Source of the DNA: Prolixibacteraceae bacterium
GTDB lineage: Bacteria; Bacteroidota; Bacteroidia; Bacteroidales; Prolixibacteraceae
NCBI GenBank assembly: GCA_018648265.1
Contig: JABGRN010000020.1
Span: forward strand, 1-64,000
Reading direction: 5' to 3'
Length of the DNA stretch: 64,000 bases
Made by a program: the position numbers and the translations under genes. How positions within the stretch are numbered: the first letter of the stretch is position 1; the number at the start of each line of letters is the position of its first letter. This document shows positions 1-64,000 of this stretch, piece by piece. The notes under the pieces were generated by a model. It was not told where the DNA came from. It was given only the letters and a program-made list of their open reading frames with translations, and did not search any database.

Positions 1-54
1 ATTATTCATTATCTTCATTTTTTGAAAGAAATGAGTTTTTAGAGATGCCCTTAA
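1..54 (-). repeat. Arm of MITE-like repeat, truncated by window edge
   Basis: The reverse complement of these 54 bases matches the left arm of the complete element at 26244-26414 with a single mismatch, including the end TTAAGGGCATCTC. The rest of this copy lies outside the window. It is therefore one end of a second copy in the opposite orientation. Confidence 0.75.
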
Positions 55-154
55 TACTATAAAGTATTCTAAAACTAGTTTGTCCCCTACCTTCACTATT
101 TTGTCGAAATAATTTTAAGTTTCACCGGGGGCTGGTTACATTTAACTAATATTT

Positions 155-162
155 TATCTTTG
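155..162 (+). promoter_or_regulatory. Bacteroidota-type -7 promoter element (TATCTTTG)
   Basis: TATCTTTG fits the Bacteroidota -7 consensus TAnnTTTG. It lies 31 bases before the ATG of the leader ORF at 194 and would drive the leader ORF and dapB. A clear TTTG at -33 is not seen, so the call rests on the -7 match and its position. Confidence 0.45.
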
Positions 163-193
163 TCGCTAATTTTTATTCAAACAAATAAATAAA

Positions 194-271
194 ATGAAAC
201 GAGCATGGCAAATATTGGCACACAAGAGGATGATTATTAAGCGAGTTCCATGTGTTGCCATTAAAAACTAA
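194..271 (+). CDS. Conserved 25-aa leader ORF upstream of dapB (copy 1)
   Basis: A short ORF starts MKRAWQILAHKRM and ends RVPCVAIKN, stopping 13 bases before the dapB ATG. The same block, about 97 bp long, recurs at 11595-11692 before the TolC-like gene, with an ORF MKRVWQILAHWRM...RVPCVAVKNKQV. Over the 25 shared codons seven differ: two silently (CAC/CAT, CGA/CGG) and three as A/V, I/L and I/V, which looks like protein-level constraint. The peptide is basic with a hydrophobic stretch. It could be a regulatory leader peptide, a small protein, or the edge of a dispersed repeat. No function is recognised. Confidence 0.5.
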   Translation: MKRAWQILAHKRMIIKRVPCVAIKN

Positions 272-284
272 TAATTATAAACAC

Positions 285-1001
285 ATGAAAATAGCATTAA
301 TTGGTTACGGGAAAATGGGTAAGGAAATTGAGAAAATTGCGATTTCCCGTGGACACGAAATTAATTTGCTTATTGACATAAATAATCCCGGGGATTTAAC
401 AATTGAAAACTTACAAAAATGTGATGTAGCCGTTGAATTTACAATTCCCGGTTCGGCAGTAAATAATTATTTCACCTGTTTCGAAGCTGGGATTCCGGTG
501 GTAAGCGGTACAACTGGCTGGCTTGATAAAAAAGAAGAGGTTTATAAAAAATGCACTGAAACAAACGGGACATTCTTCTATGGAAGCAATTTTTCGATTG
601 GCGTAAACTTGTTTTTCGAAGTAAATAAAAAGCTGGCCCAACTGATGGCCGCCCGCAACGAATACAGTGCAGAAATGCTCGAAGTCCACCACACACAAAA
701 ACTGGATGCTCCGAGCGGAACAGCAATTAGCCTGGCCGAAGGTATTATTAAAAACCTTCCACAAAAAAACAGTTGGGTAAACAATAAAATACCTAAGGAA
801 AGTGAGCTGAATATTAAATCGGAACGTTTGGGCGAGGTTCCAGGTATCCACACAGTAAAGTACGAATCGGAAGTTGATTTCCTTGAAATTACACACAGTG
901 CAAAAAGCAGAAAAGGATTTGCATTTGGTGCAGTTCTGGCAGCAGAATATTGCCAGAAAAACACAGGGATATTAAGTATGAAAAATTTATTGAACATTTA
1001 A
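285..1001 (+). CDS. dapB: 4-hydroxy-tetrahydrodipicolinate reductase
   Basis: DapB reduces 4-hydroxy-tetrahydrodipicolinate with NAD(P)H in the lysine/diaminopimelate pathway in the cytoplasm. The 238-residue protein has the N-terminal nucleotide-binding loop GYGKMG (7-12), SGTTGW (74-79), and the catalytic segment EVHHTQKLDAPSGTA with the His pair at 135-136, Lys139 and the DAPSGTA substrate loop at 141-147. The length is slightly short but usual for Bacteroidota. An in-frame GTG at 252 would add 11 residues, but that extension overlaps the leader ORF and the family starts at MKIALIGYG, so ATG 285 is chosen. lepB follows after 14 bp, suggesting co-transcription. Confidence 0.95.
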   Translation: MKIALIGYGKMGKEIEKIAISRGHEINLLIDINNPGDLTIENLQKCDVAVEFTIPGSAVNNYFTCFEAGIPVVSGTTGWLDKKEEVYKKCTETNGTFFYGSNFSIGVNLFFEVNKKLAQLMAARNEYSAEMLEVHHTQKLDAPSGTAISLAEGIIKNLPQKNSWVNNKIPKESELNIKSERLGEVPGIHTVKYESEVDFLEITHSAKSRKGFAFGAVLAAEYCQKNTGILSMKNLLNI

Positions 1002-1015
1002 AACAACAATATAAA

Positions 1016-2356
1016 ATGAGAGAATTATTATCGAATAAGTGGGTTACTTTTATTACAGTCGGGGTATTATACAGCCTTTGGGTAATTTGGCTGGGCAGCT
1101 ATTTGTGGTTTCTTGGGCTGGCTATTATTTTCGACATTTACATTTCCCAAAAAGTACATTGGGCATTCTGGAAAAAGAAAAACCCGGTTGACGGAAAACA
1201 AACGAAAGTAGTTGAATGGGTAGATGCAATTATTTTTGCTGTAATTGCTGCATCGTTTATCAGGATGTTTTTTATTGAAGCCTACACAATCCCCACTTCA
1301 TCGATGGAAAAATCGATGCTGGTTGGCGATTACCTTTTTGTAAGCAAAACTGCCTACGGTCCAAAAACACCAAACACACCGCTTTCTTTTCCATTTGTAC
1401 ATAATACAATGCCCGTAATAAAAAGCAAAAAATCGTATGTCGAATGGATTAAACAACCTTACAAACGATTAAAAGGTTTAACAACAATTAAAAACGATGA
1501 TGTGGTGGTTTTCCATTTTCCCGAAGGAGACACAGTGGCATTAAATCTGCAAAACCAAAGTTATTACCAATTAATCAGGACATACGGCAGAGACAGAGTT
1601 TGGAGCGACACACGAAATTTTGGTGAAATTGTTGCCCGCCCGGTTGACAAACGCGAAAACTATATTAAACGTTGCGTGGGGATTCCGGGAGACGAAATTG
1701 AGCTAAAACGTGGACAACTTTTTGTAAACGGAAAAACTCAGCAAGAATTTGAGGGAATGCAACACGACTACGTAATTAAAACTAATGGGACTTCCATAAA
1801 TCCAAAAGCACTCGAACGTTTGAACATTGCAGAAGACGACCGCAGCGTATTTTCGAGCGAACAATACCTTTTCCCATTAACTGACATCAATGTCGGGAAA
1901 CTACAAAATTTCTCAAATGTGACACTGGTCGATAAAATTATCGAAAAACCCGAAACCTACGACAGGAATACTTTTCCTGCAGACGATCGTTTTAAATGGA
2001 ATGTAGATAATTTTGGTCCCTTAACAATACCGGCTAAAGGAGAAACGGTTCAATTAACAGTTGATAATTTACCCTTGTACATTCGCATAATCAGGGTTTA
2101 CGAAAACAATAATTTGGAAATAAAAGACGATCAGATTTATATAAACGACGAATTGGTTAGCAGTTATACTTTCAAAATGGATTACTATTGGATGATGGGA
2201 GACAATCGCCATAACTCTGCCGATTCAAGGTATTGGGGATTTGTTCCGGAAGATCATGTGGTAGGTAAAGCTAAATTTATTTGGCTTTCGTTAGATAAAG
2301 ATAAAGGATTCCCCGGAAAAATCAGGTTAAAAAGAATGTTTAGTTCTATACATTAA
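1016..2356 (+). CDS. lepB: Signal peptidase I
   Basis: Type I signal peptidase removes signal peptides from exported proteins at the outer face of the inner membrane. Two N-terminal hydrophobic segments (about 10-45 and 70-87) precede the catalytic serine box PTSSMEKS (Ser96), the general-base box ENYIKRCVGIPGDEIE (Lys218) and the C-terminal box MMGDNRHNSADSR. At 446 residues it is longer than E. coli LepB, with a large insertion between the Lys box and the GDNR box, as is common in Bacteroidota. ATG 1016 is preferred to an upstream in-frame ATG at 950 that lies inside dapB. The cotranscribed unit ends at a hairpin at 2380-2413. Confidence 0.93.
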   Translation: MRELLSNKWVTFITVGVLYSLWVIWLGSYLWFLGLAIIFDIYISQKVHWAFWKKKNPVDGKQTKVVEWVDAIIFAVIAASFIRMFFIEAYTIPTSSMEKSMLVGDYLFVSKTAYGPKTPNTPLSFPFVHNTMPVIKSKKSYVEWIKQPYKRLKGLTTIKNDDVVVFHFPEGDTVALNLQNQSYYQLIRTYGRDRVWSDTRNFGEIVARPVDKRENYIKRCVGIPGDEIELKRGQLFVNGKTQQEFEGMQHDYVIKTNGTSINPKALERLNIAEDDRSVFSSEQYLFPLTDINVGKLQNFSNVTLVDKIIEKPETYDRNTFPADDRFKWNVDNFGPLTIPAKGETVQLTVDNLPLYIRIIRVYENNNLEIKDDQIYINDELVSSYTFKMDYYWMMGDNRHNSADSRYWGFVPEDHVVGKAKFIWLSLDKDKGFPGKIRLKRMFSSIH

Positions 2357-2379
2357 AATAACCTTACAATAAATTTGCT

Positions 2380-2413
2380 AAAAGGATACCGGGAAACTGT
2401 TATCCTTTTTTTA
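2380..2413 (+). terminator. Rho-independent terminator after lepB
   Basis: AAAAGGATA pairs with TATCCTTTT around an 11-13 nt loop and is followed by a run of T. It lies 24 bases after the lepB stop codon and before the next ATG at 2438. Confidence 0.75.
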
Positions 2414-2437
2414 TTTTCACATAAAATTTCACAAACT

Positions 2438-2806
2438 ATGCATGTCGTAATAATAATAATTCTCATTTTGGCCATTTTATTGGTTATTTTCACTTTGCAA
2501 AATTCCATTGAAATTTCAATCAATGTTTTCTTTTGGGAAATAGCAAATGCACCTTTAGTTTTGGTTTTGCTTTGTTGTATTTTTCTGGGATATATAATTG
2601 CAGCATTTTATTTTTATCCCCGCATCTTAAAAATTAAAAAAGGGTACAAACAAGTAATCGAATCAAATAACAAATTAAAGGAGGTACACGGTAAAAATCA
2701 GGAAAAAAGTAAAGTAACAGGATTCGAAGAAGAGGAAGAAGAAACCAATCCTGAAGGAATTGAGCTGGACAGTGATAATAATGAAAACTCATTTTTTGAA
2801 GACTAA
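2438..2806 (+). CDS. LapA-family membrane protein
   Basis: This 122-residue protein starts at ATG 2438 (MHVVIIIILILAILL). It has two hydrophobic segments separated by a short NSIEISINVFFWE loop, the layout of the LapA/DUF1049 family, in which that loop faces the periplasm. A charged cytoplasmic tail follows, with a glutamate run (EEEEEE) near residue 100. LapA homologues in Proteobacteria work with LapB in envelope lipid control; here no LapB is adjacent. An upstream start at 2375 would overlap the lepB terminator and is rejected. The WbqC-like gene begins 3 bases after its stop. Confidence 0.7.
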   Translation: MHVVIIIILILAILLVIFTLQNSIEISINVFFWEIANAPLVLVLLCCIFLGYIIAAFYFYPRILKIKKGYKQVIESNNKLKEVHGKNQEKSKVTGFEEEEEETNPEGIELDSDNNENSFFED

Positions 2807-2808
2807 TA

Positions 2809-3447
2809 ATGGCTAAAAAAGGAATCTTACTTAGCACTTCGTATTTTGGCCCGGTACATTTTTATTCGCGAATAGTAAAACACTCGCCGGTTTTTTTTGA
2901 ACAGTTTGAACATTTTAAAAAACAAACCTACCGCAACCGTTGTGTGATTTTGGGAGCTAATGGTCCAGTATCGTTAATAGTACCAGTTGTAAAAGGACGA
3001 GAGCAAAAAACACTAATTAAAGATTTAAAAATTTCGTACGATGTTGACTGGCAAAGAAACCAGCGACAAACCATTATTTCGGCTTACAATTCTTCGCCTT
3101 ATCTTGAATATTACCTGGATGAAATTAAGCATTTTTTTGAGAAAAAATGGGATTTCCTTCTCGACTTTAACCTTTCGATCCACGATAAAATATGCGAGCT
3201 TTTAGAAATTGGAAATAGGGTGTTTTTAACCGAAGACTTTGAAAATGTTCCGAAAAACACTTTAAATTTCCGCGAAACTATTTCACCAAAAAATAAAAAG
3301 CAAACAGATCTAAACTTCCAGGCGATTGAATACACACAGGTATTTTCAGAAAAATTTGGTTTTACCCCAAACTTAAGTATTTTAGATTTACTATTTAATG
3401 AGGGACCAAACAGTTACACAATTTTGGAAAGAAGTATTAAACACTAA
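2809..3447 (+). CDS. WbqC-like family protein
   Basis: The 212-residue protein begins MAKKGILLSTSYFGPVHFY and contains FEHFKKQTYRNRCVI and ANGPVSLIVPVVKG, the pattern of the WbqC family found in O-antigen and glycolipid clusters and widely in Bacteroidota. The biochemical role of the family is not settled. The N-terminal third carries the conserved Y-x-G-P and RNR-x-x-I-x-x-x-NG motifs; the C-terminal half is less conserved and ends with a predicted helical segment (LDLLFNEGPNS). It is translationally linked to the LapA-like gene. In this phylum such genes often sit beside lepB, as here. Confidence 0.7.
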   Translation: MAKKGILLSTSYFGPVHFYSRIVKHSPVFFEQFEHFKKQTYRNRCVILGANGPVSLIVPVVKGREQKTLIKDLKISYDVDWQRNQRQTIISAYNSSPYLEYYLDEIKHFFEKKWDFLLDFNLSIHDKICELLEIGNRVFLTEDFENVPKNTLNFRETISPKNKKQTDLNFQAIEYTQVFSEKFGFTPNLSILDLLFNEGPNSYTILERSIKH

Positions 3448-3480
3448 AAACTACGCCAAAATCATTAAGCAATCAATGAA

Positions 3481-3909
3481 CTAAAGGTTAATAAAATCAA
3501 AAAAATCTTCCAGAATTTGTTGGTGATCAAAAGCCAGCTCGGGCAAATTGTTTATTGCAAACCAATCTGCCTGCACAGCATCGTCGCTTCCTTTTACATT
3601 TTCCTTTTCCAAAATTTCAACATAAAAAACTACCGATAATGTTCGGTGACGAGGATCGCGATTTAAAGCATCGTAGGTTTTAAATTGAGTCATTTTTTCT
3701 ACCACTAAACCGGTTTCCTCTAATAATTCTCGTTTGCAAGCCGTTTCAAGGGTTTCATCCAGATTAATAAATCCCCCTGGCAAAGCCCATTTATTTTTAA
3801 AAGGTTCGCGACCTCGTTTGATAAGCAAAACCGATGTTTCATTTTCATCTTTTACAAAAACAATTGCATCGGTTGTTAATGCTGCCCTTGGATATTGGTA
3901 TGTGTACAT
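3481..3909 (-). CDS. Nudix hydrolase
   Basis: This 142-residue single-domain protein has a perfect Nudix box (GX5EX7REUXEEXGU) in GFINLDETLETACKRELLEE, about residues 46-69, preceded by KRGREPFKNKWALPGGF, which is typical of ADP-ribose pyrophosphatase and 8-oxo-dGTPase relatives. The box binds Mg2+ and positions the pyrophosphate of a nucleoside diphosphate derivative. There is no C-terminal winged helix, so it is not an NrtR-type regulator. The substrate cannot be told from sequence. It converges on the WbqC-like gene. Confidence 0.88.
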   Translation of the reverse strand: MYTYQYPRAALTTDAIVFVKDENETSVLLIKRGREPFKNKWALPGGFINLDETLETACKRELLEETGLVVEKMTQFKTYDALNRDPRHRTLSVVFYVEILEKENVKGSDDAVQADWFAINNLPELAFDHQQILEDFFDFINL

Positions 3910-3982
3910 GTGTTTGATTTTTCAGGACAGTTCCTTTTTATCAAATCCGGATTGATTGGTTCTTTGAAAACAGCAAACTGTC

Positions 3983-4075
3983 TCATTCCTTTCTTCCTGT
4001 TTTCCAATATTTAACAATCAGGAAAACAACAACAATAAATATTATAATGTAAATAAGCAATTCAGTCCGTTCCAT
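3983..4075 (-). CDS. Putative 30-aa single-pass membrane protein
   Basis: An ATG at 4075 lies inside the last codons of the NlpC/P60 gene (14-base overlap, different frame) and opens a 30-codon ORF beginning MERTELLIYIIIFIVVVFL, followed by a positively charged tail ending in KTGRKE. A short polar N-terminus, about 17 hydrophobic residues and a basic end are what a real small membrane protein looks like, and the overlap suggests translational coupling. Hydrophobic AT-rich ORFs also arise by chance, so this is tentative. Confidence 0.4.
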   Translation of the reverse strand: MERTELLIYIIIFIVVVFLIVKYWKTGRKE

Positions 4076-4862
4076 TTGGATCGATTATTTTTTTCATTAC
4101 ACGCATTTTGTGGGTATAACGTTTCAAATCGGCGTTAAAAATTCCAAATTGATCTACGTTGTCAATTCGCACTTTCCCCGAAGAATGTATAATTTTGTTA
4201 CGTTTCCACATAATTCCAACATGAACAATATTTCCTTCCTCGTCGTCGAAAAACGCAAGGTCGCCTGGTTGGGCCTCGTCAACAAAACCAAGTGCCTTCC
4301 CAACTTTAACTTGTTCGCCGGCATCTCGCGGAATTTGAATTCCAATTGTTTTGTAAATAATTTGTGTTAAACCACTGCAATCAACACCAAATGGCGAACG
4401 CCCGCCCCACAAATAAGGGGCATTAAAATATTTCAAAGTCTGTTTAATTGCCACTCCCCTCAGATCTTTTATTTTGCCATAAAAAACTTCGCCTTTTATT
4501 TTAAATGTTTCCTTGTTTACTGAGAATTTTTTCAGATTCGGGCGCCAAACCGGCAAAGTACTACCTGCAACCACCATCATGTTTTGCTCAGCATTTATTG
4601 GGATAATATTGAAAATATCGCCTGATACCGCCGACTTGCTATTTTCCAGCTTACTAAACGAGCGCGTACTTATTGGAGTTATCATTTTTCCATCCACCCA
4701 ACCCTGGTACCCATCGAAAGCCAGTTTAACATTGCACCAACCAACTATTTGCTCCCTTATTTCGAAATGTTCGCCATACAAAACCTGGGTCACCATTTCA
4801 CTTTTTTCCGAAGGTTCTTTTCTGACAGGAATAAGACTAAGACTGGAAATTCCGTAATTCAT
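4062..4862 (-). CDS. SH3-domain NlpC/P60 cysteine peptidase
   Basis: This 266-residue protein resembles bacterial gamma-D-glutamyl-L-diamino-acid endopeptidases (YkfC/dipeptidyl-peptidase VI type), which cleave murein peptides. Residues 1-70 form an SH3-like domain (LSLIPVRKEPSEKSEM and GWCNVKLAFDGYQGWV), followed by a second SH3-like region and the NlpC/P60 catalytic domain with the nucleophile in WGGRSPFGVDCSGL and the histidine in NIVHVGIMW. There is no signal peptide, pointing to cytoplasmic recycling of imported murein peptides rather than wall remodelling. It overlaps a possible 30-aa membrane ORF at its 3' end. Confidence 0.85.
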   Translation of the reverse strand: MNYGISSLSLIPVRKEPSEKSEMVTQVLYGEHFEIREQIVGWCNVKLAFDGYQGWVDGKMITPISTRSFSKLENSKSAVSGDIFNIIPINAEQNMMVVAGSTLPVWRPNLKKFSVNKETFKIKGEVFYGKIKDLRGVAIKQTLKYFNAPYLWGGRSPFGVDCSGLTQIIYKTIGIQIPRDAGEQVKVGKALGFVDEAQPGDLAFFDDEEGNIVHVGIMWKRNKIIHSSGKVRIDNVDQFGIFNADLKRYTHKMRVMKKIIDPNGTD

Positions 4863-5055
4863 TAAAATAATTTCTTAATTTTAATTCTTAAAACCAATTA
4901 GCGTTTTCTACATGAATTATGACAAATCTATAAAAATTCGGTGTTTGATAAGCACTTCAAATTACATTTTTTGTTTTTTTAGATTTACGATCCGGAAATT
5001 TATGATTTTAATTGAAAATATTTCAAATTGTTTATATTAATTGCAAGTTTTAATT

Positions 5056-7134
5056 ATGAGAAAATTTCATCAAAAATTAAAGCGTTACACAAAAATATTC
5101 TACTGGATTTTTGTGTTCATGATAACCGCAGTTTTATTGTACCTGATTTTACCGGGCGAACCAAAATTTAAATATGAATATCAAAAAGGGTTTCCCTGGA
5201 GGCACGAAAACCTGGTAGCCCCTTTTGACTTTGCCATAATAAAATCGGCTCAGGAAATTGAAGAAGAAACTGCCGCACAATTAAAAGCAATTGTACCCTA
5301 TTTTATTATTGACACAACATTATTAACCAACAAAATTAAAGAACTAAAAAGTGATTTTGACTTTACTATTGATTCAAGCAACTCGGGGAAATTAGTATTG
5401 TTTAATGTTTTAAAAAAAGAATTGGAAACGATTTACACAAAAGGCATTTTACAACGTTCCGTTGAAACTTATGATGTATTGACAGATAAAACTGAAATAA
5501 AAAAAAGGGTAGGAACCACAGTCTCGACTATTGGAATTGAAAATATTTATTCTGAAAAAACTGCATACAACAAAGTAAACGGGATATTCCAAATAATCAG
5601 GGAAGAATATCCTGATCCAAATCCTTTGTTGTTGGGCATTTCTATTGAAAAATATATTTCATCAAATTTACAGTTCGACGGGGAAACTACAAAAAGGGAA
5701 ATATCTGAAGCTACAAGAAATATTTCCCCAACCCGTGGAATGACACAAATTGGAGAACGAATAATTCTGGAGGGCGAAATTGTTGACAGCGAAAAATTTC
5801 AAGCTTTAGAGTCGTTAAAAGCAAGCTTTGAAAAAGAGCGTGGCAAGGGAATTAACAGCCACATGGTTTCAATTGGCAAAGTTGTCCTTATTTTGACATT
5901 GTTGAGCCTGATTTTTATGTTCTTATACATTTACCGACGCGATATACTTAACCAATTTAGCAAACTTTCTTTTTTAATGCTATTTCTGACAGGTATGATT
6001 TTTATTTCAATATTAATTAATTCGTTCCCTAACTTACATATTTATCTGGTCCCACTGGCTATTTTCCCCATAATTGTACGTACTTTCTTCGATTCGCGAA
6101 CGGCTATTTTTCTACTCATTACAAGCACCTTACTCATTGGTTTCTACGCACCCAATAATTACGAATTTATTTTGTTGCAGGTAATTGCAGGAATAGTTGC
6201 CGTTTTCAGCCTCAATAAAATGCACAGGAGGTCGCATTTAATAATGGCAACGCTTTGGGTTTTTCTAAGTTACGTTCTTGTTTTTGCAGCTTTAAATTTA
6301 ATTCACGAAGGTTCTATCCTTTCGTTCGACTATAATATGTTAAAGTGGTTTGCCCTCAGCAGCTTGTTAATTCTTTTGGTTTATCCCTTAGTTTATATTT
6401 TTGAAAAGATTTTTGGGTTTATTTCAGATGTTACCTTAATTGAATTGTCGGACAGTAACCAACCCCTTTTACGTAAACTGGCAGAAGAAGCACCCGGTAC
6501 TTTTCAACACTCGATGCAAATTGCTAATCTTTCGGAAGATGTAATTTTTAAAATTGGAGGAAACCCATTTTTAGTGAGGGCCGGTGCTTTGTACCATGAT
6601 ATTGGAAAAATTGCAAAACCCAACTTTTTTATCGAAAACCAGGCAATGGGAATGAACCCACACGACCAAATGAATTATATTAAAAGTGCCGAAATTATTA
6701 TTGACCATGTCAGAAACGGGGTTAAAATGGCAAAAAAACATAAATTGCCCGAAGCACTGATCGAATTTATTGCTACCCATCATGGAACAACAAAAGCTAA
6801 ATATTTTTACTTAAAACAAAAGCAGGAAAATCCAGATATAAAATTAGATGAAAATACTTTTATTTATCCCGGGCCCCTGCCAAAAACAAAAGAGGCTGCT
6901 GTGGTTATGTTGGTTGATGGGATTGAAGCTGCTTCGAGAAGTTTAAAAGACAAAACAATTAATAACCTCAGCGTATTAATTAATAAAATGATTGACCAAA
7001 AAATTGAAGATAAACAACTGGATCAATCAAATTTAACATTTAGCGATATTAACATTATAAAAGAGACCTTGTTAAATAAATTGCTTAATATTTATCATGT
7101 CAGGATTGAGTATCCAAATGATAACAAAAAATAA
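5056..7134 (+). CDS. 7TM-HD family phosphohydrolase (PgpH-like)
   Basis: The 692-residue protein has an N-terminal membrane anchor, a long extracytoplasmic 7TMR-HDED domain (about 40-270), seven hydrophobic segments (about 280-470) and a C-terminal HD domain. HD-domain residues include TFQHSMQIANLSE, the metal-binding pair in LYHDIGK near residue 514, ATHHGTTKA, and MLVDGIEAASRSL. This is the layout of PgpH of Listeria, which hydrolyses c-di-AMP; here that substrate is inferred. The ATG at 5056 is used rather than an in-frame TTG at 5041. It is transcribed divergently from the NlpC/P60 gene. Confidence 0.85.
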   Translation: MRKFHQKLKRYTKIFYWIFVFMITAVLLYLILPGEPKFKYEYQKGFPWRHENLVAPFDFAIIKSAQEIEEETAAQLKAIVPYFIIDTTLLTNKIKELKSDFDFTIDSSNSGKLVLFNVLKKELETIYTKGILQRSVETYDVLTDKTEIKKRVGTTVSTIGIENIYSEKTAYNKVNGIFQIIREEYPDPNPLLLGISIEKYISSNLQFDGETTKREISEATRNISPTRGMTQIGERIILEGEIVDSEKFQALESLKASFEKERGKGINSHMVSIGKVVLILTLLSLIFMFLYIYRRDILNQFSKLSFLMLFLTGMIFISILINSFPNLHIYLVPLAIFPIIVRTFFDSRTAIFLLITSTLLIGFYAPNNYEFILLQVIAGIVAVFSLNKMHRRSHLIMATLWVFLSYVLVFAALNLIHEGSILSFDYNMLKWFALSSLLILLVYPLVYIFEKIFGFISDVTLIELSDSNQPLLRKLAEEAPGTFQHSMQIANLSEDVIFKIGGNPFLVRAGALYHDIGKIAKPNFFIENQAMGMNPHDQMNYIKSAEIIIDHVRNGVKMAKKHKLPEALIEFIATHHGTTKAKYFYLKQKQENPDIKLDENTFIYPGPLPKTKEAAVVMLVDGIEAASRSLKDKTINNLSVLINKMIDQKIEDKQLDQSNLTFSDINIIKETLLNKLLNIYHVRIEYPNDNKK

Positions 7135-7202
7135 AAGGTATCATTTTTGTACATGCCAAAAATTGACATTAAAATTGCACAATTACAAATTAGTTTAAAA
7201 AG

Positions 7203-8654
7203 ATGATGAAAATGTTGAAAAGAATAATCGCACTGCTGTTTATTTTAGCAGTTTTTATGATGAGTTGCCAGGAAGATCCAATTCCAGAGGTTGTCGTGGA
7301 AGAAGAAATTGTCGAACCACCAAAAGAAGAAGCACCGGAATTAACTCAAAAAATAAATAATTTTATAAGTGTGGCCATGGAAGATGTTTACCTGTGGTAC
7401 AACGAATTACCGGATATTGATACCCGGTATGAATTTGATTCCAAAGAATACTTTGATAAACTTTTATATGTAGAAGACAAGTGGTCGTTTTTAACCGACG
7501 ATGTTCAGGCATTGGAAAACAGTTTCCAGGGCATTGAAAAATCGTATGGTTGGTCACTTGCATTCGGACGTTTCTCGAATACAAATAACATTTTTGCATT
7601 AGTTGAATTTGTTTACCCAAATACCCCGGCTGCAAATGCCGGAATAAAAAGGGGCGATATTATTGTACTTATGAATAACGCCGATTTAACCGACGAGAAC
7701 TATCGCGAATTATTAAACGGCGAAAATTTAACCATAACACTGGGGGTTTTAACAGATACCGGAATTTCAACGGGTTCAACAGTAAGCATGACCGCCGTTG
7801 AATTAAATCTCGATCCTGTGTTAATTACAAAAGTTATAGAACATGAAGGGCATAAAATCGGATATTTGTTTTATGCTCAATTCATTTCCACCTATAACTC
7901 TAGTTTAGATGTTGCTTTCCAGTATTTCCTCGAACAGCAAATTACCGATTTGGTAATGGATTTTAGGTATAATCCGGGAGGTTATACTTCTGCCGCCCAG
8001 CATTTATGTAGTTCGGTTGCACCAGTAAATGTGGTAAATTCAAACAGCACACTTGTAACATTTCAATGGAACGATAAATATCAGAGATACTGGGAAGATA
8101 ATAACCGTAGCGACCAGCTTGAAATACCATTAATCAATTCTGTCCCCATAAAAATGGGTTTAGAAAGAATGCACGTTTTAACAGGAGCCGGAACTGCGTC
8201 AGCGTCTGAATTAAGTATTACAGGATTAAAACCATACATGAATGTTACAACCGTAGGAGAAACCACTTACGGTAAATACACAGCCTCGATTACTTTAAAA
8301 CCAGAAGATTTTTATTCAGAAAGCCCAACTTATTATGATGATTTCGACAATTGGGGAATACAGCCCATTGTAATCCGTTACGCAAACTCCCAAGGAGTTA
8401 CCGATTTTAAAGATGGGTTTTTACCCGACATTGCAGTTGAAGACGATCTATGGGGTGGAATTCCGCTTGGCGACATTACCGAGCCATTATTAAAAGCTGC
8501 AATTGAAGATATTACAGGAACTTCAATCTCAGCATTAAAAAAGGCAAAAATTGAAATTCCTTACACAATTTTTGATCGGGGTTTTTCAAAATTCGATGCT
8601 AACAAACGCGAAGTTGTAATCGACCATTTGGACAAAACACTTTTAATGAAATAA
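7203..8654 (+). CDS. S41-family C-terminal processing peptidase lipoprotein
   Basis: This is a 483-residue protein with a lipoprotein signal ending in the lipobox MMSC, so it should be membrane anchored. A PDZ-like segment (VYPNTPAANAGIKRGDII, about residues 138-155) precedes the S41 catalytic domain with LVMDFRYNPGG and TGAGTASASELSITG, which carries the nucleophilic serine; a lysine candidate is in ETTYGKYTA. S41 peptidases of this Bacteroidota type cleave exported proteins at the C-terminus. The natural substrate is unknown. It lies 200 bp before the exporter operon on the same strand. Confidence 0.85.
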   Translation: MMKMLKRIIALLFILAVFMMSCQEDPIPEVVVEEEIVEPPKEEAPELTQKINNFISVAMEDVYLWYNELPDIDTRYEFDSKEYFDKLLYVEDKWSFLTDDVQALENSFQGIEKSYGWSLAFGRFSNTNNIFALVEFVYPNTPAANAGIKRGDIIVLMNNADLTDENYRELLNGENLTITLGVLTDTGISTGSTVSMTAVELNLDPVLITKVIEHEGHKIGYLFYAQFISTYNSSLDVAFQYFLEQQITDLVMDFRYNPGGYTSAAQHLCSSVAPVNVVNSNSTLVTFQWNDKYQRYWEDNNRSDQLEIPLINSVPIKMGLERMHVLTGAGTASASELSITGLKPYMNVTTVGETTYGKYTASITLKPEDFYSESPTYYDDFDNWGIQPIVIRYANSQGVTDFKDGFLPDIAVEDDLWGGIPLGDITEPLLKAAIEDITGTSISALKKAKIEIPYTIFDRGFSKFDANKREVVIDHLDKTLLMK

Positions 8655-8716
8655 TTTAGCAGCTTTTTATTCCTAACACACAATTAATTATTTCGATTAA
8701 TAGTTATTAAATCAGG

Positions 8717-8749
8717 ATTTTATAATGTTATGAAAAAACATTATAAAAT
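8717..8749. repeat. Perfect 13-bp inverted repeat
   Basis: ATTTTATAATGTT is followed after 7 bases by its exact reverse complement AACATTATAAAAT. It lies about 60 bases after the S41 gene and 105 before the adaptor gene. There is no T-run after the stem, so it may be an operator or an inefficient terminator. Confidence 0.5.
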
Positions 8750-8855
8750 AGATTCAAACTAAATAACGAAAATTATTTTACCGATCTTAAACCATAGCTT
8801 AATTAACACGTCAATACTCAAATCCATACTAAAGAAAACAAAATAAGTACCAACA

Positions 8856-10229
8856 ATGAAAAGAAAAATATTACTAATTTCTTCAATAATTGCCTTAATT
8901 GCTATTTCTGCTTTATTTATTTTATCTCGTTCAAAAAGTGACGATTTTGCTTTAACAACTACTGTTAAAAGAGGTCCGCTTGAGATCCTGGTATATTCAA
9001 GTGGACAGCTTGAGGCACAAAACTCGGTGAATATAGTTATCCCCGATAAATTGCGAGACCGGAGCCTCCGGATAAATGAAATTAAAATTACTGATTTAAT
9101 TGAAGAAGGAACCGTAGTAGATTCAGGCGAATACGTTGCTTCGCTCGACCACAAAGTTGTAGAAGATGTGTTAATAAGTGCACAAGAAGATCTGGAAATG
9201 AGGTTCAATTATTTTGAAGATGCAAAAATGGATTCAGGGCTGACTTTGAGCAATAATCGCGATTTAATTACAAATGCCAAAGAAGATGTAGAAGAAATGC
9301 AAATTGTCCTTGATGAATCGGTGTATGAATCTCCAGCCGTAATTAGAAAAGCCGAAATGGACTTAGACAAAGCCAAACGAAGGCTTAATCAGGAAATTAA
9401 AGGGTACGAATTAAAAAAACAACAGGCAAAAACAAGGGTAGAAAGATATAACATTGAAGTAAGGCAACGACAAAGCCGGGTAGATAAATTACTTGAAGCA
9501 ATTCAATCGCTCGAAATAAAAGCTCCTCAACCGGGAATGATAATTTATGTAAAAGATCGTAGCCGCGAAAAAATAAAAATAGGTTCAACAGTTAGCCCAT
9601 GGAGCCCGGTAATTGCAACTTTGCCCGACCTTTCAGCAATGCACTCAATTACTTATGTAAACGAAATCGATATTTCAAGGCTAAAAATTGGTCAGAAAGT
9701 TACCTTGGGAATCGATGCTTTGCCTGATAAATTATTGGAAGGGGAAGTATTTTCTGTTGCTAACATCGGGCAGCCAATGCCAAAAAGTGATGCTAAAGTA
9801 TTTGAAGTAAAAATTAAGGTTTTTGGCGAAGTTGCCGATTTAAAACCTGCAATGACTACCAGCAACATTATTAAGACAGGCCAATATTCAAATACATTAT
9901 TTATTCCTGCCGATGCAGTTTTTGAAAACGACAGTCTGCAGTTTGTACTTTTTGATAATGGAACGCGTGTAGTAAAAAAAATAGTTGATTTAGGCGATAA
10001 AAACGAAAACTTTATTATTGTAAATCAAGGTTTAAACGAAGACGAAGTGCTTTTACTTACCCTTCCCGACAACTTCGACAATTTGCCATTCGAAGGGATG
10101 GATTTGTATTACAAAATAAAAGAACGCGAAGCCAAAGAAGAAGAGGAGACCAATAAAACGGTTGAACAAAATAAAAATGAAACTGTTCAGCTAAATCCCC
10201 TTTCATCAAATAATAAGCGAACACCATAA
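8856..10229 (+). CDS. HlyD/RND-type periplasmic adaptor protein 1
   Basis: A 457-residue membrane fusion protein linking an inner-membrane transporter to an outer-membrane channel. It has one N-terminal membrane segment (LLISSIIALIAISALFIL), a lipoyl half-motif, a long coiled-coil hairpin (about 110-215, rich in E/K/R/Q), the second lipoyl half (ALEIKAPQPGMIIYVKD-like), a beta-barrel region and a low-complexity EAKEEEETNKT tail. It is clearly paralogous to the adaptor at 13180: both share LRI-x-E-x-x-I-x-DL-x-x-EGT-x-V and the SPW-x-P-x-IA-x-LPD block. The permease begins 10 bases after its stop. Confidence 0.85.
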   Translation: MKRKILLISSIIALIAISALFILSRSKSDDFALTTTVKRGPLEILVYSSGQLEAQNSVNIVIPDKLRDRSLRINEIKITDLIEEGTVVDSGEYVASLDHKVVEDVLISAQEDLEMRFNYFEDAKMDSGLTLSNNRDLITNAKEDVEEMQIVLDESVYESPAVIRKAEMDLDKAKRRLNQEIKGYELKKQQAKTRVERYNIEVRQRQSRVDKLLEAIQSLEIKAPQPGMIIYVKDRSREKIKIGSTVSPWSPVIATLPDLSAMHSITYVNEIDISRLKIGQKVTLGIDALPDKLLEGEVFSVANIGQPMPKSDAKVFEVKIKVFGEVADLKPAMTTSNIIKTGQYSNTLFIPADAVFENDSLQFVLFDNGTRVVKKIVDLGDKNENFIIVNQGLNEDEVLLLTLPDNFDNLPFEGMDLYYKIKEREAKEEEETNKTVEQNKNETVQLNPLSSNNKRTP

Positions 10230-10239
10230 TTGTTAAAAA

Positions 10240-11580
10240 ATGAAAGGTATTTACGAAAGATACAGGTACGATGTTTCAAGTGGGGTTGAAGCAATATTTG
10301 CCAACCGCATAAAATCTTTCCTTACGGCATTGGGAATTATTTTTGGTGTTGCAGCAGTAATTAGCATGCTCGCCATTGGAAATGGTGCCGAACAGGAAAT
10401 CCTGGAACAGATAAAAATGGTTGGTGTTAATAATATTATTATTTCACCAACGCAAAACGCCATTAATCCAGACGAAGATGTACAAACTTCTAACGACGAA
10501 ACCCAGGTAAGTACAAAAAAATTCTCGCCCGGATTAACCCTGCTTGACGTTGCGGCAATCGAGAAAGTTATTCCAAGCGTTAGCAAAATTAGCCCCGTAA
10601 TTTCGTTTAATTATTCTGCCATTTTAGATGGAAAAAGTAAACCGGTTGTACTCGAAGGGGTGAACAATAATTATTTCGACCTCTTTAATATCTCCTTACA
10701 AAAGGGCCAGATATTCAACCAAAACCACATTGACAATGGATTTCCGGTGTGCATTATCGGCGACAATATCAACACGGTGTTTTTTAATCACGAAGAAGCA
10801 GTTGGGAATTATATTAAATGCGGGCAAATTTGGCTTCAGGTTATTGGAGTTGTCGAACGTCGCGATTTTACCGCTTCAGCATCCGACGAGTTGGGGATAA
10901 GCAGTACCGATAATAAAATTTTTATCCCGGCTAAAACAATGATAATGCGCTTCAAAAACCGCTCGCTTGTGCGTACCGACGAAATTGAACAACTGGCAGC
11001 AAACCGGGGAAGTAATAATGCAATTGAAAACGTAAACCAACTCGACAAAATTGTTGTTCAGGTAAATGAAACCGAATATTTAAGTTCAACTGCGGAAGTA
11101 ATTAACCGAATGTTACTTCGTCGCCATAACGAAGTTTACGATTTCGAAATTACAATTCCCGAACTTCTTTTAAAACAACAACAACGAACAAAAAATATAT
11201 TCAACATTGTGTTAGGCGTAATTGCCGGGATTTCGCTTATTGTTGGAGGAATTGGAATTATGAATATTATGCTTGCCTCGGTAATGGAACGCATCCGTGA
11301 AATTGGGGTCAGGCAAGCGATTGGAGCTTCGCGAAAAGATATAATCGTACAGTTTCTTTCTGAATCGACTTTAATTAGTGTGTCGGGTGGGATTATAGGA
11401 ATTATATTAGGAGTGGCTTTATCAAAAATAATAATGATGATGTTCGACATTAAAACAGTAATCTCGGTTTTTTCTATTGTAATTTCATTTGGGGTTTCTG
11501 TAATTATTGGGGTAACTTTTGGATACCTGCCTGCCAAACGCGCTTCCGATCAGGATCCGGTAAATTCACTTCGATCTTAA
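10240..11580 (+). CDS. MacB/FtsX-type ABC transporter permease
   Basis: The 446-residue protein has a membrane segment near residues 22-42 (FLTALGIIFGVAAVISML), a large periplasmic MacB-PCD domain, and three C-terminal membrane segments beginning NIFNIVLGVIAGISLIVGG, followed by the signature MERIREIGVRQAIGASR. In MacB the ATPase is fused or encoded next door, but here neither a Walker A domain nor an adjacent ATPase gene is seen. With the flanking adaptors and TolC-like protein it should form a tripartite exporter; the substrate is unknown. Only 14 bases separate it from the leader ORF at 11595. Confidence 0.88.
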   Translation: MKGIYERYRYDVSSGVEAIFANRIKSFLTALGIIFGVAAVISMLAIGNGAEQEILEQIKMVGVNNIIISPTQNAINPDEDVQTSNDETQVSTKKFSPGLTLLDVAAIEKVIPSVSKISPVISFNYSAILDGKSKPVVLEGVNNNYFDLFNISLQKGQIFNQNHIDNGFPVCIIGDNINTVFFNHEEAVGNYIKCGQIWLQVIGVVERRDFTASASDELGISSTDNKIFIPAKTMIMRFKNRSLVRTDEIEQLAANRGSNNAIENVNQLDKIVVQVNETEYLSSTAEVINRMLLRRHNEVYDFEITIPELLLKQQQRTKNIFNIVLGVIAGISLIVGGIGIMNIMLASVMERIREIGVRQAIGASRKDIIVQFLSESTLISVSGGIIGIILGVALSKIIMMMFDIKTVISVFSIVISFGVSVIIGVTFGYLPAKRASDQDPVNSLRS

Positions 11581-11594
11581 TTCAATAAAAAATC

Positions 11595-11681
11595 ATGAAA
11601 CGAGTATGGCAAATATTGGCACATTGGAGGATGATTCTTCTGCGGGTTCCATGTGTTGCCGTTAAAAACAAACAAGTATAA
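11595..11681 (+). CDS. Conserved 28-aa ORF upstream of TolC-like gene (copy 2)
   Basis: This ORF begins MKRVWQILAHWRMILL and ends RVPCVAVKNKQV, the second copy of the sequence at 194-271. It starts 14 bases after the permease stop and ends 4 bases before the TolC-like ATG, so it sits inside the exporter operon. The similarity continues through the stop region into TATAAACACATGAAAAT at both downstream start codons. Its conserved place directly before a start codon argues for a translational or leader role. No known family is recognised. Confidence 0.5.
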   Translation: MKRVWQILAHWRMILLRVPCVAVKNKQV

Positions 11682-11685
11682 ACAC

Positions 11686-13170
11686 ATGAAAATTAAATAT
11701 ATACTACTCTGGCTTTTTGTTCTACCGACAGTCTTTTCTTCGGCACAGGATGAAAAATTACTTACACTCGACAATGTTATTGACATTGCCTCGCAACAAT
11801 CGTTAGATGCGTTCATCAATCAAAACATGTACTTGTCGAGTTACTGGGAGTACCGTTATTTTAGGGCCGACCGTTTACCAAGTTTGAGTATCGAAGCTAC
11901 TCCGTTCGATTACAACCGTTCGATGCAGAAAGTTTATAATTACGATGAAAACAGGGATGAATATAAATCGCGCGAAGATTTAGGTTCTGAAATTGGATTA
12001 CTGTTAAACCAAAATGTAGGTTTAACAGGTGGCCGCATTTTTGCCCGCTCCGAATTAAACTTAACACAAAAACTGGGCTTGGATAAAATATCATCCTACA
12101 ATTCAACACCTTTTAGTGTTGGTTATGCACAAACAATAAATGGTTACAACAGGCTAAAATGGACAGCCAAAATTGAACCCATAAAATTCGAACGGGCTAA
12201 AAAAGATTTTATTCAGTCGAAAGAAGAATTGGCAATAAAAGCTACCCGCCGGTTTTTCGACTTAGTTGATGCACAAATTGAAGTAAACATTGCAAATACA
12301 AATATGGCAAACGCCGACACCCTTTATAAAATTGGGAAAGGGCGGTTTCAGGTAGGAACAGTTACACAAGATGAGTTGTTAAACCTGGAACTTAGTTTTA
12401 TGAATGCAACACTTGCACTTACACGTGCAAACCTTGGACTGGAACGTTCCCGTGCCGATTTAAATTCTTTTTTAAGTTTTGATAAAGAAACTAAAGTCGA
12501 GTGTATTGTCCCAACTAATTTACCCGATTTACAAATTGAAGCCGACAAAGCAATACAGGCGGCTTTGCAAAATAATCCCGAAATATTGCAACAACAACAG
12601 CGACTTATAGAAGAAGACAGCAAGGTTAAACAAGCAAAATCGGAAAGCGGGGTTAGTGGAGATGTTTATGCTTTATACGGGTTAAACCAAAATGCCGAAT
12701 CGATAGATCTGGTTTATCAAGATCCACTCGACAGGCAGCGTTTAAGATTAGGCGTAAACATTCCGGTACTCGACTGGGGACGTAGAAAAGGGAGGCTGGC
12801 AATGGCTGAATCGAGCCGAGAGGTTGTTCGCATTAGTGTAAACCAGGAACGAATTGACTTTGAACAAAATATTATTATGAACGTAATGGAGTTTAATTTA
12901 CAAGCCGATCAGGTTTTAAACACGGCAAAAGCAGACACCATTGCACAAATGGGGTACGATGTTACACAACAACGATTTTTAATTGGCAAAGTAGATGTTA
13001 CTAAATTAAACCTCGCAAGGAATGATCAGGAAAGGGCACGCCGTGCTTACATAGCTGCTTTACGTTCGTACTGGAATTACTATTTTACTATTCGCCAACT
13101 TACGCTTTACGATTTCGAAAACACAAATACCTTATCGCAAGATTTTGAACGTCTTATCAATAATAATTAA
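11686..13170 (+). CDS. TolC-like outer membrane efflux protein
   Basis: This is a 494-residue protein with a signal peptide (MKIKYILLWLFVLPTVFSSA) and two outer-membrane-efflux-protein repeats rich in long helices, for example AIKATRRFFDLVDAQIEVNIA and the later IGKVDVTKLNLARNDQERARRAY. It should form the trimeric outer-membrane channel of the exporter encoded by its neighbours. An in-frame GTG at 11653 is possible, but that stretch belongs to the repeated leader block, and the signal peptide starts cleanly at 11686. The second adaptor follows after 9 bases. Confidence 0.87.
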   Translation: MKIKYILLWLFVLPTVFSSAQDEKLLTLDNVIDIASQQSLDAFINQNMYLSSYWEYRYFRADRLPSLSIEATPFDYNRSMQKVYNYDENRDEYKSREDLGSEIGLLLNQNVGLTGGRIFARSELNLTQKLGLDKISSYNSTPFSVGYAQTINGYNRLKWTAKIEPIKFERAKKDFIQSKEELAIKATRRFFDLVDAQIEVNIANTNMANADTLYKIGKGRFQVGTVTQDELLNLELSFMNATLALTRANLGLERSRADLNSFLSFDKETKVECIVPTNLPDLQIEADKAIQAALQNNPEILQQQQRLIEEDSKVKQAKSESGVSGDVYALYGLNQNAESIDLVYQDPLDRQRLRLGVNIPVLDWGRRKGRLAMAESSREVVRISVNQERIDFEQNIIMNVMEFNLQADQVLNTAKADTIAQMGYDVTQQRFLIGKVDVTKLNLARNDQERARRAYIAALRSYWNYYFTIRQLTLYDFENTNTLSQDFERLINNN

Positions 13171-13179
13171 AAGAAATCC

Positions 13180-14427
13180 ATGGCATTAAAAAAGAAAAGC
13201 ATTTTAATTATTGCGTTGCTGGCCATTTTAGTTTTAATAATGGCAGTTTGGGGTGGAACAAAAATTACCGATTCGAAATCGTGCATAATCAAAAAGACCA
13301 ATTTTGAACAAAACATTTCTGCAAAAGGAGAGATTCGGGGCAAAAACTCAGTCTTAATTAAATTGCCCGATGATTTTAAAAGCCGCGATTTACGCATTCG
13401 TGAACTCCAAATTAAAGATCTTGTTCAAGAAGGGACACTTGTAAAAAAAGGGGACTGGATAGCAACCCTGGATATAGCAAGCATTACAAATCAAATTCAA
13501 GACAACAATAATGACATTGAAGAGGATTTGGCTGATTTTGAGGATGCAAAAATTGATTCTGCAATTGAACTAAATAATTTTCGGGAAGAGATAAAAGAAT
13601 TTAGATACGACCTTGAATACCAAACCCTAGAATTGGAGCAGGCAAAATTTGAGTCTCTGGCTTACCAACGTAAAGCAAAAGTTGCGTACAATAAAATCAT
13701 CCGCCAAATGGATGCAAAACTACGTAACTTCGAAAGGAAAAAAATTGAATTAAAAGTCAGGGTACGAAGATCGGAGAGAGAATACATGTATAGATTACGC
13801 CGCGATTCACTTTTAAAAAAGGCCATAGAGCAAGCAACAATTACAGCTCCACAAGATGGCCTGGTAATGTATGCCAAAGTCCGGGGTGGCAGAAAAATCC
13901 GTGTTGGTGATAATATAAGTCCCTGGAACCCAACAATTGCATCACTTCCCGATATGTCGGTGTTAGTCTCAGAAACATATATTGAAGAAATTGATATTAC
14001 AAAAATAGCTATAAACGATAATGTTGAAATTGTTGTTGATGCTTTGCCCGATCAGGAGTTTTCGGGTTTTGTTTCTGGCATTGCCAATATTGGGCAAGAA
14101 CTTTCAGGGTTCGAATCGAAAGTTTTTCAGGTAATTATTGAATTAAATCAAACCAACCCCGAACTAAAGCCGGCAATGACAACGAACAACAACATTATTA
14201 TAAACAACATTAGCGACGTGCTGACAATACCACGGCAATGCCTTTATTCTGAAAATGGAAATGATTTTGTTTACATCAAAAGATCGGGGAAAATATGGAA
14301 AAAAATTGTAAGCCCTGGAATTGAAAATGAAAATGAAATTGTAATTGAATCTGGTTTAGAAGAGAAAGATAGAATATTGTATTCACAACCGGAAAAAGCT
14401 GAAATAATCGATTTTTTCGATAAATAA
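13180..14427 (+). CDS. HlyD/RND-type periplasmic adaptor protein 2
   Basis: A 415-residue membrane fusion protein, paralogous to the adaptor at 8856 along its length. It has an N-terminal membrane anchor (IALLAILVLIMAVWGG), a lipoyl domain split by a coiled coil (about 105-205), and the block ISPWNPTIASLPDMSVLV followed by a beta-barrel. Two adaptors around a single permease suggest either a hetero-oligomeric adaptor ring or a duplicated operon arm. It closes the operon and converges on the GIN-domain gene. Confidence 0.85.
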   Translation: MALKKKSILIIALLAILVLIMAVWGGTKITDSKSCIIKKTNFEQNISAKGEIRGKNSVLIKLPDDFKSRDLRIRELQIKDLVQEGTLVKKGDWIATLDIASITNQIQDNNNDIEEDLADFEDAKIDSAIELNNFREEIKEFRYDLEYQTLELEQAKFESLAYQRKAKVAYNKIIRQMDAKLRNFERKKIELKVRVRRSEREYMYRLRRDSLLKKAIEQATITAPQDGLVMYAKVRGGRKIRVGDNISPWNPTIASLPDMSVLVSETYIEEIDITKIAINDNVEIVVDALPDQEFSGFVSGIANIGQELSGFESKVFQVIIELNQTNPELKPAMTTNNNIIINNISDVLTIPRQCLYSENGNDFVYIKRSGKIWKKIVSPGIENENEIVIESGLEEKDRILYSQPEKAEIIDFFDK

Positions 14428-14524
14428 TAAAGGCCAACTTTTTTAGCAGCCTCTATAAATTATTAAACCAAAAGAATTATACCAACGTTTGAGAAGCCGG
14501 TGGTTAATTCAAATTTAGGGATAA

Positions 14525-15223
14525 TTAATCGCGTGTAACCGAACCAAGACCTTCAATACTTTTAGTAACTTTAGGTTCTCCCCGATATTTCACTTTACCA
14601 ACTCCTTCAATTTTAGCATTCAAAGTTTCAGTTGCATAAACACTTCCTGTACCCACGCCTTCAATTTTAATAGTTACGTTTTTTGTTTTTAATTCGCTCG
14701 CGTCAATGTGTCCGGCTCCTGAAACTTTAACATCCAAATTTTCTGCTACTCCATCGAATTCGAATAAAACACCACCTTCACTAATTACCCGTACATCTTC
14801 TGCTTTCAAATCGAGTTCTATTTTAGCGCCACCTTTAACATGCAGGAAAAAATCGTTCAAATCAAGATAGCCCTTGGTTTCTAGCTTCACTCCTCCTTCA
14901 ATATTTATTTTTTCAATATTTTTAAAAGTAATGTACAAAGTAATACGTTCAAAATCAAAATGCTTTCGGTCAATTTTCAATCGCAACGATTCACTTTCGT
15001 TTCTAACTTTCAGATAATCAAATACATCACCGTCAGACGCCTTAACAGTTAGCGAATTTTTATCTCCCTGAATCAGATAAACTTTATAACCACCTTCAAG
15101 ATATATTTCTGTAAATTCGCCTAAATCATAAGTTTTGGTTTCCCAATCTTCATCTTGACGGAAATTTGCATTTACGGACGTAAAAATCATTGAAAATACT
15201 GTGAGAAAATAAATAAGTTTCAT
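14525..15223 (-). CDS. Exported GIN-domain (DUF2807) protein
   Basis: The 232-residue protein has a signal peptide (MKLIYFLTVFSMIFTSVNA) and a repetitive beta-helix region with phrases such as YLEGGYKVYLIQGDKNSL, INIEGGVKLETKG, HVKGGAKIELDLKA and KIEGVGTGSVYATE. This is the head, GIN and tail (GIN) or putative auto-transporter adhesin domain, abundant in Bacteroidota. Its role is not established experimentally to my knowledge. Glycine-rich turns recur about every 18-22 residues, as expected for a right-handed beta solenoid. Confidence 0.82.
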   Translation of the reverse strand: MKLIYFLTVFSMIFTSVNANFRQDEDWETKTYDLGEFTEIYLEGGYKVYLIQGDKNSLTVKASDGDVFDYLKVRNESESLRLKIDRKHFDFERITLYITFKNIEKINIEGGVKLETKGYLDLNDFFLHVKGGAKIELDLKAEDVRVISEGGVLFEFDGVAENLDVKVSGAGHIDASELKTKNVTIKIEGVGTGSVYATETLNAKIEGVGKVKYRGEPKVTKSIEGLGSVTRD

Positions 15224-15361
15224 AATTCTGTTTTTTTTGATATCGAAAATAATATAGATAATTAAAGTCTGGCTTCTTTATTCGATAAACAACCACTTTT
15301 TATAGACGAACATTTGTATTAAATATTTTGTACGAAGGCTTAAAAATTAACGAATGCCAAC

Positions 15362-15943
15362 TTAAGGATTAAGCCGTCGAAGAAAAAGTAAGCCGTAGCT
15401 TATCAGGCCATAAATAACTGCCGGGATAAAAATATCCATAAAAATAAAAGTACCCGGATTTAACAACAATTTTACGATATAAATAACTGATAATAAAAGT
15501 AATGCTAAAAGAGAATTTACATTTCCCCGGTCAGCTTTTCGAATTAACAATGCAGAAAAGTAAATCCAAAGAACACCTAACACAGCCAACACCCCGCCCT
15601 CAATTATTTTCCCGTTATAAAGTTTTAAAAATCCCCAAATGGCAGGAATTAACCCAGAAATTAGCAAACTACGTGAAATACTTTTTCTAATTTTTATTAT
15701 ATTTTTTTCATTTTCAATTGTCGGAAAAAGTAAAAACCTAACTGGCTTAACTTGAAAATCCTTGTCAAATAAATCTTGTTCCGAATGGATCAATTCACGT
15801 TTAATGGCCTCTTGAATAGCCATTTCAGCGGCTTCTGGTTGATACAGTTTTCGTTTCCTAAGAATTTTTAAAATCTCTTCATCGCTATATTCCGGGATTA
15901 ATGTCCTATAATCAGCTTTTATCGAATTTGATTTTTCTACCAT
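15362..15943 (-). CDS. Four-TM membrane protein of unknown function
   Basis: The 193-residue protein has a soluble N-terminal third with YSDEEILKILRKRKLYQPEA and AIQEAIKRELI, a short helical motif seen at the start of other Bacteroidota membrane proteins. After about residue 90 come four hydrophobic segments, including LLISGLIPAIWGFLKLY and LLALLLLSVIYIVKLLL. No catalytic motif is recognised. A TATATTTG element 25 bases upstream gives it its own promoter. Real by length, composition and promoter; function unknown. Confidence 0.65.
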   Translation of the reverse strand: MVEKSNSIKADYRTLIPEYSDEEILKILRKRKLYQPEAAEMAIQEAIKRELIHSEQDLFDKDFQVKPVRFLLFPTIENEKNIIKIRKSISRSLLISGLIPAIWGFLKLYNGKIIEGGVLAVLGVLWIYFSALLIRKADRGNVNSLLALLLLSVIYIVKLLLNPGTFIFMDIFIPAVIYGLISYGLLFLRRLNP

Positions 15944-15967
15944 TTTAAGATACTTTTATAGCTCGAA

Positions 15968-15975
15968 CAAATATA
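15968..15975 (-). promoter_or_regulatory. -7 promoter element (TATATTTG)
   Basis: On the minus strand TATATTTG matches TAnnTTTG exactly, 25 bases before the ATG of the membrane protein at 15943. The same octamer occurs at comparable distances before the genes starting at 23454 and 61802. Confidence 0.45.
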
Positions 15976-16029
15976 ACTTCAGATTGTAATAAATAATAGA
16001 AATTTATAAAAACATAAAAATATTTTAAA

Positions 16030-17190
16030 ATGTACAACTTTGAATACAAAAACCCGGTAAAAATTATTTTTGGGAAAGGAACCATCCCAAATGTGGTAAA
16101 TGAGATTCCAAAAAATGCAAAAGTATTGCTAACATACGGTGGCGGAAGTATTAAAAAAACTGGTGTTTACGAGCAAGTAACTAAGGTTTTAAATAAAATT
16201 GAATTTATTGAATTCGGGGGAATTGAAGCAAACCCGCATTACGAAACCTGTATGAAAGCTGTTGACATTATAAAAAAAGAGAAAATAAATTTTCTCTTGT
16301 CTGTTGGTGGTGGTTCAGTTTTAGATGCAACTAAATTTATTGCAGCGGCAACTTTATACAAAAATGGCGATCCATGGGAAATACTTAACAGGCGCAATGA
16401 GATTTTTGTTGAAGAAGCAATGCCAATCGGAGCTGTTCTAACATTACCGGCAACAGGATCGGAGATGAACGGAAATTCGGTAATTACCAGAATTTCAAGA
16501 ATGGAAAAACTGGCTTTTGGTTCGCCAAAAGTAATGCCTAAATTTTCAATTCTCGACCCGGAATGTGTTTTTACTTTACCTGATACGCAAGTGTCTAACG
16601 GAGTTGTTGATGCGTTTGTACATGTAGTGGAACAATATCTTACATTTAATGTAAATTCACCTATTCAAGACCGTTTTGCCGAAAGTATTCTAACCACATT
16701 AATTGAAGAGGGACCAAAAGTTTTAGCCGACAGAAAAGATTATGAATCGGCAGCCAATTTTATGTGGAGTGCAACCATGGCATTAAACGGACTAATTGGT
16801 GCCGGCGTGGCACAAGACTGGGCAACACACTTAATTGGACACGAACTTACTGCCTTGCACGGAATTGACCACGCGCAAACTTTGGCAATTGTACTTCCGG
16901 GAATGATGCACGTTAAAAGGCAAAACAAAAAAGATAAAATTTTGCAATACGGCGAGCGGATTTGGGGAATTAAATCAGGAACTGACAATGAAAAAATAGA
17001 CAAAGCCATTACCAAAACAATCGAATTTTTCGAGTCGGTGGGCATAAAAACTACCCTGCCCGATTACGGTGTACCAGCTGAAACAATCAACATAATTATG
17101 GCACGTTTCGAAAAACGCGGAAACAAACTTGGCGAAAATGCCGACATCGATTTTAATGAAGTTGGCGAAATTTTAAGGAACAGGTTGTAA
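16030..17190 (+). CDS. Iron-containing alcohol dehydrogenase, YqhD-like
   Basis: This 386-residue protein belongs to the Fe/Zn-dependent alcohol dehydrogenase family and resembles YqhD and butanol dehydrogenases, NAD(P)H-dependent reducers of aldehydes. It begins NFEYKNPVKIIFGKG, has the nucleotide motif TYGGGSIKK and GGGSVLDATKFIAA (about 96-109), and metal-ligand segments DAFVHVVEQY and GHELTALHGIDHAQTLAIV. The YqhD-type GGGS suggests NADP preference, inferred only. A palindromic repeat lies just after its stop. No partner gene indicates the natural substrate. Confidence 0.9.
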   Translation: MYNFEYKNPVKIIFGKGTIPNVVNEIPKNAKVLLTYGGGSIKKTGVYEQVTKVLNKIEFIEFGGIEANPHYETCMKAVDIIKKEKINFLLSVGGGSVLDATKFIAAATLYKNGDPWEILNRRNEIFVEEAMPIGAVLTLPATGSEMNGNSVITRISRMEKLAFGSPKVMPKFSILDPECVFTLPDTQVSNGVVDAFVHVVEQYLTFNVNSPIQDRFAESILTTLIEEGPKVLADRKDYESAANFMWSATMALNGLIGAGVAQDWATHLIGHELTALHGIDHAQTLAIVLPGMMHVKRQNKKDKILQYGERIWGIKSGTDNEKIDKAITKTIEFFESVGIKTTLPDYGVPAETINIIMARFEKRGNKLGENADIDFNEVGEILRNRL

Positions 17191-17215
17191 AAAACACTAA
17201 GAAACTTTTTTGTTC

Positions 17216-17246
17216 TTCACCCGGCGACTTTCCGTCACCGGGTGAA
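17216..17246. repeat. Palindromic intergenic repeat, copy 1
   Basis: TTCACCCGGCGAC, a 5-base spacer and GTCACCGGGTGAA form a near-perfect stem-loop between two convergent genes. Related sequences are at 58905-58935 and, inverted, at 58960-58987. It could act as a terminator, but there is no long T-run; the recurrence suggests a REP-like family. Confidence 0.6.
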
Positions 17247-17272
17247 TATTTAAAATGACATTCCAAAAAATG

Positions 17273-18085
17273 CTACTTTTGTATGCTTTTCTGCTGAATA
17301 TACTTTAAAATCAACTCATTATAATTTTCAACCAACACTTTAACAACTTCATTTTTTGAATTAAAAGTAACATTCCCCATTTGTTTTACAGGAAGGATTT
17401 TAGGAGAAGTGCCGGTTATAAAAACTGCCGTAAAATTATCTAATTCGCTTAATAAAATAATTTCCTCTTTAACCTGGAAACCAGCTTTTTTTGCTATTTC
17501 TATGATTTTCTGTCGGGTAATTCCCTGCAGCACTTTGTTTCCCTGAGGCGTTATTATTTCGTTTCCTTTAATAAAAAAAACATTACTGCGGCTACCTTCG
17601 GTTATCCGGTTCTTTTTATCCAACAACAAAACCTCGTAATAACCTTTCTCTTTAATTAATTGGTCAGCCATTTGCCGGACTGTGGTATGCAAGATTTTAA
17701 CATTCGGATTTTCACGTTCTGCATTTAACAAACCGCATTTTACTCCTGTCTTGTACATTTTTTCGGTAGGATAAGAACTAGCGATAAAAAAAGCTTTTAA
17801 ATTAGTTTTACATGAAATTAAAATATTGCCATTGTCAACCTCATTTTTTTCAATCAGTTTAAATAAAAAATTTTCGATTTGATATTTTGAAAACCGTATA
17901 GATCTCCCGACAATTTTTGCCGAACAATAAAAACGGTCCAAATGATCTTCCAAAAAAAGTGGAACTCCGTCGGATACCCGTAAAACTTCGTAAATACCAC
18001 CTTTGTTCTCGGATGAAATAAATGCGGTGTTTGCCTTTATTTCATCGTTGAAAACAAAAAATTTATGAAGTGGTAAAAGTGCCAT
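17273..18085 (-). CDS. PLP-dependent class IV aminotransferase
   Basis: This 270-residue protein is of the family containing branched-chain and D-amino-acid aminotransferases and aminodeoxychorismate lyase (PabC). Conserved parts are GIYEVLRVSDGVPLFLEDHLD, RITEGSRSNVFFI and KVLQGITRQKIIEIA. The PLP-binding lysine is probably the K of NVKILHTT: it lies 18 residues before GYYE, the same spacing as in D-amino-acid transaminases. Family members cannot be separated reliably by sequence. It is divergent from the next gene with a 49-base gap. Confidence 0.85.
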   Translation of the reverse strand: MALLPLHKFFVFNDEIKANTAFISSENKGGIYEVLRVSDGVPLFLEDHLDRFYCSAKIVGRSIRFSKYQIENFLFKLIEKNEVDNGNILISCKTNLKAFFIASSYPTEKMYKTGVKCGLLNAERENPNVKILHTTVRQMADQLIKEKGYYEVLLLDKKNRITEGSRSNVFFIKGNEIITPQGNKVLQGITRQKIIEIAKKAGFQVKEEIILLSELDNFTAVFITGTSPKILPVKQMGNVTFNSKNEVVKVLVENYNELILKYIQQKSIQK

Positions 18086-18134
18086 TTTCCATGATTTGTG
18101 GTAAATTTATTCATTTGTTTTAAATGAAATAAAA

Positions 18135-18695
18135 ATGAGTGACAAAATTCCGGTACCGATAACATTTAATCCACATAAACATCATTTAGAATTTCTAAAA
18201 GAAAAAATAAACAATTGGAAAAGTTTAAACTGGGAAAGTGTAGAAAAAGAAATTCTCTGTATTGGCAATAATTTAGTCGATTTTTATTTGGGATCACTCC
18301 AGGTTGAAGAAATTTGCAACGAGTGCATAAATTATTTTCGAAACGAAAAAATTACAGAAAAGGAAAGTTTACTATTTTGGTTAAAGCCGCTGAAACACAA
18401 AAAAATTCAATTATCGGACAAATCGTTCTGGTTAATAAAAGAAGGAATTGATGGTGATCGTTTTATTCATATCCACCCGGCAAAATATTCGCCATCTACA
18501 ATTCGTGTTCGGGCAATAACATTAAAAACTGTTATTGCGCTAAAAGTCCACTCAATTTCAATCGATAACGGAATAAAAGCGAATTTGCAGAATGTAAACC
18601 GTGTACGCACAGAATTTCTAAAACTTTCGCCAATAAAATCATTGCAACCCGAAAAAGGGATATTACATCTTTGGGAGCTTTTCGATAAAAATTAA
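18135..18695 (+). CDS. Hypothetical protein
   Basis: The 186-residue soluble protein has no signal peptide or membrane segment and no motif I recognise. It is helical and rich in Lys, Ile and Glu, with a notable DGDRFIHIHPAKYSPSTIRV stretch near residues 112-131. Codon use matches the neighbours, and the short divergent promoter gap with the aminotransferase supports a real gene. Its last 4 bases overlap the 3' end of the convergent LytTR regulator gene. Confidence 0.6.
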   Translation: MSDKIPVPITFNPHKHHLEFLKEKINNWKSLNWESVEKEILCIGNNLVDFYLGSLQVEEICNECINYFRNEKITEKESLLFWLKPLKHKKIQLSDKSFWLIKEGIDGDRFIHIHPAKYSPSTIRVRAITLKTVIALKVHSISIDNGIKANLQNVNRVRTEFLKLSPIKSLQPEKGILHLWELFDKN

Positions 18696-19426
18696 CCGTT
18701 TGTTCCGTTACCCTTATACTGCAAATTTTCCAAAACCGAATTTTTATAACTTCTGCCAATTGGCAACTCTTTTCCCGGAACTTCAATACTGGTTGAAGTA
18801 AAAGCTTCAATCTTGGCTAAAGAAACAATAAATGATTTATGAATCCGTAAAAAACTGCTATCCGGAAGTTTATCTCCCATGTTGGTCATGCTGGTTTTGG
18901 TAATTATTTTTTTCTTTTCGGTATAAATCTGAACATATTCACTTAAACCTTCAACATATAAAATTTCGTTTAAATGAACCTTAATAACCTTTTTATTTTC
19001 TTTCACGTAAATAAACTCTTCTTCATTTTTATGGCCTGAAGTAACAGGTGAAACATTTTTAATTTCTTCCTGGGCGAGCTGATAATATTTATTTACCGAT
19101 TTAAGAAACCGCTCGAATGTAATTGGCTTCAACAAATAATCAACTACGTCGAGTTCAAAACCGTCGATGGCATATTCGCGGTAGGCAGTTGTAATAATTA
19201 CTTTTGGCGGGTGTTTTAGTGTTTTAAGAAATTCGATACCTGTAATTTGTGGCATCTGAATATCCATAAACATTAAATCAACCTGGTGGGTTCGTAGAGC
19301 TTGCAGCGCTTTCATTGCGTCGCCGCACTCGGCAACAATTTCGAAGTTTTCCAACTTTTCGATGTGGTTGCGCATTAAATCACGTGCTAAAGGCTCATCA
19401 TCTACAACGAGGCATTTTGTTTTCAT
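18692..19426 (-). CDS. LytTR-family response regulator
   Basis: The 244-residue protein has an N-terminal receiver domain (VVDDEPLARDL; phospho-acceptor Asp in LMFMDIQMP near residue 55; YLLKPI for the conserved Lys) and a C-terminal LytTR DNA-binding domain (about 140-240) with YVEGLSEYVQIYTEKKK and FLRIHKSFIVSL. LytTR regulators bind direct repeats and are controlled by LytS-type kinases. It is the last gene of a four-gene unit with three upstream kinase-like genes and probably their common output. Confidence 0.92.
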   Translation of the reverse strand: MKTKCLVVDDEPLARDLMRNHIEKLENFEIVAECGDAMKALQALRTHQVDLMFMDIQMPQITGIEFLKTLKHPPKVIITTAYREYAIDGFELDVVDYLLKPITFERFLKSVNKYYQLAQEEIKNVSPVTSGHKNEEEFIYVKENKKVIKVHLNEILYVEGLSEYVQIYTEKKKIITKTSMTNMGDKLPDSSFLRIHKSFIVSLAKIEAFTSTSIEVPGKELPIGRSYKNSVLENLQYKGNGTNG

Positions 19427-19507
19427 GGCAAAAACGGGTTAGTTTTCTATGTTTTCTCAACTATGGCTATAAAATAAGTAGTAATTAAGTAAATAAATTA
19501 CAGGGTT

Positions 19508-20545
19508 TTAGTTAAAAATTTCTAAACTAAATTCCCTAAAGTTTTCATCTAAGTTTTCTATTAATCTATATTTTCCGGGAAAACTATAATTCAAACGCTT
19601 TTTTGTTATTTCTGTATTTTCATCATCTATTAAACGAAACTCATTTTCGCTCCAAATCGAAAACGAAAAAAGCAGATATTTTTTTTCCCCTTTAATAATG
19701 ACGCTGCTTTCAAACGAATCGTTACATCCATACACCATTTTTATTGCATTATTTAAAAAAGGCAGCAACAAAAGCGGCGGGACCACAAACGATTTCAGGT
19801 TTCCACTCACAATAAAATTACTTGTCAACCGGTCTCCAATGGCCAGTTTATGTATATCCAGGAATTCTTCAATTAGTTTTACTTCTAATTGCAAAGGAAT
19901 AAGTTCTTCGCGCCCTTCATATAAAAAACGGTTTAAAAAATTGGAGATTTTAATTATCATTTCGGGAGCTTTATCAGAATCGCTTGTTATTAACTGCTCC
20001 AATTCTTCCATCAAAGTTAATATTAACCTCGGCTGAAGTTGATACCTGTAAATTTCCAGCTCTGTCTCCATTTTCGATTGCAACAATTCCTCTTTTCTGT
20101 TTTTTGCCGAATACCACGAGCGCCCTGCTTTTATTGCAAGAAAAACCAAAATAATATAGAGGTTGCCTATTCCGCTAATTAGTATGTTTTTAAAATTTAA
20201 ATAGCCGGGGCTAAAAGATTTATCAACATCGAAAGGCTTAAAGACCAACTCGTTGCTAACCACAAGTTCAAGTGCCGAAAAAACAATCAGGAGTAAAATA
20301 AAACCCAACCCAAATAAAAAATAACGATGCCTGAAATAATTTTCGGAAAGCAGCCAGTACGCAATTAAATAGGTGTGGGCAACAAAAATCGGGAGTGTAA
20401 TTACATAATACAAAAACCACACAAAATACTCTTCAAAACCTTTACCAAGACTCTGGATTATTGTGAACGAGAATATCCACGATAACCAAAAAATAATGTG
20501 CAAAAGAATTTCTGCTTTATCGATATTTTTTCCGGCCAATCTCAA
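19508..20545 (-). CDS. Degenerate LytS-type histidine kinase (likely pseudokinase)
   Basis: A 345-residue protein with about four membrane segments and the layout of its two neighbours, but key residues are changed. Where the intact kinases have LQPHFLFNAMNNLYAL it has LQPRLILTLMEELEQL, losing the phospho-accepting His. The ATP N-box FIENCFKHG is replaced by FLNNAIKMVYG, and the G-box (GxGLxNxxxRL) is absent. It starts at TTG 20545, overlapping the preceding gene by 29 bases. It is full length with an intact frame, so it looks like a retained sensor or partner lacking catalysis rather than simple decay. Confidence 0.75.
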   Translation of the reverse strand: MRLAGKNIDKAEILLHIIFWLSWIFSFTIIQSLGKGFEEYFVWFLYYVITLPIFVAHTYLIAYWLLSENYFRHRYFLFGLGFILLLIVFSALELVVSNELVFKPFDVDKSFSPGYLNFKNILISGIGNLYIILVFLAIKAGRSWYSAKNRKEELLQSKMETELEIYRYQLQPRLILTLMEELEQLITSDSDKAPEMIIKISNFLNRFLYEGREELIPLQLEVKLIEEFLDIHKLAIGDRLTSNFIVSGNLKSFVVPPLLLLPFLNNAIKMVYGCNDSFESSVIIKGEKKYLLFSFSIWSENEFRLIDDENTEITKKRLNYSFPGKYRLIENLDENFREFSLEIFN

Positions 20546-21611
20546 TTTCAGTTTCTTTTAATTCTAAATTTACCTTAAACGACGTATCCTTATTATCAAG
20601 TGTTAATGAATATCCTTTTTTTGAATACAAAATTTCCAGGCGTTTTCTTAAATTTTTTAACCCGTGACCATCATTTTCTTCCAAATCTGAGTTAATATAC
20701 GATTTTGGTTTGCTGTTTTCGGTTACCAAAACTATTTTTCCCAAATCTGTATTAACTAAAATTTTTATCCAGGGCTTTCCGGCATCGAAACTGCTTCCAT
20801 GTTTAAAACAATTCTCAACCAAAAAAAACAAAATCATTGGTGGAATTCTTACCGAATTTAAATTGCCATTACTAATGTACTCTACTTTCAGGCGTTTTCC
20901 GTACCTTAATTTTTCGAGTTGAATGTAATTTTCAACCAGTGAAACTTCCTGCTGTAACTCAACAAAATCTTTCTGGCTTTCATCAATAATATAATTCAAA
21001 ACAATTTTTATCCGCGTTATAACTTCTTTTGTTTTTGTAGGGTGAAGCAGCGAAAGTGCATACAAATTATTAATTGTGTTGAAAAGGAAATGAGGATCGA
21101 ATTGTGATTGTAAAAGTTTACTCTGGGCTTCTTTATTCTGGACTTCCAGTTTTTTACGAAAACTTTCGGCGTACAAATAATCCTTAACGTATTTAGCAAT
21201 GCAAAAGAATGCAACAATAAAAGTCATGTCTTTTGTATTAACAACTATAAACCGAAGGTTCATAATTCCGCTGCGTTGCATATTTTCGGGCGAAATTGAA
21301 GAATAAAATATATGATCGGAAATCACCAGTTTTATTGCCGACAAACCTATCCCTACCAACAAAAACAATAACATAAACCAGATTACCTTCCTTTTTATCA
21401 GATACTCGGGAATTAGCAAGAAAATGGTAATGTAGGCGTAGGCAAAGAAAAACAAAGAGTTGATAAAAGTTACCCAAAGTGTATTCAAAAAAGTACCAGA
21501 GCTATTTTGTACAAAAAAAATGTAAGTAAAAAGAAATACTATTATCAGGAAAAAAACAAAATGCCTGAAAAAGCGAAACTTAATTCTGTTATCGTAAATT
21601 AGTTTATTCAT
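20517..21611 (-). CDS. LytS-type sensor histidine kinase
   Basis: The 364-residue kinase has four predicted membrane segments (about 15-150), a coiled-coil linker, the phospho-acceptor motif SQFDPHFLFNTINNLYALSL, the N-box FFLVENCFKHGSSF and the G-box GHGLKNLRKRLEILY. This is the His_kinase/HATPase pair typical of the LytS/AlgZ family. It starts one base after the stop of the kinase at 21613 and overlaps the degenerate kinase at its own 3' end, so the unit should be cotranscribed and coupled. Confidence 0.9.
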   Translation of the reverse strand: MNKLIYDNRIKFRFFRHFVFFLIIVFLFTYIFFVQNSSGTFLNTLWVTFINSLFFFAYAYITIFLLIPEYLIKRKVIWFMLLFLLVGIGLSAIKLVISDHIFYSSISPENMQRSGIMNLRFIVVNTKDMTFIVAFFCIAKYVKDYLYAESFRKKLEVQNKEAQSKLLQSQFDPHFLFNTINNLYALSLLHPTKTKEVITRIKIVLNYIIDESQKDFVELQQEVSLVENYIQLEKLRYGKRLKVEYISNGNLNSVRIPPMILFFLVENCFKHGSSFDAGKPWIKILVNTDLGKIVLVTENSKPKSYINSDLEENDGHGLKNLRKRLEILYSKKGYSLTLDNKDTSFKVNLELKETEIEIGRKKYR

Positions 21612-21612
21612 T

Positions 21613-22647
21613 TTACTTTGTTATCCTCAACCAAACAATAAATTTACTTTTTTCGTCTGTTATATTTAAATTGTATTTGTCATGATAAATTATATCGAGC
21701 CTTTTTTTTACATTCATCAATCCAATTCCCCCTTTTGTGTTTTCTTTAATATTTTGATTTTGAGATGGTTTGCTATTTTCACAATTAAAAATAATACTAT
21801 TTCCAGCAACCTCAAGTTTAATCTTTATAAACGGATTCTCAGAATCATTACTTGTGCCATGTTTAAAACAGTTTTCAATAAAAGCAAATAACAACATTGG
21901 GGCAATTTTCATTTTCTCAACCGTACCTATTACTTCAAAATCCAGCTTCAAACGACTTCCGTAACGCATTTTTTCCAAATCAATAAAATTCCCGATTAGT
22001 TTAATTTCCTTTTCTAATGTTATTTCCGCTTCGTTGCACTCGTACAGCACCGAACTCAATAATTCTGATATTTTAGCAATTCCTTCAGAAGTTTTCGACG
22101 ATTTCTCCAACGAAAGTGCGTATAAATTATTCATTGCATTAAACAAAAAATGAGGTTGCAACTGCGATTTTAAAAGGCTTAATTCGGTTTTAAGGTTGCG
22201 TTTCTCCATTTCATGTTTTTCCTGTTGTTGATCGAACCATTTTTTTACAATTTTTACGGCAAACGCAATGGCTACCATAAAATTTGTTTCCAACATTAAG
22301 TAAAGAAAAGTGACGCCAAACAAGGAATTAAAAGTAACAGGCAATGAATTGAGCATTCGTAAAAAGATACGTTCTCCCAGGGTAACAGCAAAAAGTAATG
22401 AGAATTCCAGCAGAACGGTTATCAACAATTTCCGCTTCTTCAAATAAAAAGGTAAAATAGAATAAATAGTTAAATAAGTTGCCAGCATAATAAATGGCAA
22501 CATACAAAGCGACTCCAGTAAATACCAACTATAGTCGTTTCCGTACTTTCCGTAAATCAATCCAAAAAACAAAACATAAAACAACCAGAATAAAAAATGG
22601 GTGAGAATCCTTTTATTTTGCCATTTAAAATTTTTGTGCTGACTCAC
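21613..22647 (-). CDS. LytS-type sensor histidine kinase
   Basis: This 344-residue kinase is the first gene of the operon and starts with GTG. It has four N-terminal membrane segments, then SQLQPHFLFNAMNNLYALSL (His acceptor), FAFIENCFKHGTSN (N-box) and GGIGLMNVKKRLDIIY (G-box). It is paralogous to the two kinases downstream, and its intact motifs predict an active enzyme that passes phosphate to the LytTR regulator at 18692. The input signal is unknown; the sensor region is all membrane with short loops. Confidence 0.9.
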   Translation of the reverse strand: MSQHKNFKWQNKRILTHFLFWLFYVLFFGLIYGKYGNDYSWYLLESLCMLPFIMLATYLTIYSILPFYLKKRKLLITVLLEFSLLFAVTLGERIFLRMLNSLPVTFNSLFGVTFLYLMLETNFMVAIAFAVKIVKKWFDQQQEKHEMEKRNLKTELSLLKSQLQPHFLFNAMNNLYALSLEKSSKTSEGIAKISELLSSVLYECNEAEITLEKEIKLIGNFIDLEKMRYGSRLKLDFEVIGTVEKMKIAPMLLFAFIENCFKHGTSNDSENPFIKIKLEVAGNSIIFNCENSKPSQNQNIKENTKGGIGLMNVKKRLDIIYHDKYNLNITDEKSKFIVWLRITK

Positions 22648-22792
22648 ATTATGATTTTTTTGATTAAAGATATAAACATAAATGTGTTTGAAGAAACGCT
22701 TTGCTTAAAATCAAGATCCTAAAACTGGTTAAAAACAATCGTTTGTAGATTGAAATTTATATTTGGTATAAACAAAGCTGTTGTTTATTGAA

Positions 22793-22820
22793 AAACCCTG
22801 TGCAGGTTATCACAGGGTTT
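22793..22820. repeat. Stem-loop AAACCCTGTG/CACAGGGTTT
   Basis: A perfect 10-bp inverted repeat with an 8-base loop lies about 100 bases beyond the terminator of the gene at 22963 and upstream of the kinase operon. On the minus strand it is followed by a short T-run, so it may be a second terminator or a repeat. With the terminator at 22889-22920 it is the only structure in the 315-bp gap. Confidence 0.45.
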
Positions 22821-22888
22821 AAAATTGAGATTTAGGGTACATGGCTTATCTCACCATGTTATTTTTGTAGCCTTCAATTTTATCCATT

Positions 22889-22920
22889 AAAAAAGCCCCC
22901 ACCCTCTGGCGGGGGCCTTT
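22889..22920 (-). terminator. Rho-independent terminator
   Basis: On the minus strand AAAGGCCCCC and GGGGGCTTTTTT form a strong GC stem with a 10-base loop ending in a T-run. It lies about 43 bases after the stop codon of the secreted protein gene at 22963-23454. Confidence 0.85.
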
Positions 22921-22962
22921 GATTTTCATACTTCTATGAAAAAAATTGCGCTGTTTATGTTT

Positions 22963-23454
22963 TTAAAAATTAGCCTGGTACTCGTCGTTTACCATACTTG
23001 GGAAATAGCATGCAATTAATCCTAAAAGCTCATCGTCTGTTTTTGGGTTTTGGCAAATTACACGCTGAGCATAGTAGCTTACTTTGTTCAACTTGGCCAA
23101 ATTAGCCTCGGTTGGTAGTTCCTGGTATTGTGGTTCAATCTTTTTTACCCCAAAAACCCCGTTGTCGCATTTGTATTCTATCTCAAACTCATCAGAACGT
23201 ACAATAAAACTGGTACATTTCTTTTCACAAACAACACCTATTTGAATTGGATGTTTGGTGTTTTCGTAAGTTAAATCGTAGGTTTTAAGTACTTTGTTGT
23301 TTACAACCATCGGAGCATCGGAATTTACGATGGTATATCTTCCAAAATCGGTTAAGGAACTGCCGTTCAAAGCTTTTCCATCTTTAATTTTTGCTGAAGC
23401 CGCGAGACTTAGCATCGCCACACAAATTGTTAAAATAATTAATCTAGTTTTCAT
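22963..23454 (-). CDS. Secreted hypothetical protein
   Basis: The 163-residue protein has a clear signal peptide (MKTRLIILTICVAMLSLAASA) and four or more cysteines (VVCEKKCTSFI, EYKCDNGVFG, RVICQNPK, IACYFP) that could pair in the periplasm. No domain is recognised. The gene is well delimited: a TATATTTG -7 element 30 bases upstream and a strong terminator downstream, so it is a monocistronic, probably well expressed gene. Confidence 0.7.
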   Translation of the reverse strand: MKTRLIILTICVAMLSLAASAKIKDGKALNGSSLTDFGRYTIVNSDAPMVVNNKVLKTYDLTYENTKHPIQIGVVCEKKCTSFIVRSDEFEIEYKCDNGVFGVKKIEPQYQELPTEANLAKLNKVSYYAQRVICQNPKTDDELLGLIACYFPSMVNDEYQANF

Positions 23455-23483
23455 GATATTAAATGTTTATTGTTTCACTGGTT

Positions 23484-23491
23484 CAAATATA
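23484..23491 (-). promoter_or_regulatory. -7 promoter element (TATATTTG)
   Basis: An exact TAnnTTTG match on the minus strand 30 bases before the ATG at 23454. No clear TTTG is visible at -33. Together with the + strand element at 23732, this is what the 318-bp gap between the divergent genes holds. Confidence 0.45.
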
Positions 23492-23731
23492 TGTAAGCAA
23501 TTGAATCGTAGATTTTTAATTCAATAAGCAACCTGCTTTCCCATATAAAGGGTACATATTATACTGCAAAGTAATTTCAAAGTCGTTTGTAGGTATTTTG
23601 TTGCATTTTGCAGTTTCAATTTGAATTTTACTGAATTTAAAGTAAAGTCAACGACAAATTCCCACTTTTTGTGAGAACTTTAATATTGGTTTTTAACTTA
23701 TAATTTCAGAACTAAATGTTTTTGATTTTTA

Positions 23732-23739
23732 TATTTTTG
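23732..23739 (+). promoter_or_regulatory. -7 promoter element (TATTTTTG)
   Basis: TATTTTTG matches TAnnTTTG and lies 33 bases before the GH92 start codon. The region is very AT-rich, so chance matches are possible. Confidence 0.35.
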
Positions 23740-23772
23740 CCATTCGTTTTAATTTTACAAAAATTTTGATTT

Positions 23773-26028
23773 ATGAATATTTTACGATTTAATTTATTTC
23801 TTGCGGCTATTGTATTATTACTCACATCTTGTAAGCAAAAAGAGGAAAAGAATTATATCCAATTTGTTGACCCATTGATAGGTACAGCACCGGCCTCTAC
23901 TTTAGCCGCGAAACAAAATCCTGGCGATCATGTAGATAATGGTCAAACCATTCCCGCTGTAACAGCACCTTTTGGAATGACACAGTGGACCCCACAAACT
24001 TATACAAGCGAGAAAAAATGTTTAGCTCCTTTCTACTACGGAACAAAAAATTTACAAGGATTCAGGGCAACTCACTGGACGAGTGGTTCGTGTGTTCAGG
24101 ATTACGGTAGTTTTACCGTATTTCCAACATCGGTAACTAACAATTTTAGCCATTTGCCAAAACAAAGGGAAACCATGTATTTGTATAATAGTGGCAATGC
24201 ATCGCCTGCCTACAGCTCGGTTCACTTTCCCAGGTACAATATTATTACCGAGATAACTGCAACAAAACGAGCCGGTTTTTTTCGGTTCTCCTGGCTACTG
24301 CCCGAAAATCCAACCATAATTATCGACGTTAACAGCGACGAAGGTGAGGGTTTTATAAAAATTGATATTGAAAACCAGGAAATCGTTGGGTACAATCCGG
24401 TACACCGAATTTACAATGGAGTAGGCAAGCCAGCAGGATTTAATGGTTATTTTGTGGCTAAATTCGATAAAGAAATTGTTAAACATGGAACTTATGCCGG
24501 CACGGAATATATCCATGGCACTACCGAACAAAGTAACAAAGAACAAATTGGGGCTTACGCTACTTTCGATTTGGGTGATGCAGGAATATTAAAATTAAAA
24601 ATGGGGACTTCGTTTACCAGCATCGAAAATGCCAGAAAAAATCTGGAAGTTGAAATTCCCGATTGGGATTTTGAAAAAACCAAAATGGAATTGGAAGATA
24701 CCTGGAATTCACAATTAGCAAAAATTGATATTGAAGGTGGAACCAACGATGAACTTACCAAGTTTTATACTGCATTGTATCACAGTTTAATTCACCCTCG
24801 TTTGTACAGCGATGTTAACGGAGATTATCCTGGTTTTAACGGAGATTCAACAATTCACAAAGCAAACGGTTTTGAATATTATGGAGATTTTTCGAACTGG
24901 GATATTTACCGGGCACAAATGCCCTTACTCAGTTTAATTGCTCCTGACGAATATTTAAACATGGTTAAATCGCTTATTGTAAAGGCAGAGCAAGGGGATT
25001 GGCTACCTATTTTCCCAATGTGGAACAGCTATACTTCGGCAATGATTGGCGACCACAGCAGTTCAATAATTGCTGACGCTTTTATGAAGGGTTTCGATTT
25101 TGATATTGAAAAAGCATATTATTACATGCGGAAAAACGCCTTCGAAAGCCCAAAAAATATCGAAGATTATATAGATGGAAAAGGCAGGCGTGCAATCGAA
25201 TCTTATCTCGAGTTCGGGTACATCCCCTTAGAAGATGAAGTACCTGAGGCATTTCATAAACAAGAACAGGTTTCGCGTACCCTTGAATATGCATACAACG
25301 ATTGGGCAGTGGCGCAAGTAGCGGAAAAACTAGGCAAAACAGAAGATTTCAATGAACTTTCGGCAAGGGCATTAAATTATACAAATGTTTTTAACCCGGA
25401 AAAAGGTTGGGTTTGTGGCAGGTTTGGCGATGGAACTTTTACCGATGAATTCGAAGCAACCAAAAATATGCCCTACATTACCGAGGGGACACCGAAACAC
25501 TACACTTGGTATGTTCCGCACGATGTGGAAGGTTTGATAGAACAAATAGGTGGAAAAGAAAAATTTCGCCATGAATTAAACCTGTTTATCGACAATAAAG
25601 AATACTGGCATGGAAACGAACCAAGCCATCAAATTCCTTATCTATTTAATTATGTAGGTGACTGGGAAAAGACACAGGAAACTGTTAAGAATCTTTTAAA
25701 TACCGAATATGGTGTTGGTCCCGGTGGATTATCGGGAAACGACGATGCCGGGCAAATGTCGGCATGGTATGTTTTTGGTGCTATGGGTTTTTACCCGGTT
25801 TGCCCGGGAAGTAACGAATATCAGCTTTCCTCACCAATATTCAAAAAAGTAACTTTGAATTTAGATAAAAAATATTACCCCGGTGAAAAATTTATAATTG
25901 ATACCCAAACTAATAGTAACAAAAAGCCATTTTCGGCAGTAAAATTAAATGGAAAAATAATTGAACCGGTGATTTCTCACGGCGATATTCAAAAAAGGGG
26001 CAAGCTTAAATTTTTACAGGAAGAGTAA
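23773..26028 (+). CDS. GH92-family alpha-mannosidase lipoprotein
   Basis: This 751-residue protein starts with a lipoprotein signal (lipobox LLTSC). The GH92 N-terminal domain begins FVDPLIGTAPAST and has TIPAVTAPFGMTQWTPQT; the catalytic domain contains HSLIHPRLYSDVNGDYPG, EYYGDFSNWDIYRAQMPL and the hallmark GPGGLSGNDDAGQMSAWYVF. GH92 enzymes are Ca2+-dependent exo-alpha-mannosidases, mostly alpha-1,2, acting on N-glycan or yeast-type mannan. The lipid anchor suggests periplasmic or surface action. It stands alone, with no SusCD pair in the window. Confidence 0.93.
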   Translation: MNILRFNLFLAAIVLLLTSCKQKEEKNYIQFVDPLIGTAPASTLAAKQNPGDHVDNGQTIPAVTAPFGMTQWTPQTYTSEKKCLAPFYYGTKNLQGFRATHWTSGSCVQDYGSFTVFPTSVTNNFSHLPKQRETMYLYNSGNASPAYSSVHFPRYNIITEITATKRAGFFRFSWLLPENPTIIIDVNSDEGEGFIKIDIENQEIVGYNPVHRIYNGVGKPAGFNGYFVAKFDKEIVKHGTYAGTEYIHGTTEQSNKEQIGAYATFDLGDAGILKLKMGTSFTSIENARKNLEVEIPDWDFEKTKMELEDTWNSQLAKIDIEGGTNDELTKFYTALYHSLIHPRLYSDVNGDYPGFNGDSTIHKANGFEYYGDFSNWDIYRAQMPLLSLIAPDEYLNMVKSLIVKAEQGDWLPIFPMWNSYTSAMIGDHSSSIIADAFMKGFDFDIEKAYYYMRKNAFESPKNIEDYIDGKGRRAIESYLEFGYIPLEDEVPEAFHKQEQVSRTLEYAYNDWAVAQVAEKLGKTEDFNELSARALNYTNVFNPEKGWVCGRFGDGTFTDEFEATKNMPYITEGTPKHYTWYVPHDVEGLIEQIGGKEKFRHELNLFIDNKEYWHGNEPSHQIPYLFNYVGDWEKTQETVKNLLNTEYGVGPGGLSGNDDAGQMSAWYVFGAMGFYPVCPGSNEYQLSSPIFKKVTLNLDKKYYPGEKFIIDTQTNSNKKPFSAVKLNGKIIEPVISHGDIQKRGKLKFLQEE

Positions 26029-26058
26029 TTCTGTTTTTTAACTTTAAATGAACTACCC

Positions 26059-26124
26059 CGCCGCAAGTGGACAGGGGGTATCATGATGGATTAATAATTT
26101 TATTTTTCGCCGCAAGCGACGGGG
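26059..26124. repeat. Pair of CGCCGCAAG repeats downstream of GH92 gene
   Basis: CGCCGCAAGTGGACAGGGG (26059-26077) and CGCCGCAAGCGACGGGG (26108-26124) are two imperfect copies of one GC-rich unit in an AT-rich setting. They resemble remnants of an intergenic repeat placed between the GH92 gene and the MITE-like element. Confidence 0.4.
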
Positions 26125-26243
26125 AATTTAACCCAGAGAAATTAAAATGAAAGAAAAATGGATTGAAAGCAAAAATATATTTATGCACCTTTTCGAAAGA
26201 AGCGCCACCTTTGAACTTTTATAAATTATTATTTAAGAGTTAC

Positions 26244-26414
26244 TTAAGGGCATCTCAAAAAACTCATTTCTTTCAAAAAATGAAGATAATGAATAATATG
26301 CAAGGCATAATTTTTTAGAATAGCCGTAGCTATTTCAAAAAATTATAACGCAGTCAGATTGTTTATTATCTTCTTTCCCGAAGGGGTTTTCAGAGTTTTT
26401 AGAGATGCCTTTAA
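26244..26414 (+). mobile_element. MITE-like 171-bp element
   Basis: The ends TTAAGGGCATCTCaAAAAACTC and GAGTTTTTaGAGATGCCTTTAA form terminal inverted repeats of about 22 bp. Inside, ATAATTTTTTAGAATAGC and GCTATTTCAAAAAATTAT form a central hairpin, so the whole element can fold into one long imperfect stem. There is no coding capacity. A second copy, inverted and cut by the window edge, is at 1-54. It fills the gap between the GH92 gene and the PAS kinase. Confidence 0.75.
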
Positions 26415-26493
26415 ACAAATTATAAAAATATCCGTTTTTTATTTTAATTAAAGTTATAAATCATTAATTTTAACTTCATTTTTAAATAATAAA

Positions 26494-27645
26494 ATGGTCG
26501 AAACCATATTAAAGACTCAATATGCGCCTTACCAAAGAGTTTCAGAAAAAGGATTAAAGAAACAGAAAGAACTTTTTCGCACACACAATTTACTTTCAAA
26601 AGTTGCCGACTCTGTTTCAGAATCTGTTCTTGTTTTAAATATAAACCGGCAAATTATTTATGCCAATAAAAAATTTCTTAATCTTCTTGGAACCGATGAC
26701 TACGATTCTGTAATTGGGAAACGCCCGGGAGAAGCTGTAAATTGTGTACATTCTTGCGTATCAGAAGGGGGTTGTGGAACCACTGAGTTTTGCCGGACCT
26801 GTGGTGCAGTAAATGCCATTTTAGATTCACAAAAAGGTTTCCAATCAGAAAAAGAATGCCGAATCCTTACTACCGAAAATGATGCCCTTGATTTGAGGGT
26901 AACTGCAACCCCTTATGAATGGGAGGGACAACAATTCACCTTTTTTGCAATTGAAGATATTGGCAACGAAAAAAGACGGGAAACGCTTGAAAAATTATTT
27001 TTTCATGACGTCTTAAATAGTGCAGGTGGAATTTCCGGGCTTTCACAAATACTTTTAGAAATAGACGACAACCCTGAATTAATTATTGATATCGCAAAAA
27101 CAATAAATCGCTCAGCAGATATTTTAATCGACGAAATAAAATCGCAACGCCAATTAAACATAGCCGAACGAGGAGAACTTAAACCTGATTTTTCCAAAAC
27201 AGAGACTTTAATAATTTTAAAAGAATTAACCAATATTTATTCAAAACACGAAGTAATCCAGGATAAAAAGATTTTAATCGATAGTAAAGCTGAAAATATA
27301 TATACTTTTTCGGATCCAGTATTGTTACGAAGGATTATCGGCAATATGATAAAAAACGCCTTAGAGGCTTCCAACCCTGCAGGTATCGTAACAATCTCGT
27401 GCTGTAAAATTGAAGAAGCAGTTCGATTTTCAATACATAATAAATCATTCATTCCACAAAATATCCAATTACAACTTTTTAAGCGCTCATTTTCAACAAA
27501 AGGGACCGGACGGGGTATTGGAACATACAGTATGAAACTTTTTGGGGAAAAATACCTTAAAGGAAAAGTCTGGTTTGAAAGTACAACCGAAAATGGGACT
27601 ACCTTTTATCTGAAAATCCCTTTATTGGAAGATATCCCAAATTGA
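26494..27645 (+). CDS. Cysteine-rich PAS domain sensor histidine kinase
   Basis: This 383-residue soluble kinase has a PAS domain (about 35-150) with a cysteine cluster CVHSCVSEGGCGTTEFCRTC, which could bind metal or sense redox state. The dimerisation/phosphotransfer helix has FFHDVLNSAGGISGLSQIL (His near 170), and the ATPase domain shows NMIKNALEAS (N-box) and GTGRGIGTYSMKLFGEKYL (G-box). No membrane segment or receiver is fused, and no response regulator gene is adjacent. It follows the MITE-like element. Confidence 0.85.
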   Translation: MVETILKTQYAPYQRVSEKGLKKQKELFRTHNLLSKVADSVSESVLVLNINRQIIYANKKFLNLLGTDDYDSVIGKRPGEAVNCVHSCVSEGGCGTTEFCRTCGAVNAILDSQKGFQSEKECRILTTENDALDLRVTATPYEWEGQQFTFFAIEDIGNEKRRETLEKLFFHDVLNSAGGISGLSQILLEIDDNPELIIDIAKTINRSADILIDEIKSQRQLNIAERGELKPDFSKTETLIILKELTNIYSKHEVIQDKKILIDSKAENIYTFSDPVLLRRIIGNMIKNALEASNPAGIVTISCCKIEEAVRFSIHNKSFIPQNIQLQLFKRSFSTKGTGRGIGTYSMKLFGEKYLKGKVWFESTTENGTTFYLKIPLLEDIPN

Positions 27646-27768
27646 AAGACACTTTTTCGATAGAAACATTTTGATTGTTTTGGTAATTAAAAGATTGGCA
27701 GAAATAAATCTGTTTAACATCTTTAGTAATCTGACAATACTGTTGATTTTTATAAATACCTAACCCAG

Positions 27769-27931
27769 ATAAACTGGAAAAGACAAATCTCAAAAAACAA
27801 ATAACAAATAAATTTCAATTATTAAAATATTCAAATTCTAAACTATTACTTATTATGTTTCAAGCAATTTGTAATTTGATAATTGTTATTTGTTATTTTC
27901 TGCCCAAAAAAACACAAATATTAGAAATAAG
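27769..27931 (+). repeat. Dispersed noncoding repeat, copy A
   Basis: A stretch with AAAAGACAAATCTCAAAAAA and TTATGTTTCAAGCAATTTGT recurs at 37659-37874 in the same order and strand, with about 80% identity by eye over the first 110 bases and two insertions in the other copy. It lies in the 552-bp gap after the PAS kinase. No ORF runs through it. Confidence 0.65.
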
Positions 27932-28197
27932 AACCAAGTAAATTGCCCACAATAAATTGCTTACTGCCAATAAACAAACTAAAGATTACAATGTACTAAA
28001 ACATCCAGCAAAGCAAATCGATTTACTTATCCTACTGTTTGAGCTTTTCTCAGGAAATTAATAGTTTCAAAACCCTGAAAATTGAAAAACCAAAAACTTA
28101 AATTAGTAAGCTATTGACTTTCAACTTAATTTTTCGTAAATTATGTGCTTATTTAAATCAACTTCAATTATTAACCAAAAATCAGGAGGATAAAAAA

Positions 28198-28533
28198 ATG
28201 TTTAAAGATTTTTTAAAAAGATTATTAGGTTGTAAAGAGGAACAAGAAAGTAATGAAAGTGTACCTGAAAATGTGCCCCAAAATGTACCCGAAGATGCAA
28301 AACCCAAAAAGACTTTCACTATCACAATTGCTGGATGTGCCGATTATCATGAAGATGACAAAGTCAAAAATTTAGAAGCCTTCGAAGATGTGGTAAACAA
28401 AAAAATTGCTAAATATATGATTGAACTTGAAAAAGAACTAAATGGTTATGATGCATTGCGGGTTGAATCGAATTTAGACAATTTTGTAATTACTGGCAAT
28501 AGTAACCACAATTATCCGGAACTTATAAGATAA
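28198..28533 (+). CDS. Small hypothetical protein with strong Shine-Dalgarno
   Basis: This 111-residue soluble protein begins MFKDFLKRLLGCKEEQ, then has a short repeat VPENVPQNVPED and an acidic helical C-terminal half. An AGGAGG nine bases before ATG 28198 fixes the start over an in-frame ATG at 28114. Such strong SD sites are uncommon in Bacteroidota. No family is recognised. It lies between the PAS kinase and the radical SAM gene, on the same strand as both. Confidence 0.6.
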   Translation: MFKDFLKRLLGCKEEQESNESVPENVPQNVPEDAKPKKTFTITIAGCADYHEDDKVKNLEAFEDVVNKKIAKYMIELEKELNGYDALRVESNLDNFVITGNSNHNYPELIR

Positions 28534-28768
28534 AAATTTGCCTTAATTGAATCAGTTATAGATTTTTTATCGGGAAGTGTGAAATGTATTCAGGAATTAA
28601 TCCTTAAAAAATATATTGATCGGACACGTAGACAGTAATCTGAAATTTATGGCACAATCCATTTAAATAAAAACCACATAATAAAATCTTAGCCAAATTA
28701 ACCAAAAAAACATTTTACTCATCCCTCCTCTAATTAACCCTTATTTAAAAAAGAGCGAAGAAGATTTT

Positions 28769-30679
28769 ATGCCCCTTGGCTTGTTAAATCTCACGACCTT
28801 TTTAAAATCGGGAAAAAATCACATAAAAATTTATGAACCGAAGTTTCGTTTGATTTATAACGAAAACTACAAAAATACAGCCGCCGATATTTTAAAGGCC
28901 AAACCAAACCTGATTGGTTTTTCTACCTGGTGTATCGCCTACCCTATATCACTTTTAATTGCAAAAGCTATCAAAAGTATTGACCCCAAAGTGCCGATTA
29001 TTTTTGGGGGGCCTCAAGCTTCAATCCTTGCTAACGAAACATTGGCTAACTTTCCATTTATCGACTTTGTTCTAAAAGGTGAGGCAGATTTATCGTTTCC
29101 GCTTTTTATTGAGGAATTATGGAAACCCAATCCCAACTTTGCCTCAATTTCAGGATTGGTTTATCGCGATTTAAAGGGAAATATATTAAACAACAAATTA
29201 GACAGACAAACAATAAACCTTGACAACCTTCCTTTTCCTTCTTATGATGTCGTACCAAAATCAAAAATATTTAAACTGGATGTAGGAAGGGGCTGTCCAT
29301 TTAAATGCACTTATTGCTCCACTAACGATTTTTTTTCAAAAATTTACCGGGTAAAATCTGCAAATCGAATAGTCGCGGAAATGACGACTGCGTTTGAAGA
29401 AATGAAGATCACAAATTTTAGTTTTGCCCACGACATGTTTACCTTAAATAAAAAATTCATACTTGAACTTTGTAATAAACTTATAAACTTAAAAAAGGAA
29501 AATAACATAAAATTTATCTGGACCTGTTCTGCCAGGATTGACTGTGTTACCAACGAAATGTTAATTCAGATGCAAAAGGCAGGCTGCCAATCTATATTTT
29601 TTGGTATCGAAACCGGTTCGAAAAGAATTCAAAAAAGCATCAAAAAAAACCTTGATGTAAAGCGGGCATACGAACTGGCAGATTTATGCAAAAAAATTGA
29701 TATTAATATGCATGCTTCTTTCATCCTTGGATTTCCTGAAGAAACAAAAACAGATGTTGAAAAAACATTACAAAGCGTTTTAAAGTTAGCCATAAATGGT
29801 GTTTTGGTCCAATCCTCCGAACTTACCTTGCTTCCCGGAACACCTCTTTATAATAAACATAAAAGCAAACTAAAATTCGACGGTAAATTTTCAAATTTTT
29901 CGCATACCATTTGTGGACAGAATGAACTACAACTGATTATTCAATATCCCGAAATCTTTAGTTCATTCTATTACCTGCCTGTAAAAACCCTTAACCGACA
30001 GGAAATATTATTTCTAAACCACCTGATTAATAAAATCAGTTATTTTAGGAATACACTGTTTTTACTTTCCAATAACATCGACGATGATATTAAATCAGCT
30101 AACATCCTTCAATTATTCAAAGATTACTTCAACATTCATAATTCCGAGAATAATAAAGAAACACCAATAGTTTCTCACTGGATAAAAATAATTAAAAGCT
30201 ACATTAAACATAACAAGGCAAAAATAAATACCCCCCAGCTAAACGATGTGTTTAATTATGAATCGTACGTAGCATTACTTAAAACTTTATTTGCAAGTTG
30301 GCAACTTGTTCATCAACCAGCGAAAAAATTAAAGATATCAGATAATTTTTTAATTAAACCCACGCCTGTTTGGCAAATCCTATACACTTCGTACAATCTT
30401 GAAAAAATAGTTTCTTCCGAAAACAAATGGAAAGAAAATAAAATCGGGTACCAAAAAGGGGTTTACAAATATTTGCTGGTTGCAATTTCAGAAACTAATT
30501 GTAAAAAAATTCAAATAAACGAAAAAGAAGTGCTTCTTCTGGATAATCTTTCCGAACTTTATTTTTCGGAATTTGTAAAAAGGGTTAAATCAGTTTTGAA
30601 CAAAAAAGAAACCCTTTTATGGATTAAAAAGATGAGAAAGATTGGCGTGTTGGAAACTTTAAAAGGCCCAACTAAATGA
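28769..30679 (+). CDS. B12-binding domain radical SAM protein
   Basis: From ATG 28769 the protein has 636 residues, but the B12-binding domain clearly continues upstream in frame to about 28697 (KNILLIPPLINPYLKK...), where no ATG/GTG/TTG exists; an ATT at 28697 is the best candidate. The Rossmann-like domain includes GFSTWCIAYPISL and FGGPQASILANE; the 4Fe-4S motif CxxxCxxC is in GRGCPFKCTYCS. Residues after about 370 form a long extension of unknown fold, ending in a helical domain. The reaction is unknown; relatives methylate or rearrange substrates or modify peptides. Its stop overlaps the next start by 4 bases. Confidence 0.85.
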   Translation: MPLGLLNLTTFLKSGKNHIKIYEPKFRLIYNENYKNTAADILKAKPNLIGFSTWCIAYPISLLIAKAIKSIDPKVPIIFGGPQASILANETLANFPFIDFVLKGEADLSFPLFIEELWKPNPNFASISGLVYRDLKGNILNNKLDRQTINLDNLPFPSYDVVPKSKIFKLDVGRGCPFKCTYCSTNDFFSKIYRVKSANRIVAEMTTAFEEMKITNFSFAHDMFTLNKKFILELCNKLINLKKENNIKFIWTCSARIDCVTNEMLIQMQKAGCQSIFFGIETGSKRIQKSIKKNLDVKRAYELADLCKKIDINMHASFILGFPEETKTDVEKTLQSVLKLAINGVLVQSSELTLLPGTPLYNKHKSKLKFDGKFSNFSHTICGQNELQLIIQYPEIFSSFYYLPVKTLNRQEILFLNHLINKISYFRNTLFLLSNNIDDDIKSANILQLFKDYFNIHNSENNKETPIVSHWIKIIKSYIKHNKAKINTPQLNDVFNYESYVALLKTLFASWQLVHQPAKKLKISDNFLIKPTPVWQILYTSYNLEKIVSSENKWKENKIGYQKGVYKYLLVAISETNCKKIQINEKEVLLLDNLSELYFSEFVKRVKSVLNKKETLLWIKKMRKIGVLETLKGPTK

Positions 30680-33405
30680 AATCAAAAAATCGAACAATAT
30701 TTTTTTTAATACTTATCTGTTTTAATACTTTATCGTTTGGTAGCAATCAGATAAATATAGAATCATTAAAGGTCCTTCTTGAATCATCTAAAAATAACCC
30801 AGAACAAGATTCAGCTTTACGAAGCATCAATGGATCTCTTTTTAAACTGGAAAAAGATTCGGCACTGTATTATTGGGATTTATTAATCGATTATTGCGAT
30901 GAAACAGCATATTCTTATGGGAAAGCTAATTTTTATTTAAACAAGGCAATTCGTTTAAACGAAGAAGGTGAATATTTAGAAAGTAACCATGCATTTCAGG
31001 AAAGCAAAAGTAGTTATGAAATAATTAATAATAAGCAGGGATTAGCCCGAGTTTATAATGGACTGGGGGTGCTATTTAAAAGCCTGAATAAATTTGAGCA
31101 ATCGTACGAAAATTTTTTAAAAAGTGCTGAATTATTCAGGGAGCTGGAAGAAACAAAAAATGAAGGTTTTATTTACCTGAATATCGGGGGAATATTAGAG
31201 GATCGGGATTCAATAAAAAAAGCAAAAGAGTATCTCGGAAAATCAAAAAATATATTGGAAGAATTAAATGATCCTAATTTAATTAGCTGTTACATTAATT
31301 TGGGACAGGTACATTTCAAAGAAAAAAATGATTCGGCTTATTACTATTTTATCAAAAGCCACGAACTTTCAAAAAACCAGGGCGATGCAAATGATAAGTT
31401 TCTTGCCAATTATCATCTTGGGGAACATCTGCTTGAAAAAAATAATTTTTTAGAAGCAGAAACTTTATTAACTGTGGCCAACAACATAGCAAAAGACCCA
31501 AAAAATATAAATTTGATTTCGATTGAAAACAAGGCGGAATTCACAAAATTACTAAGTAACCTACATGCAAAAAAAGGAGATTATATAAATGCTTATACTT
31601 TATTAACCCAATATCTTGAATTTGAAATTGAAAACAACAGGGCACTATCGAACCTGGAGTTAAGCAGACAGGATTTTGAACTATATGAGAGAGAAACATC
31701 TTACCAGTTAAAAAGAGGGGAAAATAGATTAATTTTTACGCTGGTTGGATTATTATTCTCTATTTTGCTCATTTTCATTCTCTACCGAAGCTATAAAACC
31801 AATCAAAAAGCCAACCGCTTGTTAACCGAAATGGACGATTTAAAAACGAAATTATATTCAAACATTTCGCACGAATTGAGAACACCCCTAACTCTAATCC
31901 TTGGCCCACTGGAGCAAATGTTATCATCGGATGCCCCTAAAAAACCAACCCGCAAGCAGATTAAAATGATACGCAAAAATGCAAACAACGTTTTAACACT
32001 GGTAAACCAAATGCTCGATCTGGCAAAAATTGATGCAAAAAAATTAAAATTAAACCTTTTTGAATACGACCTAATTAAATTTATCAGGATTCGACTTGGC
32101 AACTTTACTACAATGGCCGATCAAAAAAACATAACATTCAACCTTTACTTGCCCGATAAAAAACATATTCATTTTTTTGATGGCTCGAAACTTGAAAAAA
32201 TTATTAATAACCTTTTGTCGAATGCAATTAAATTTACCCCGCAGAACGGTCAGGTTTCGTGTCATATAAATATTACACATCCTAAAACCCTCGAAATGCT
32301 TGTTGAAGATTCCGGGAAAGGGATTCCTAAAAATGAACTAAATAAAATATTCGACCGCTTTCATCAGGTAGCGGATTCTGATAATTTCCAACAACCCGGA
32401 ACCGGAATTGGCCTGGCACTGACCAAAGAACTCATAAAAATGATGCATGGAACAATAAAAGTTGAAAGTGCCTTAAACAGGGGGACAAAATTCAAAATCA
32501 GAATTCCTCTCGGAAAAGAACATCTTAACAGCGATGAGTATGTTTTGGTAAATTCAAATAAACCAGTAAATACCGAAATTTATGAAGAAATTGACGAAGA
32601 ATCCGAAAATACAGAAAAGTTTACATCAGATGTAAGTAAACCCGATTTTCCTAAGATACTTATTGTTGAAGACCATCAGGAAATAAGGGAATTTATTAAA
32701 GAAAATTTAAAAGATTTATACACAGTAGAGTTAGCTGAAAACGGAAAGATTGGATTAACAAAAGCAATAGAAAGTCTTCCCGACCTGGTTATCACAGATT
32801 TAATGATGCCCGAAATGAATGGCAATGAATTATGCGAAAAACTTAAATCTGATGAAAAAACAGGTCATATTCCAGTTATCGTATTAACCGCTTTAACAGG
32901 GGAAAAAATTAAACTTGAAAGCCTGGAAACGGGTGCCGACGCATATTTGTCTAAACCATTTAATATAAATGAATTGCAAATACGGATTAAAAACCTGATC
33001 GGGCAAAGAAAAAAACTCCGCGAACGCTATACACAAAACATTTACCTTGAACCCAAAGACATAGCAATAACTTCGGCTGATGAAAAATTTTTAAACAAAG
33101 CAATGGACATTATTGAAGAAAACATTGGAAATGCCGATTTTGAAGTTCAGCAATTTCAAGACAAAATGTTCATGAGCAGGATGCAATTGTACAGAAAAAT
33201 TAAAGCGCTGACGAATCAAAATCCATCAGAATTTATCAGAACAATAAGGTTAAAAAGGGCTGCAAGTTTAATGGATAAAAAATTCGGCAACATTGCTCAA
33301 ATAACCTATGAAGTTGGATTCAACAACCCCTCTTATTTTGCAAAATGTTTTAAAGAATTATTCGGGAAATTACCCTCGGAATACATGCAAAAAAATCAAA
33401 AATAA
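30676..33405 (+). CDS. Hybrid two-component sensor/regulator with AraC output
   Basis: This 909-residue protein has, in order, a signal peptide, a periplasmic TPR-like region (about 40-340), one membrane segment (LIFTLVGLLFSILLIFIL), a HisKA domain (NISHELRTPLTLILGPLEQM; His near 400), an HATPase (LLSNAIKFTPQNG and GTGIGLALTKELI), a receiver (VITDLMMPEMNG; Asp near 710) and an AraC-type helix-turn-helix at 805-905. It resembles hybrid two-component systems, but with TPRs instead of a beta-propeller sensor, so its signal is probably not a polysaccharide oligomer bound the usual way. It overlaps the radical SAM gene by ATGA. Confidence 0.92.
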   Translation: MKSKNRTIFFLILICFNTLSFGSNQINIESLKVLLESSKNNPEQDSALRSINGSLFKLEKDSALYYWDLLIDYCDETAYSYGKANFYLNKAIRLNEEGEYLESNHAFQESKSSYEIINNKQGLARVYNGLGVLFKSLNKFEQSYENFLKSAELFRELEETKNEGFIYLNIGGILEDRDSIKKAKEYLGKSKNILEELNDPNLISCYINLGQVHFKEKNDSAYYYFIKSHELSKNQGDANDKFLANYHLGEHLLEKNNFLEAETLLTVANNIAKDPKNINLISIENKAEFTKLLSNLHAKKGDYINAYTLLTQYLEFEIENNRALSNLELSRQDFELYERETSYQLKRGENRLIFTLVGLLFSILLIFILYRSYKTNQKANRLLTEMDDLKTKLYSNISHELRTPLTLILGPLEQMLSSDAPKKPTRKQIKMIRKNANNVLTLVNQMLDLAKIDAKKLKLNLFEYDLIKFIRIRLGNFTTMADQKNITFNLYLPDKKHIHFFDGSKLEKIINNLLSNAIKFTPQNGQVSCHINITHPKTLEMLVEDSGKGIPKNELNKIFDRFHQVADSDNFQQPGTGIGLALTKELIKMMHGTIKVESALNRGTKFKIRIPLGKEHLNSDEYVLVNSNKPVNTEIYEEIDEESENTEKFTSDVSKPDFPKILIVEDHQEIREFIKENLKDLYTVELAENGKIGLTKAIESLPDLVITDLMMPEMNGNELCEKLKSDEKTGHIPVIVLTALTGEKIKLESLETGADAYLSKPFNINELQIRIKNLIGQRKKLRERYTQNIYLEPKDIAITSADEKFLNKAMDIIEENIGNADFEVQQFQDKMFMSRMQLYRKIKALTNQNPSEFIRTIRLKRAASLMDKKFGNIAQITYEVGFNNPSYFAKCFKELFGKLPSEYMQKNQK

Positions 33406-33653
33406 TTTATTCTCTCTTCGTTTTACTTTTACCCTAAAAAACGTTAAAACATCAAAATGTTACATCTGTTTCATCATTTGTGCATTCAGTGGTAGATTAA
33501 AATAAATTAACTTAAAATGTAATGTTAATCCGCCAAATCCCTTGCTGCTATTGGGACTTCAATGGTAGATTTCGGGCGTGCCACTTCCATATATTTACAA
33601 TACAAAATTATTCGGGCAAAAATTATTTTAATTGTAAACAGGAGGAAAGAAAA

Positions 33654-33950
33654 ATGGAAGCACAAGTAGGAACATCACAAAAAATACATACTTCTCAATT
33701 TAATATGGTAGGATTGTTTTATGACCCAAATGATTATTACGGGATTTTACGCGAATGTCCGGTTCACAGCAGATCAACAAACTGCCCTATTAAAAACAAG
33801 GGTCAAATGTCGTTTAAAGAAAAATTAAATTGGTTTGATGGCTTAAGTCGGACTGAAAAATGTTCAATTGTAAATCATCATATCAAATGTTCCAATAAAA
33901 GGGCCTGCAATAGGAAAGTTGAGGAATTTGATTTTGGTTTTCACTTTTAA
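33654..33950 (+). CDS. Small cysteine-containing hypothetical protein
   Basis: The 98-residue protein starts at ATG 33654, fixed by AGGAGG nine bases upstream; an in-frame ATG at 33522 lacks such a site. It has five cysteines in RECPVHSRSTNCPI, EKCSIVNHHIKCSNKRAC, plus histidines that could bind metal. No signal peptide or membrane segment. No family is recognised. It follows the hybrid regulator after 248 bases and is, with the protein at 28198, one of two small genes in this region with strong Shine-Dalgarno sites. Confidence 0.6.
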   Translation: MEAQVGTSQKIHTSQFNMVGLFYDPNDYYGILRECPVHSRSTNCPIKNKGQMSFKEKLNWFDGLSRTEKCSIVNHHIKCSNKRACNRKVEEFDFGFHF

Positions 33951-34254
33951 CCAAAATAATATGTGTCACCGCTTAAAAATATCTAATACTGATTTGACAA
34001 CAAAATGTTAGGCAATTCAAATTTGGCAGCAATCCTATATCACTGTAAATATGTTTATTGAAATTACATCACTTCGTTTGCATATCATTTTTGTAATAAG
34101 TTTTTGCCATATGTTAAAGATAAAGGTTGGCTGCTAATTATCTCTGTTTTCATGGAGCTTTAAATCCGCTCCAGCACAGGGAATCAAAATATAACTTACG
34201 GAATTCCGATGCTAAATAAAGATTTAGGGAGGTTTCTATTCTGATTTAAGCTCT
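33951..34254. other. Intergenic region, nothing recognised
   Basis: The 304 bases between the small Cys protein and the convergent Wzi-like gene hold only a short 6-bp stem (TGGAGC/GCTCCA near 34153-34173). No ORF of note, repeat or terminator was seen. Confidence 0.5.
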
Positions 34255-36114
34255 TTATAAATCAACAATAATCCCCAAACTTCCTGAAATTAAGTTTTGA
34301 ACTCCCGGATTTTCAATATTACTGTTATTTGGCTCAAACCAAGTGTGTGAAATTCCGATTGCTCCAACTACCCTAAAATAATTCAGCAAAGTAGTATTTC
34401 GAACTTTTTTATCAAACTTCAATTCAGAAAAATAAGTGTAATCATAAAAGCCGTCGTTGGTAAAATCTAACTCCGGGTATAATAGACCATCGCCTATTTG
34501 ATAGCGAAAAACATCACCAAAAATCTGATAATTATCACTTGCCAAATCATTTGTTCCGTGAATAATAAATCTGTTTTTCAAAGAAATTGTTAAATCTGGA
34601 ATTGCAATATTTACAAAATCAAATTTTATCTCGCCCGAATTAGGAGGAAGGTAAAAACCAAGATTTGCTCCATCGTGTGTATAAGTCATATCAACAGGGC
34701 GACCATCACCAAATGTATTAAAATTGCTTTCCGGATAATGAGTATAAACAAAAGGAGTGGTTCTGGAGTAACCGAGTTCCACCTGAGTTCCGGAAATAAG
34801 GTGACTTAATAAATTTGTTCTCCACCCAATTTGCCAGGCATAACGGTTCACCGGAATTTTTAACAAATTGCCTTCTTCCAAAAAACTAAAAACATCAACA
34901 ATTGTGCTAAACCATAGCTTCCCTAAAACGTAATTTTTAAATGACGCATTTAGACTAAAAGATAAATTATCATAATCTCCAATATCTTGTTGGGTAAAAT
35001 AGGGAAACATTAGGGGCATTAAATAAGCCAATTCAAGCCTTTTCGACCAAATATTTCCACCGGTGGCCGAAAATTGAAAATTCCGAAAAAGGTTTAACTC
35101 CAACATATGCAGGCTAAGCATTTTTTGCACATGACCCAGGTCATACTCATAAACACTGTTCTTATAACGATCAAATTTGCTTTCATAAGCAAAAAGCGAA
35201 CCGACAACGTATGAATAGCGCATCCAGGAAGTAGGTTCCAGAAATATATCGACTCCAGGGAAACGGCGTGCACTTTTTGAAAGGTTTAAATTATCGTCTG
35301 AATATCCAAAAGATCTTCGTTGATTATGAAAACTTACTTTTAATTTATCATTAAACCAGGACCCGCTTATTTCAGTGTGATAAATAAAAACCGGGACAAT
35401 TTTTTCTTGAATAACTGATCCATTATCAATTCTGGTATTGGTTTCAATACGGTTCCACATTGTTTCATAATCAAACTGATACGGATGAAATGAATATCCC
35501 ATTGACAAATATGGGAGGTTAATCTTGCCATCTTTTACATAACTGTTAAAAAATATATCTGGCGAAAATCTTTCAGCAGCAATTCCGAGTCCAGCAAAAA
35601 AAGATAGTTTTTTACCAAAATCACCAGCAATAAAAGGTTCTGCCATCGAAGAAAAAGACCACGACGAATTATCCCCTTTACTAACTTTTCCTGATAAATT
35701 TGCTCCCGCACCAAATATTCCGTAAATATTATCCCTTTCTTCCTCCTTAATTACCAGCCCGTTAACCGGTTGACTTAAATCATCGATAAAACTCAAAACA
35801 ACTTTCTTTTGTTTTTCTATTAGTGTGGTAGCATTCAAAATAAAGTTGAGCTTTTTTAAAACAAAAATCTTAGAGTATGGACGAGCCAAAGGCAAAAACT
35901 TTAAAACACCACCCGCTTCATAATAATCAAGCAAGCGGTAAACATTATTATCTAACGGAACCAATTTATTTGGAAGATTTATTGATAATTTCTCAACGAC
36001 ATTTTGATCTTCATTAGCCTTAAGTTTAACATTAAAGGTTTGTGCAAAAACAAAGTTAGTTAACAGACAAAATAATAGAACTACAATCGAACCTTTCTTG
36101 TTTTTCATATTCAT
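34255..36114 (-). CDS. Wzi-like outer membrane beta-barrel protein
   Basis: The 619-residue protein has a signal peptide (about 1-25) and then LVPLDNNVYRLLDYYEAGG and ARPYSKIFVLKKL, the start pattern of capsule-assembly Wzi family proteins of Bacteroidota. The rest alternates polar and hydrophobic residues with aromatic girdles, as in an outer-membrane beta-barrel, ending with a hydrophobic strand. Wzi anchors capsule in E. coli; whether this copy does so is unknown. No capsule genes are adjacent. It is isolated between two long gaps. Confidence 0.6.
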   Translation of the reverse strand: MNMKNKKGSIVVLLFCLLTNFVFAQTFNVKLKANEDQNVVEKLSINLPNKLVPLDNNVYRLLDYYEAGGVLKFLPLARPYSKIFVLKKLNFILNATTLIEKQKKVVLSFIDDLSQPVNGLVIKEEERDNIYGIFGAGANLSGKVSKGDNSSWSFSSMAEPFIAGDFGKKLSFFAGLGIAAERFSPDIFFNSYVKDGKINLPYLSMGYSFHPYQFDYETMWNRIETNTRIDNGSVIQEKIVPVFIYHTEISGSWFNDKLKVSFHNQRRSFGYSDDNLNLSKSARRFPGVDIFLEPTSWMRYSYVVGSLFAYESKFDRYKNSVYEYDLGHVQKMLSLHMLELNLFRNFQFSATGGNIWSKRLELAYLMPLMFPYFTQQDIGDYDNLSFSLNASFKNYVLGKLWFSTIVDVFSFLEEGNLLKIPVNRYAWQIGWRTNLLSHLISGTQVELGYSRTTPFVYTHYPESNFNTFGDGRPVDMTYTHDGANLGFYLPPNSGEIKFDFVNIAIPDLTISLKNRFIIHGTNDLASDNYQIFGDVFRYQIGDGLLYPELDFTNDGFYDYTYFSELKFDKKVRNTTLLNYFRVVGAIGISHTWFEPNNSNIENPGVQNLISGSLGIIVDL

Positions 36115-36868
36115 TTGTTATATTATCTGCCCAATTAATAATTTACTAAAGTTTCGCAGTTATCAAATATGCTGATAATAAGATAATTAAGTTAATAAAA
36201 AGCAGCATGCAGGTTTTTCTAAGACCCAATTTTCAGTAGGTTAGAATTGAATCCAAAATTCAAAAAACATGCTACACAACAAAGATATCAATAAGATTTG
36301 GGAATTAAAAAAACGGATTTACCCAAGGTTGTCTCGAACAGGAAGTTATTTTAAGCTCTTTGAAATGATTTTCATTTTCGGCTATGGGGATTGAGTATTG
36401 AAGTAGTGCGGGCAGTTGCAGCAAAAAAAAAGAAACCGACCAGATACAATTATTTGAAAGGATAATTAATTAACATTAGGTTTATGAAAAAATTGCATGG
36501 CTGGTTTATAAAAACGAAAAAAATAGAAAGGCGGCATAATCGAAAATGGGAAACATAAAATATTTAAATCAAGTACGAAACATGAAGTAAATTAGTACAC
36601 AAACAAGAGTTTTCTTTTCTAGCCAATAAATAATTATTTGTTGCGGAACTTACGTTATAAAATCAAGTAAAAAGGGATAAATACGCCAGACAAAATTAGA
36701 TTTTACATTTTTAAAATTATATTCAGAAAGCACTAATTTACAGCACAATAACAACATTTTTTTCATTCTTTTGAATATTGCGGTTCTATTCACTAATAAA
36801 TCATAACTGATCAATTCAATAACTTTATTTATCTTGCTTCAACATTTTACCAACTTCAAATTATAAAA
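36115..36868. other. Long gene-poor region
   Basis: This 754-bp stretch has no convincing gene. It holds two short ORFs, a 41-codon one at 36269-36394 (MLHNKDINKIWELKK...) and a 24-codon one near 36484, whose Lys/Arg-rich, coding-like composition suggests a decayed gene; no family is recognised. The rest is AT-rich with no clear repeat or hairpin. Confidence 0.35.
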
Positions 36869-37615
36869 ATGGAAAGCGAAATAAAATTAGCTGTTCTCAT
36901 TGACGGCGACAATATCCCTTCGGCTTATGTAAAAGAGATGATGGAAGAAATTGCCAAATATGGAAACCCGACAATTAAACGAATTTATGGCGATTGGACA
37001 AAACCCACTCTAACAAAATGGAAAAACCTTTTGCTCGAAAATGCCATAACCCCAATTCAGCAATATGGTTACACCACCGGAAAAAATGCCACCGATTCAG
37101 CAATGATAATTGATGCCATGGACATTTTATACAGCGAAAAGGTTAATGGTTTTTGCCTGGTTTCCAGCGATAGTGATTTTACAAAACTTGCAACCCGCTT
37201 ACGCGAAGCTGGCATGAACGTAATTGGTATTGGCGAAAAAAAAACCCCCGAACCATTTATAGTTGCATGCGACAGATTTATTTACATTGAAATTCTTCGA
37301 AACCGTTCGAAAGAAACTGAAAGTAGTATTGCCCCCGACAAAACAGACAAAAAAAGTGGTGTTGATAAAATTACACCCAAAGTAATTAAATTAATCTCAA
37401 CAACTATTTCCGATTTAGCCGACGACGATGGCTGGGCATTCCTTGGCGATGTGGGTAGCCTTTTACAAAAAAAACAACCCAATTTCGATTCAAGAAATTA
37501 TGGTTTTGAAAAACTTACCCCGTTAATAAACTCCATTGGAAAGTACGAAATCGACCAACGCGAAAGTTATAAAGGCAAATTCAAATTGATTTACGTAAGG
37601 AATAAACGAAGGTAA
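36869..37615 (+). CDS. NYN-domain ribonuclease-like protein with LOTUS domain
   Basis: The 248-residue protein has an N-terminal NYN/PIN-like domain (about 7-145) with acidic residues in AVLIDGDNIPS, NATDSAMIIDAMD and LVSSDSDFTKLATRL, which would hold a metal ion for RNA cleavage. The C-terminal part (about 170-245) is an OST-HTH/LOTUS domain, ending YKGKFKLIYVRNKRR, expected to bind RNA or partner proteins. This architecture is widespread in bacteria (YacP/LabA-like), and its targets are mostly unknown. No neighbour suggests a pathway. Confidence 0.85.
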   Translation: MESEIKLAVLIDGDNIPSAYVKEMMEEIAKYGNPTIKRIYGDWTKPTLTKWKNLLLENAITPIQQYGYTTGKNATDSAMIIDAMDILYSEKVNGFCLVSSDSDFTKLATRLREAGMNVIGIGEKKTPEPFIVACDRFIYIEILRNRSKETESSIAPDKTDKKSGVDKITPKVIKLISTTISDLADDDGWAFLGDVGSLLQKKQPNFDSRNYGFEKLTPLINSIGKYEIDQRESYKGKFKLIYVRNKRR

Positions 37616-37658
37616 TTTTAAAAATAACAAGGGCATCGATATTTGTAACCAAACCTAT

Positions 37659-37874
37659 ATAAACTGAAAAGACAAATCTCAAAAAAACAAATAAGTTCCA
37701 ATTTTTTAAATATTCAAATGCTAAACTATTCCTTATTATGTTTCAAGCAATTTGTAATTTTGGTTTTTGTGATCTATGAAGCAATTGCATACAGGTTTGA
37801 AATTTGGTAATTGTTAATTGTTATTTTCTGTCAAAAAAAACACAGCCTCGTTGTATCGGGGAATATTAGAAATA
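37659..37874 (+). repeat. Dispersed noncoding repeat, copy B
   Basis: This copy matches 27769-27931 and carries two extra segments of roughly 45 and 15-18 bases. It lies between the NYN gene and the PL8 gene, directly before another repeat-bounded segment. Both copies follow a gene's 3' end. Confidence 0.6.
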
Positions 37875-37887
37875 AAATATTAAAACT

Positions 37888-38160
37888 AACGTGAGTTCAA
37901 CCTAAAAGAAACAAATAACGCTTAGAACATTAACAATTTAGTTTATACGGGTGAGTCAAAATTCCGTAAATCGTGCTAATTAGCTGCTATGAAAAAACGC
38001 TAAGATTTATTTTGACATGATTTTTCTTTGCTTCGTTTCTTTTCATCTAGGAAAAGAAATGCAGTGGGGTTTGGGGCAAAGCCCCATTCAGTCAGATAAC
38101 CAGTCAGTTAAATTTGTATATAATGAACTTAGATAAAAATTCTTACATCGAACTCACGTT
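37888..38160. repeat. 273-bp segment bounded by inverted repeats
   Basis: AACGTGAGTTC at 37888-37898 and GAACTCACGTT at 38150-38160 are perfect 11-bp inverted repeats, and flanking AAACTA is also shared as part of longer, imperfect ends. Inside are hairpins TTTCTTTTC/GAAAAGAAA and GGGG(n)CCCC (GGGGTTTGGGGCAAAGCCCC). It has no ORF and looks like a small non-autonomous element ahead of the PL8 gene. Confidence 0.5.
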
Positions 38161-38178
38161 AAAACTAAATAAACTAAA

Positions 38179-40275
38179 ATGAATTACAGACATTCTTTTA
38201 CATTGTTCTGCGGCTTTATTTTTTTAACATTGTTTGCATTTTCCCAGAAATCAGATATCGAAATTCTTCGAAAAAACTTACTCTACGATGCATTAATTAA
38301 TCGTGGTTTTCAACCGCGGATAGAAAGATACATTACACCTGATTATGGCAAAGCATCTGAATATTTAGCAAACTTTACTCCGGAAGGGAGTTGGAAAGAT
38401 GTTGATTACACCGACCGCGATAACAACTGGGATCCATTGCACCATCTCGATCGGGTTTTGGTTTTAGCTTTTAATTTTATGACCGACACTTCGCAATTTT
38501 ATCAAAATAAGGAACTGTTGGCCGGGATCGAAAAATCGATTGAATTCTGGTATAAAACAAATCCGGAATGCGACAACTGGTACAAAAACCGAATTGCCAA
38601 ACAGTTTTATTTTAATGTAATTGCTTTGCTTTTGGAAGGTAATATCGATAAGAATTTGCATTCCAAAATGGTAAACGATTTAACCGAAAATCCAACAATG
38701 ACCGGCTCGAACCGGACACTTTTAGCAACTTCAACTTTCTACAAAGGAGTTTTGGAAAATAACCCGGAAATGATAAAACTGGGAGTTTCGGGAGTAACAG
38801 ACCAAATTCTGATTTCAACAAAAGAAGGAGTTCAACCAGATTACAGTTTTCATCAGCACGGTCATTTTATTTATAACGGAAGTTATGGTTTTAATTATTT
38901 ACGCGAATCTATTTGGCTGGCAACAATTGTCAACAACACCGAATTTGCTTTTTCGCAAAAACACATTAAAATCTTGCGCGACTATTTTCTGGAAGGAACG
39001 CGCTGGATGATTCGTGGCGGGTTGATCGATTACAATGTTCGTGGCAGGCAAGTTGGCCGCAGCGATGCCATGAAATTATATGCCAACTTATTAATCCCGA
39101 TTTTAAATCATTTAATAATTACCGACCCCGAATATCAGATTGAATACAAAAAATCGATTGAAAAAATTGAAAAACAACTTCCGCAAAATACATTTGGAAA
39201 TAAACATTTTTGGCGATCGGATTACACAATTCATCACCGCGAGAAATATTCAACATCATTAAAAATGTGTTCTGAACGAACTGTTGGAATAGAACTAAAT
39301 ATGAATTCTGAAAACAAACTGGGCTACTGGCTTCCGTACGGATTAACCTACATTTACAGAAATGGAAACGAATACGATGGTATTTTTCCAGCCTGGAATT
39401 GGGCACGGTTGCCGGGTGTTACAAACCCTCATATTGAAATTGAAGAATTGGGAAAAGGAAAAAAATATACGCAACAAACTTCGTTTGTAGGTGGTGTGCG
39501 CAATGGGAAATATGGCATTTCGGCAATGGATTTTGCAAAAGATAAAACCTCAGCAAGAAAAGCCTGGTTTTGGTTCGACGATGAATGGCTTGCTTTAGGC
39601 GCCGGAATCGAATCGGAACACGACTCGACAATTGTTACAGGAATTAATCAAGCGTTACGAAAAGGCAAGATTTTGGTTGACGGAAAATTCCCGATAAAAA
39701 ACCGAGAGACTTTGCAAAACCCAAAATGGATATTACACGATAGTATTGGATACATTTTCCAAAATGAAAAAAAGGTTGAGTTTTCAGGAGGAACACAAAA
39801 CGGAAATATGCAACGATTTTGCGGACTTGGGAAAGATACTGTTTATTCGTACCCGGTTTTTTCGCTTTGGTTTAACCATGGAATAAAACCCAAAAATGAA
39901 ACCTACGAATATATTGTAGTTCCTGGAGTTGATGACAAAGAATTAATAAAATATTCGGCAGATTTGCCCTTAGAAATTCTTTTAAATTCAAAGAATATCC
40001 AGGCGGTTTCGCATAAAAAATTACAAATTACAGGAATTGTTTTTTATAAAAAAGGTGTGCTGAAAACAGATAGTTTAACAGTTAATGTAAATCATCCTGG
40101 TATAGTTTTAATCGATGAAAAAAATGGTTCTGTTTCAATATGCGATCCTACTGCAAAACTTGAAGTAATAAAAATCGGGATAAAGAAAAATGGTCGTTTT
40201 ATTTTTGACGAAACAGTAAAATTACCTTCTGGCGGATTTTCGGGAAAAAGTGTTTCTATTCGACTAATGAATTAA
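38179..40275 (+). CDS. PL8-family polysaccharide lyase
   Basis: The 698-residue secreted protein has a signal peptide (about 1-22), an alpha/alpha toroid domain (about 30-350) and C-terminal beta-sandwich domains. The catalytic segment SFHQHGHFIYNGSYGFNYL carries the His and Tyr of family PL8, with NVRGRQVGRSDAM for the Arg and CSERTVGIELN for a Glu region. PL8 enzymes cleave uronic-acid polymers such as chondroitin, hyaluronan, xanthan or, in some marine members, other polymers by beta-elimination; the substrate here is not decidable. No T9SS tail is seen, so periplasmic location is likely. Confidence 0.88.
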   Translation: MNYRHSFTLFCGFIFLTLFAFSQKSDIEILRKNLLYDALINRGFQPRIERYITPDYGKASEYLANFTPEGSWKDVDYTDRDNNWDPLHHLDRVLVLAFNFMTDTSQFYQNKELLAGIEKSIEFWYKTNPECDNWYKNRIAKQFYFNVIALLLEGNIDKNLHSKMVNDLTENPTMTGSNRTLLATSTFYKGVLENNPEMIKLGVSGVTDQILISTKEGVQPDYSFHQHGHFIYNGSYGFNYLRESIWLATIVNNTEFAFSQKHIKILRDYFLEGTRWMIRGGLIDYNVRGRQVGRSDAMKLYANLLIPILNHLIITDPEYQIEYKKSIEKIEKQLPQNTFGNKHFWRSDYTIHHREKYSTSLKMCSERTVGIELNMNSENKLGYWLPYGLTYIYRNGNEYDGIFPAWNWARLPGVTNPHIEIEELGKGKKYTQQTSFVGGVRNGKYGISAMDFAKDKTSARKAWFWFDDEWLALGAGIESEHDSTIVTGINQALRKGKILVDGKFPIKNRETLQNPKWILHDSIGYIFQNEKKVEFSGGTQNGNMQRFCGLGKDTVYSYPVFSLWFNHGIKPKNETYEYIVVPGVDDKELIKYSADLPLEILLNSKNIQAVSHKKLQITGIVFYKKGVLKTDSLTVNVNHPGIVLIDEKNGSVSICDPTAKLEVIKIGIKKNGRFIFDETVKLPSGGFSGKSVSIRLMN

Positions 40276-40293
40276 AAGGAAATAAAATGAAAG

Positions 40294-40331
40294 GATTCCA
40301 TCCTTTTTCCAACATCAGAAAGGATGGAATC
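40294..40331. terminator. Bidirectional hairpin between convergent genes
   Basis: GATTCCATCCTTT and AAAGGATGGAATC form a perfect 13-bp stem with a 12-base loop between the stop codons of the PL8 and beta-barrel genes. T-rich bases follow on the minus strand (CTTTCATTTT), weaker on the plus strand. It probably terminates both. Confidence 0.7.
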
Positions 40332-40338
40332 GCAAAAA

Positions 40339-40827
40339 TCATTTATCGAGCGAAAACATAATTTTAGCCCCCACTCTTAAATAACTACAATCGCCAATGG
40401 AATATCTAATTTCAGGAGAAATTCCAAATTTTTCGTTTATTGGAGTACTAAAACCTGCCCCAATATTTATGCAAGCATCTGAGCCACTGGTATCAAAATC
40501 AAAAAAACCTTGGTCATCGAAATCAAAACTCCAAAATGTAATTCCTAATCCGGCCAGTGCATATACTTTCCCAAGCTTCTCAACATTTGCAAAAACATAA
40601 TTAGCATCTAAATCGAGTACCGACCAGTTTACATTATTTTTAGGTAAAAAGTAGGTAAAAGAAGGCGCGGCACTCCAGCTTTCGTTAAAATCGTAGATAA
40701 CATTTGCAGAAATTCCCAGATTGTCGATGTCGGTTCCAAAACAAAGACCAGGACCAACTTTTATTTGGGCTTGCAAGGTTCCAATTGCAATCAAAAAAAC
40801 AGTTAAAAAAAATATTGATTTTTTCAT
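40339..40827 (-). CDS. Small outer-membrane beta-barrel protein
   Basis: The 162-residue protein has a signal peptide (MKKSIFFLTVFLIAIGTLQA) and alternating amphipathic strands with glycine turns, ending ISPEIRYSIGDCSYLRVGAKIMFSL, the usual shape of an eight-stranded OmpW/OprF-like barrel. A C-terminal aromatic residue and no enzymatic motifs fit this. Two central cysteines may be unpaired or bonded. Function unknown. It is the last of a run of five minus-strand envelope genes. Confidence 0.7.
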   Translation of the reverse strand: MKKSIFFLTVFLIAIGTLQAQIKVGPGLCFGTDIDNLGISANVIYDFNESWSAAPSFTYFLPKNNVNWSVLDLDANYVFANVEKLGKVYALAGLGITFWSFDFDDQGFFDFDTSGSDACINIGAGFSTPINEKFGISPEIRYSIGDCSYLRVGAKIMFSLDK

Positions 40828-40848
40828 TTTTATAATTTTAGATATTTA

Positions 40849-41346
40849 TTATTTTTCGAGCGTAACAGATAAACTGGCATTGCCTTCGCCGGCCATAACA
40901 ACTAAATTAAGTGTACCTTTTTCACCCCTAAGCATTCCACCAACATTGTCGCCGGAAATAAGATGAGTTTCAAAACCTTTTCCTTTTAATTGACTTTGAT
41001 ATTTCGTAAGTACATCATCAGGGACTTTCTCAAAAATCATCGTCCAGATTTTCATGTCATTTAAATCGCTAAGTGAAACATTTTCTATTTTTCCGAAATC
41101 AAATTTGGGAACATTGCCCGGGATTTCAGCTGGCCATTTTTTCTGGCCCGTATTAGCAATTATGGTTCCTTCATCGGTTTTAATGGTGATACTTTCTCCG
41201 TCAACATCTACATCTATATTTTCGCCACCCGCTTTTTCAAGCATCCTTTCGGCAAATTTTTCAGCTCTTTTTTCGCTTCTGTTCTGGCAGGCTGATAGAA
41301 TCGTTATCGCAAAGAATATTAATACGAGATAAGTAACTTGTTTCAT
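40849..41346 (-). CDS. Lipoprotein of unknown function
   Basis: The 165-residue protein has a lipoprotein signal (LSAC at about residue 20) followed by a charged helix (RAEKFAERMLEKAGG), a VDVDGESITIKTDEGT segment and a globular tail. Hypothetical, conserved-looking secreted lipoprotein; its short repeat-like beta segments resemble those of several Bacteroidota lipoproteins, but no domain is named. It sits in a minus-strand run with secreted proteins. Confidence 0.6.
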   Translation of the reverse strand: MKQVTYLVLIFFAITILSACQNRSEKRAEKFAERMLEKAGGENIDVDVDGESITIKTDEGTIIANTGQKKWPAEIPGNVPKFDFGKIENVSLSDLNDMKIWTMIFEKVPDDVLTKYQSQLKGKGFETHLISGDNVGGMLRGEKGTLNLVVMAGEGNASLSVTLEK

Positions 41347-41418
41347 TTTTAGCTTATTTATTTTTGAAAATTCTGAGATGTTTAAAATCGATTTTCCTCA
41401 GTAGATTTGAATTTGAAA

Positions 41419-41440
41419 CGGGAGGCTAAAAAACCTCCCG
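41419..41440 (-). terminator. Terminator-like hairpin
   Basis: CGGGAGG and CCTCCCG form a 7-bp GC stem with an 8-base loop, 16 bases beyond the stop codon of the T9SS-tailed protein. The T-run on the minus strand is weak (CCCGTTTC). Confidence 0.5.
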
Positions 41441-41455
41441 GCTCTTAAAAAATCG

Positions 41456-42727
41456 CTATTTTTTTACTACAACAAAAGAACGTGGGCCTTCTTCAGCCAT
41501 CATTCTTATATAATAAATTCCCGATTTGTAATCGTTTAATTGCAAATGTGTAATTGGTCCTTCTACCGAAAATGTTTTCATAACCTGACCGGTAGTGGAA
41601 TAAATAGCAGCATCAACCGGATGTTTAAATGATGGGAAATCGATTGTCAAATCAGAAATAAATGGATTTGGATAAACCTTTATTTTACTTTCAATCTCTA
41701 GTTCTTTTACAGCAACAGCAATATCAGCAGGCTGAATAAATCCTTGTGTTAGTGTTGGATTTACTTCCATTGTTTCGATAATCGATTCGCCCAAAGTCCA
41801 GTTTAGCGAACCATTATTCTGAGAAAAAAATTCTCCTCCTCCAGACATTGTATTTAGCCACACACCGGATGGATCGTAAGGATCATCATCACCATCGCCT
41901 CCATCGCCTCCATCACCATCATCGGGATTATTGATTCCCCCTTTATTGAATTCTGTTCCCGAAATATAAGATACAAATCCACCGTTTTCATCCACCAGAT
42001 TTACACTCATTACTGCCACTTTTATTCCAGGTACAAACCACTGATAGCTTACGTCTGTTCCTTCGGTTTTATACTGATGGTCAGCGTAATTATTCCACCA
42101 GCTCCAGTTTACGGTCGCTTTCACTAACAAAGCATTTTGAAACGTTGCTGCTGGTGTTTTTAGTGTACCATAACCAACAGCAGTGATCTCAGTATTGCTG
42201 GTATCTTTTAAAATATATGTATTTTCAATGATATGATTTATCCAAAGTATATGTCGGTCGCTGTAAGTATCACCATAAGTAAAAGGAACTTTTAGGTTTA
42301 TCAACGGATCGAGCCATTTAGTATAACTAACATTCGTATTCTGAATTTGGTCGTACATACCCATCGCCATCGACTCAGACCTATCGTTGCTAACCTTCAT
42401 ATACTGATAAATTTGTATCGTATCGGCATCTCGTCCAAAAGGTTTAATTGCCAGGTTGCTGTTTTTCACTTCAGTAGAATCGGCAAAAGGTGTTGTAGTT
42501 GGATCGACACAAATTACGACTGCAGGATCGTCGTCTTCCGGGAGATTACTAAAGTCCCAGTTTTGATTGGCACCTACCGAAATCATAGCTGAGGTAATTC
42601 CTACCCCGCCCTCTTTTACGGTATACTTATCGCCAATATCGAGGTTCATTAGCTGTGTTATTGTTGGCTGGGCTATTACCCCCGAAGCCAACAAAATACC
42701 TGTTATTATTAATATTATCTGTTTCAT
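41456..42727 (-). CDS. Secreted protein with T9SS sorting domain
   Basis: The 423-residue protein starts at the ATG at 42727, just before the signal peptide (MKQIILIITGILLASGVIAQ). A beta-rich body of about 260 residues is followed by a DGDGGDGGDGDDD linker and a C-terminal type A sorting domain (KVYPNPFISDLTIDFP ... GIYYIRMM ... FVVVKK), so it should pass through the type IX secretion system. The body is not recognised. It follows the FISUMP gene with a 93-base gap. Confidence 0.85.
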   Translation of the reverse strand: MKQIILIITGILLASGVIAQPTITQLMNLDIGDKYTVKEGGVGITSAMISVGANQNWDFSNLPEDDDPAVVICVDPTTTPFADSTEVKNSNLAIKPFGRDADTIQIYQYMKVSNDRSESMAMGMYDQIQNTNVSYTKWLDPLINLKVPFTYGDTYSDRHILWINHIIENTYILKDTSNTEITAVGYGTLKTPAATFQNALLVKATVNWSWWNNYADHQYKTEGTDVSYQWFVPGIKVAVMSVNLVDENGGFVSYISGTEFNKGGINNPDDGDGGDGGDGDDDPYDPSGVWLNTMSGGGEFFSQNNGSLNWTLGESIIETMEVNPTLTQGFIQPADIAVAVKELEIESKIKVYPNPFISDLTIDFPSFKHPVDAAIYSTTGQVMKTFSVEGPITHLQLNDYKSGIYYIRMMAEEGPRSFVVVKK

Positions 42728-42820
42728 TTTTTTTTGATTTTGAGTATAGAGGACTATCCTCAAGAACTTTAATTTTTAGAACATCGAGCTTGATATTTTT
42801 TATTAAATACTCGGTACTAA

Positions 42821-43927
42821 CTAATCTTTAATACACCTTACCGCCAAACCGTTGGTTTTATTTTTAACAGTATTTGTCTGAGCCACGGTTACGCCACTAT
42901 CATAAAGCTTGAGAACAAGTGCCTGTTCCGTATTCGTGGTATAATGTGTTGCCGACCAGAATGATGTGGTTTCTTTAATTCCTTGAAAAGCAGGCTCACC
43001 GCCAACAATATGCATTTCTCCTGCCCCAACTGCGTTGAATCCAGTTTCATTGTTACCGTTGGCGGTTTCCCAATGAGCAGTCCCTGCTTCTTTCAACTTT
43101 TGGCCGATTAAACCGCCTCCAACCTCGTAATGATCACTTACATAGTCTTTTAACGTTTGCCATTCGTTTTGGCTTGGTAAATGAAAGCCAGTTGGGCAAA
43201 CCCCCTGCACTCCACTTGGTGATGCTGTACTTGACGAAGTCCCATTCATAGTTGCATCCCATGTATAAAGTTTTCCATAAATATCGGCATTCGAAGCATT
43301 GTTATCGTAGTCGTAAACTCCAGTTATGGTACTACCATTTGAATAGTGAGTTGATTTTAAGTTGGATGAAATCCAGATTTGAGTTCCAATAGTAACCAAT
43401 CCGTAGGTATTTCCATCATAATCTGTAACAGAATTTCCGTCACCACCGGTCCCGGTTCCACTTCCACCTGGAAGGTAAACCCACTGGTCGCCAATGTAAA
43501 GTGTATCGTTTGAATAATGAACATAAATAGACCCGGCGTACAAAGCATACGGAACCGAAACCATTTCTGTTGTTCCCATTTCAATATAATTACTACCACC
43601 GCTTAAATCAAGATAAACTTTTAAGAACGAGTTTCCGGTGCCCCAGTCAATGTCGGCAAACACACCAGATAAAACTGTTCCTTTGCCAATTTTTAGATTT
43701 ACTAATCCAAATTGATTGGTTGCCTTTGTATGCTTTTCAGAATAAACCATTTGCCCTGACGCAGTGTTTTTTAGTATTGAAAACTTCAAGCTAACTGTTT
43801 GGTCTTTTACTGTTGCACCTGAACTATTCCTGACAATTGTTTGATAGTTTATGCACTGTGGAACTTGTGCAAATGTTGCGAACGAAATTATTGCAAGTAC
43901 AATAATTAAAAGAGAAAGTTTTTTCAT
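42821..43927 (-). CDS. FISUMP-domain secreted protein
   Basis: The 368-residue protein has a signal peptide (MKKLSLLIIVLAIISFATFAQ), an N-terminal beta-domain (about 25-145) and a C-terminal Fibrobacter succinogenes major paralogous domain with TDYDGNTYGLVTIGTQIWIS, VCPTGFHLPSQNEWQTL and a TSFWSATHYTTNTEQALVL core ending LAVRCIKD. FISUMP domains are common in secreted Bacteroidota and Fibrobacter proteins, of unclear function. No T9SS tail is seen. A small basic ORF lies just upstream. Confidence 0.85.
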   Translation of the reverse strand: MKKLSLLIIVLAIISFATFAQVPQCINYQTIVRNSSGATVKDQTVSLKFSILKNTASGQMVYSEKHTKATNQFGLVNLKIGKGTVLSGVFADIDWGTGNSFLKVYLDLSGGSNYIEMGTTEMVSVPYALYAGSIYVHYSNDTLYIGDQWVYLPGGSGTGTGGDGNSVTDYDGNTYGLVTIGTQIWISSNLKSTHYSNGSTITGVYDYDNNASNADIYGKLYTWDATMNGTSSSTASPSGVQGVCPTGFHLPSQNEWQTLKDYVSDHYEVGGGLIGQKLKEAGTAHWETANGNNETGFNAVGAGEMHIVGGEPAFQGIKETTSFWSATHYTTNTEQALVLKLYDSGVTVAQTNTVKNKTNGLAVRCIKD

Positions 43928-43944
43928 TTTAATAGTTTTTATGG

Positions 43945-44082
43945 TTAATAATTGTTCTTTTTTGAATGATTTTCTTTTATCAGTTTTTTAAGAATTTTTT
44001 TTAAAGCCTTATTTTGTACATCCAGGCTTTTTAAAAACTCTTCTGCATTCGATTTTGGTTTTCTTTTTTTAGCTGCGTTCAT
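43945..44082 (-). CDS. Putative 45-aa basic protein
   Basis: An ATG at 44082 opens a 45-codon ORF, MNAAKKRKPKSNAEEFLK..., ending 17 bases before the FISUMP start codon. It is rich in Lys (about a third of residues) with an amphipathic helix in the middle, and no hydrophobic segment. Its position at the head of the FISUMP operon and its promoter-side direct repeats support it, but a short lysine-rich ORF in AT-rich DNA can be chance. Confidence 0.4.
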   Translation of the reverse strand: MNAAKKRKPKSNAEEFLKSLDVQNKALKKILKKLIKENHSKKNNY

Positions 44083-44138
44083 ATTAAAAAACGTTTATGC
44101 AATTTTATGAAGTTGGAATGTTTTAAACACTAATAACC

Positions 44139-44175
44139 GGGTTACAAAAAGTATTAAGGGGGGGTTACAAAAAGT
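44139..44175 (-). promoter_or_regulatory. Direct repeats upstream of the small basic ORF
   Basis: GGGTTACAAAAAGT occurs twice with a 23-base period (44139-44152 and 44162-44175). A helical-turn-spaced direct repeat some 57 bases before the ATG at 44082 looks like an operator or a tandem promoter element. The binding protein is unknown. Confidence 0.4.
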
Positions 44176-44360
44176 TACATTTTAAATTTCAGGCCGGGCA
44201 AAAAAATATTTGAATAATCAACACGAATCTTATTTGTTCAATTATTTTATAATGAAAAATAATCTCACTTAAAAGTTGGCCGACTAGTAAAATAAGTGGT
44301 TTTAATTAACAGGGAGGGACTGTAAACAGATGAAGATTGAAATTGAAGTTTGAATAAAAA

Positions 44361-46145
44361 CTATAAATTCAAAAGGAAAGAAATAAGTTTTTTATCGGGT
44401 TGTAGTTGCAGTTTATTTCTGATTCTGTGGCGAGTAACTTTAACTGCACTTTCCGACTTAAATGTAATTGCCGCAATTTCTTTGGTAGATAAATTTAGTT
44501 TTAATAAAGCAGCCATTTTTATTTCGGTTGAAGTAAGTTCAGGACAGATTTTTAACAATTTATCGTAAAAACTATTATAAACATTGTTAAACGCCAGATC
44601 GAATTCTTCCCAAATATTGCTGTTGGTTGCCATTTTTATTTCCTGCATTATTGAATTTACAGCATTTTTATCTGATTGATTCTTGCCGGTTTTTATTTCA
44701 TTTACTTTTACGCCTACATCCTGAAGTGCTTCATTAAGTTGCAACAATGCTAATGCTTTACTTGCAAGTTCCTTATTTTTTAATTCAAGGTCGTTTTCAA
44801 GCATTCTTTGATTTTGTTGGTGCAACTGTTTTTCAATTTCAAACACCTTATTTTTTTCCTCCAAAATCTCCTTTTTCTGTAATAAATTTTTATTTTTCAG
44901 ACTTTGATAACGAATTATACCAGAAGTAATCAACAACAAAATAATAGTACAGGCAATCGAAAAATACATCAATATTTTTCTCAGGCGATTTTCCTGGTTA
45001 AGTATTTTTATGTCTTTTTCCTGAGCTACTATTTTTGCCTGGTTTTCGAGACTCGATAATTTTTTATTGTTTTCCCACGAAATAAGTTCAGTGTTTAACT
45101 TTTCGTAAGCCTTAAAAGAAATAAGCGAGCTATCAAATTTCCCCTGATCTTTATAAACTTCAGAAAGTTGTAAATAAGAAGCGGCCAAAAGCGGGTTGCT
45201 ATTAATTTGTTGTGCTAAATTATTTGCCAGTTCTCCATATTTAAGTGCCAAATCGTTTTTTTTTGTTTCCCTGTAGGTTTTGCAAATTTGATTATAAACA
45301 AATGTCAACCCATATTTTTCGTTCAATTTCAAATAAATTTCCTCAGCTTCAAATAAATTTGAAATTGCCTTTTGATAATCTTCCCATTCAGTTTGTATTT
45401 GTGCTATTTTATATAACGAAGCAGCGATTCCACGGAGGTCACCATTTTCAATAAATAAATTATGAGCATCTGAATAAAACTCCATAGCCTGATTTAAACT
45501 ATCCTGTTCTTCTTTCAATTTGCCAAAATTTATTAGAATAAACCCTTTCCGAACAGCATGCGAGGTTTGCTTATTTAAATTAAGGGCTTTCCGAAAATAT
45601 TCTTCAGCTTTTATTAAATCATTCTGTTCAAGGTACAAATTCCCGATAGCGCTGCAATTCATCGCCATTTCCGAAAAGTCTCCTAATTTTTCTCTAACTT
45701 CTATCGAGTTTAACATCCATTCGACTGCTTTTTGGTAATCTCCCAAACAATTTTGTACTAAACCATTTAATGAATAATACATAGCTAGTTCCGTGGATTC
45801 TATATCAAAATTTATTACCGGTTTTATTGAATCGAAATAAGCAATAGCAGTTTCATAAGCATCATCGTAATAGGCAATTCTGGCCATTAGTAAATAATAT
45901 TTCAGAATTCCCTGTTTATATTTTACACCGTCTAAAAGTTGTTTTCCCTTTTTTATATAAAGTAATGCGATTTCGTTATCTGTAGCTATGTATTGAGATG
46001 ATAATGAAAATAATGAATCAATATTTTTTATTTTATTATTTGTTTCATCTGGGGTAATAGATAATTCAGAAAATAAAAAACGGGCCGAATAACCCGGAAT
46101 CAAGTACAACACTGACACAAGAAAAATAATCAGGAGCTTTTTCAT
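44361..46145 (-). CDS. TPR-domain LuxR-type transcriptional regulator
   Basis: The 594-residue protein has a signal peptide, seven or so TPR repeats (about 80-365), one membrane segment (about 390-410, ISIACTIILLLITSGII), a coiled coil (420-490) and a C-terminal LuxR-type helix-turn-helix (LTSTEIKMAALLKLNLSTKEI ... ESAVKVTRHRIRNKL). This Bacteroidota class senses through the periplasmic TPRs and carries the DNA-binding domain on the cytoplasmic side, with no phosphorylation domain. A 324-bp gap precedes it; its target is unknown. Confidence 0.85.
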   Translation of the reverse strand: MKKLLIIFLVSVLYLIPGYSARFLFSELSITPDETNNKIKNIDSLFSLSSQYIATDNEIALLYIKKGKQLLDGVKYKQGILKYYLLMARIAYYDDAYETAIAYFDSIKPVINFDIESTELAMYYSLNGLVQNCLGDYQKAVEWMLNSIEVREKLGDFSEMAMNCSAIGNLYLEQNDLIKAEEYFRKALNLNKQTSHAVRKGFILINFGKLKEEQDSLNQAMEFYSDAHNLFIENGDLRGIAASLYKIAQIQTEWEDYQKAISNLFEAEEIYLKLNEKYGLTFVYNQICKTYRETKKNDLALKYGELANNLAQQINSNPLLAASYLQLSEVYKDQGKFDSSLISFKAYEKLNTELISWENNKKLSSLENQAKIVAQEKDIKILNQENRLRKILMYFSIACTIILLLITSGIIRYQSLKNKNLLQKKEILEEKNKVFEIEKQLHQQNQRMLENDLELKNKELASKALALLQLNEALQDVGVKVNEIKTGKNQSDKNAVNSIMQEIKMATNSNIWEEFDLAFNNVYNSFYDKLLKICPELTSTEIKMAALLKLNLSTKEIAAITFKSESAVKVTRHRIRNKLQLQPDKKLISFLLNL

Positions 46146-46228
46146 TGATATTTATGAACTTATTAGTGTTTGAATTTTTTAATAAATATACGAAATGAAA
46201 AGTTACCTGCCAATATCGCAAAATAAAT

Positions 46229-46290
46229 AATAAGAGTTTTTTTTGCAAGCTTACGTAATTATCTGTTTATACAAATAATTAACTCTTATT
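46229..46290. repeat. 10-bp inverted repeat in 324-bp gap
   Basis: AATAAGAGTT (46229-46238) and AACTCTTATT (46281-46290) are perfect inverted repeats around a 42-base AT-rich spacer, between the TPR regulator's start and the small protein at 46470. Possibly regulatory or a structured RNA end; nothing else was seen in the gap. Confidence 0.35.
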
Positions 46291-46469
46291 GTAAGTGGCG
46301 TTGATGTGCCTGCGTAAAAATTTATCTGGTTTATTGTGTTTAACATTTATCCGGAAAAAGAATCAGTTTGGTTTTGCATTATTAATAAGTGACTCAAAAA
46401 TTAATAAAGGGCTTCAAATAATAATGTTATGAATTCTTATTTTATAATTGTTGTTTAAAATTTAAGGGG

Positions 46470-46670
46470 TTAAACCGTTTGCCACCGGGTGGTTGAATTG
46501 TACTGATCTTCGTACTCTTCAATATTGGATTTAAAATCGTCAGCTTCATTAAAATCCACAATGCCAAGTACCTTTTCACAATTATGAGAAATGTCATTTT
46601 TTGCTTTATTAGAGAAAATTTTCTTTATTAAATTTCCTGCACAACTTAAAATTCTAATTATTTTTTTCAT
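46470..46670 (-). CDS. Small hypothetical protein downstream of rex
   Basis: This 66-residue ORF begins MKKIIRILSCAGNLIKKIF, then has an acidic C-terminal half (FNEADDFKSNIEEYEDQYN). It starts 4 bases after the rex stop and on the same strand, so it would be cotranscribed. Two cysteines (SCAG, HNCEK). No family is recognised; codon use is like the neighbours. Confidence 0.5.
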   Translation of the reverse strand: MKKIIRILSCAGNLIKKIFSNKAKNDISHNCEKVLGIVDFNEADDFKSNIEEYEDQYNSTTRWQTV

Positions 46671-46674
46671 GATT

Positions 46675-47340
46675 TTAATTTTTAATAGTTACTTCCGAAT
46701 CGTTTAAGCGTCTTATTAAAACAGCCGAATCGGAACTCATCGATGTATTTTGAACAATAATTTCGCCTGGCAGTTTTAAATTGACCAGGGTAAAATTCCA
46801 AATAGCTTTTATACCACAGTTCACGAATTCTTCTGCTACTTTCTGTGCAACATCATTTGGTGTAGTCAATACCCCAATTTTTACGTTTAACCGTTTCGAA
46901 AGGCTAAACAACTTTTTATATTCTAAAACATGGATACCGCCAATGTGGGTTCCCACTTTTTTTTCATCAACATCAAAAGCGGCTATTATTTTTAAACCCA
47001 GGACCTGGTGTTCCTGATATGCCATTAAAGCCGATCCCAAGTTTCCTGCACCAACAAGAAAGGCTTCGTTTGTGCGGTTAAATCCGAGAAAATCTTCTAA
47101 ACCGTGAATCAACTCGTAGGTGTTGTAACCAACTTTTGGTTTTCCTTTCACACCGGTTACAGCCAGGTCTTTAACAACTTGTGTGGCATCGCAATTTAAA
47201 TCTTTGCCAATTGTTGGGGCAGAAATACTGATAATCCCTTTTTCCTTTGCTTTTTCGAGGTAATACAAATAACCGGGCAAACGTTTCAAAGTTGGTTCCG
47301 ATACGCGTTTTTTTAATCTATTTTTTCCCGATCCTTTCAT
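46675..47340 (-). CDS. rex: Redox-sensing transcriptional repressor Rex
   Basis: Rex represses fermentation and respiration genes by reading the NADH/NAD+ ratio. The 221-residue protein has an N-terminal winged helix (RLPGYLYYLEKAKEKGI, IGKDLNCDATQVVKDLAVTG; about 20-75), then a Rossmann domain starting FLVGAGNLGSALMAY (about 93-107) and AAFDVDEKKVGTHIGG, and a C-terminal swapped helix. Length and motifs fit. I did not find an obvious Rex operator (TTGTTAANNNNTTAACAA) near its own gene. Confidence 0.92.
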   Translation of the reverse strand: MKGSGKNRLKKRVSEPTLKRLPGYLYYLEKAKEKGIISISAPTIGKDLNCDATQVVKDLAVTGVKGKPKVGYNTYELIHGLEDFLGFNRTNEAFLVGAGNLGSALMAYQEHQVLGLKIIAAFDVDEKKVGTHIGGIHVLEYKKLFSLSKRLNVKIGVLTTPNDVAQKVAEEFVNCGIKAIWNFTLVNLKLPGEIIVQNTSMSSDSAVLIRRLNDSEVTIKN

Positions 47341-47375
47341 TTTACAATTTTCTACTTTGTATTTTAAATCCTCTC

Positions 47376-47383
47376 CAAAAATA
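47376..47383 (-). promoter_or_regulatory. -7 promoter element (TATTTTTG) for rex
   Basis: On the minus strand TATTTTTG matches TAnnTTTG, 36 bases before the rex ATG. The -33 element is not clear. Confidence 0.35.
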
Positions 47384-47605
47384 GAAATAAAGTTATTAAA
47401 GAAAACATTCTTTAATTAAAATTATCAAATATTAACCGAAATTTAAGATTAAGGGGATTAAAACAAAATAGATTCAATCATTTTTAACCAATTTTTAAGT
47501 TCGGTTTTTTTTCTAAATAATATGGTAAATATCAGCACTTTGTTGTATTTTGCATGAACATCAAAAAAATATTTTTCATATTTTCGAATTATTTAAAATA
47601 AAAAA

Positions 47606-48424
47606 ATGAAAAAATTAGCAGCACTGATTATTTTGGCAATCACAATTCTAACATCAAATATTAATACTTCGGCACAATGTATTTCAGACACTACTAATAT
47701 CTATAAATTTGAATTTAACGGGCATAGTTACGAAATTGTAAAAGAAAACCTTAAATGGGTTGATGCAGCTGCATGTGCAGTATCGCGGGAGGGATATTTG
47801 GTAGAAATTAACTCAAAAGAGGAGCAGGACACATTGTACAATCATATTTTATCGGCCAACATTGACCCTTCAAAAACAGTGGCCCCCGATGGGGGGAATG
47901 GTTCATATTTATGGACAGGGGCAAATGATATAGCTACTAATGGCGTTTGGATTTGGGATGGCGACAACGATGGGAATGGCGTTCAGTTTTGGCAAGGTCA
48001 ATTCAGCGGAAATCCCGTTGACAATCTTTATAACAACTGGGGGGATGAACCTGATTTTCAAGATGCAGTTGGGATTGCAATAACAAATTGGCCATTGGGC
48101 CTGGCAGGTCAATGGAATGACGTATTTGCCAAAAACGAGCTTTACTACATAATTGAAAAAGACCAAATAAGTTCGGGCATTGATAATATTGGTTCAGAAA
48201 TTTTAAGAATATTTCCAAATCCAGCCAATGAATATTTTAGTACCGGTTACCAACAAACTAACATAAAAAATATCGAAATTATAAACTTAACAGGACAAAC
48301 CATAAAAATTATAACAAACGGTTATGAAAAAATAGATTTAAAGGAAATTAAAAAGGGTACCTATTTGGTTTCTATAAATTTAATTAACGGCGAGAAACGT
48401 ATTCAAAAACTAACAAAGCAATAA
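47606..48424 (+). CDS. C-type lectin-like domain protein with T9SS tail
   Basis: The 272-residue secreted protein has a signal peptide, a C-type lectin-like domain (about 35-190; WVDAAACAVSREGYLVEINSKEEQ, SYLWTGANDIATNGVWIW, LYNNWGDEPDFQDAVGIA) and a C-terminal type A sorting domain (IFPNPANEYFSTG ... KIDLKEIKKGTYLVSINL) for type IX secretion. The canonical WND and EPN-type calcium motifs are partly present (GDEP, QWND), so carbohydrate binding is possible but unproven. Confidence 0.8.
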   Translation: MKKLAALIILAITILTSNINTSAQCISDTTNIYKFEFNGHSYEIVKENLKWVDAAACAVSREGYLVEINSKEEQDTLYNHILSANIDPSKTVAPDGGNGSYLWTGANDIATNGVWIWDGDNDGNGVQFWQGQFSGNPVDNLYNNWGDEPDFQDAVGIAITNWPLGLAGQWNDVFAKNELYYIIEKDQISSGIDNIGSEILRIFPNPANEYFSTGYQQTNIKNIEIINLTGQTIKIITNGYEKIDLKEIKKGTYLVSINLINGEKRIQKLTKQ

Positions 48425-48438
48425 AAAATCACACGGTA

Positions 48439-49632
48439 CTAACTATTCAATATTTCAATTCTCCTTATCATTTCCAAACACATCCTCGCATTATGATAAG
48501 GTGCTTTCCATGAACTCACTTTATCGGTTTCCAATGGTATTAATTCTGAATTAACCCCCCAAAACCATTCACCGTTCTTTTTATCGATTAAACATTTTTG
48601 GATGAATTCCCAGCTTTGTAATGCCGCATTTAAATAGTCGTCATTTTTCGAAATATTCCAGGCATTAAAAAATCCAACAACAGCTTCTGCCTGAGGCCAC
48701 CAATCGAATTGTGTTTTTATGTGTTCGCCTTCTTTTTCGTAAAACATGCCTCCCGATTTATCCAATCCTTCGGCGGCGGCAACTTTTGCCATTTTAATTG
48801 CAATATGATTCACCTGCTCAATCAATTCTTCTTTTCCTAATTCTTCGGCAGCTTCGCACAATAACCAGGTTGCTTCAATGTCGTGTCCGTACGAATCAAT
48901 TTCAGATCGGATCGTCCAGTTTTTTTCAAAAAAAAGAATTAGATGACCAGTTTTATGATCAATGATTTTATCGATAAAAACCCGAATCAAATGTTCGAGT
49001 TTCTGCTTAACTTGTTCATCTTTATAAATCCGGTACAAATTTGTATAAGCTTCCAAAATATGTAAATGAGTGTTCATCGATTTTTTCACGTTTAAATCTT
49101 TTGGGCTTAAACGCTGATCGTCGGTTTCCTTCCAATCCTTTGTATTTGCTTCGATGTAGCCACCAAATTCATTGTCGAAAGCATATTTTTCCATAAGCAT
49201 AAACATGGAAACAGCCATTTGTTTAGCCTTCTCGTCATCAAAAGCCAGGTAATATTCCGACAGGGCATACATAAAAAATGCTTCGGCATAAAATTGTTTT
49301 TTTCCATCCAAGACTATTCCATTGGGAGAAACACTCCAAAAAATCCCGCCGTTTTCTTTATCCCAAAAAATTTCCATTAATATCCGAAAAGCTTCGTCGG
49401 CCATTTTTTTGTAAATAGCCGTTGGGTAAACTCTGTGGGCCGCCGCAAATGTCCACATAATCCTGCTTATTAAAACTGCCGAAAGTGGGGCTTCCTGAAA
49501 TTTTTCACCTTCGTTTGTTATCCTTCCAAAAAAAGTTTTACGGTCAATATCATAAACTTCTTTCACCCAATAATGAAGTATATTGTCGGTGAGTTCGTTT
49601 TCGAATTGTTTTTTAAGTTTATTCCAGTTCAC
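48439..49632 (-). CDS. AGE-family epimerase, probable cellobiose/mannobiose 2-epimerase
   Basis: The 397-residue protein matches the N-acylglucosamine 2-epimerase superfamily (alpha6/alpha6 barrel), with HRVYPTAIYKKMADEAF, DSYGHDIEATWLLCEAAEE and WWPQAEAVVGFFNAW, and is nearest to cellobiose 2-epimerases. Beside a GH130 phosphorylase, the likely reaction is beta-mannobiose to mannosyl-glucose. The start is GTG at 49632: heptamer repeats adjoin it immediately upstream. It is part of the minus-strand mannoside set. Confidence 0.88.
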   Translation of the reverse strand: MNWNKLKKQFENELTDNILHYWVKEVYDIDRKTFFGRITNEGEKFQEAPLSAVLISRIMWTFAAAHRVYPTAIYKKMADEAFRILMEIFWDKENGGIFWSVSPNGIVLDGKKQFYAEAFFMYALSEYYLAFDDEKAKQMAVSMFMLMEKYAFDNEFGGYIEANTKDWKETDDQRLSPKDLNVKKSMNTHLHILEAYTNLYRIYKDEQVKQKLEHLIRVFIDKIIDHKTGHLILFFEKNWTIRSEIDSYGHDIEATWLLCEAAEELGKEELIEQVNHIAIKMAKVAAAEGLDKSGGMFYEKEGEHIKTQFDWWPQAEAVVGFFNAWNISKNDDYLNAALQSWEFIQKCLIDKKNGEWFWGVNSELIPLETDKVSSWKAPYHNARMCLEMIRRIEILNS

Positions 49633-49633
49633 A

Positions 49634-49682
49634 GTTTAAAGTTTAAAGTTTAAAGTTCAAAGTTTAGAGTTTAGAGTTCGAG
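49634..49682. repeat. Seven tandem heptamers, array 1
   Basis: Seven units of the type GTTTAAA (GTTTAAA x3, GTTCAAA, GTTTAGA x2, GTTCGAG) lie directly before the epimerase GTG start. The same type of array, with the same final units, is at 54471-54519. Unit copies vary, so it is an imperfect minisatellite. Confidence 0.8.
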
Positions 49683-49700
49683 GTTGCAATTTGTCATAAT

Positions 49701-50711
49701 TTAGAAGAACAACTTTTTATCGTGATCAGGAAAAAATATACCGGCATCGATTCTAATCCTGTCTAAAATCCCCATCATATCAAGGCTTAATTGCCAGGTC
49801 ATTTTATCGCTTTCAATTTTTCCTGCGTCCAGACATTCCATAACGTGCGCAGCTTCGTAATGGTATCCCGAACCTTCTTTGTGCACCGAATTAATTTTAG
49901 TTACTTCTCCCCCCTCCTTCCAAATTGTAATATCGGTAGGCGTAAACCAGCGTGGGTTTAAAGTCAAATGGCCTTTTTCGCAAAAATATTCTGTTTGAAT
50001 TGGTGAATGAGCCGCAAAACTTGAAGTAAGGTTTGCCATGTCCCCATTTTTATATTTAAAAATAATGTTGATACTTTCTTCTGAACCGGTTGGGCTGAAG
50101 TTGGCAAAAGTTTTAATAATTTCCGGAACGCCCAACGATGTTAGGGCTGCAAAAACCGGATATATTCCAATATCGAGTAGTGAGCCGCCACCAAGTTTTG
50201 TATTGTACAATCTTTTATCTTCATTAAATGGTGCATTAAAAGCAAAATCGGAACGAAGGATTTTCAATTTTCCAAGTTTGCCAGATTCTATGATTTTCAT
50301 TGCCTTTTGAAAACTGGGCTGAAACATGGTCCAAAAAGCTTCCATCAAAAAAGTATTGTTTTCCTTAGCACACTCCACCATTTCTTCTGCTTCATTTTTA
50401 TTCATGGCAAAAGCTTTTTCGCACAAAACAGCTTTTTTATGATTTAAACAAAGCAATGCATGATCTCGGTGAAAAGAGTGAGGAGTTGCAATATAAACCG
50501 CATCAACTTTTGGATCGTTTACCAACTCTTCGTAACTGCCATAAGCCACATCAAAACCATATTCTTTGGCAAAGTTCTGTGCCCGGTTTAAATCTCGTGA
50601 AGCTGCCGCATATAATTTTACATTTGGCAACAATTTTAAATCGCTTGCAAATTTTGTTGCAATGTGCCCACATCCTATTATTGCCCAGTTGTACGTTTTG
50701 GTCATTGACAT
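49701..50711 (-). CDS. Gfo/Idh/MocA-family oxidoreductase
   Basis: The 336-residue protein has the N-terminal NAD(P)-binding motif GCGHIATKFASDL (about 13-25), the VDAVYIATPHSFHRDHALL strand and AVLCEKAFAMN, with the usual EKP changed to EKA. The family oxidises or reduces sugars and cyclitols. Substrate not determinable. It lies 15 bases after the restriction endonuclease stop in the same direction and 68 bases before the epimerase gene, so it belongs with the mannoside genes. Confidence 0.85.
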   Translation of the reverse strand: MSMTKTYNWAIIGCGHIATKFASDLKLLPNVKLYAAASRDLNRAQNFAKEYGFDVAYGSYEELVNDPKVDAVYIATPHSFHRDHALLCLNHKKAVLCEKAFAMNKNEAEEMVECAKENNTFLMEAFWTMFQPSFQKAMKIIESGKLGKLKILRSDFAFNAPFNEDKRLYNTKLGGGSLLDIGIYPVFAALTSLGVPEIIKTFANFSPTGSEESINIIFKYKNGDMANLTSSFAAHSPIQTEYFCEKGHLTLNPRWFTPTDITIWKEGGEVTKINSVHKEGSGYHYEAAHVMECLDAGKIESDKMTWQLSLDMMGILDRIRIDAGIFFPDHDKKLFF

Positions 50712-50726
50712 AATAATTACTAAAAT

Positions 50727-51662
50727 TTATCTTGGTCCAAAAAATCTATCACCGTTAAAATGAATCATGTGTTCAGGAAATTCCATCACCCACACTTCGG
50801 TCTCCCAAGCTATATTATTTGTATGTTTTTTAAATTCAGAAAAATCAGGAAATGCTGAAATATAAATTTTACCGGCTTTACAATCCGATAAAAACCCTTC
50901 AAGTTCAACAATGCGTTTGGGGGACATTGGTCCATGCGAAGTAACTGCTTCAATCAAATAAAGCCAATTCTTTGATTCATCAAAAATTACAACATCTGGG
51001 AGTTTACTGTGTTCTGTAATCTTAATCCCAAGGGTTTCAAGTTTTTCTGTATTAACATATAAATCCTTGTTTTCAGTATCTCCGAGATATAAAAGGACAG
51101 AACCTTGTGCAAAACGAGATGCAAATTCTTCTACAATTGCAGCCTGAACTTTATTGTGTTTTCCTGGTGATAAGTTCAAAACCTCACCATTAGCGAGCTT
51201 CACAGGAACACGTGACATTTCTCTATCCTTGCTATATTTCTCTATTAGTTCACCAATTTGCTCTTTGAAATACTTAACAGATTGTTTCCATTTGTTTGTA
51301 CCAAATGTTTTAATCGTTTCTAATACAATTTCTGAAATTGCATAATGTGCATGCGGACTATTTACCGGCAAATCGGGAATATCTGGATTATAATCTGCAA
51401 TACCGGCCTGAACAAACTGATGAAGAACCTGTCTTCGAAAAGTTTCTCTTGTATTTGGCGCATAATTTTTTTTGTAATTCTCTGAAATAAAAGCCATAAT
51501 TCCCTTTGAAACACCATGACTTTGTTTGTAAGCACCCGACCATTTATCCCGTTCTTTAACATTGCACAGGGCAAGTAAAGTATATCCCGAAATTTCATTA
51601 TGTTGGGCATTAGGCAATCCTAACTCTTGCAAAATCACTTGTGCTTCTTCTATTTTTGACAT
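50727..51662 (-). CDS. Type II restriction endonuclease, BsuBI/PstI family
   Basis: The 311-residue protein has the BsuBI/PstI restriction endonuclease C-terminal signature: VVIFDESKNWLYLIEAVTSH, ending IAWETEVWVMEFPEHMIHFNG then DRFFGPR. R.BsuBI and R.PstI are of similar length and cut CTGCAG; that specificity is inferred. The N-terminal half has an HTH-like region. It overlaps the methyltransferase by 53 bases. CTGCAG occurs in this window (for instance 1977, 9936, 17525, 54309), so the host must be protected. Confidence 0.88.
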   Translation of the reverse strand: MSKIEEAQVILQELGLPNAQHNEISGYTLLALCNVKERDKWSGAYKQSHGVSKGIMAFISENYKKNYAPNTRETFRRQVLHQFVQAGIADYNPDIPDLPVNSPHAHYAISEIVLETIKTFGTNKWKQSVKYFKEQIGELIEKYSKDREMSRVPVKLANGEVLNLSPGKHNKVQAAIVEEFASRFAQGSVLLYLGDTENKDLYVNTEKLETLGIKITEHSKLPDVVIFDESKNWLYLIEAVTSHGPMSPKRIVELEGFLSDCKAGKIYISAFPDFSEFKKHTNNIAWETEVWVMEFPEHMIHFNGDRFFGPR

Positions 51663-53208
51663 AAAGTTTTTCGAATAAAACCTCGTTTATAATATTGTCT
51701 ATTTCTGCCTTTTGAAGTTGAACAGATTTCTTGACTTTTTCACCAATCAAAATGATTTTTTCTAAAGGAGGCATTTTTATTTGCTTCAACTCAGTTGCAC
51801 CCACTTGTGTATTTCCATTAAAAGTTCGAAAATAGGTATCGAAAAGGCTACTATTAAACAATGCTGAAATACCCCATATTTCTTCTTCGGACAAATCTCC
51901 ATTTGGACGGTAAACATAATTCAAATGATTCTCAATCCCGATTCTTTCAGTACCTGTACTTTTTGCAAAATAAGGAGAACAAACCAACCTGTTTTTATCA
52001 TCTTTTGAGCTAAACCGGCGAATTAGAACGTAATTTTTATTTTTAAGTAATACATTATGCGATTCTTCGGAATCAATAATATAACTTGGTTTAGTCCCTT
52101 TATTCAACGGAAAAACAAATTCCATTTCTTTAACATTATGCAACCAAATAAGCGGAGCCAATTTAATATTTGAAATATAATCAGAAATTAAATAGTTTTT
52201 ACTCCTGAAAGCAACAACAGGGCCAGTTGAAATTTGAATATTGTAACCATTCAACGAATCTTTCCATCTTCGAAAAACATTAATAGTTTCAGCTTCTTTA
52301 TTATTTGATGGAATGTATAGTATTTTCTCGACAGAATTTAAGTCAATCAATTCTTTGGTTTTATATTCTGAAATTTGAGATTCATGTAAGTCTTTCACAC
52401 ACTCTGATACTGAAACCCTGATGTGAGAATTTGTTATTTCTGTTGCTCTTATAATAATATTCTCTTGCAAAACATTATCATTTTTAAACATCTTATTACG
52501 TGATTTAAAAATGTGAATATCTGAAATGCTAACATCGTTGAAAAAAGATTTTCTAAAAGCATTAAAATAATTTCCTGCGGCAAAACTTCGTGGTACTATA
52601 AAAATCAATTCTCCATCTGGCTTTAACAGTTTTGCTGAAAGCCCCATAAATAAAGAATAAATATTTGGTTGTCCATAAACCAATTCTTGTGCAACCTGAA
52701 CACGATTATCTGATTTTGAAATCTTAAAATATGGTGGGTTTGAAATTATATAATCATATTTTTCTATTAGCTGATCTTGAAATAAAGTATTCTTTGTAAA
52801 GGCTCCTGAATTGGATAAAATAAAATCTTTTTGCTCAATAACCACATTCAAGGAAATTCCTTTCTTTAAAAGCCATTCTTTCAAAAAATCAGTTACTTTT
52901 TTTGTTTCTACAATAACCTTACTATCTATTTCAATTAGTTTTAACTTAATTTCTTTGATTTTACTTTTTCCGATTAATTTTTCAATGAGTGAACAACATA
53001 AAATTGCTGTACCACAACCAGGATCAAGAATAGATATAATATCAGATTTTGGTTGAGCCAAATTCCCCATGAAATCAGAAATTACTTTTGACGTAAAAAA
53101 TTGTCCGCTTTCCTTTTTATGTTTGACCGTTGTTAAATTTGCATAATCAATCTCAACTTTCTCAGCAAATTCCGAAGGTAATTTATATGTGATTCCCTTT
53201 TTTGGCAT
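51610..53208 (-). CDS. BsuBI/PstI-like N6-adenine DNA methyltransferase
   Basis: The 532-residue protein has the SAM-binding motif LDPGCGTAILCC (62-72), an ESGQFFTSKVISDFM lead-in, the catalytic motif SNPPYFKISKSD (NPPY 157-160) and a C-terminal target recognition region. Order and sizes fit M.BsuBI/M.PstI, which protect CTGCAG by adenine methylation. It is followed by the endonuclease with a 53-base overlap. The pair sits between sugar-metabolism genes of the same strand. Confidence 0.88.
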   Translation of the reverse strand: MPKKGITYKLPSEFAEKVEIDYANLTTVKHKKESGQFFTSKVISDFMGNLAQPKSDIISILDPGCGTAILCCSLIEKLIGKSKIKEIKLKLIEIDSKVIVETKKVTDFLKEWLLKKGISLNVVIEQKDFILSNSGAFTKNTLFQDQLIEKYDYIISNPPYFKISKSDNRVQVAQELVYGQPNIYSLFMGLSAKLLKPDGELIFIVPRSFAAGNYFNAFRKSFFNDVSISDIHIFKSRNKMFKNDNVLQENIIIRATEITNSHIRVSVSECVKDLHESQISEYKTKELIDLNSVEKILYIPSNNKEAETINVFRRWKDSLNGYNIQISTGPVVAFRSKNYLISDYISNIKLAPLIWLHNVKEMEFVFPLNKGTKPSYIIDSEESHNVLLKNKNYVLIRRFSSKDDKNRLVCSPYFAKSTGTERIGIENHLNYVYRPNGDLSEEEIWGISALFNSSLFDTYFRTFNGNTQVGATELKQIKMPPLEKIILIGEKVKKSVQLQKAEIDNIINEVLFEKLYVKNRRSTSDFARVRIA

Positions 53209-53265
53209 TAAACAAAAATAATCAATCTTTTTTGTTTTTAGTTAATATGCAATTCCTTTTACGAT

Positions 53266-54453
53266 TTAATACAACCCACTATTACCATCGATCATCTTAT
53301 TAATAGTTTGTACGCTTGCCGCGGACCTAAAACCATCTTCGGGAGTGTTCAAACAATAATCTAACAATTGTTCTATGGTTGTTGTTGCAACGTGCATTCT
53401 GGTGTCTGACGAAGCATAATAAATAAATACCTCGTCTTTTTCATTCCGTATCCAGCCATTAGTAAACACCACATTTGAAACATCCCCCACCCGCTCTTCT
53501 CCTTCCGCTGCCATAAAATGCCCGCCTGGCCTTGCAATAACTTTCGAAGGGTCTTCCAAATCGGTCATAAACATAAATAAAACATACCGCAAACCTGCCG
53601 CACAGCCACGAACACCATGCGCCAAATGCAACCACCCCTTTTCTGTTTTAATGGGAGCAGGTCCCTGTCCGTTTTTTAACTCTTTAATAGTGTGATATAT
53701 CTTTTTGTCAATTATTTTTTCATCGGGTGCTTCGGCTTTTGAAATATCATCAACCAAAGCCCAGCCAATTCCACCGCCGCCGCCAACTTCAATAAATCCA
53801 TCTTGAGGCCGGGTATAAAATGCGTATTTTCCATCCACAAATTCAGGATGAAGAACCAGGTTTCGTTGCTGCCCATGATGTGAGATAAAATCGGGTAAAC
53901 GGTCCCAATTTATCAAATCTTTGGTCCGTGCAATTCCTCCGCTTGCTATTGCTTGTGAATTATCGCCAATTGGAGCTGTTGGATCTTTTCGTTCAGAACA
54001 AAAAATACCATAAATCCAACCATCATCGTGATGAGTCAAACGTATATCGTACACATTTGTATCTGGATTTAAAGTTTCGGGCATTGTAACCGGGCGATCC
54101 CAAAAATGCCAATTATCAATACCATTTAGACTTTCTGCCACAGCAAAAAACGATTTGCGATCCCAGCCTTCTGTCCGGACCATTAACAAATACCTTCCAT
54201 CCAGATAAATTGCCCCGCTGTTAAAAGTTGCATTTACACCAATCCGCTGCATCAAAAAAGGATTGGTTTCGTAATTTAAATCGAAACGCCAAGGCAAAGG
54301 TGCATGAGCTGCAGTTAAAATTGGATTTTTGTATTTCTGATAAATACCGTTGTAATTATTCGAAACCGGCTTATTCTTTTTAGAGAGTAGTTTTTTATGC
54401 CCATTTTTCAATTTTTGAAGGCGCTTATTAAATTCTTCTTTTGTTGGAATCAT
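53266..54453 (-). CDS. GH130 4-O-beta-D-mannosyl-D-glucose phosphorylase
   Basis: The 395-residue protein has the GH130 five-bladed propeller, with RFDLNYETNPFLMQRIGVN (about 56-74) and NVYDIRLTHHDDGW, whose Asp136 corresponds to the general acid (Asp131 in the Bacteroides fragilis enzyme). It phosphorolyses mannosyl-glucose to mannose-1-phosphate and glucose. The neighbouring epimerase would make this disaccharide from mannobiose and the SSS protein would import the sugar, as in the known B. fragilis pathway. It starts at ATG 54453, 17 bases from a heptamer array. Confidence 0.92.
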   Translation of the reverse strand: MIPTKEEFNKRLQKLKNGHKKLLSKKNKPVSNNYNGIYQKYKNPILTAAHAPLPWRFDLNYETNPFLMQRIGVNATFNSGAIYLDGRYLLMVRTEGWDRKSFFAVAESLNGIDNWHFWDRPVTMPETLNPDTNVYDIRLTHHDDGWIYGIFCSERKDPTAPIGDNSQAIASGGIARTKDLINWDRLPDFISHHGQQRNLVLHPEFVDGKYAFYTRPQDGFIEVGGGGGIGWALVDDISKAEAPDEKIIDKKIYHTIKELKNGQGPAPIKTEKGWLHLAHGVRGCAAGLRYVLFMFMTDLEDPSKVIARPGGHFMAAEGEERVGDVSNVVFTNGWIRNEKDEVFIYYASSDTRMHVATTTIEQLLDYCLNTPEDGFRSAASVQTINKMIDGNSGLY

Positions 54454-54470
54454 AAAGTTAGCTGATTAAA

Positions 54471-54519
54471 GTTTAAAGTTCAAAGTTTAAAGTTCAAAGT
54501 TTAAAGTTTAGAGTTCGAT
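54471..54519. repeat. Seven tandem heptamers, array 2
   Basis: GTTTAAA and GTTCAAA alternate, then GTTTAGA and GTTCGAT end the array, 17 bases before the GH130 start codon. Same unit and same end as the array at 49634-49682. The two flank the block holding the oxidoreductase, restriction-modification and GH130 genes. Confidence 0.8.
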
Positions 54520-54543
54520 GTGGAACCTGAAACTCTAAAATTT

Positions 54544-56373
54544 TTAATTCTCAGGTAATTTTTCCCACCATGTTTTTTTCAAGATAATGGCACAAATTAC
54601 GGTTATAATTATTGTTATCCAGATCGGAAGCGCATCTTTCAAAATAATGTAAATAGGTAGGGCCACCAATGCAGTTTGTGCAATTGTACCGATTATCACA
54701 TTAAACATATCGATTTTAAAATTTTTATTCGGCTTAAAATCAGGATCTTCATCCATTACCTTTTGTTTGATAGGTCCCCAAAAACCCCAGGGATTTACGG
54801 TTTTATAAAATTCTTTCAAAGTCTTTTCGTCGGTTGGTTTAGTTAAAAAAGTTCCGGTCAGCGCACCTGCAATCGAAATAAGTAACAACCATGGGAAATA
54901 ATACAAATCGAGCGTTTCGGAAAATACATAGGGAAAAATAAGTGCCGGAATTAAGCCTGCTACCATTCCCCAAAAATATCCATAACCATTAAAGCGCCAC
55001 CAGTACCATTTCAAAACATTAGAAACTACATAACTTCCGTAGAGTGCCGAAACAATCCACTGTAAAATACTGTTTACATCTTGTGCAAAAATCCCAAAAA
55101 TAATACTTACAAAAACCACCAAAAAGCCGGTGGAATAATTCATATTTTTAATTTGCTTATTCGATGCTTTTGGTTTTAAATAGCGTAAATAAATGTCGTT
55201 AACAATGTACGCTTGTGCAGCGTTTAACGTTCCGGCAAAAGTTGAATTAAACGCTGCAAGTAAACCTGCCAGCAACAATCCCATAAAACCGATGGGTACA
55301 AACTCTGCAATTGCCGAAGGTAAAATCTGTTCGAAATCAATTTCACCAGCTACTAATAAATTCAAACGATCGTAGTAGAGCAGGGCTAAAATAGCAAAGC
55401 CGGCAATCATAAAATAACGGATGGGCATTAAAACCACAGAAACAAAACCACTCATTTTTGCTGCTTCTTTAGGTGATTTTGTGGAAAGGATTTTCTGCAT
55501 ATCGTAATTGGGTGCCGGCCCGGCCAGCGATACCAAAACCCCTTTAAAAACCATCATCATAAAAAAGATACCGAACAACGAATAACCGTCGCTGGCAATT
55601 TTGCCGTTAACTTCATTAATAATACCGCGCCAATCGAGGTCGTTCAACTTCCATCCAAAAAACGGGGAATCCCAACCTTCTGGCACGTTCAGAGTTTCAA
55701 CGGTCAATGCTTTCATTGCTAAAACACCAATCAAAATTGCCGAAATGGCCATAATAATATATTGTAAAACGTCAGCCAAAACTATACTTGTCATTCCTCC
55801 CAACACTGCATAAAAAACGGCAAACATTGTAAATACCATCCCATAAATATGCGGGACATATTCGAGGGGGACATTAAATGGAATGTGAGGCTGAACTATT
55901 TCCCAGGGAATAAAAATCATAACAAACTTCCCAAGGCCGATAAAACCGTAGGCGAGATACCCCAGGCACATTATCAGCGCAAAAATTACAACCACCCCGT
56001 GCGATAAATTACTATCGCGGGTCCGGCCAAAACGGGTATTTATCCATTCTGCCCCGGTTGTTACTTTCGAACGCCGCAACCAAATGCTCAAAAAAACCAT
56101 CAAAAAAATCTGGTTAAAAACCGGCCATAACCACGGGATCCATATACTTTTTAGCCCGTAAACAAAAAGAAGGGTTACCATCCACATAGTCCCCGAAATA
56201 TCGAACATCCCCGATGCATTTGATAATCCAAGCATGTACCAGGGCAGTTTATTTCCACCAAGCAAATAATTTGACTTACTTTTTTGCGCTACTTTTTTTA
56301 AAGCTAAACCAATAACCACAGTTGAAAACAGGTAGGCAAAAATGATGACAATATCGATTACATTTAGTTTCAT
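54544..56373 (-). CDS. Sodium:solute symporter (SSS family)
   Basis: The 609-residue integral membrane protein has about 14 hydrophobic segments with sodium-symporter features such as NKLPWYMLGLSNASGMFDIS, GLLAGLLAAFNSTFAGTLNAA and FSLFGIF-like helices. It resembles sugar transporters of mannan-use clusters in Bacteroidota. Proposed import of mannobiose or related disaccharide through the inner membrane is inferred from its neighbours. It is the first gene of the minus-strand set ending at the epimerase; a promoter was not identified. Confidence 0.88.
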   Translation of the reverse strand: MKLNVIDIVIIFAYLFSTVVIGLALKKVAQKSKSNYLLGGNKLPWYMLGLSNASGMFDISGTMWMVTLLFVYGLKSIWIPWLWPVFNQIFLMVFLSIWLRRSKVTTGAEWINTRFGRTRDSNLSHGVVVIFALIMCLGYLAYGFIGLGKFVMIFIPWEIVQPHIPFNVPLEYVPHIYGMVFTMFAVFYAVLGGMTSIVLADVLQYIIMAISAILIGVLAMKALTVETLNVPEGWDSPFFGWKLNDLDWRGIINEVNGKIASDGYSLFGIFFMMMVFKGVLVSLAGPAPNYDMQKILSTKSPKEAAKMSGFVSVVLMPIRYFMIAGFAILALLYYDRLNLLVAGEIDFEQILPSAIAEFVPIGFMGLLLAGLLAAFNSTFAGTLNAAQAYIVNDIYLRYLKPKASNKQIKNMNYSTGFLVVFVSIIFGIFAQDVNSILQWIVSALYGSYVVSNVLKWYWWRFNGYGYFWGMVAGLIPALIFPYVFSETLDLYYFPWLLLISIAGALTGTFLTKPTDEKTLKEFYKTVNPWGFWGPIKQKVMDEDPDFKPNKNFKIDMFNVIIGTIAQTALVALPIYIILKDALPIWITIIITVICAIILKKTWWEKLPEN

Positions 56374-56522
56374 TTTCAGTTTTTGTAAAATATCAATAAT
56401 ACAATAATTATTTCTTTGATAATTAATTTTATGAAATTAGTTAAAAAAATCTCAGCGGATATTACTATTAATTTTTGATTAAAAAATAAAAAAGCCATTT
56501 TTACACTTTTCAATTCAATCGT

Positions 56523-57479
56523 ATGAAAGAATATCTTTTTTTTATCTTGATAGCTTTACTTTTTTCCTGTTCGGGAAATAAACAAAAAAATCCCGGATCG
56601 AATCAGAAAATTCAAAAAGAATCTATTGAAAAGCTACTTGCAGAAAAACCAGTCCAAACGCTTAAGGAATCAAAACCTTTGACAGTCCCTGATATAAAAG
56701 ATAAAATGGTTTTAATGGAAGGGGGTAAATTTTTAATGGGATCGGAAAATGGCTTACCCCAGGAAAGCCCGGTTCACGAAGTAACTTTAATATCTTTTTA
56801 CATCGACAAATCGCCTGTAACAGTTGCGCAATTCCGTAAATTTATAGAAATAACAAATTATAAAACCGAAGCCGAAAAATTTGGGGATTCAGGCGTTTTT
56901 AACCTCGAAGCACAAAATTGGGAATTACTACCAGGAGCATTTTGGAGCAAGCCTTTTGGTCCAGCCGGACCTGTTGCGGAAGACAACCATCCGGTAACTC
57001 ATGTTAGTTGGAACGATGCTGTGCAGTACGCCAGTTGGGCTGGTAAAAGATTACCCACTGAAGCTGAATGGGAATTTGCTGCACGCAGTGGAAAACACTC
57101 AGGCAACAAATTCAGCTGGGGAAATGAAATTTTAGTTGATGGAAAGTACTTTGCAAATACCTGGCAAGGCGAATTAGCTTCACCAGAAATTATAGATGGC
57201 TACCTGTTTACATGCCCCGTTGGAACTTTTGGCGAAAACGAGGCCGGGCTAACAGACATGGGCGGAAATGTGTGGCAGTGGTGTGCCGACAACTATAAAG
57301 CATACCCAGGCAGTTCAGAACCCATTCGCGAAGATCCAAATATTAAAGTCATTCGAAGTGGCTCATTTTTTTTCGATCAGTATGGAGAAGACAGTTATTC
57401 GGTTAGCGGGCGTTCCATGAATTCACACGAAACATCGCTTTTTAATACCGGTTTTAGATGTGCCATGGATGTAAAATAA
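56523..57479 (+). CDS. FGE-sulfatase (SUMF1-like) domain lipoprotein
   Basis: The 318-residue protein has a lipobox (LFSCSG) and a SUMF1 domain (about 60-315) with MEGGKFLMGSENG, WNDAVQYASWAGKRLPTEAEWEF and TDMGGNVWQWCADNY. Active formylglycine-generating enzymes carry two Cys in the C-terminal GGS(x)nC motif; here the region is IRSGSFFFDQYGEDSYSVSGRS with neither Cys. It therefore probably does not mature sulfatases and may bind sugar or lipid or act in another role. A sulfatase lies about 2.7 kb downstream on the other strand. Confidence 0.85.
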   Translation: MKEYLFFILIALLFSCSGNKQKNPGSNQKIQKESIEKLLAEKPVQTLKESKPLTVPDIKDKMVLMEGGKFLMGSENGLPQESPVHEVTLISFYIDKSPVTVAQFRKFIEITNYKTEAEKFGDSGVFNLEAQNWELLPGAFWSKPFGPAGPVAEDNHPVTHVSWNDAVQYASWAGKRLPTEAEWEFAARSGKHSGNKFSWGNEILVDGKYFANTWQGELASPEIIDGYLFTCPVGTFGENEAGLTDMGGNVWQWCADNYKAYPGSSEPIREDPNIKVIRSGSFFFDQYGEDSYSVSGRSMNSHETSLFNTGFRCAMDVK

Positions 57480-57595
57480 AATAGTTTAAATTTGAACATA
57501 ATTTCCAAACCGCTAAGAATTATTACTTTTAACATTTAATTTTTTTGAATCAATTAATATAAAGACATATAAATCAATTTAAAACTTAATTAAAA

Positions 57596-58894
57596 ATGAA
57601 TAGAAGAAATTTTATTGGAAAAACGGCTGCCGGAGCTGCTGCTGTTACAGTAATTCCCCGCCACGTTTTGGGTGGAAACGGTTTTGTTGCCGCTAACGAC
57701 CGTGTTAATTTGGGTTACATTGGTAACGGAAAACAAATTTATACCCTGCTCAACAGTATTGGCGCATGCAAAGAAACGGTTGCAGTTGCTGCCAGCGATG
57801 TTTATGAAAGTAAACTGGAAAAGTTCATTAAAACGGCGAATAAGAACAATGCCGATAAAAATGTTGATGCAAAAGTTCAAGGATACCATTACTACCGCGA
57901 AATGCTGGAAAGAAGTGATGTTGATGCAGTTGTAATTGCAACACCTGACCACTGGCATGCACAAATGGTGATTGACGCAGCAAAAGCCGGTAAAGATATT
58001 TATTGCGAAAAACCAATGGCATTAACCGTTGCCGAAGGACGCGCAATGGTAAATGTAACACGCAAATACGACCGTGTTTTCCAAACAGGAAACATGCAAC
58101 GTTCGTGGCGCGATTTCCGTCATGCAGTTGAATTAGTTCGCAACGGTTACATTGGCGACATTAAAGAAATTAACGTGAGTATTGGAGAACCAATCAAACA
58201 ATGCGATCTTCCAACACAAGAAGTTCCGGAAGGACTGGATTGGAATGAATGGATTGGACCTTCGCTTTACCGTGGTTACCATGAAGATTTATGCCCGACC
58301 GATGCACACAATGACCCATGGGGATGGTGGCGTGGCTATCGTGACTTTGGTGGCGGTTTAATTACCGACTGGGGCGCGCACATGTTCGACATTGCACAGT
58401 GGGCAATGGACAAAGATGGATCGGCTCCCGTTCAACTTTTACCTCCAAATGAACCGGCCCAATCTCATGGATTAACTATGATTTATGACAATGGAACACG
58501 TGTAAATCACAAACTTTGGGGTGGCGAAAAAGATGGAAATGGGGTTCAGTTTATTGGTACTGAAGGTAAAATTGAAGTAAGCCGTAGTTTCTTGCGAACT
58601 TTCCCTAACGAGAAATTGGCCAAGACAGAATTGAAGGAAACCGATAAACGGGTTTATTTTTCCGACAACCATTACCAGGATTGGGTGGATGCAATGAAAA
58701 AACGCAGCAAACCAATTTCTGATGTTACAGTTGGACACAGTACCTCGGCAGTTTGTAATATTGCAAACATTGCTTACGAAGTTCAACGTCCATTGTTATG
58801 GAATCCTGAAGACGAGAAATTTGTTGGTGACGACTGGGCAAATATGATGCTCGACCGTCCTTACCGCGGAAAATGGGACTATACTGATTATTAA
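57596..58894 (+). CDS. Exported Gfo/Idh/MocA oxidoreductase (Tat signal)
   Basis: The 432-residue protein begins MNRRNFIGKTAAGAAAVTVI, a twin-arginine type signal, so it should fold with its cofactor before export to the periplasm. It has the family NAD-binding domain with GYIGNGKQIYTLLN, AVVIATPDHWHAQM and IYCEKPMALTVAEG (EKP), then a C-terminal domain with GGGLITDWGAHMFDIAQWA. Such exported members often act on sugars of host or algal glycans. The terminator at 59013 ends its transcript. Confidence 0.85.
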   Translation: MNRRNFIGKTAAGAAAVTVIPRHVLGGNGFVAANDRVNLGYIGNGKQIYTLLNSIGACKETVAVAASDVYESKLEKFIKTANKNNADKNVDAKVQGYHYYREMLERSDVDAVVIATPDHWHAQMVIDAAKAGKDIYCEKPMALTVAEGRAMVNVTRKYDRVFQTGNMQRSWRDFRHAVELVRNGYIGDIKEINVSIGEPIKQCDLPTQEVPEGLDWNEWIGPSLYRGYHEDLCPTDAHNDPWGWWRGYRDFGGGLITDWGAHMFDIAQWAMDKDGSAPVQLLPPNEPAQSHGLTMIYDNGTRVNHKLWGGEKDGNGVQFIGTEGKIEVSRSFLRTFPNEKLAKTELKETDKRVYFSDNHYQDWVDAMKKRSKPISDVTVGHSTSAVCNIANIAYEVQRPLLWNPEDEKFVGDDWANMMLDRPYRGKWDYTDY

Positions 58895-58904
58895 TTTAAG
58901 AACT

Positions 58905-58935
58905 TTCACCCGTTGACTTTCAGTCACCGGATGAA
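58905..58935. repeat. Palindromic intergenic repeat, copy 2
   Basis: TTCACCCGTTGACTTTCAGT then CACCGGATGAA matches copy 1 at 17216 with four mismatches, and the two arms still pair imperfectly. It lies just after the oxidoreductase stop codon. Confidence 0.65.
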
Positions 58936-58959
58936 TAAAAACAATACCAATAAAAAAGA

Positions 58960-58987
58960 TTCAACGGGTGACGGGAAGTCATCCGGT
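58960..58987. repeat. Palindromic intergenic repeat, copy 3 (inverted)
   Basis: TTCAACGGGTGACGGGAAGT then CATCCGGT is, as its reverse complement, another copy of the family. It is 25 bases from copy 2 in the opposite orientation, a back-to-back pair. Confidence 0.55.
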
Positions 58988-59012
58988 AAACACTAAACAA
59001 AATTTATTTATA

Positions 59013-59046
59013 CCTTGAAGGACTCAAATTCCTTCAAGGTTTTTTA
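59013..59046 (+). terminator. Rho-independent terminator
   Basis: CCTTGAAGG and CCTTCAAGG form a perfect 9-bp stem with a 9-base loop, followed by seven T. It ends the transcript of the exported oxidoreductase, 40 bases before the next ATG. Confidence 0.85.
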
Positions 59047-59086
59047 TTAAATTGAGCCTAAATTATTCAATAAATACTTAACCAAA

Positions 59087-60163
59087 ATGAAACGTATAAT
59101 CTTACTTCTTTTTGTTGTTTCTTTTATTTCTTTGCATTCAAAAGCCGAGGCACACTATCCCGTTCGTGGATTGTGCATTTCAGCTCCCTCAGTAGATTTA
59201 GTTGATGAGTTTGTAGAATTTATCGATAACGATTTAGCTAACGACGGTTTAAATTTGCTTATTCTAAGAATAGATTATCGTTACGAATACGAATCGCACA
59301 CGGAATTGATTGGCGACAATCCGTACTCGAAAGGCGATGTAAAAAAGTTGGTGCGCGTTTGTCAACAGAAGAATATTCGTTTGATTCCACAGATAAATTT
59401 ATTTGGACATCAGTCGTGGCATGGAACCGCAAGTAAACTTTTACAGGTTTATCCTGAATTTGATGAAACGCCAAACATTAAACTTCCTGAAAAATATGAA
59501 TGGCCAAATTCTGACGGCTTGTATTGTAAAAGTTACTGTCCACTACATCCCGAAGTACACAGTGTGGTTTTCGATTTGGTTGATGAGATTTGCGAAGTAT
59601 TTGAAACCGATGCTTTTCATGCCGGATTAGACGAGGTGTTTTACATCGGACACGACGACTGTCCGCGTTGTCAGGGAAAAGATAAAGCTGAACTTTTTGC
59701 CGGCGAAGTAACTAAAATACGAAATCATTTAAATGAGAACAATCGCGAATTATGGATTTGGGGCGACCGTTTAATCGATGGAAAAACCACCGGAATAGGA
59801 CTTTGGGAAGGCAGTTATAATAACACGCACCGCGCCATCGACATGATTCCAAAAGATGTTGTAATTTGCGACTGGCATTACGAACGGCCCGATCCGACAG
59901 CAGTTCTTTTTGCTGCTAAAGGATTAAATGTACTAACCTGTCCGTGGAGAAACAGTGAAGTTGCACTGGAACAAGAAAGAATGCTCCGAGAATTTATTAA
60001 AGGTGCGACCAGCGAAATGCAACCCAAATACAAGGGAATGTTACAAACTGTTTGGGGCTCGGCAAAAGGTTTTATGGACAGCTACAAAGGGAATATAAGT
60101 CCTGAAAAATCGGATAAATCTGCTGAGTGTTTTAAAGCACTGACCAAAGTATGGATGAAATAA
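59087..60163 (+). CDS. Secreted GH20-like glycoside hydrolase
   Basis: The 358-residue protein has a signal peptide (about 1-20) and a TIM-barrel resembling GH20 beta-N-acetylhexosaminidases: INLFGHQSWHGTASKLLQVY, then DAFHAGLDEVFYIGHDD, with the paired Asp-Glu (DE) of the GH20 active site. Length fits a lone catalytic domain without the usual N-terminal GH20b domain. Substrate, presumably an amino sugar glycan, is inferred. It converges on the sulfatase gene, with no obvious terminator in the 50-base gap. Confidence 0.75.
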   Translation: MKRIILLLFVVSFISLHSKAEAHYPVRGLCISAPSVDLVDEFVEFIDNDLANDGLNLLILRIDYRYEYESHTELIGDNPYSKGDVKKLVRVCQQKNIRLIPQINLFGHQSWHGTASKLLQVYPEFDETPNIKLPEKYEWPNSDGLYCKSYCPLHPEVHSVVFDLVDEICEVFETDAFHAGLDEVFYIGHDDCPRCQGKDKAELFAGEVTKIRNHLNENNRELWIWGDRLIDGKTTGIGLWEGSYNNTHRAIDMIPKDVVICDWHYERPDPTAVLFAAKGLNVLTCPWRNSEVALEQERMLREFIKGATSEMQPKYKGMLQTVWGSAKGFMDSYKGNISPEKSDKSAECFKALTKVWMK

Positions 60164-60215
60164 AAAAAATTCAGACAAATAATTTCTTCAATACAAGCAG
60201 CCTAAAATTTCACGT

Positions 60216-61802
60216 TTAATCATCCCAGTGGGCATCAATTACTTCCTGAATATGTGGAAAGTTGGTATCCTCTTCGTTTAATTCTCTTCTTTTTTCAGTC
60301 AACTCATTTTTTATTTGAGCAATAATTTTAGCATATTCCGGATTTGCATATTCATTCTGCATTTCCATGGGGTCTTTCTTCAAATCATAAAATTCCCAGG
60401 CTGCCGGTGTTTCAAAATCATAGTTATTCCGCCGGGATTCTTTGTTTTGGCCATCTCCAAAATCTTTCCAGAATTTTCCATAGAAGAATATCAATTTGTA
60501 ATTTTTTGTCCGAATACCAAAATGTGCGGGATTGGCATGTCGATGTGCCATGTGCATCCAGTAACGATAATAAGTTGATTGCTGCCAACCCTCAGGTTCT
60601 TCTCCCGTTTCGAGAATTGTTTTAAAACTTTTTCCCTGCATGTAGTCGGGAACTGTTCCGCCGGCCAATTCGATAATTGTTGGAGCATAATCAGTATTAT
60701 TTATAATTGCATCCGTTCTTATGCCAGCTTCAATTTTCTCAGGATAACGCACAAAGAATGGCATTCTCATCGATTCTTCGTACATCCAGCGTTTATCAAT
60801 AAAGTCATGTTCGCCCAAATAAAATCCCTGATCGCCGGTGTAAATAATAATCGTTTTATCCAATATTCCCTCTTCTTTTAAATAAGCGAACAATCTTTCC
60901 AAATTATCATCAACGCCTTTTACGCAACGTAAATAACGTTTCAGGTATTCCTGATAAGCTAAATGCGTGTATTCCGGATCTGGAATATTTGGATCAATAC
61001 CCATGTGCATTCCCATATTTCTAATAACATTTCTGTGACCAATCGAAGAACCAATTTTCTGAATAAGTACATCATTTTCTCCACGAGTTGCTACCGATCC
61101 ATTATTCCCTCTGTAGTACATGCTGGCTGGTTCGGGAATATAAGTATCTTCCAGATAATTGGAATACCGCTCTGCAAATTTAAACATATCATGCGGAGCT
61201 TTGTAATGATGCATCATAAAAAAGGGTTTGCTTTTATCCCTTTTGTTTTTTATCCAATCCAACGAAATATCAGTTATACAATCGGACGAGTGACCGGTCA
61301 TTTGAATTATATTTTCAGGCCAATTATTTTCTCCCCTAACTCTGAAGTCAGGATTATAATATTTTCCTTGCCCGGGCAAAACAGTGTAAAAATCGAACGC
61401 GGCGGGTTCCTGTTTTAAATGCCATTTTCCAACCATTGCAGTTTGGTAACCCAGCTTTTTCATTTCAATCGGAAGAAATTGTTTTTCGGGTGGAATATTT
61501 CCATCTAAATCGAGAACACCATTTGTTTGAGGGTATTGTCCGGTAATAATACTTGCCCGGCTTGGAGTACAAATTGAATTATTACAAAATGCATTATCGA
61601 ATATTATTCCTTCTCGGGCTATTTTATCTAATGTTGGAGTAGGATTTAAATGTGCCAATCGACTTCCATAAATACCAAATGCCTGCGATGTATGATCGTC
61701 TGACATAATAAAAATGATATTTGGTTTCTGTACTTTTCCTTTATTAGCACAAGAATTTAATAGAAATATTAATAAGACAGTTCCCAACAATATTTTATAC
61801 AT
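60216..61802 (-). CDS. Cys-type sulfatase lipoprotein
   Basis: The 528-residue protein has a lipobox (LLNSCAN; Cys18), the sulfatase start PNIIFIMSDDHTSQAFG with metal-binding Asp, the signature ICTPSRASIITGQYP (CxPxR, Cys78) and AMVGKWHLKQ (His/Lys). The Cys must be converted to formylglycine by a maturase. It removes sulfate from a glycan; specificity is unknown. A TATATTTG element 23 bases before the ATG gives its promoter. Confidence 0.9.
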   Translation of the reverse strand: MYKILLGTVLLIFLLNSCANKGKVQKPNIIFIMSDDHTSQAFGIYGSRLAHLNPTPTLDKIAREGIIFDNAFCNNSICTPSRASIITGQYPQTNGVLDLDGNIPPEKQFLPIEMKKLGYQTAMVGKWHLKQEPAAFDFYTVLPGQGKYYNPDFRVRGENNWPENIIQMTGHSSDCITDISLDWIKNKRDKSKPFFMMHHYKAPHDMFKFAERYSNYLEDTYIPEPASMYYRGNNGSVATRGENDVLIQKIGSSIGHRNVIRNMGMHMGIDPNIPDPEYTHLAYQEYLKRYLRCVKGVDDNLERLFAYLKEEGILDKTIIIYTGDQGFYLGEHDFIDKRWMYEESMRMPFFVRYPEKIEAGIRTDAIINNTDYAPTIIELAGGTVPDYMQGKSFKTILETGEEPEGWQQSTYYRYWMHMAHRHANPAHFGIRTKNYKLIFFYGKFWKDFGDGQNKESRRNNYDFETPAAWEFYDLKKDPMEMQNEYANPEYAKIIAQIKNELTEKRRELNEEDTNFPHIQEVIDAHWDD

Positions 61803-61824
61803 TTTATAAAATTTAATAATTAAT

Positions 61825-61832
61825 CAAATATA
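61825..61832 (-). promoter_or_regulatory. -7 promoter element (TATATTTG) for sulfatase
   Basis: An exact TAnnTTTG match 23 bases before the sulfatase start; a T-rich TTTTTTG lies about 16 bases further upstream, close to the -33 spacing. Confidence 0.5.
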
Positions 61833-62001
61833 CTTGTTGGATTTCATTCAAAAAACATTTTTCGTTTATGAATAGCTTGCAATCTATTTTTTGTGTTGAG
61901 AAACATTAAATGAATATCAATTCAAACAAAACAAGACAACCAATGTTAAACTTTTTTACTCTTTTTAATAAGCTTTGTATTACAAAAGATGAATTCAATT
62001 T

Positions 62002-63189
62002 ATGTCAGAAATTCTAAATAAAAAACCGACCATGCAATATCGCCGGTTCGGGAAAACCGAAAAATACATAAGTGCAATAACTTTAGGCGGAATGCGGTTT
62101 AAAAAGGCTTGGGACGAACCCCGCCACGAAATTCCGAAAGAAACTTTTGAAGAATGCAGAGATGTTGTAAAACTGGCTTTTGCTGCCGGTATTAACCACA
62201 TTGAAACTGCCTGGGGCTACACAAAAAGCGAAACGGTTTATGGCAAGGTTTTAAACAAAGAATTAAAAATTCCGCGTAACTCTTATCATTTAATGACCAA
62301 AGGAAATGCAATGACTGCGGTTGAAATGAGGGGAAAAGTCGAGAAACAATTAAAGGATTTACAAACCGATTATTTCGATTTTTATGGCTGGCATGGAATT
62401 AACAACGATGAATTGTTAAATGAAGCATGTAAAACCGGTGGCGCAGTTGAAGAGTTGCTAAAACTTAAAGAAGAGGGAATAATTAAGCATGTGGGATTTA
62501 GCACGCACGGTCCGCTGCAAACAATTATCAGGGCAATTGAAACCGGTATGTTTGATTTTGTGAACCTGCACTATTATTATTTCGACCAGCGAAATCATGC
62601 AGCAATTTCCATGGCACAAATTCGCGACATGGGTGTTTTTATTATTTCACCAAACGATAAAGGAGGACAACTTTTTAATGCGCCCGATAAGTTAAAAAAT
62701 GCTGTTAAACCTTTTACCCCCATTCAGTGGAATGCACAATTTTGTCTTCAAAACCCTGCCGTTCACACGCTTTCTTTTGGCATGACAAAAGCGTCTCATT
62801 TTGATGAAATGAAAGGGATTTTTCCTTTTGAAGTACCCTGGTCGGAGACCGGACAAAAAATAAAATTGAAACTTGACAGCTTTGTTTTGGATGATCCTTA
62901 CGCTTGCTACGATGGATTTGGACTGCAAAACGACCCGTCGGAAATAAATATACCGGCAGTTTTGCGTTTGCGTAAACTTTGGAAATGCTACGATATGAAA
63001 GAGTATGGAAAATATCGTTATAAAATATTTCAACAAAAAGACCACTGGTTTCCTGGAAGATATGCCAGCGATGAAAACATTTCAAAAATTGATTTATCAA
63101 AAGTGCCAAAGAATATACCATTAAAAGAGATGCTGGCTGAAACACATAAAGAGTTATACACTCCGGAATATAGTTTGATAAAAGAATGA
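62002..63189 (+). CDS. Aldo/keto reductase
   Basis: The 395-residue protein is a TIM-barrel aldo/keto reductase: MQYRRFGKTEKYISAITLGG, HIETAWGYTKSETVYG with the catalytic Tyr and family segment, and FYGWHGIN with the His. The usual Asp is Glu here, as in many bacterial members. There is no C-terminal ferredoxin-type Cys cluster. Cytoplasmic, no signal peptide. Substrate not predictable. It is divergent from the sulfatase gene. Confidence 0.85.
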   Translation: MSEILNKKPTMQYRRFGKTEKYISAITLGGMRFKKAWDEPRHEIPKETFEECRDVVKLAFAAGINHIETAWGYTKSETVYGKVLNKELKIPRNSYHLMTKGNAMTAVEMRGKVEKQLKDLQTDYFDFYGWHGINNDELLNEACKTGGAVEELLKLKEEGIIKHVGFSTHGPLQTIIRAIETGMFDFVNLHYYYFDQRNHAAISMAQIRDMGVFIISPNDKGGQLFNAPDKLKNAVKPFTPIQWNAQFCLQNPAVHTLSFGMTKASHFDEMKGIFPFEVPWSETGQKIKLKLDSFVLDDPYACYDGFGLQNDPSEINIPAVLRLRKLWKCYDMKEYGKYRYKIFQQKDHWFPGRYASDENISKIDLSKVPKNIPLKEMLAETHKELYTPEYSLIKE

Positions 63190-63358
63190 CTTCATTACAA
63201 TCAAAGATTTCTATTTATAACTAACAAATCGAATTGATTAACCGAGTTTAATAGTTACCAATAATAAAAAAAACATGTTTGAGAATATTTGTAAGCGTAA
63301 AAATTAATATCTTTCAGTCCTAAATTTTAAACCAATAAAATTCTAAAAACAAATTATC

Positions 63359-64000
63359 ATGAAGTCATTTAAAAGAACATTTTCTCTCTTACTTTTCGTA
63401 CTCTTTTTTGCACTAAGTTCAACACTTTCAGCTATCGATTATTATCAAATTAAAGTTTATACAATAAAAGATAAAGCTCAGGAAAGTACCGTTGATAATT
63501 ATTTAGAAAATGCATATTTGCCTGCAATGCACCGGGCAGGTATTGAAAAGGTAGGCGTATTTAAACCCATGGCGGACGATCCGGCAGCCGGAACAAAAAT
63601 CTTTGTTTTTATTCCATTAAAAGATTTAAATCAAATTGAGCAGATTGAAACAAAATTATTGAAAGACAAGAAACATCAAAAGGCAGGAGCCGATTACATC
63701 GATGCATCGTGGGAAAAACCGCCTTACGAACGTATCGAGTCGATTCTGATAAAAGCTTTTGCTGAAATGCCTAAATTTGGCATTCCAAATCATACAACTC
63801 CTGCCTCAGAACAAATTTATGAACTGCGCAGTTACGAAGGGCCAACCGAAAAAATGTACCAAAAGAAAGTTGAAATGTTTAATGAAGGAGGAGAAGTTGC
63901 AATTTTTCATGAATTGGATTTTCAGGAAGTTTTTTATGGAGAAGTGCTTTCGGGAAGTGCAATGCCAAACCTGATGTATATGACCACTTTTTCTGATTCG
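63359..64000 (+). CDS. NIPSNAP-family protein, partial at window end
   Basis: A protein of at least 214 residues runs off the window. It has a signal peptide (FSLLLFVLFFALSSTLSA), then DYYQIKVYTIKDKAQESTVD and, near residue 150, QIYELRSYEGPTEKMYQKKV, two NIPSNAP domain starts (ELRxYxG). In exported bacterial versions the function is unknown. A near-match to the -7 box (TATCTTTC) lies about 45 bases before the ATG. Confidence 0.75.
   Translation, partial: MKSFKRTFSLLLFVLFFALSSTLSAIDYYQIKVYTIKDKAQESTVDNYLENAYLPAMHRAGIEKVGVFKPMADDPAAGTKIFVFIPLKDLNQIEQIETKLLKDKKHQKAGADYIDASWEKPPYERIESILIKAFAEMPKFGIPNHTTPASEQIYELRSYEGPTEKMYQKKVEMFNEGGEVAIFHELDFQEVFYGEVLSGSAMPNLMYMTTFSDS

What the first reader, a model, noticed from the sequence alone, without database searches (positions are those of the whole stretch)
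194..301. A roughly 97-bp coding-like leader is shared by dapB and a TolC-like gene 11 kb away
The block at 194-290 recurs at 11595-11692: nearly the same 25-28 codon ORF (MKR[AV]WQILAH...RVPCVA[IV]KN) and the same spacing to the next ATG. Over the 25 shared codons there are nine base differences; some changes are silent and most amino-acid changes are conservative, which suggests selection on a peptide. Two unrelated downstream genes share it, so it could be a translated leader that controls the next gene, a mobile small gene, or a repeat that captured start sites.
Basis: partly seen in the sequence, partly recalled or inferred. Interest (0 to 1): 0.7.

Follow-up and report, generated by a model that had tools for sequence, protein, structure and literature searches.

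The report
Mini-transposon that inserts into start codons
The shared "leader" is not a peptide gene but a jumping DNA element of about 90 base pairs, related to RNA-guided IS110 transposons, which lands on gene start codons and rebuilds a start codon at its far end, so that even a gene like dapB can carry it.

Summary

The peptide reading fails: the left frame reaches 22 codons in only 40 of 99 copies, and 39 of 99 stop by codon 5.

Empty sites show what it is. None of 30 dapB orthologues has the block at its start; of 19 orthologues of the TolC-like gene, 15 lack it and 4 carry a copy of the family at the same start codon. The element inserts at ATGAAA, and its right end re-creates ATGAA; 69 of 99 right-end start codons open frames of 80 aa or more, against 162 of 722 control ATGAA sites.

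Both ends resemble those of an IS110 clade that also inserts at ATGAAA; the two kinds abut in 11 of 80 loci. Those IS110s carry 3' guide sequences that track their target and right end.

Best reading: a non-autonomous IS110-type mini-element aimed at start codons. An internal segment is complementary to both its ends and covaries with them; its role is inferred. New variant of a known kind.

The parts
155..162 (+). Promoter-like TATCTTTG of dapB (Bacteroidota -7 consensus TAnnTTTG is recalled, not tested)
   Evidence: Sequence; the same motif before the dapB ATG in several element-free orthologues
194..284 (+). Copy 1 of the mini-element (91 bp; because ATGAAA stands on both sides, the exact boundary can be drawn anywhere within it)
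   Evidence: site empty in 30 of 30 dapB orthologues
194..199 (+). Left ATGAAA: insertion core, inferred to hold the original dapB start codon
   Evidence: Empty-site comparison
198..204 (+). Left-end arm AACGAGC, can pair with 241-247 (helix H1, with two G.A mismatches)
241..256 (+). Internal segment GCGAGTTCCATGTGTT: near-antisense of the element's own joined ends (AACAC-ATGA-AACGAGC)
   Evidence: Sequence; covariation; the base at 248 is never T in 89 readable copies
280..287 (+). Right end AACAC plus re-created ATG; can pair with 249-256 (helix H2); ATG at 285-287 starts dapB
285..1001 (+). dapB, downstream gene
   Evidence: Pfam DapB_N and DapB_C
11595..11685 (+). Copy 2 of the mini-element
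   Evidence: 15 of 19 orthologous sites empty, 4 filled
11642..11657 (+). Internal segment GCGGGTTCCATGTGTT of copy 2
   Evidence: Sequence
11681..11688 (+). Right end AACAC plus re-created ATG (11686-11688)
   Evidence: Sequence
11686..13170 (+). TolC-like outer membrane efflux protein gene, downstream gene
   Evidence: Pfam OEP, two stretches

Best explanation
The block is a non-autonomous mobile element of about 91-100 bp related to IS110-family transposons. SHOWN by comparison: it inserts precisely at ATGAAA, most often at a gene's start codon; the upstream region and an ATG stay on its left, and its right end supplies an AT-rich stretch and a new ATGAA, so the downstream reading frame stays complete. 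SHOWN: its left ~45 bp and last ~17 bp resemble the ends of a Bacteroidota clade of IS110 elements that insert at the same ATGAAA and lie in tandem with it in some loci. INFERRED: an IS110 DEDD transposase moves it in trans through a circular form in which right end, ATGAAA and left end are joined. INFERRED: the internal segment, complementary to both ends and covarying with them, serves end recognition as guide RNA or as a folded strand. INFERRED: the downstream gene is still translated, now from a transcript with a ~90-nt extra leader whose hairpin can cover the start codon.
For: Mobility: 48 matches in the own genome, matches in 36 of 37 genomes of the genus. dapB start empty in 30 of 30 orthologues. 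TolC-like start empty in 15 of 19 and filled in 4. In G017, 14 of 20 fetched copies are 95-100% identical to one another's reference L101 yet stand before unrelated sequences. Tandem copies share one ATGAAA. Target: among 97 of 103 copies whose right end reads ATGA, the next base is A in 96 and the one after in 91; left flanks are unspecific. 69 of 99 right-end start codons open 80 aa or more, against 162 of 722 other ATGAA sites. Downstream genes are unrelated. IS110 kinship: a left-end HMM hits 21 of 75 IS110 upstream regions at E<0.01 and none of 75 letter-shuffled ones; right ends share ..AATTATAAACAN|ATGA; mini-elements abut IS110s in 11 of 80 loci. Some distant mini-elements have the common IS110 left end ATGAAACATCC. 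The IS110s' guides contain ATGAAA: guide 2 matches the two last right-end bases in 28 of 28 distinct elements, guide 1 the two bases before the insertion core in 27 of 36; swapped controls 7 of 28 and 4 of 31. Pairing: internal segment with right end, 28 distinct combinations, 3.54 of 5 paired against 2.52 shuffled, 0 of 10000 as high; helix H1 with GC-to-CG in 6 copies and AATCGAGC/GCGAGATT, AACATCCA/TGGATGTT.
Against: The presumed helper is rare. No IS110 of the ATGAAA clade was found in the window's assembly; its one IS110 is of a different type. Only 3 of 37 genus genomes have a relative of the clade transposase above 50% identity, and one of these, G014, uses the core AAAAAA; three more (the own one included) match at 33-38%. 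G017, with a recent burst, has none; neither has the one-contig genome G008 with 65 copies. Drafts lose repeated ISs, but that does not cover G008. Mini-elements show no preference in the bases left of ATGAAA, whereas the IS110s do. A subfamily with a palindrome in place of the right-end complement has also multiplied (L010, L011, L014, L016, L030). The H1 covariation is modest (4.86 of 8 paired against 4.43 shuffled, maximum 4.81). Folding energy is unremarkable in 3 of 4 copies (z -0.35, -0.53, -1.39, -3.53).
Confidence: 0.82

Rival explanations
1. Translated leader peptide that controls the downstream gene, or a mobile small gene selected for its peptide.
For: Both window copies keep a 25-28 codon frame with mostly conservative changes; 40 of 99 copies keep 22 or more codons.
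Against: 39 of 99 copies stop by codon 5; frame relation between the two start codons is 42, 31 and 26. The most conserved positions are those of the ends and paired arms.
Confidence: 0.03
2. A conserved cis-regulatory RNA: a set of genes sharing a hairpin over the start codon, kept for control of translation and spread by ordinary duplication.
For: H2 pairs the start codon with an internal segment and covaries.
Against: None of 30 dapB orthologues has it; occupied sites differ between species; 30 of 99 right ends do not open a frame of 80 aa; copies abut IS110s; no Rfam match over a copy at E<=1 in the 17 loci scanned.
Confidence: 0.07
3. The same element, but moved by another enzyme, for example an IS200/IS605-like or RAYT Y1 transposase acting on a folded single strand.
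For: Y1 transposase genes occur in the own genome (L039, L040) while an ATGAAA-type IS110 does not; hairpins and internal guide pairing resemble Y1 logic (recalled).
Against: No copy of the element in the loci (3.2-3.3 kb) around the five Y1 matches; both ends resemble IS110 ends; head-to-tail arrays with IS110s.
Confidence: 0.1

Closest known systems
IS110/IS1111 family with bridge RNA or seekRNA (PMC11208160: passages found by search and section 12 read; PMC11187229: passages found by search, parts of the abstract among them)
   Same: The associated transposases carry DEDD_Tnp_IS110 and Transposase_20; precise insertion at a short core standing at both ends; guide sequences in a noncoding end that match target and donor end.
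   Different: The element here has no transposase. The associated IS110s use the core ATGAAA and keep the guide region 3' of the gene. The mini-element has one stretch antisense to both joined ends, not split guides for opposite strands.
MITEs (non-autonomous derivatives of insertion sequences)
   Same: Short, many copies, no gene, ends shared with an autonomous IS.
   Different: No ordinary terminal inverted repeats seen; bounded by ATGAAA; carries an end-complementary internal segment; rebuilds a start codon.
Laboratory mini-IS moved in trans by an IS1111/IS110 transposase plus seekRNA (PMC11187229, passages)
   Same: Left and right end without the transposase gene can be moved in trans.
   Different: That was built in the laboratory; this looks like a natural counterpart with an internal segment of its own.
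HEARO/IscB RNAs at ATGA sites (recalled, from no call)
   Same: Insertion next to ATGA.
   Different: No HEARO match in the Rfam scan of 17 loci.

Membership tests
IS110-family element | DEDD transposase encoded in the element | tested here: not met
   ~91-100 bp, no gene; at most a derivative
IS110-family element | Ends homologous to those of an autonomous IS110 | tested here: met
   Left-end HMM 21 of 75 at E<0.01, 0 of 75 shuffled; right ends ..AATTATAAACAN|ATGA in both
IS110-family element | Precise insertion at a short core | tested here: met
   dapB and TolC-like empty sites
IS110-family element | Circular intermediate; movement by the transposase | not testable with these tools
   Needs excision PCR or a transposition assay
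IS110-family element | Autonomous partner in the same genome | tested here: not met
   G000 has only a different IS110; ATGAAA-type partners were seen in G019 and G029 of 37 genus genomes
Bridge RNA or seekRNA of the associated IS110s | Guide segments that match target and donor end and covary with them | tested here: met
   28 of 28 and 27 of 36 two-base matches, swapped controls 7 of 28 and 4 of 31; a relative with core AAAAAA has AAAAAA in both guides
Bridge RNA in the mini-element itself | Split guides that pair with opposite DNA strands | tested here: inconclusive
   One contiguous antisense stretch was seen; no systematic search for a second guide was made
Known Rfam family | Match at gathering score | tested here: not met
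   17 loci with copies and 7 IS110 loci: only sub-threshold hits outside the elements

The most novel reading that the evidence does not exclude
The mini-element is a free-standing guide: a ~95-nt RNA that carries in one segment the antisense of its own joined ends and of the start-codon core, and that borrows an IS110 transposase. One segment (TTnCAT with flanks) would then recognise left end, right end and the ATGAAA target. Each insertion also installs a hairpin over the start codon, so dozens of genes per genome gain a shared leader that could become translational control.
Probability: 0.3. Interest if true: 0.85.

Novelty: new variant of a known kind. Interest (0 to 1): 0.68.

Why it matters
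A transposon lineage whose guide core is a start-codon context (ATGAAA) can enter genes such as dapB or pyruvate kinase without breaking the reading frame. It offers a natural case of RNA-guided IS110 elements tuned to a functional site, natural donors of about 100 bp, and a visible change of core to AAAAAA in a relative. These bear on how bridge-RNA systems are reprogrammed and how bacterial leaders are rewired.

Tried and rejected
Peptide under selection: rejected by frame statistics. Two-copy local duplication: rejected by genome-wide copies. Rfam RNA family: no usable match. IS200/IS605 or RAYT mobilisation: Y1 matches found but no element near them. Plasmid or phage origin: no blastn match of copy 1 at E<=0.001 in those two collections. 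A second pairing (segment before GCGAG with the bases before the right ATG, for example TTATTAAAAT with ATTTTAATAA in L031) was seen by eye in several copies but not in the AACAC subtype; it was not counted and stays open. Folding energy as evidence for a stable RNA: weak. Literature: eight searches of the held library listed no paper on a miniature or start-codon-targeting IS110 element as far as titles and abstract starts show; only PMC11208160 and PMC11187229 were opened, in the parts named, and subscription papers and preprints are not held.

A first guide table for the IS110s was read by hand: 29 rows; left out were near-copies (L170, L177, L185, L186, L192), further placed or placeable rows (L241, L249 and, both mismatching at guide 1, L220 and L230) and rows I could not place; four right ends (L180, L183, L184, L190) replaced a wrong automatic pick. 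It gave 24 of 24 and 22 of 26. I replaced it with an automatic placement that ignores the bases under test, which keeps those rows and lowers the guide 1 figure to 27 of 36.

Full report
OBSERVATION. The two blocks exist as described. They are the only clear ones in the window but belong to a genome-wide family: 35 BLAST places at E<=0.001 and 48 model matches at E<=0.01 in the 5.58-Mb genome. Thirty-six of 37 genomes of the same genus, the own one included, have at least one match (28 of the 36 others have 10 or more), as do 4 of 24 genomes from other genera of the order. In a draw of 296 genomes across the phylum, 15 match at E<=0.001, the own one included, from 9 of 140 genera; the model is tuned to this genus and the filters were strict, so this is a lower bound. 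One genus member can be named: G019's IS110 locus is identical to a Draconibacterium MAG contig, WGCT01000087.

NOT A PEPTIDE. Of the 103 copies aligned, 99 have ATG or GTG at the right end. In 40 of 99 the left frame has 22 or more codons; in 39 of 99 it stops by codon 5. The distance between the two start codons falls in all frames, 42, 31 and 26.

INSERTION INTO START CODONS. dapB was found in 31 of 34 relatives searched and fetched with its start in 30. None of the 30 has the element at the start (model search: one weak match, in L164, lies about 1.2 kb away on the other strand). In several, TATCTTTG and a short leader run directly into ATGAAAATTGC; in the window the same stretch runs into ATGAAACGAGC, and 91 bp later ATGAAAATAGC begins dapB. 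At the TolC-like gene, 15 of 19 orthologues are empty and 4 (L265, L266, L267, L271) carry a copy at the same start codon; L266 and L267 look alike and may share one insertion. Tandem copies share one ATGAAA (L011, L021). Among the 97 of 103 copies whose right end reads ATGA, the next base is A in 96 and the one after in 91; the two bases left of the element are unspecific. Where the two start codons differ, L012, L092, L282 and L283 have TTG or GTG on the left and ATG on the right, as expected if the left one is the original; L035 and L087 show the reverse, so this is only suggestive. Right-end start codons open 80 aa or more in 69 of 99 copies, against 162 of 722 other ATGAA sites on the same strand of the same loci. 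The genes are unrelated: DapB, outer membrane efflux protein, pyruvate kinase, carbon-nitrogen hydrolase, PepSY, Rnf-Nqr subunit, response regulator, alcohol dehydrogenase, S41 peptidase (8 downstream genes other than dapB and the efflux gene were not all tested, 7 were). Because genes such as dapB and pyruvate kinase are usually needed (general knowledge), I infer that translation from the new ATG works.

KINSHIP WITH IS110. In L075 and L099 a copy is followed directly by an IS110 inserted at its ATGAA; the proteins carry DEDD_Tnp_IS110 and Transposase_20. A scan of one-genome-per-species assemblies returned the best 80 of 164 relatives. Their left ends, as in ATGAAACATCCATGAC..GACACACAGGGGGATGATTAT, resemble the mini-element's ATGAAACGAGCATGGC..GGCACACAGGAGGATGATTAT; a profile of mini-element left ends hits 21 of the 75 upstream regions searched at E<0.01 and no letter-shuffled control. 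Right ends read ..AATTATAAACAN|ATGA in many of both kinds. Model matches lie in 12 of 80 IS110 loci (E<=0.1); in L182 the match is the IS110's own left end, and in the other 11 (L181, L184, L187, L189, L190, L191, L192, L194, L216, L218, L245) the letters show a mini-element abutting the IS110.

WHAT GUIDES THE IS110s. Behind the transposase gene lies a conserved stretch with two NN-ATGAAA segments, found in 49 of 83 loci looked at. With ends placed by a rule that ignores the tested bases, the second segment matches the two last bases of the element's own right end in 28 of 28 distinct elements, and the first the two bases before the insertion core in 27 of 36; swapped comparisons give 7 of 28 and 4 of 31, as shuffles do. 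In G014 a relative occurs six times; in the three copies read, the core at both ends and in both guides is AAAAAA, and the right flank looks like a terminator stem by eye. This agrees with published bridge-RNA and seekRNA logic (PMC11208160, passages and section 12; PMC11187229, passages), with the guide region downstream of the gene, as those papers report for the IS1111 group.

THE INTERNAL SEGMENT. Each typical mini-element contains a stretch such as GCGAGTTCCATGTGTT, the antisense of its joined ends AACAC-ATGA-AACGAGC except for a tandem G.A pair and one base. The right-end part covaries strongly: 91 of 103 copies had a readable anchor (about 9 of them evidently misplaced but kept), 28 distinct combinations, 3.54 of 5 paired against 2.52 shuffled (alignment counts, of which 57 is fitted to the structure). 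Types include AACAC, ATCAT, AACAG, ATAAG, ATAGT, ATCAC, ATCGT and ATTAG; ATGAG and AACGA use tandem G.A. The left-end part covaries more weakly: 43 distinct combinations from 108 of 134 copies, 4.86 of 8 paired against 4.43 shuffled, 0 of 5000 as high, with an added base pair in AATCGAGC/GCGAGATT and a perfect AACATCCA/TGGATGTT. The base that would complete the pairing opposite the 4th core base is C in 55, A in 33, G in 1 and T in none of 89 readable copies. Against necessity: a subfamily with a palindrome at this place has spread as well. Whether the segment acts as RNA on DNA or as a folded strand is open.

LIMITS. No ATGAAA-type IS110 is in the window's assembly. In the genus, relatives of the clade transposase above 50% identity were found in 3 of 37 genomes (G019, G029, G014), and G014's has the core AAAAAA, so an ATGAAA-type helper was seen in 2 of 37. 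All movement, expression and translation claims are inference from sequence. Near-identical copies of G017 (14 of 20 at 95-100% to L101) and G027 were not removed before the counts; searches count distinct combinations.

Noticed in passing
L041-L043 (own genome): A Y1 transposase-like match (PF01797) sits in frames of about 1200 aa; in L041, the one tested, it lies inside an Eco57I-type restriction-modification protein between methylase and TaqI_C domains.
   Followed up: partly
L170 near 2376-2390, L171 near 915-930: Both IS110 transposase genes change frame at a run of A (AGKKK), as if frameshifting joins the two halves; G014's relative reads through in one frame.
   Followed up: partly
L297, L302, L306 (G014): IS110 relative with core AAAAAA at both ends and in both guide segments, inserted at A-tracts beside what look like terminator stems: a natural change of target class.
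   Followed up: partly
L010, L011, L014, L016, L024, L028, L030; L133-L139: Palindromes (CCGTCAGCTGACGG-like in the first group and L028; a longer insert in copies of G027, seen as ACTTGTC.. after ACACA) sit inside some mini-elements and spread with them.
   Followed up: no
L034 1534-1580; L075 from 1592: A second left-end type (ATGAARCCAWCATGGCA..TTTGGCACACARG) exists; in L075 it is the left end of an IS110.
   Followed up: partly
L031, L036, L017, L013: Possible alternative pairing of the stretch before GCGAG with the bases before the right ATG, mutually exclusive with H2.
   Followed up: no
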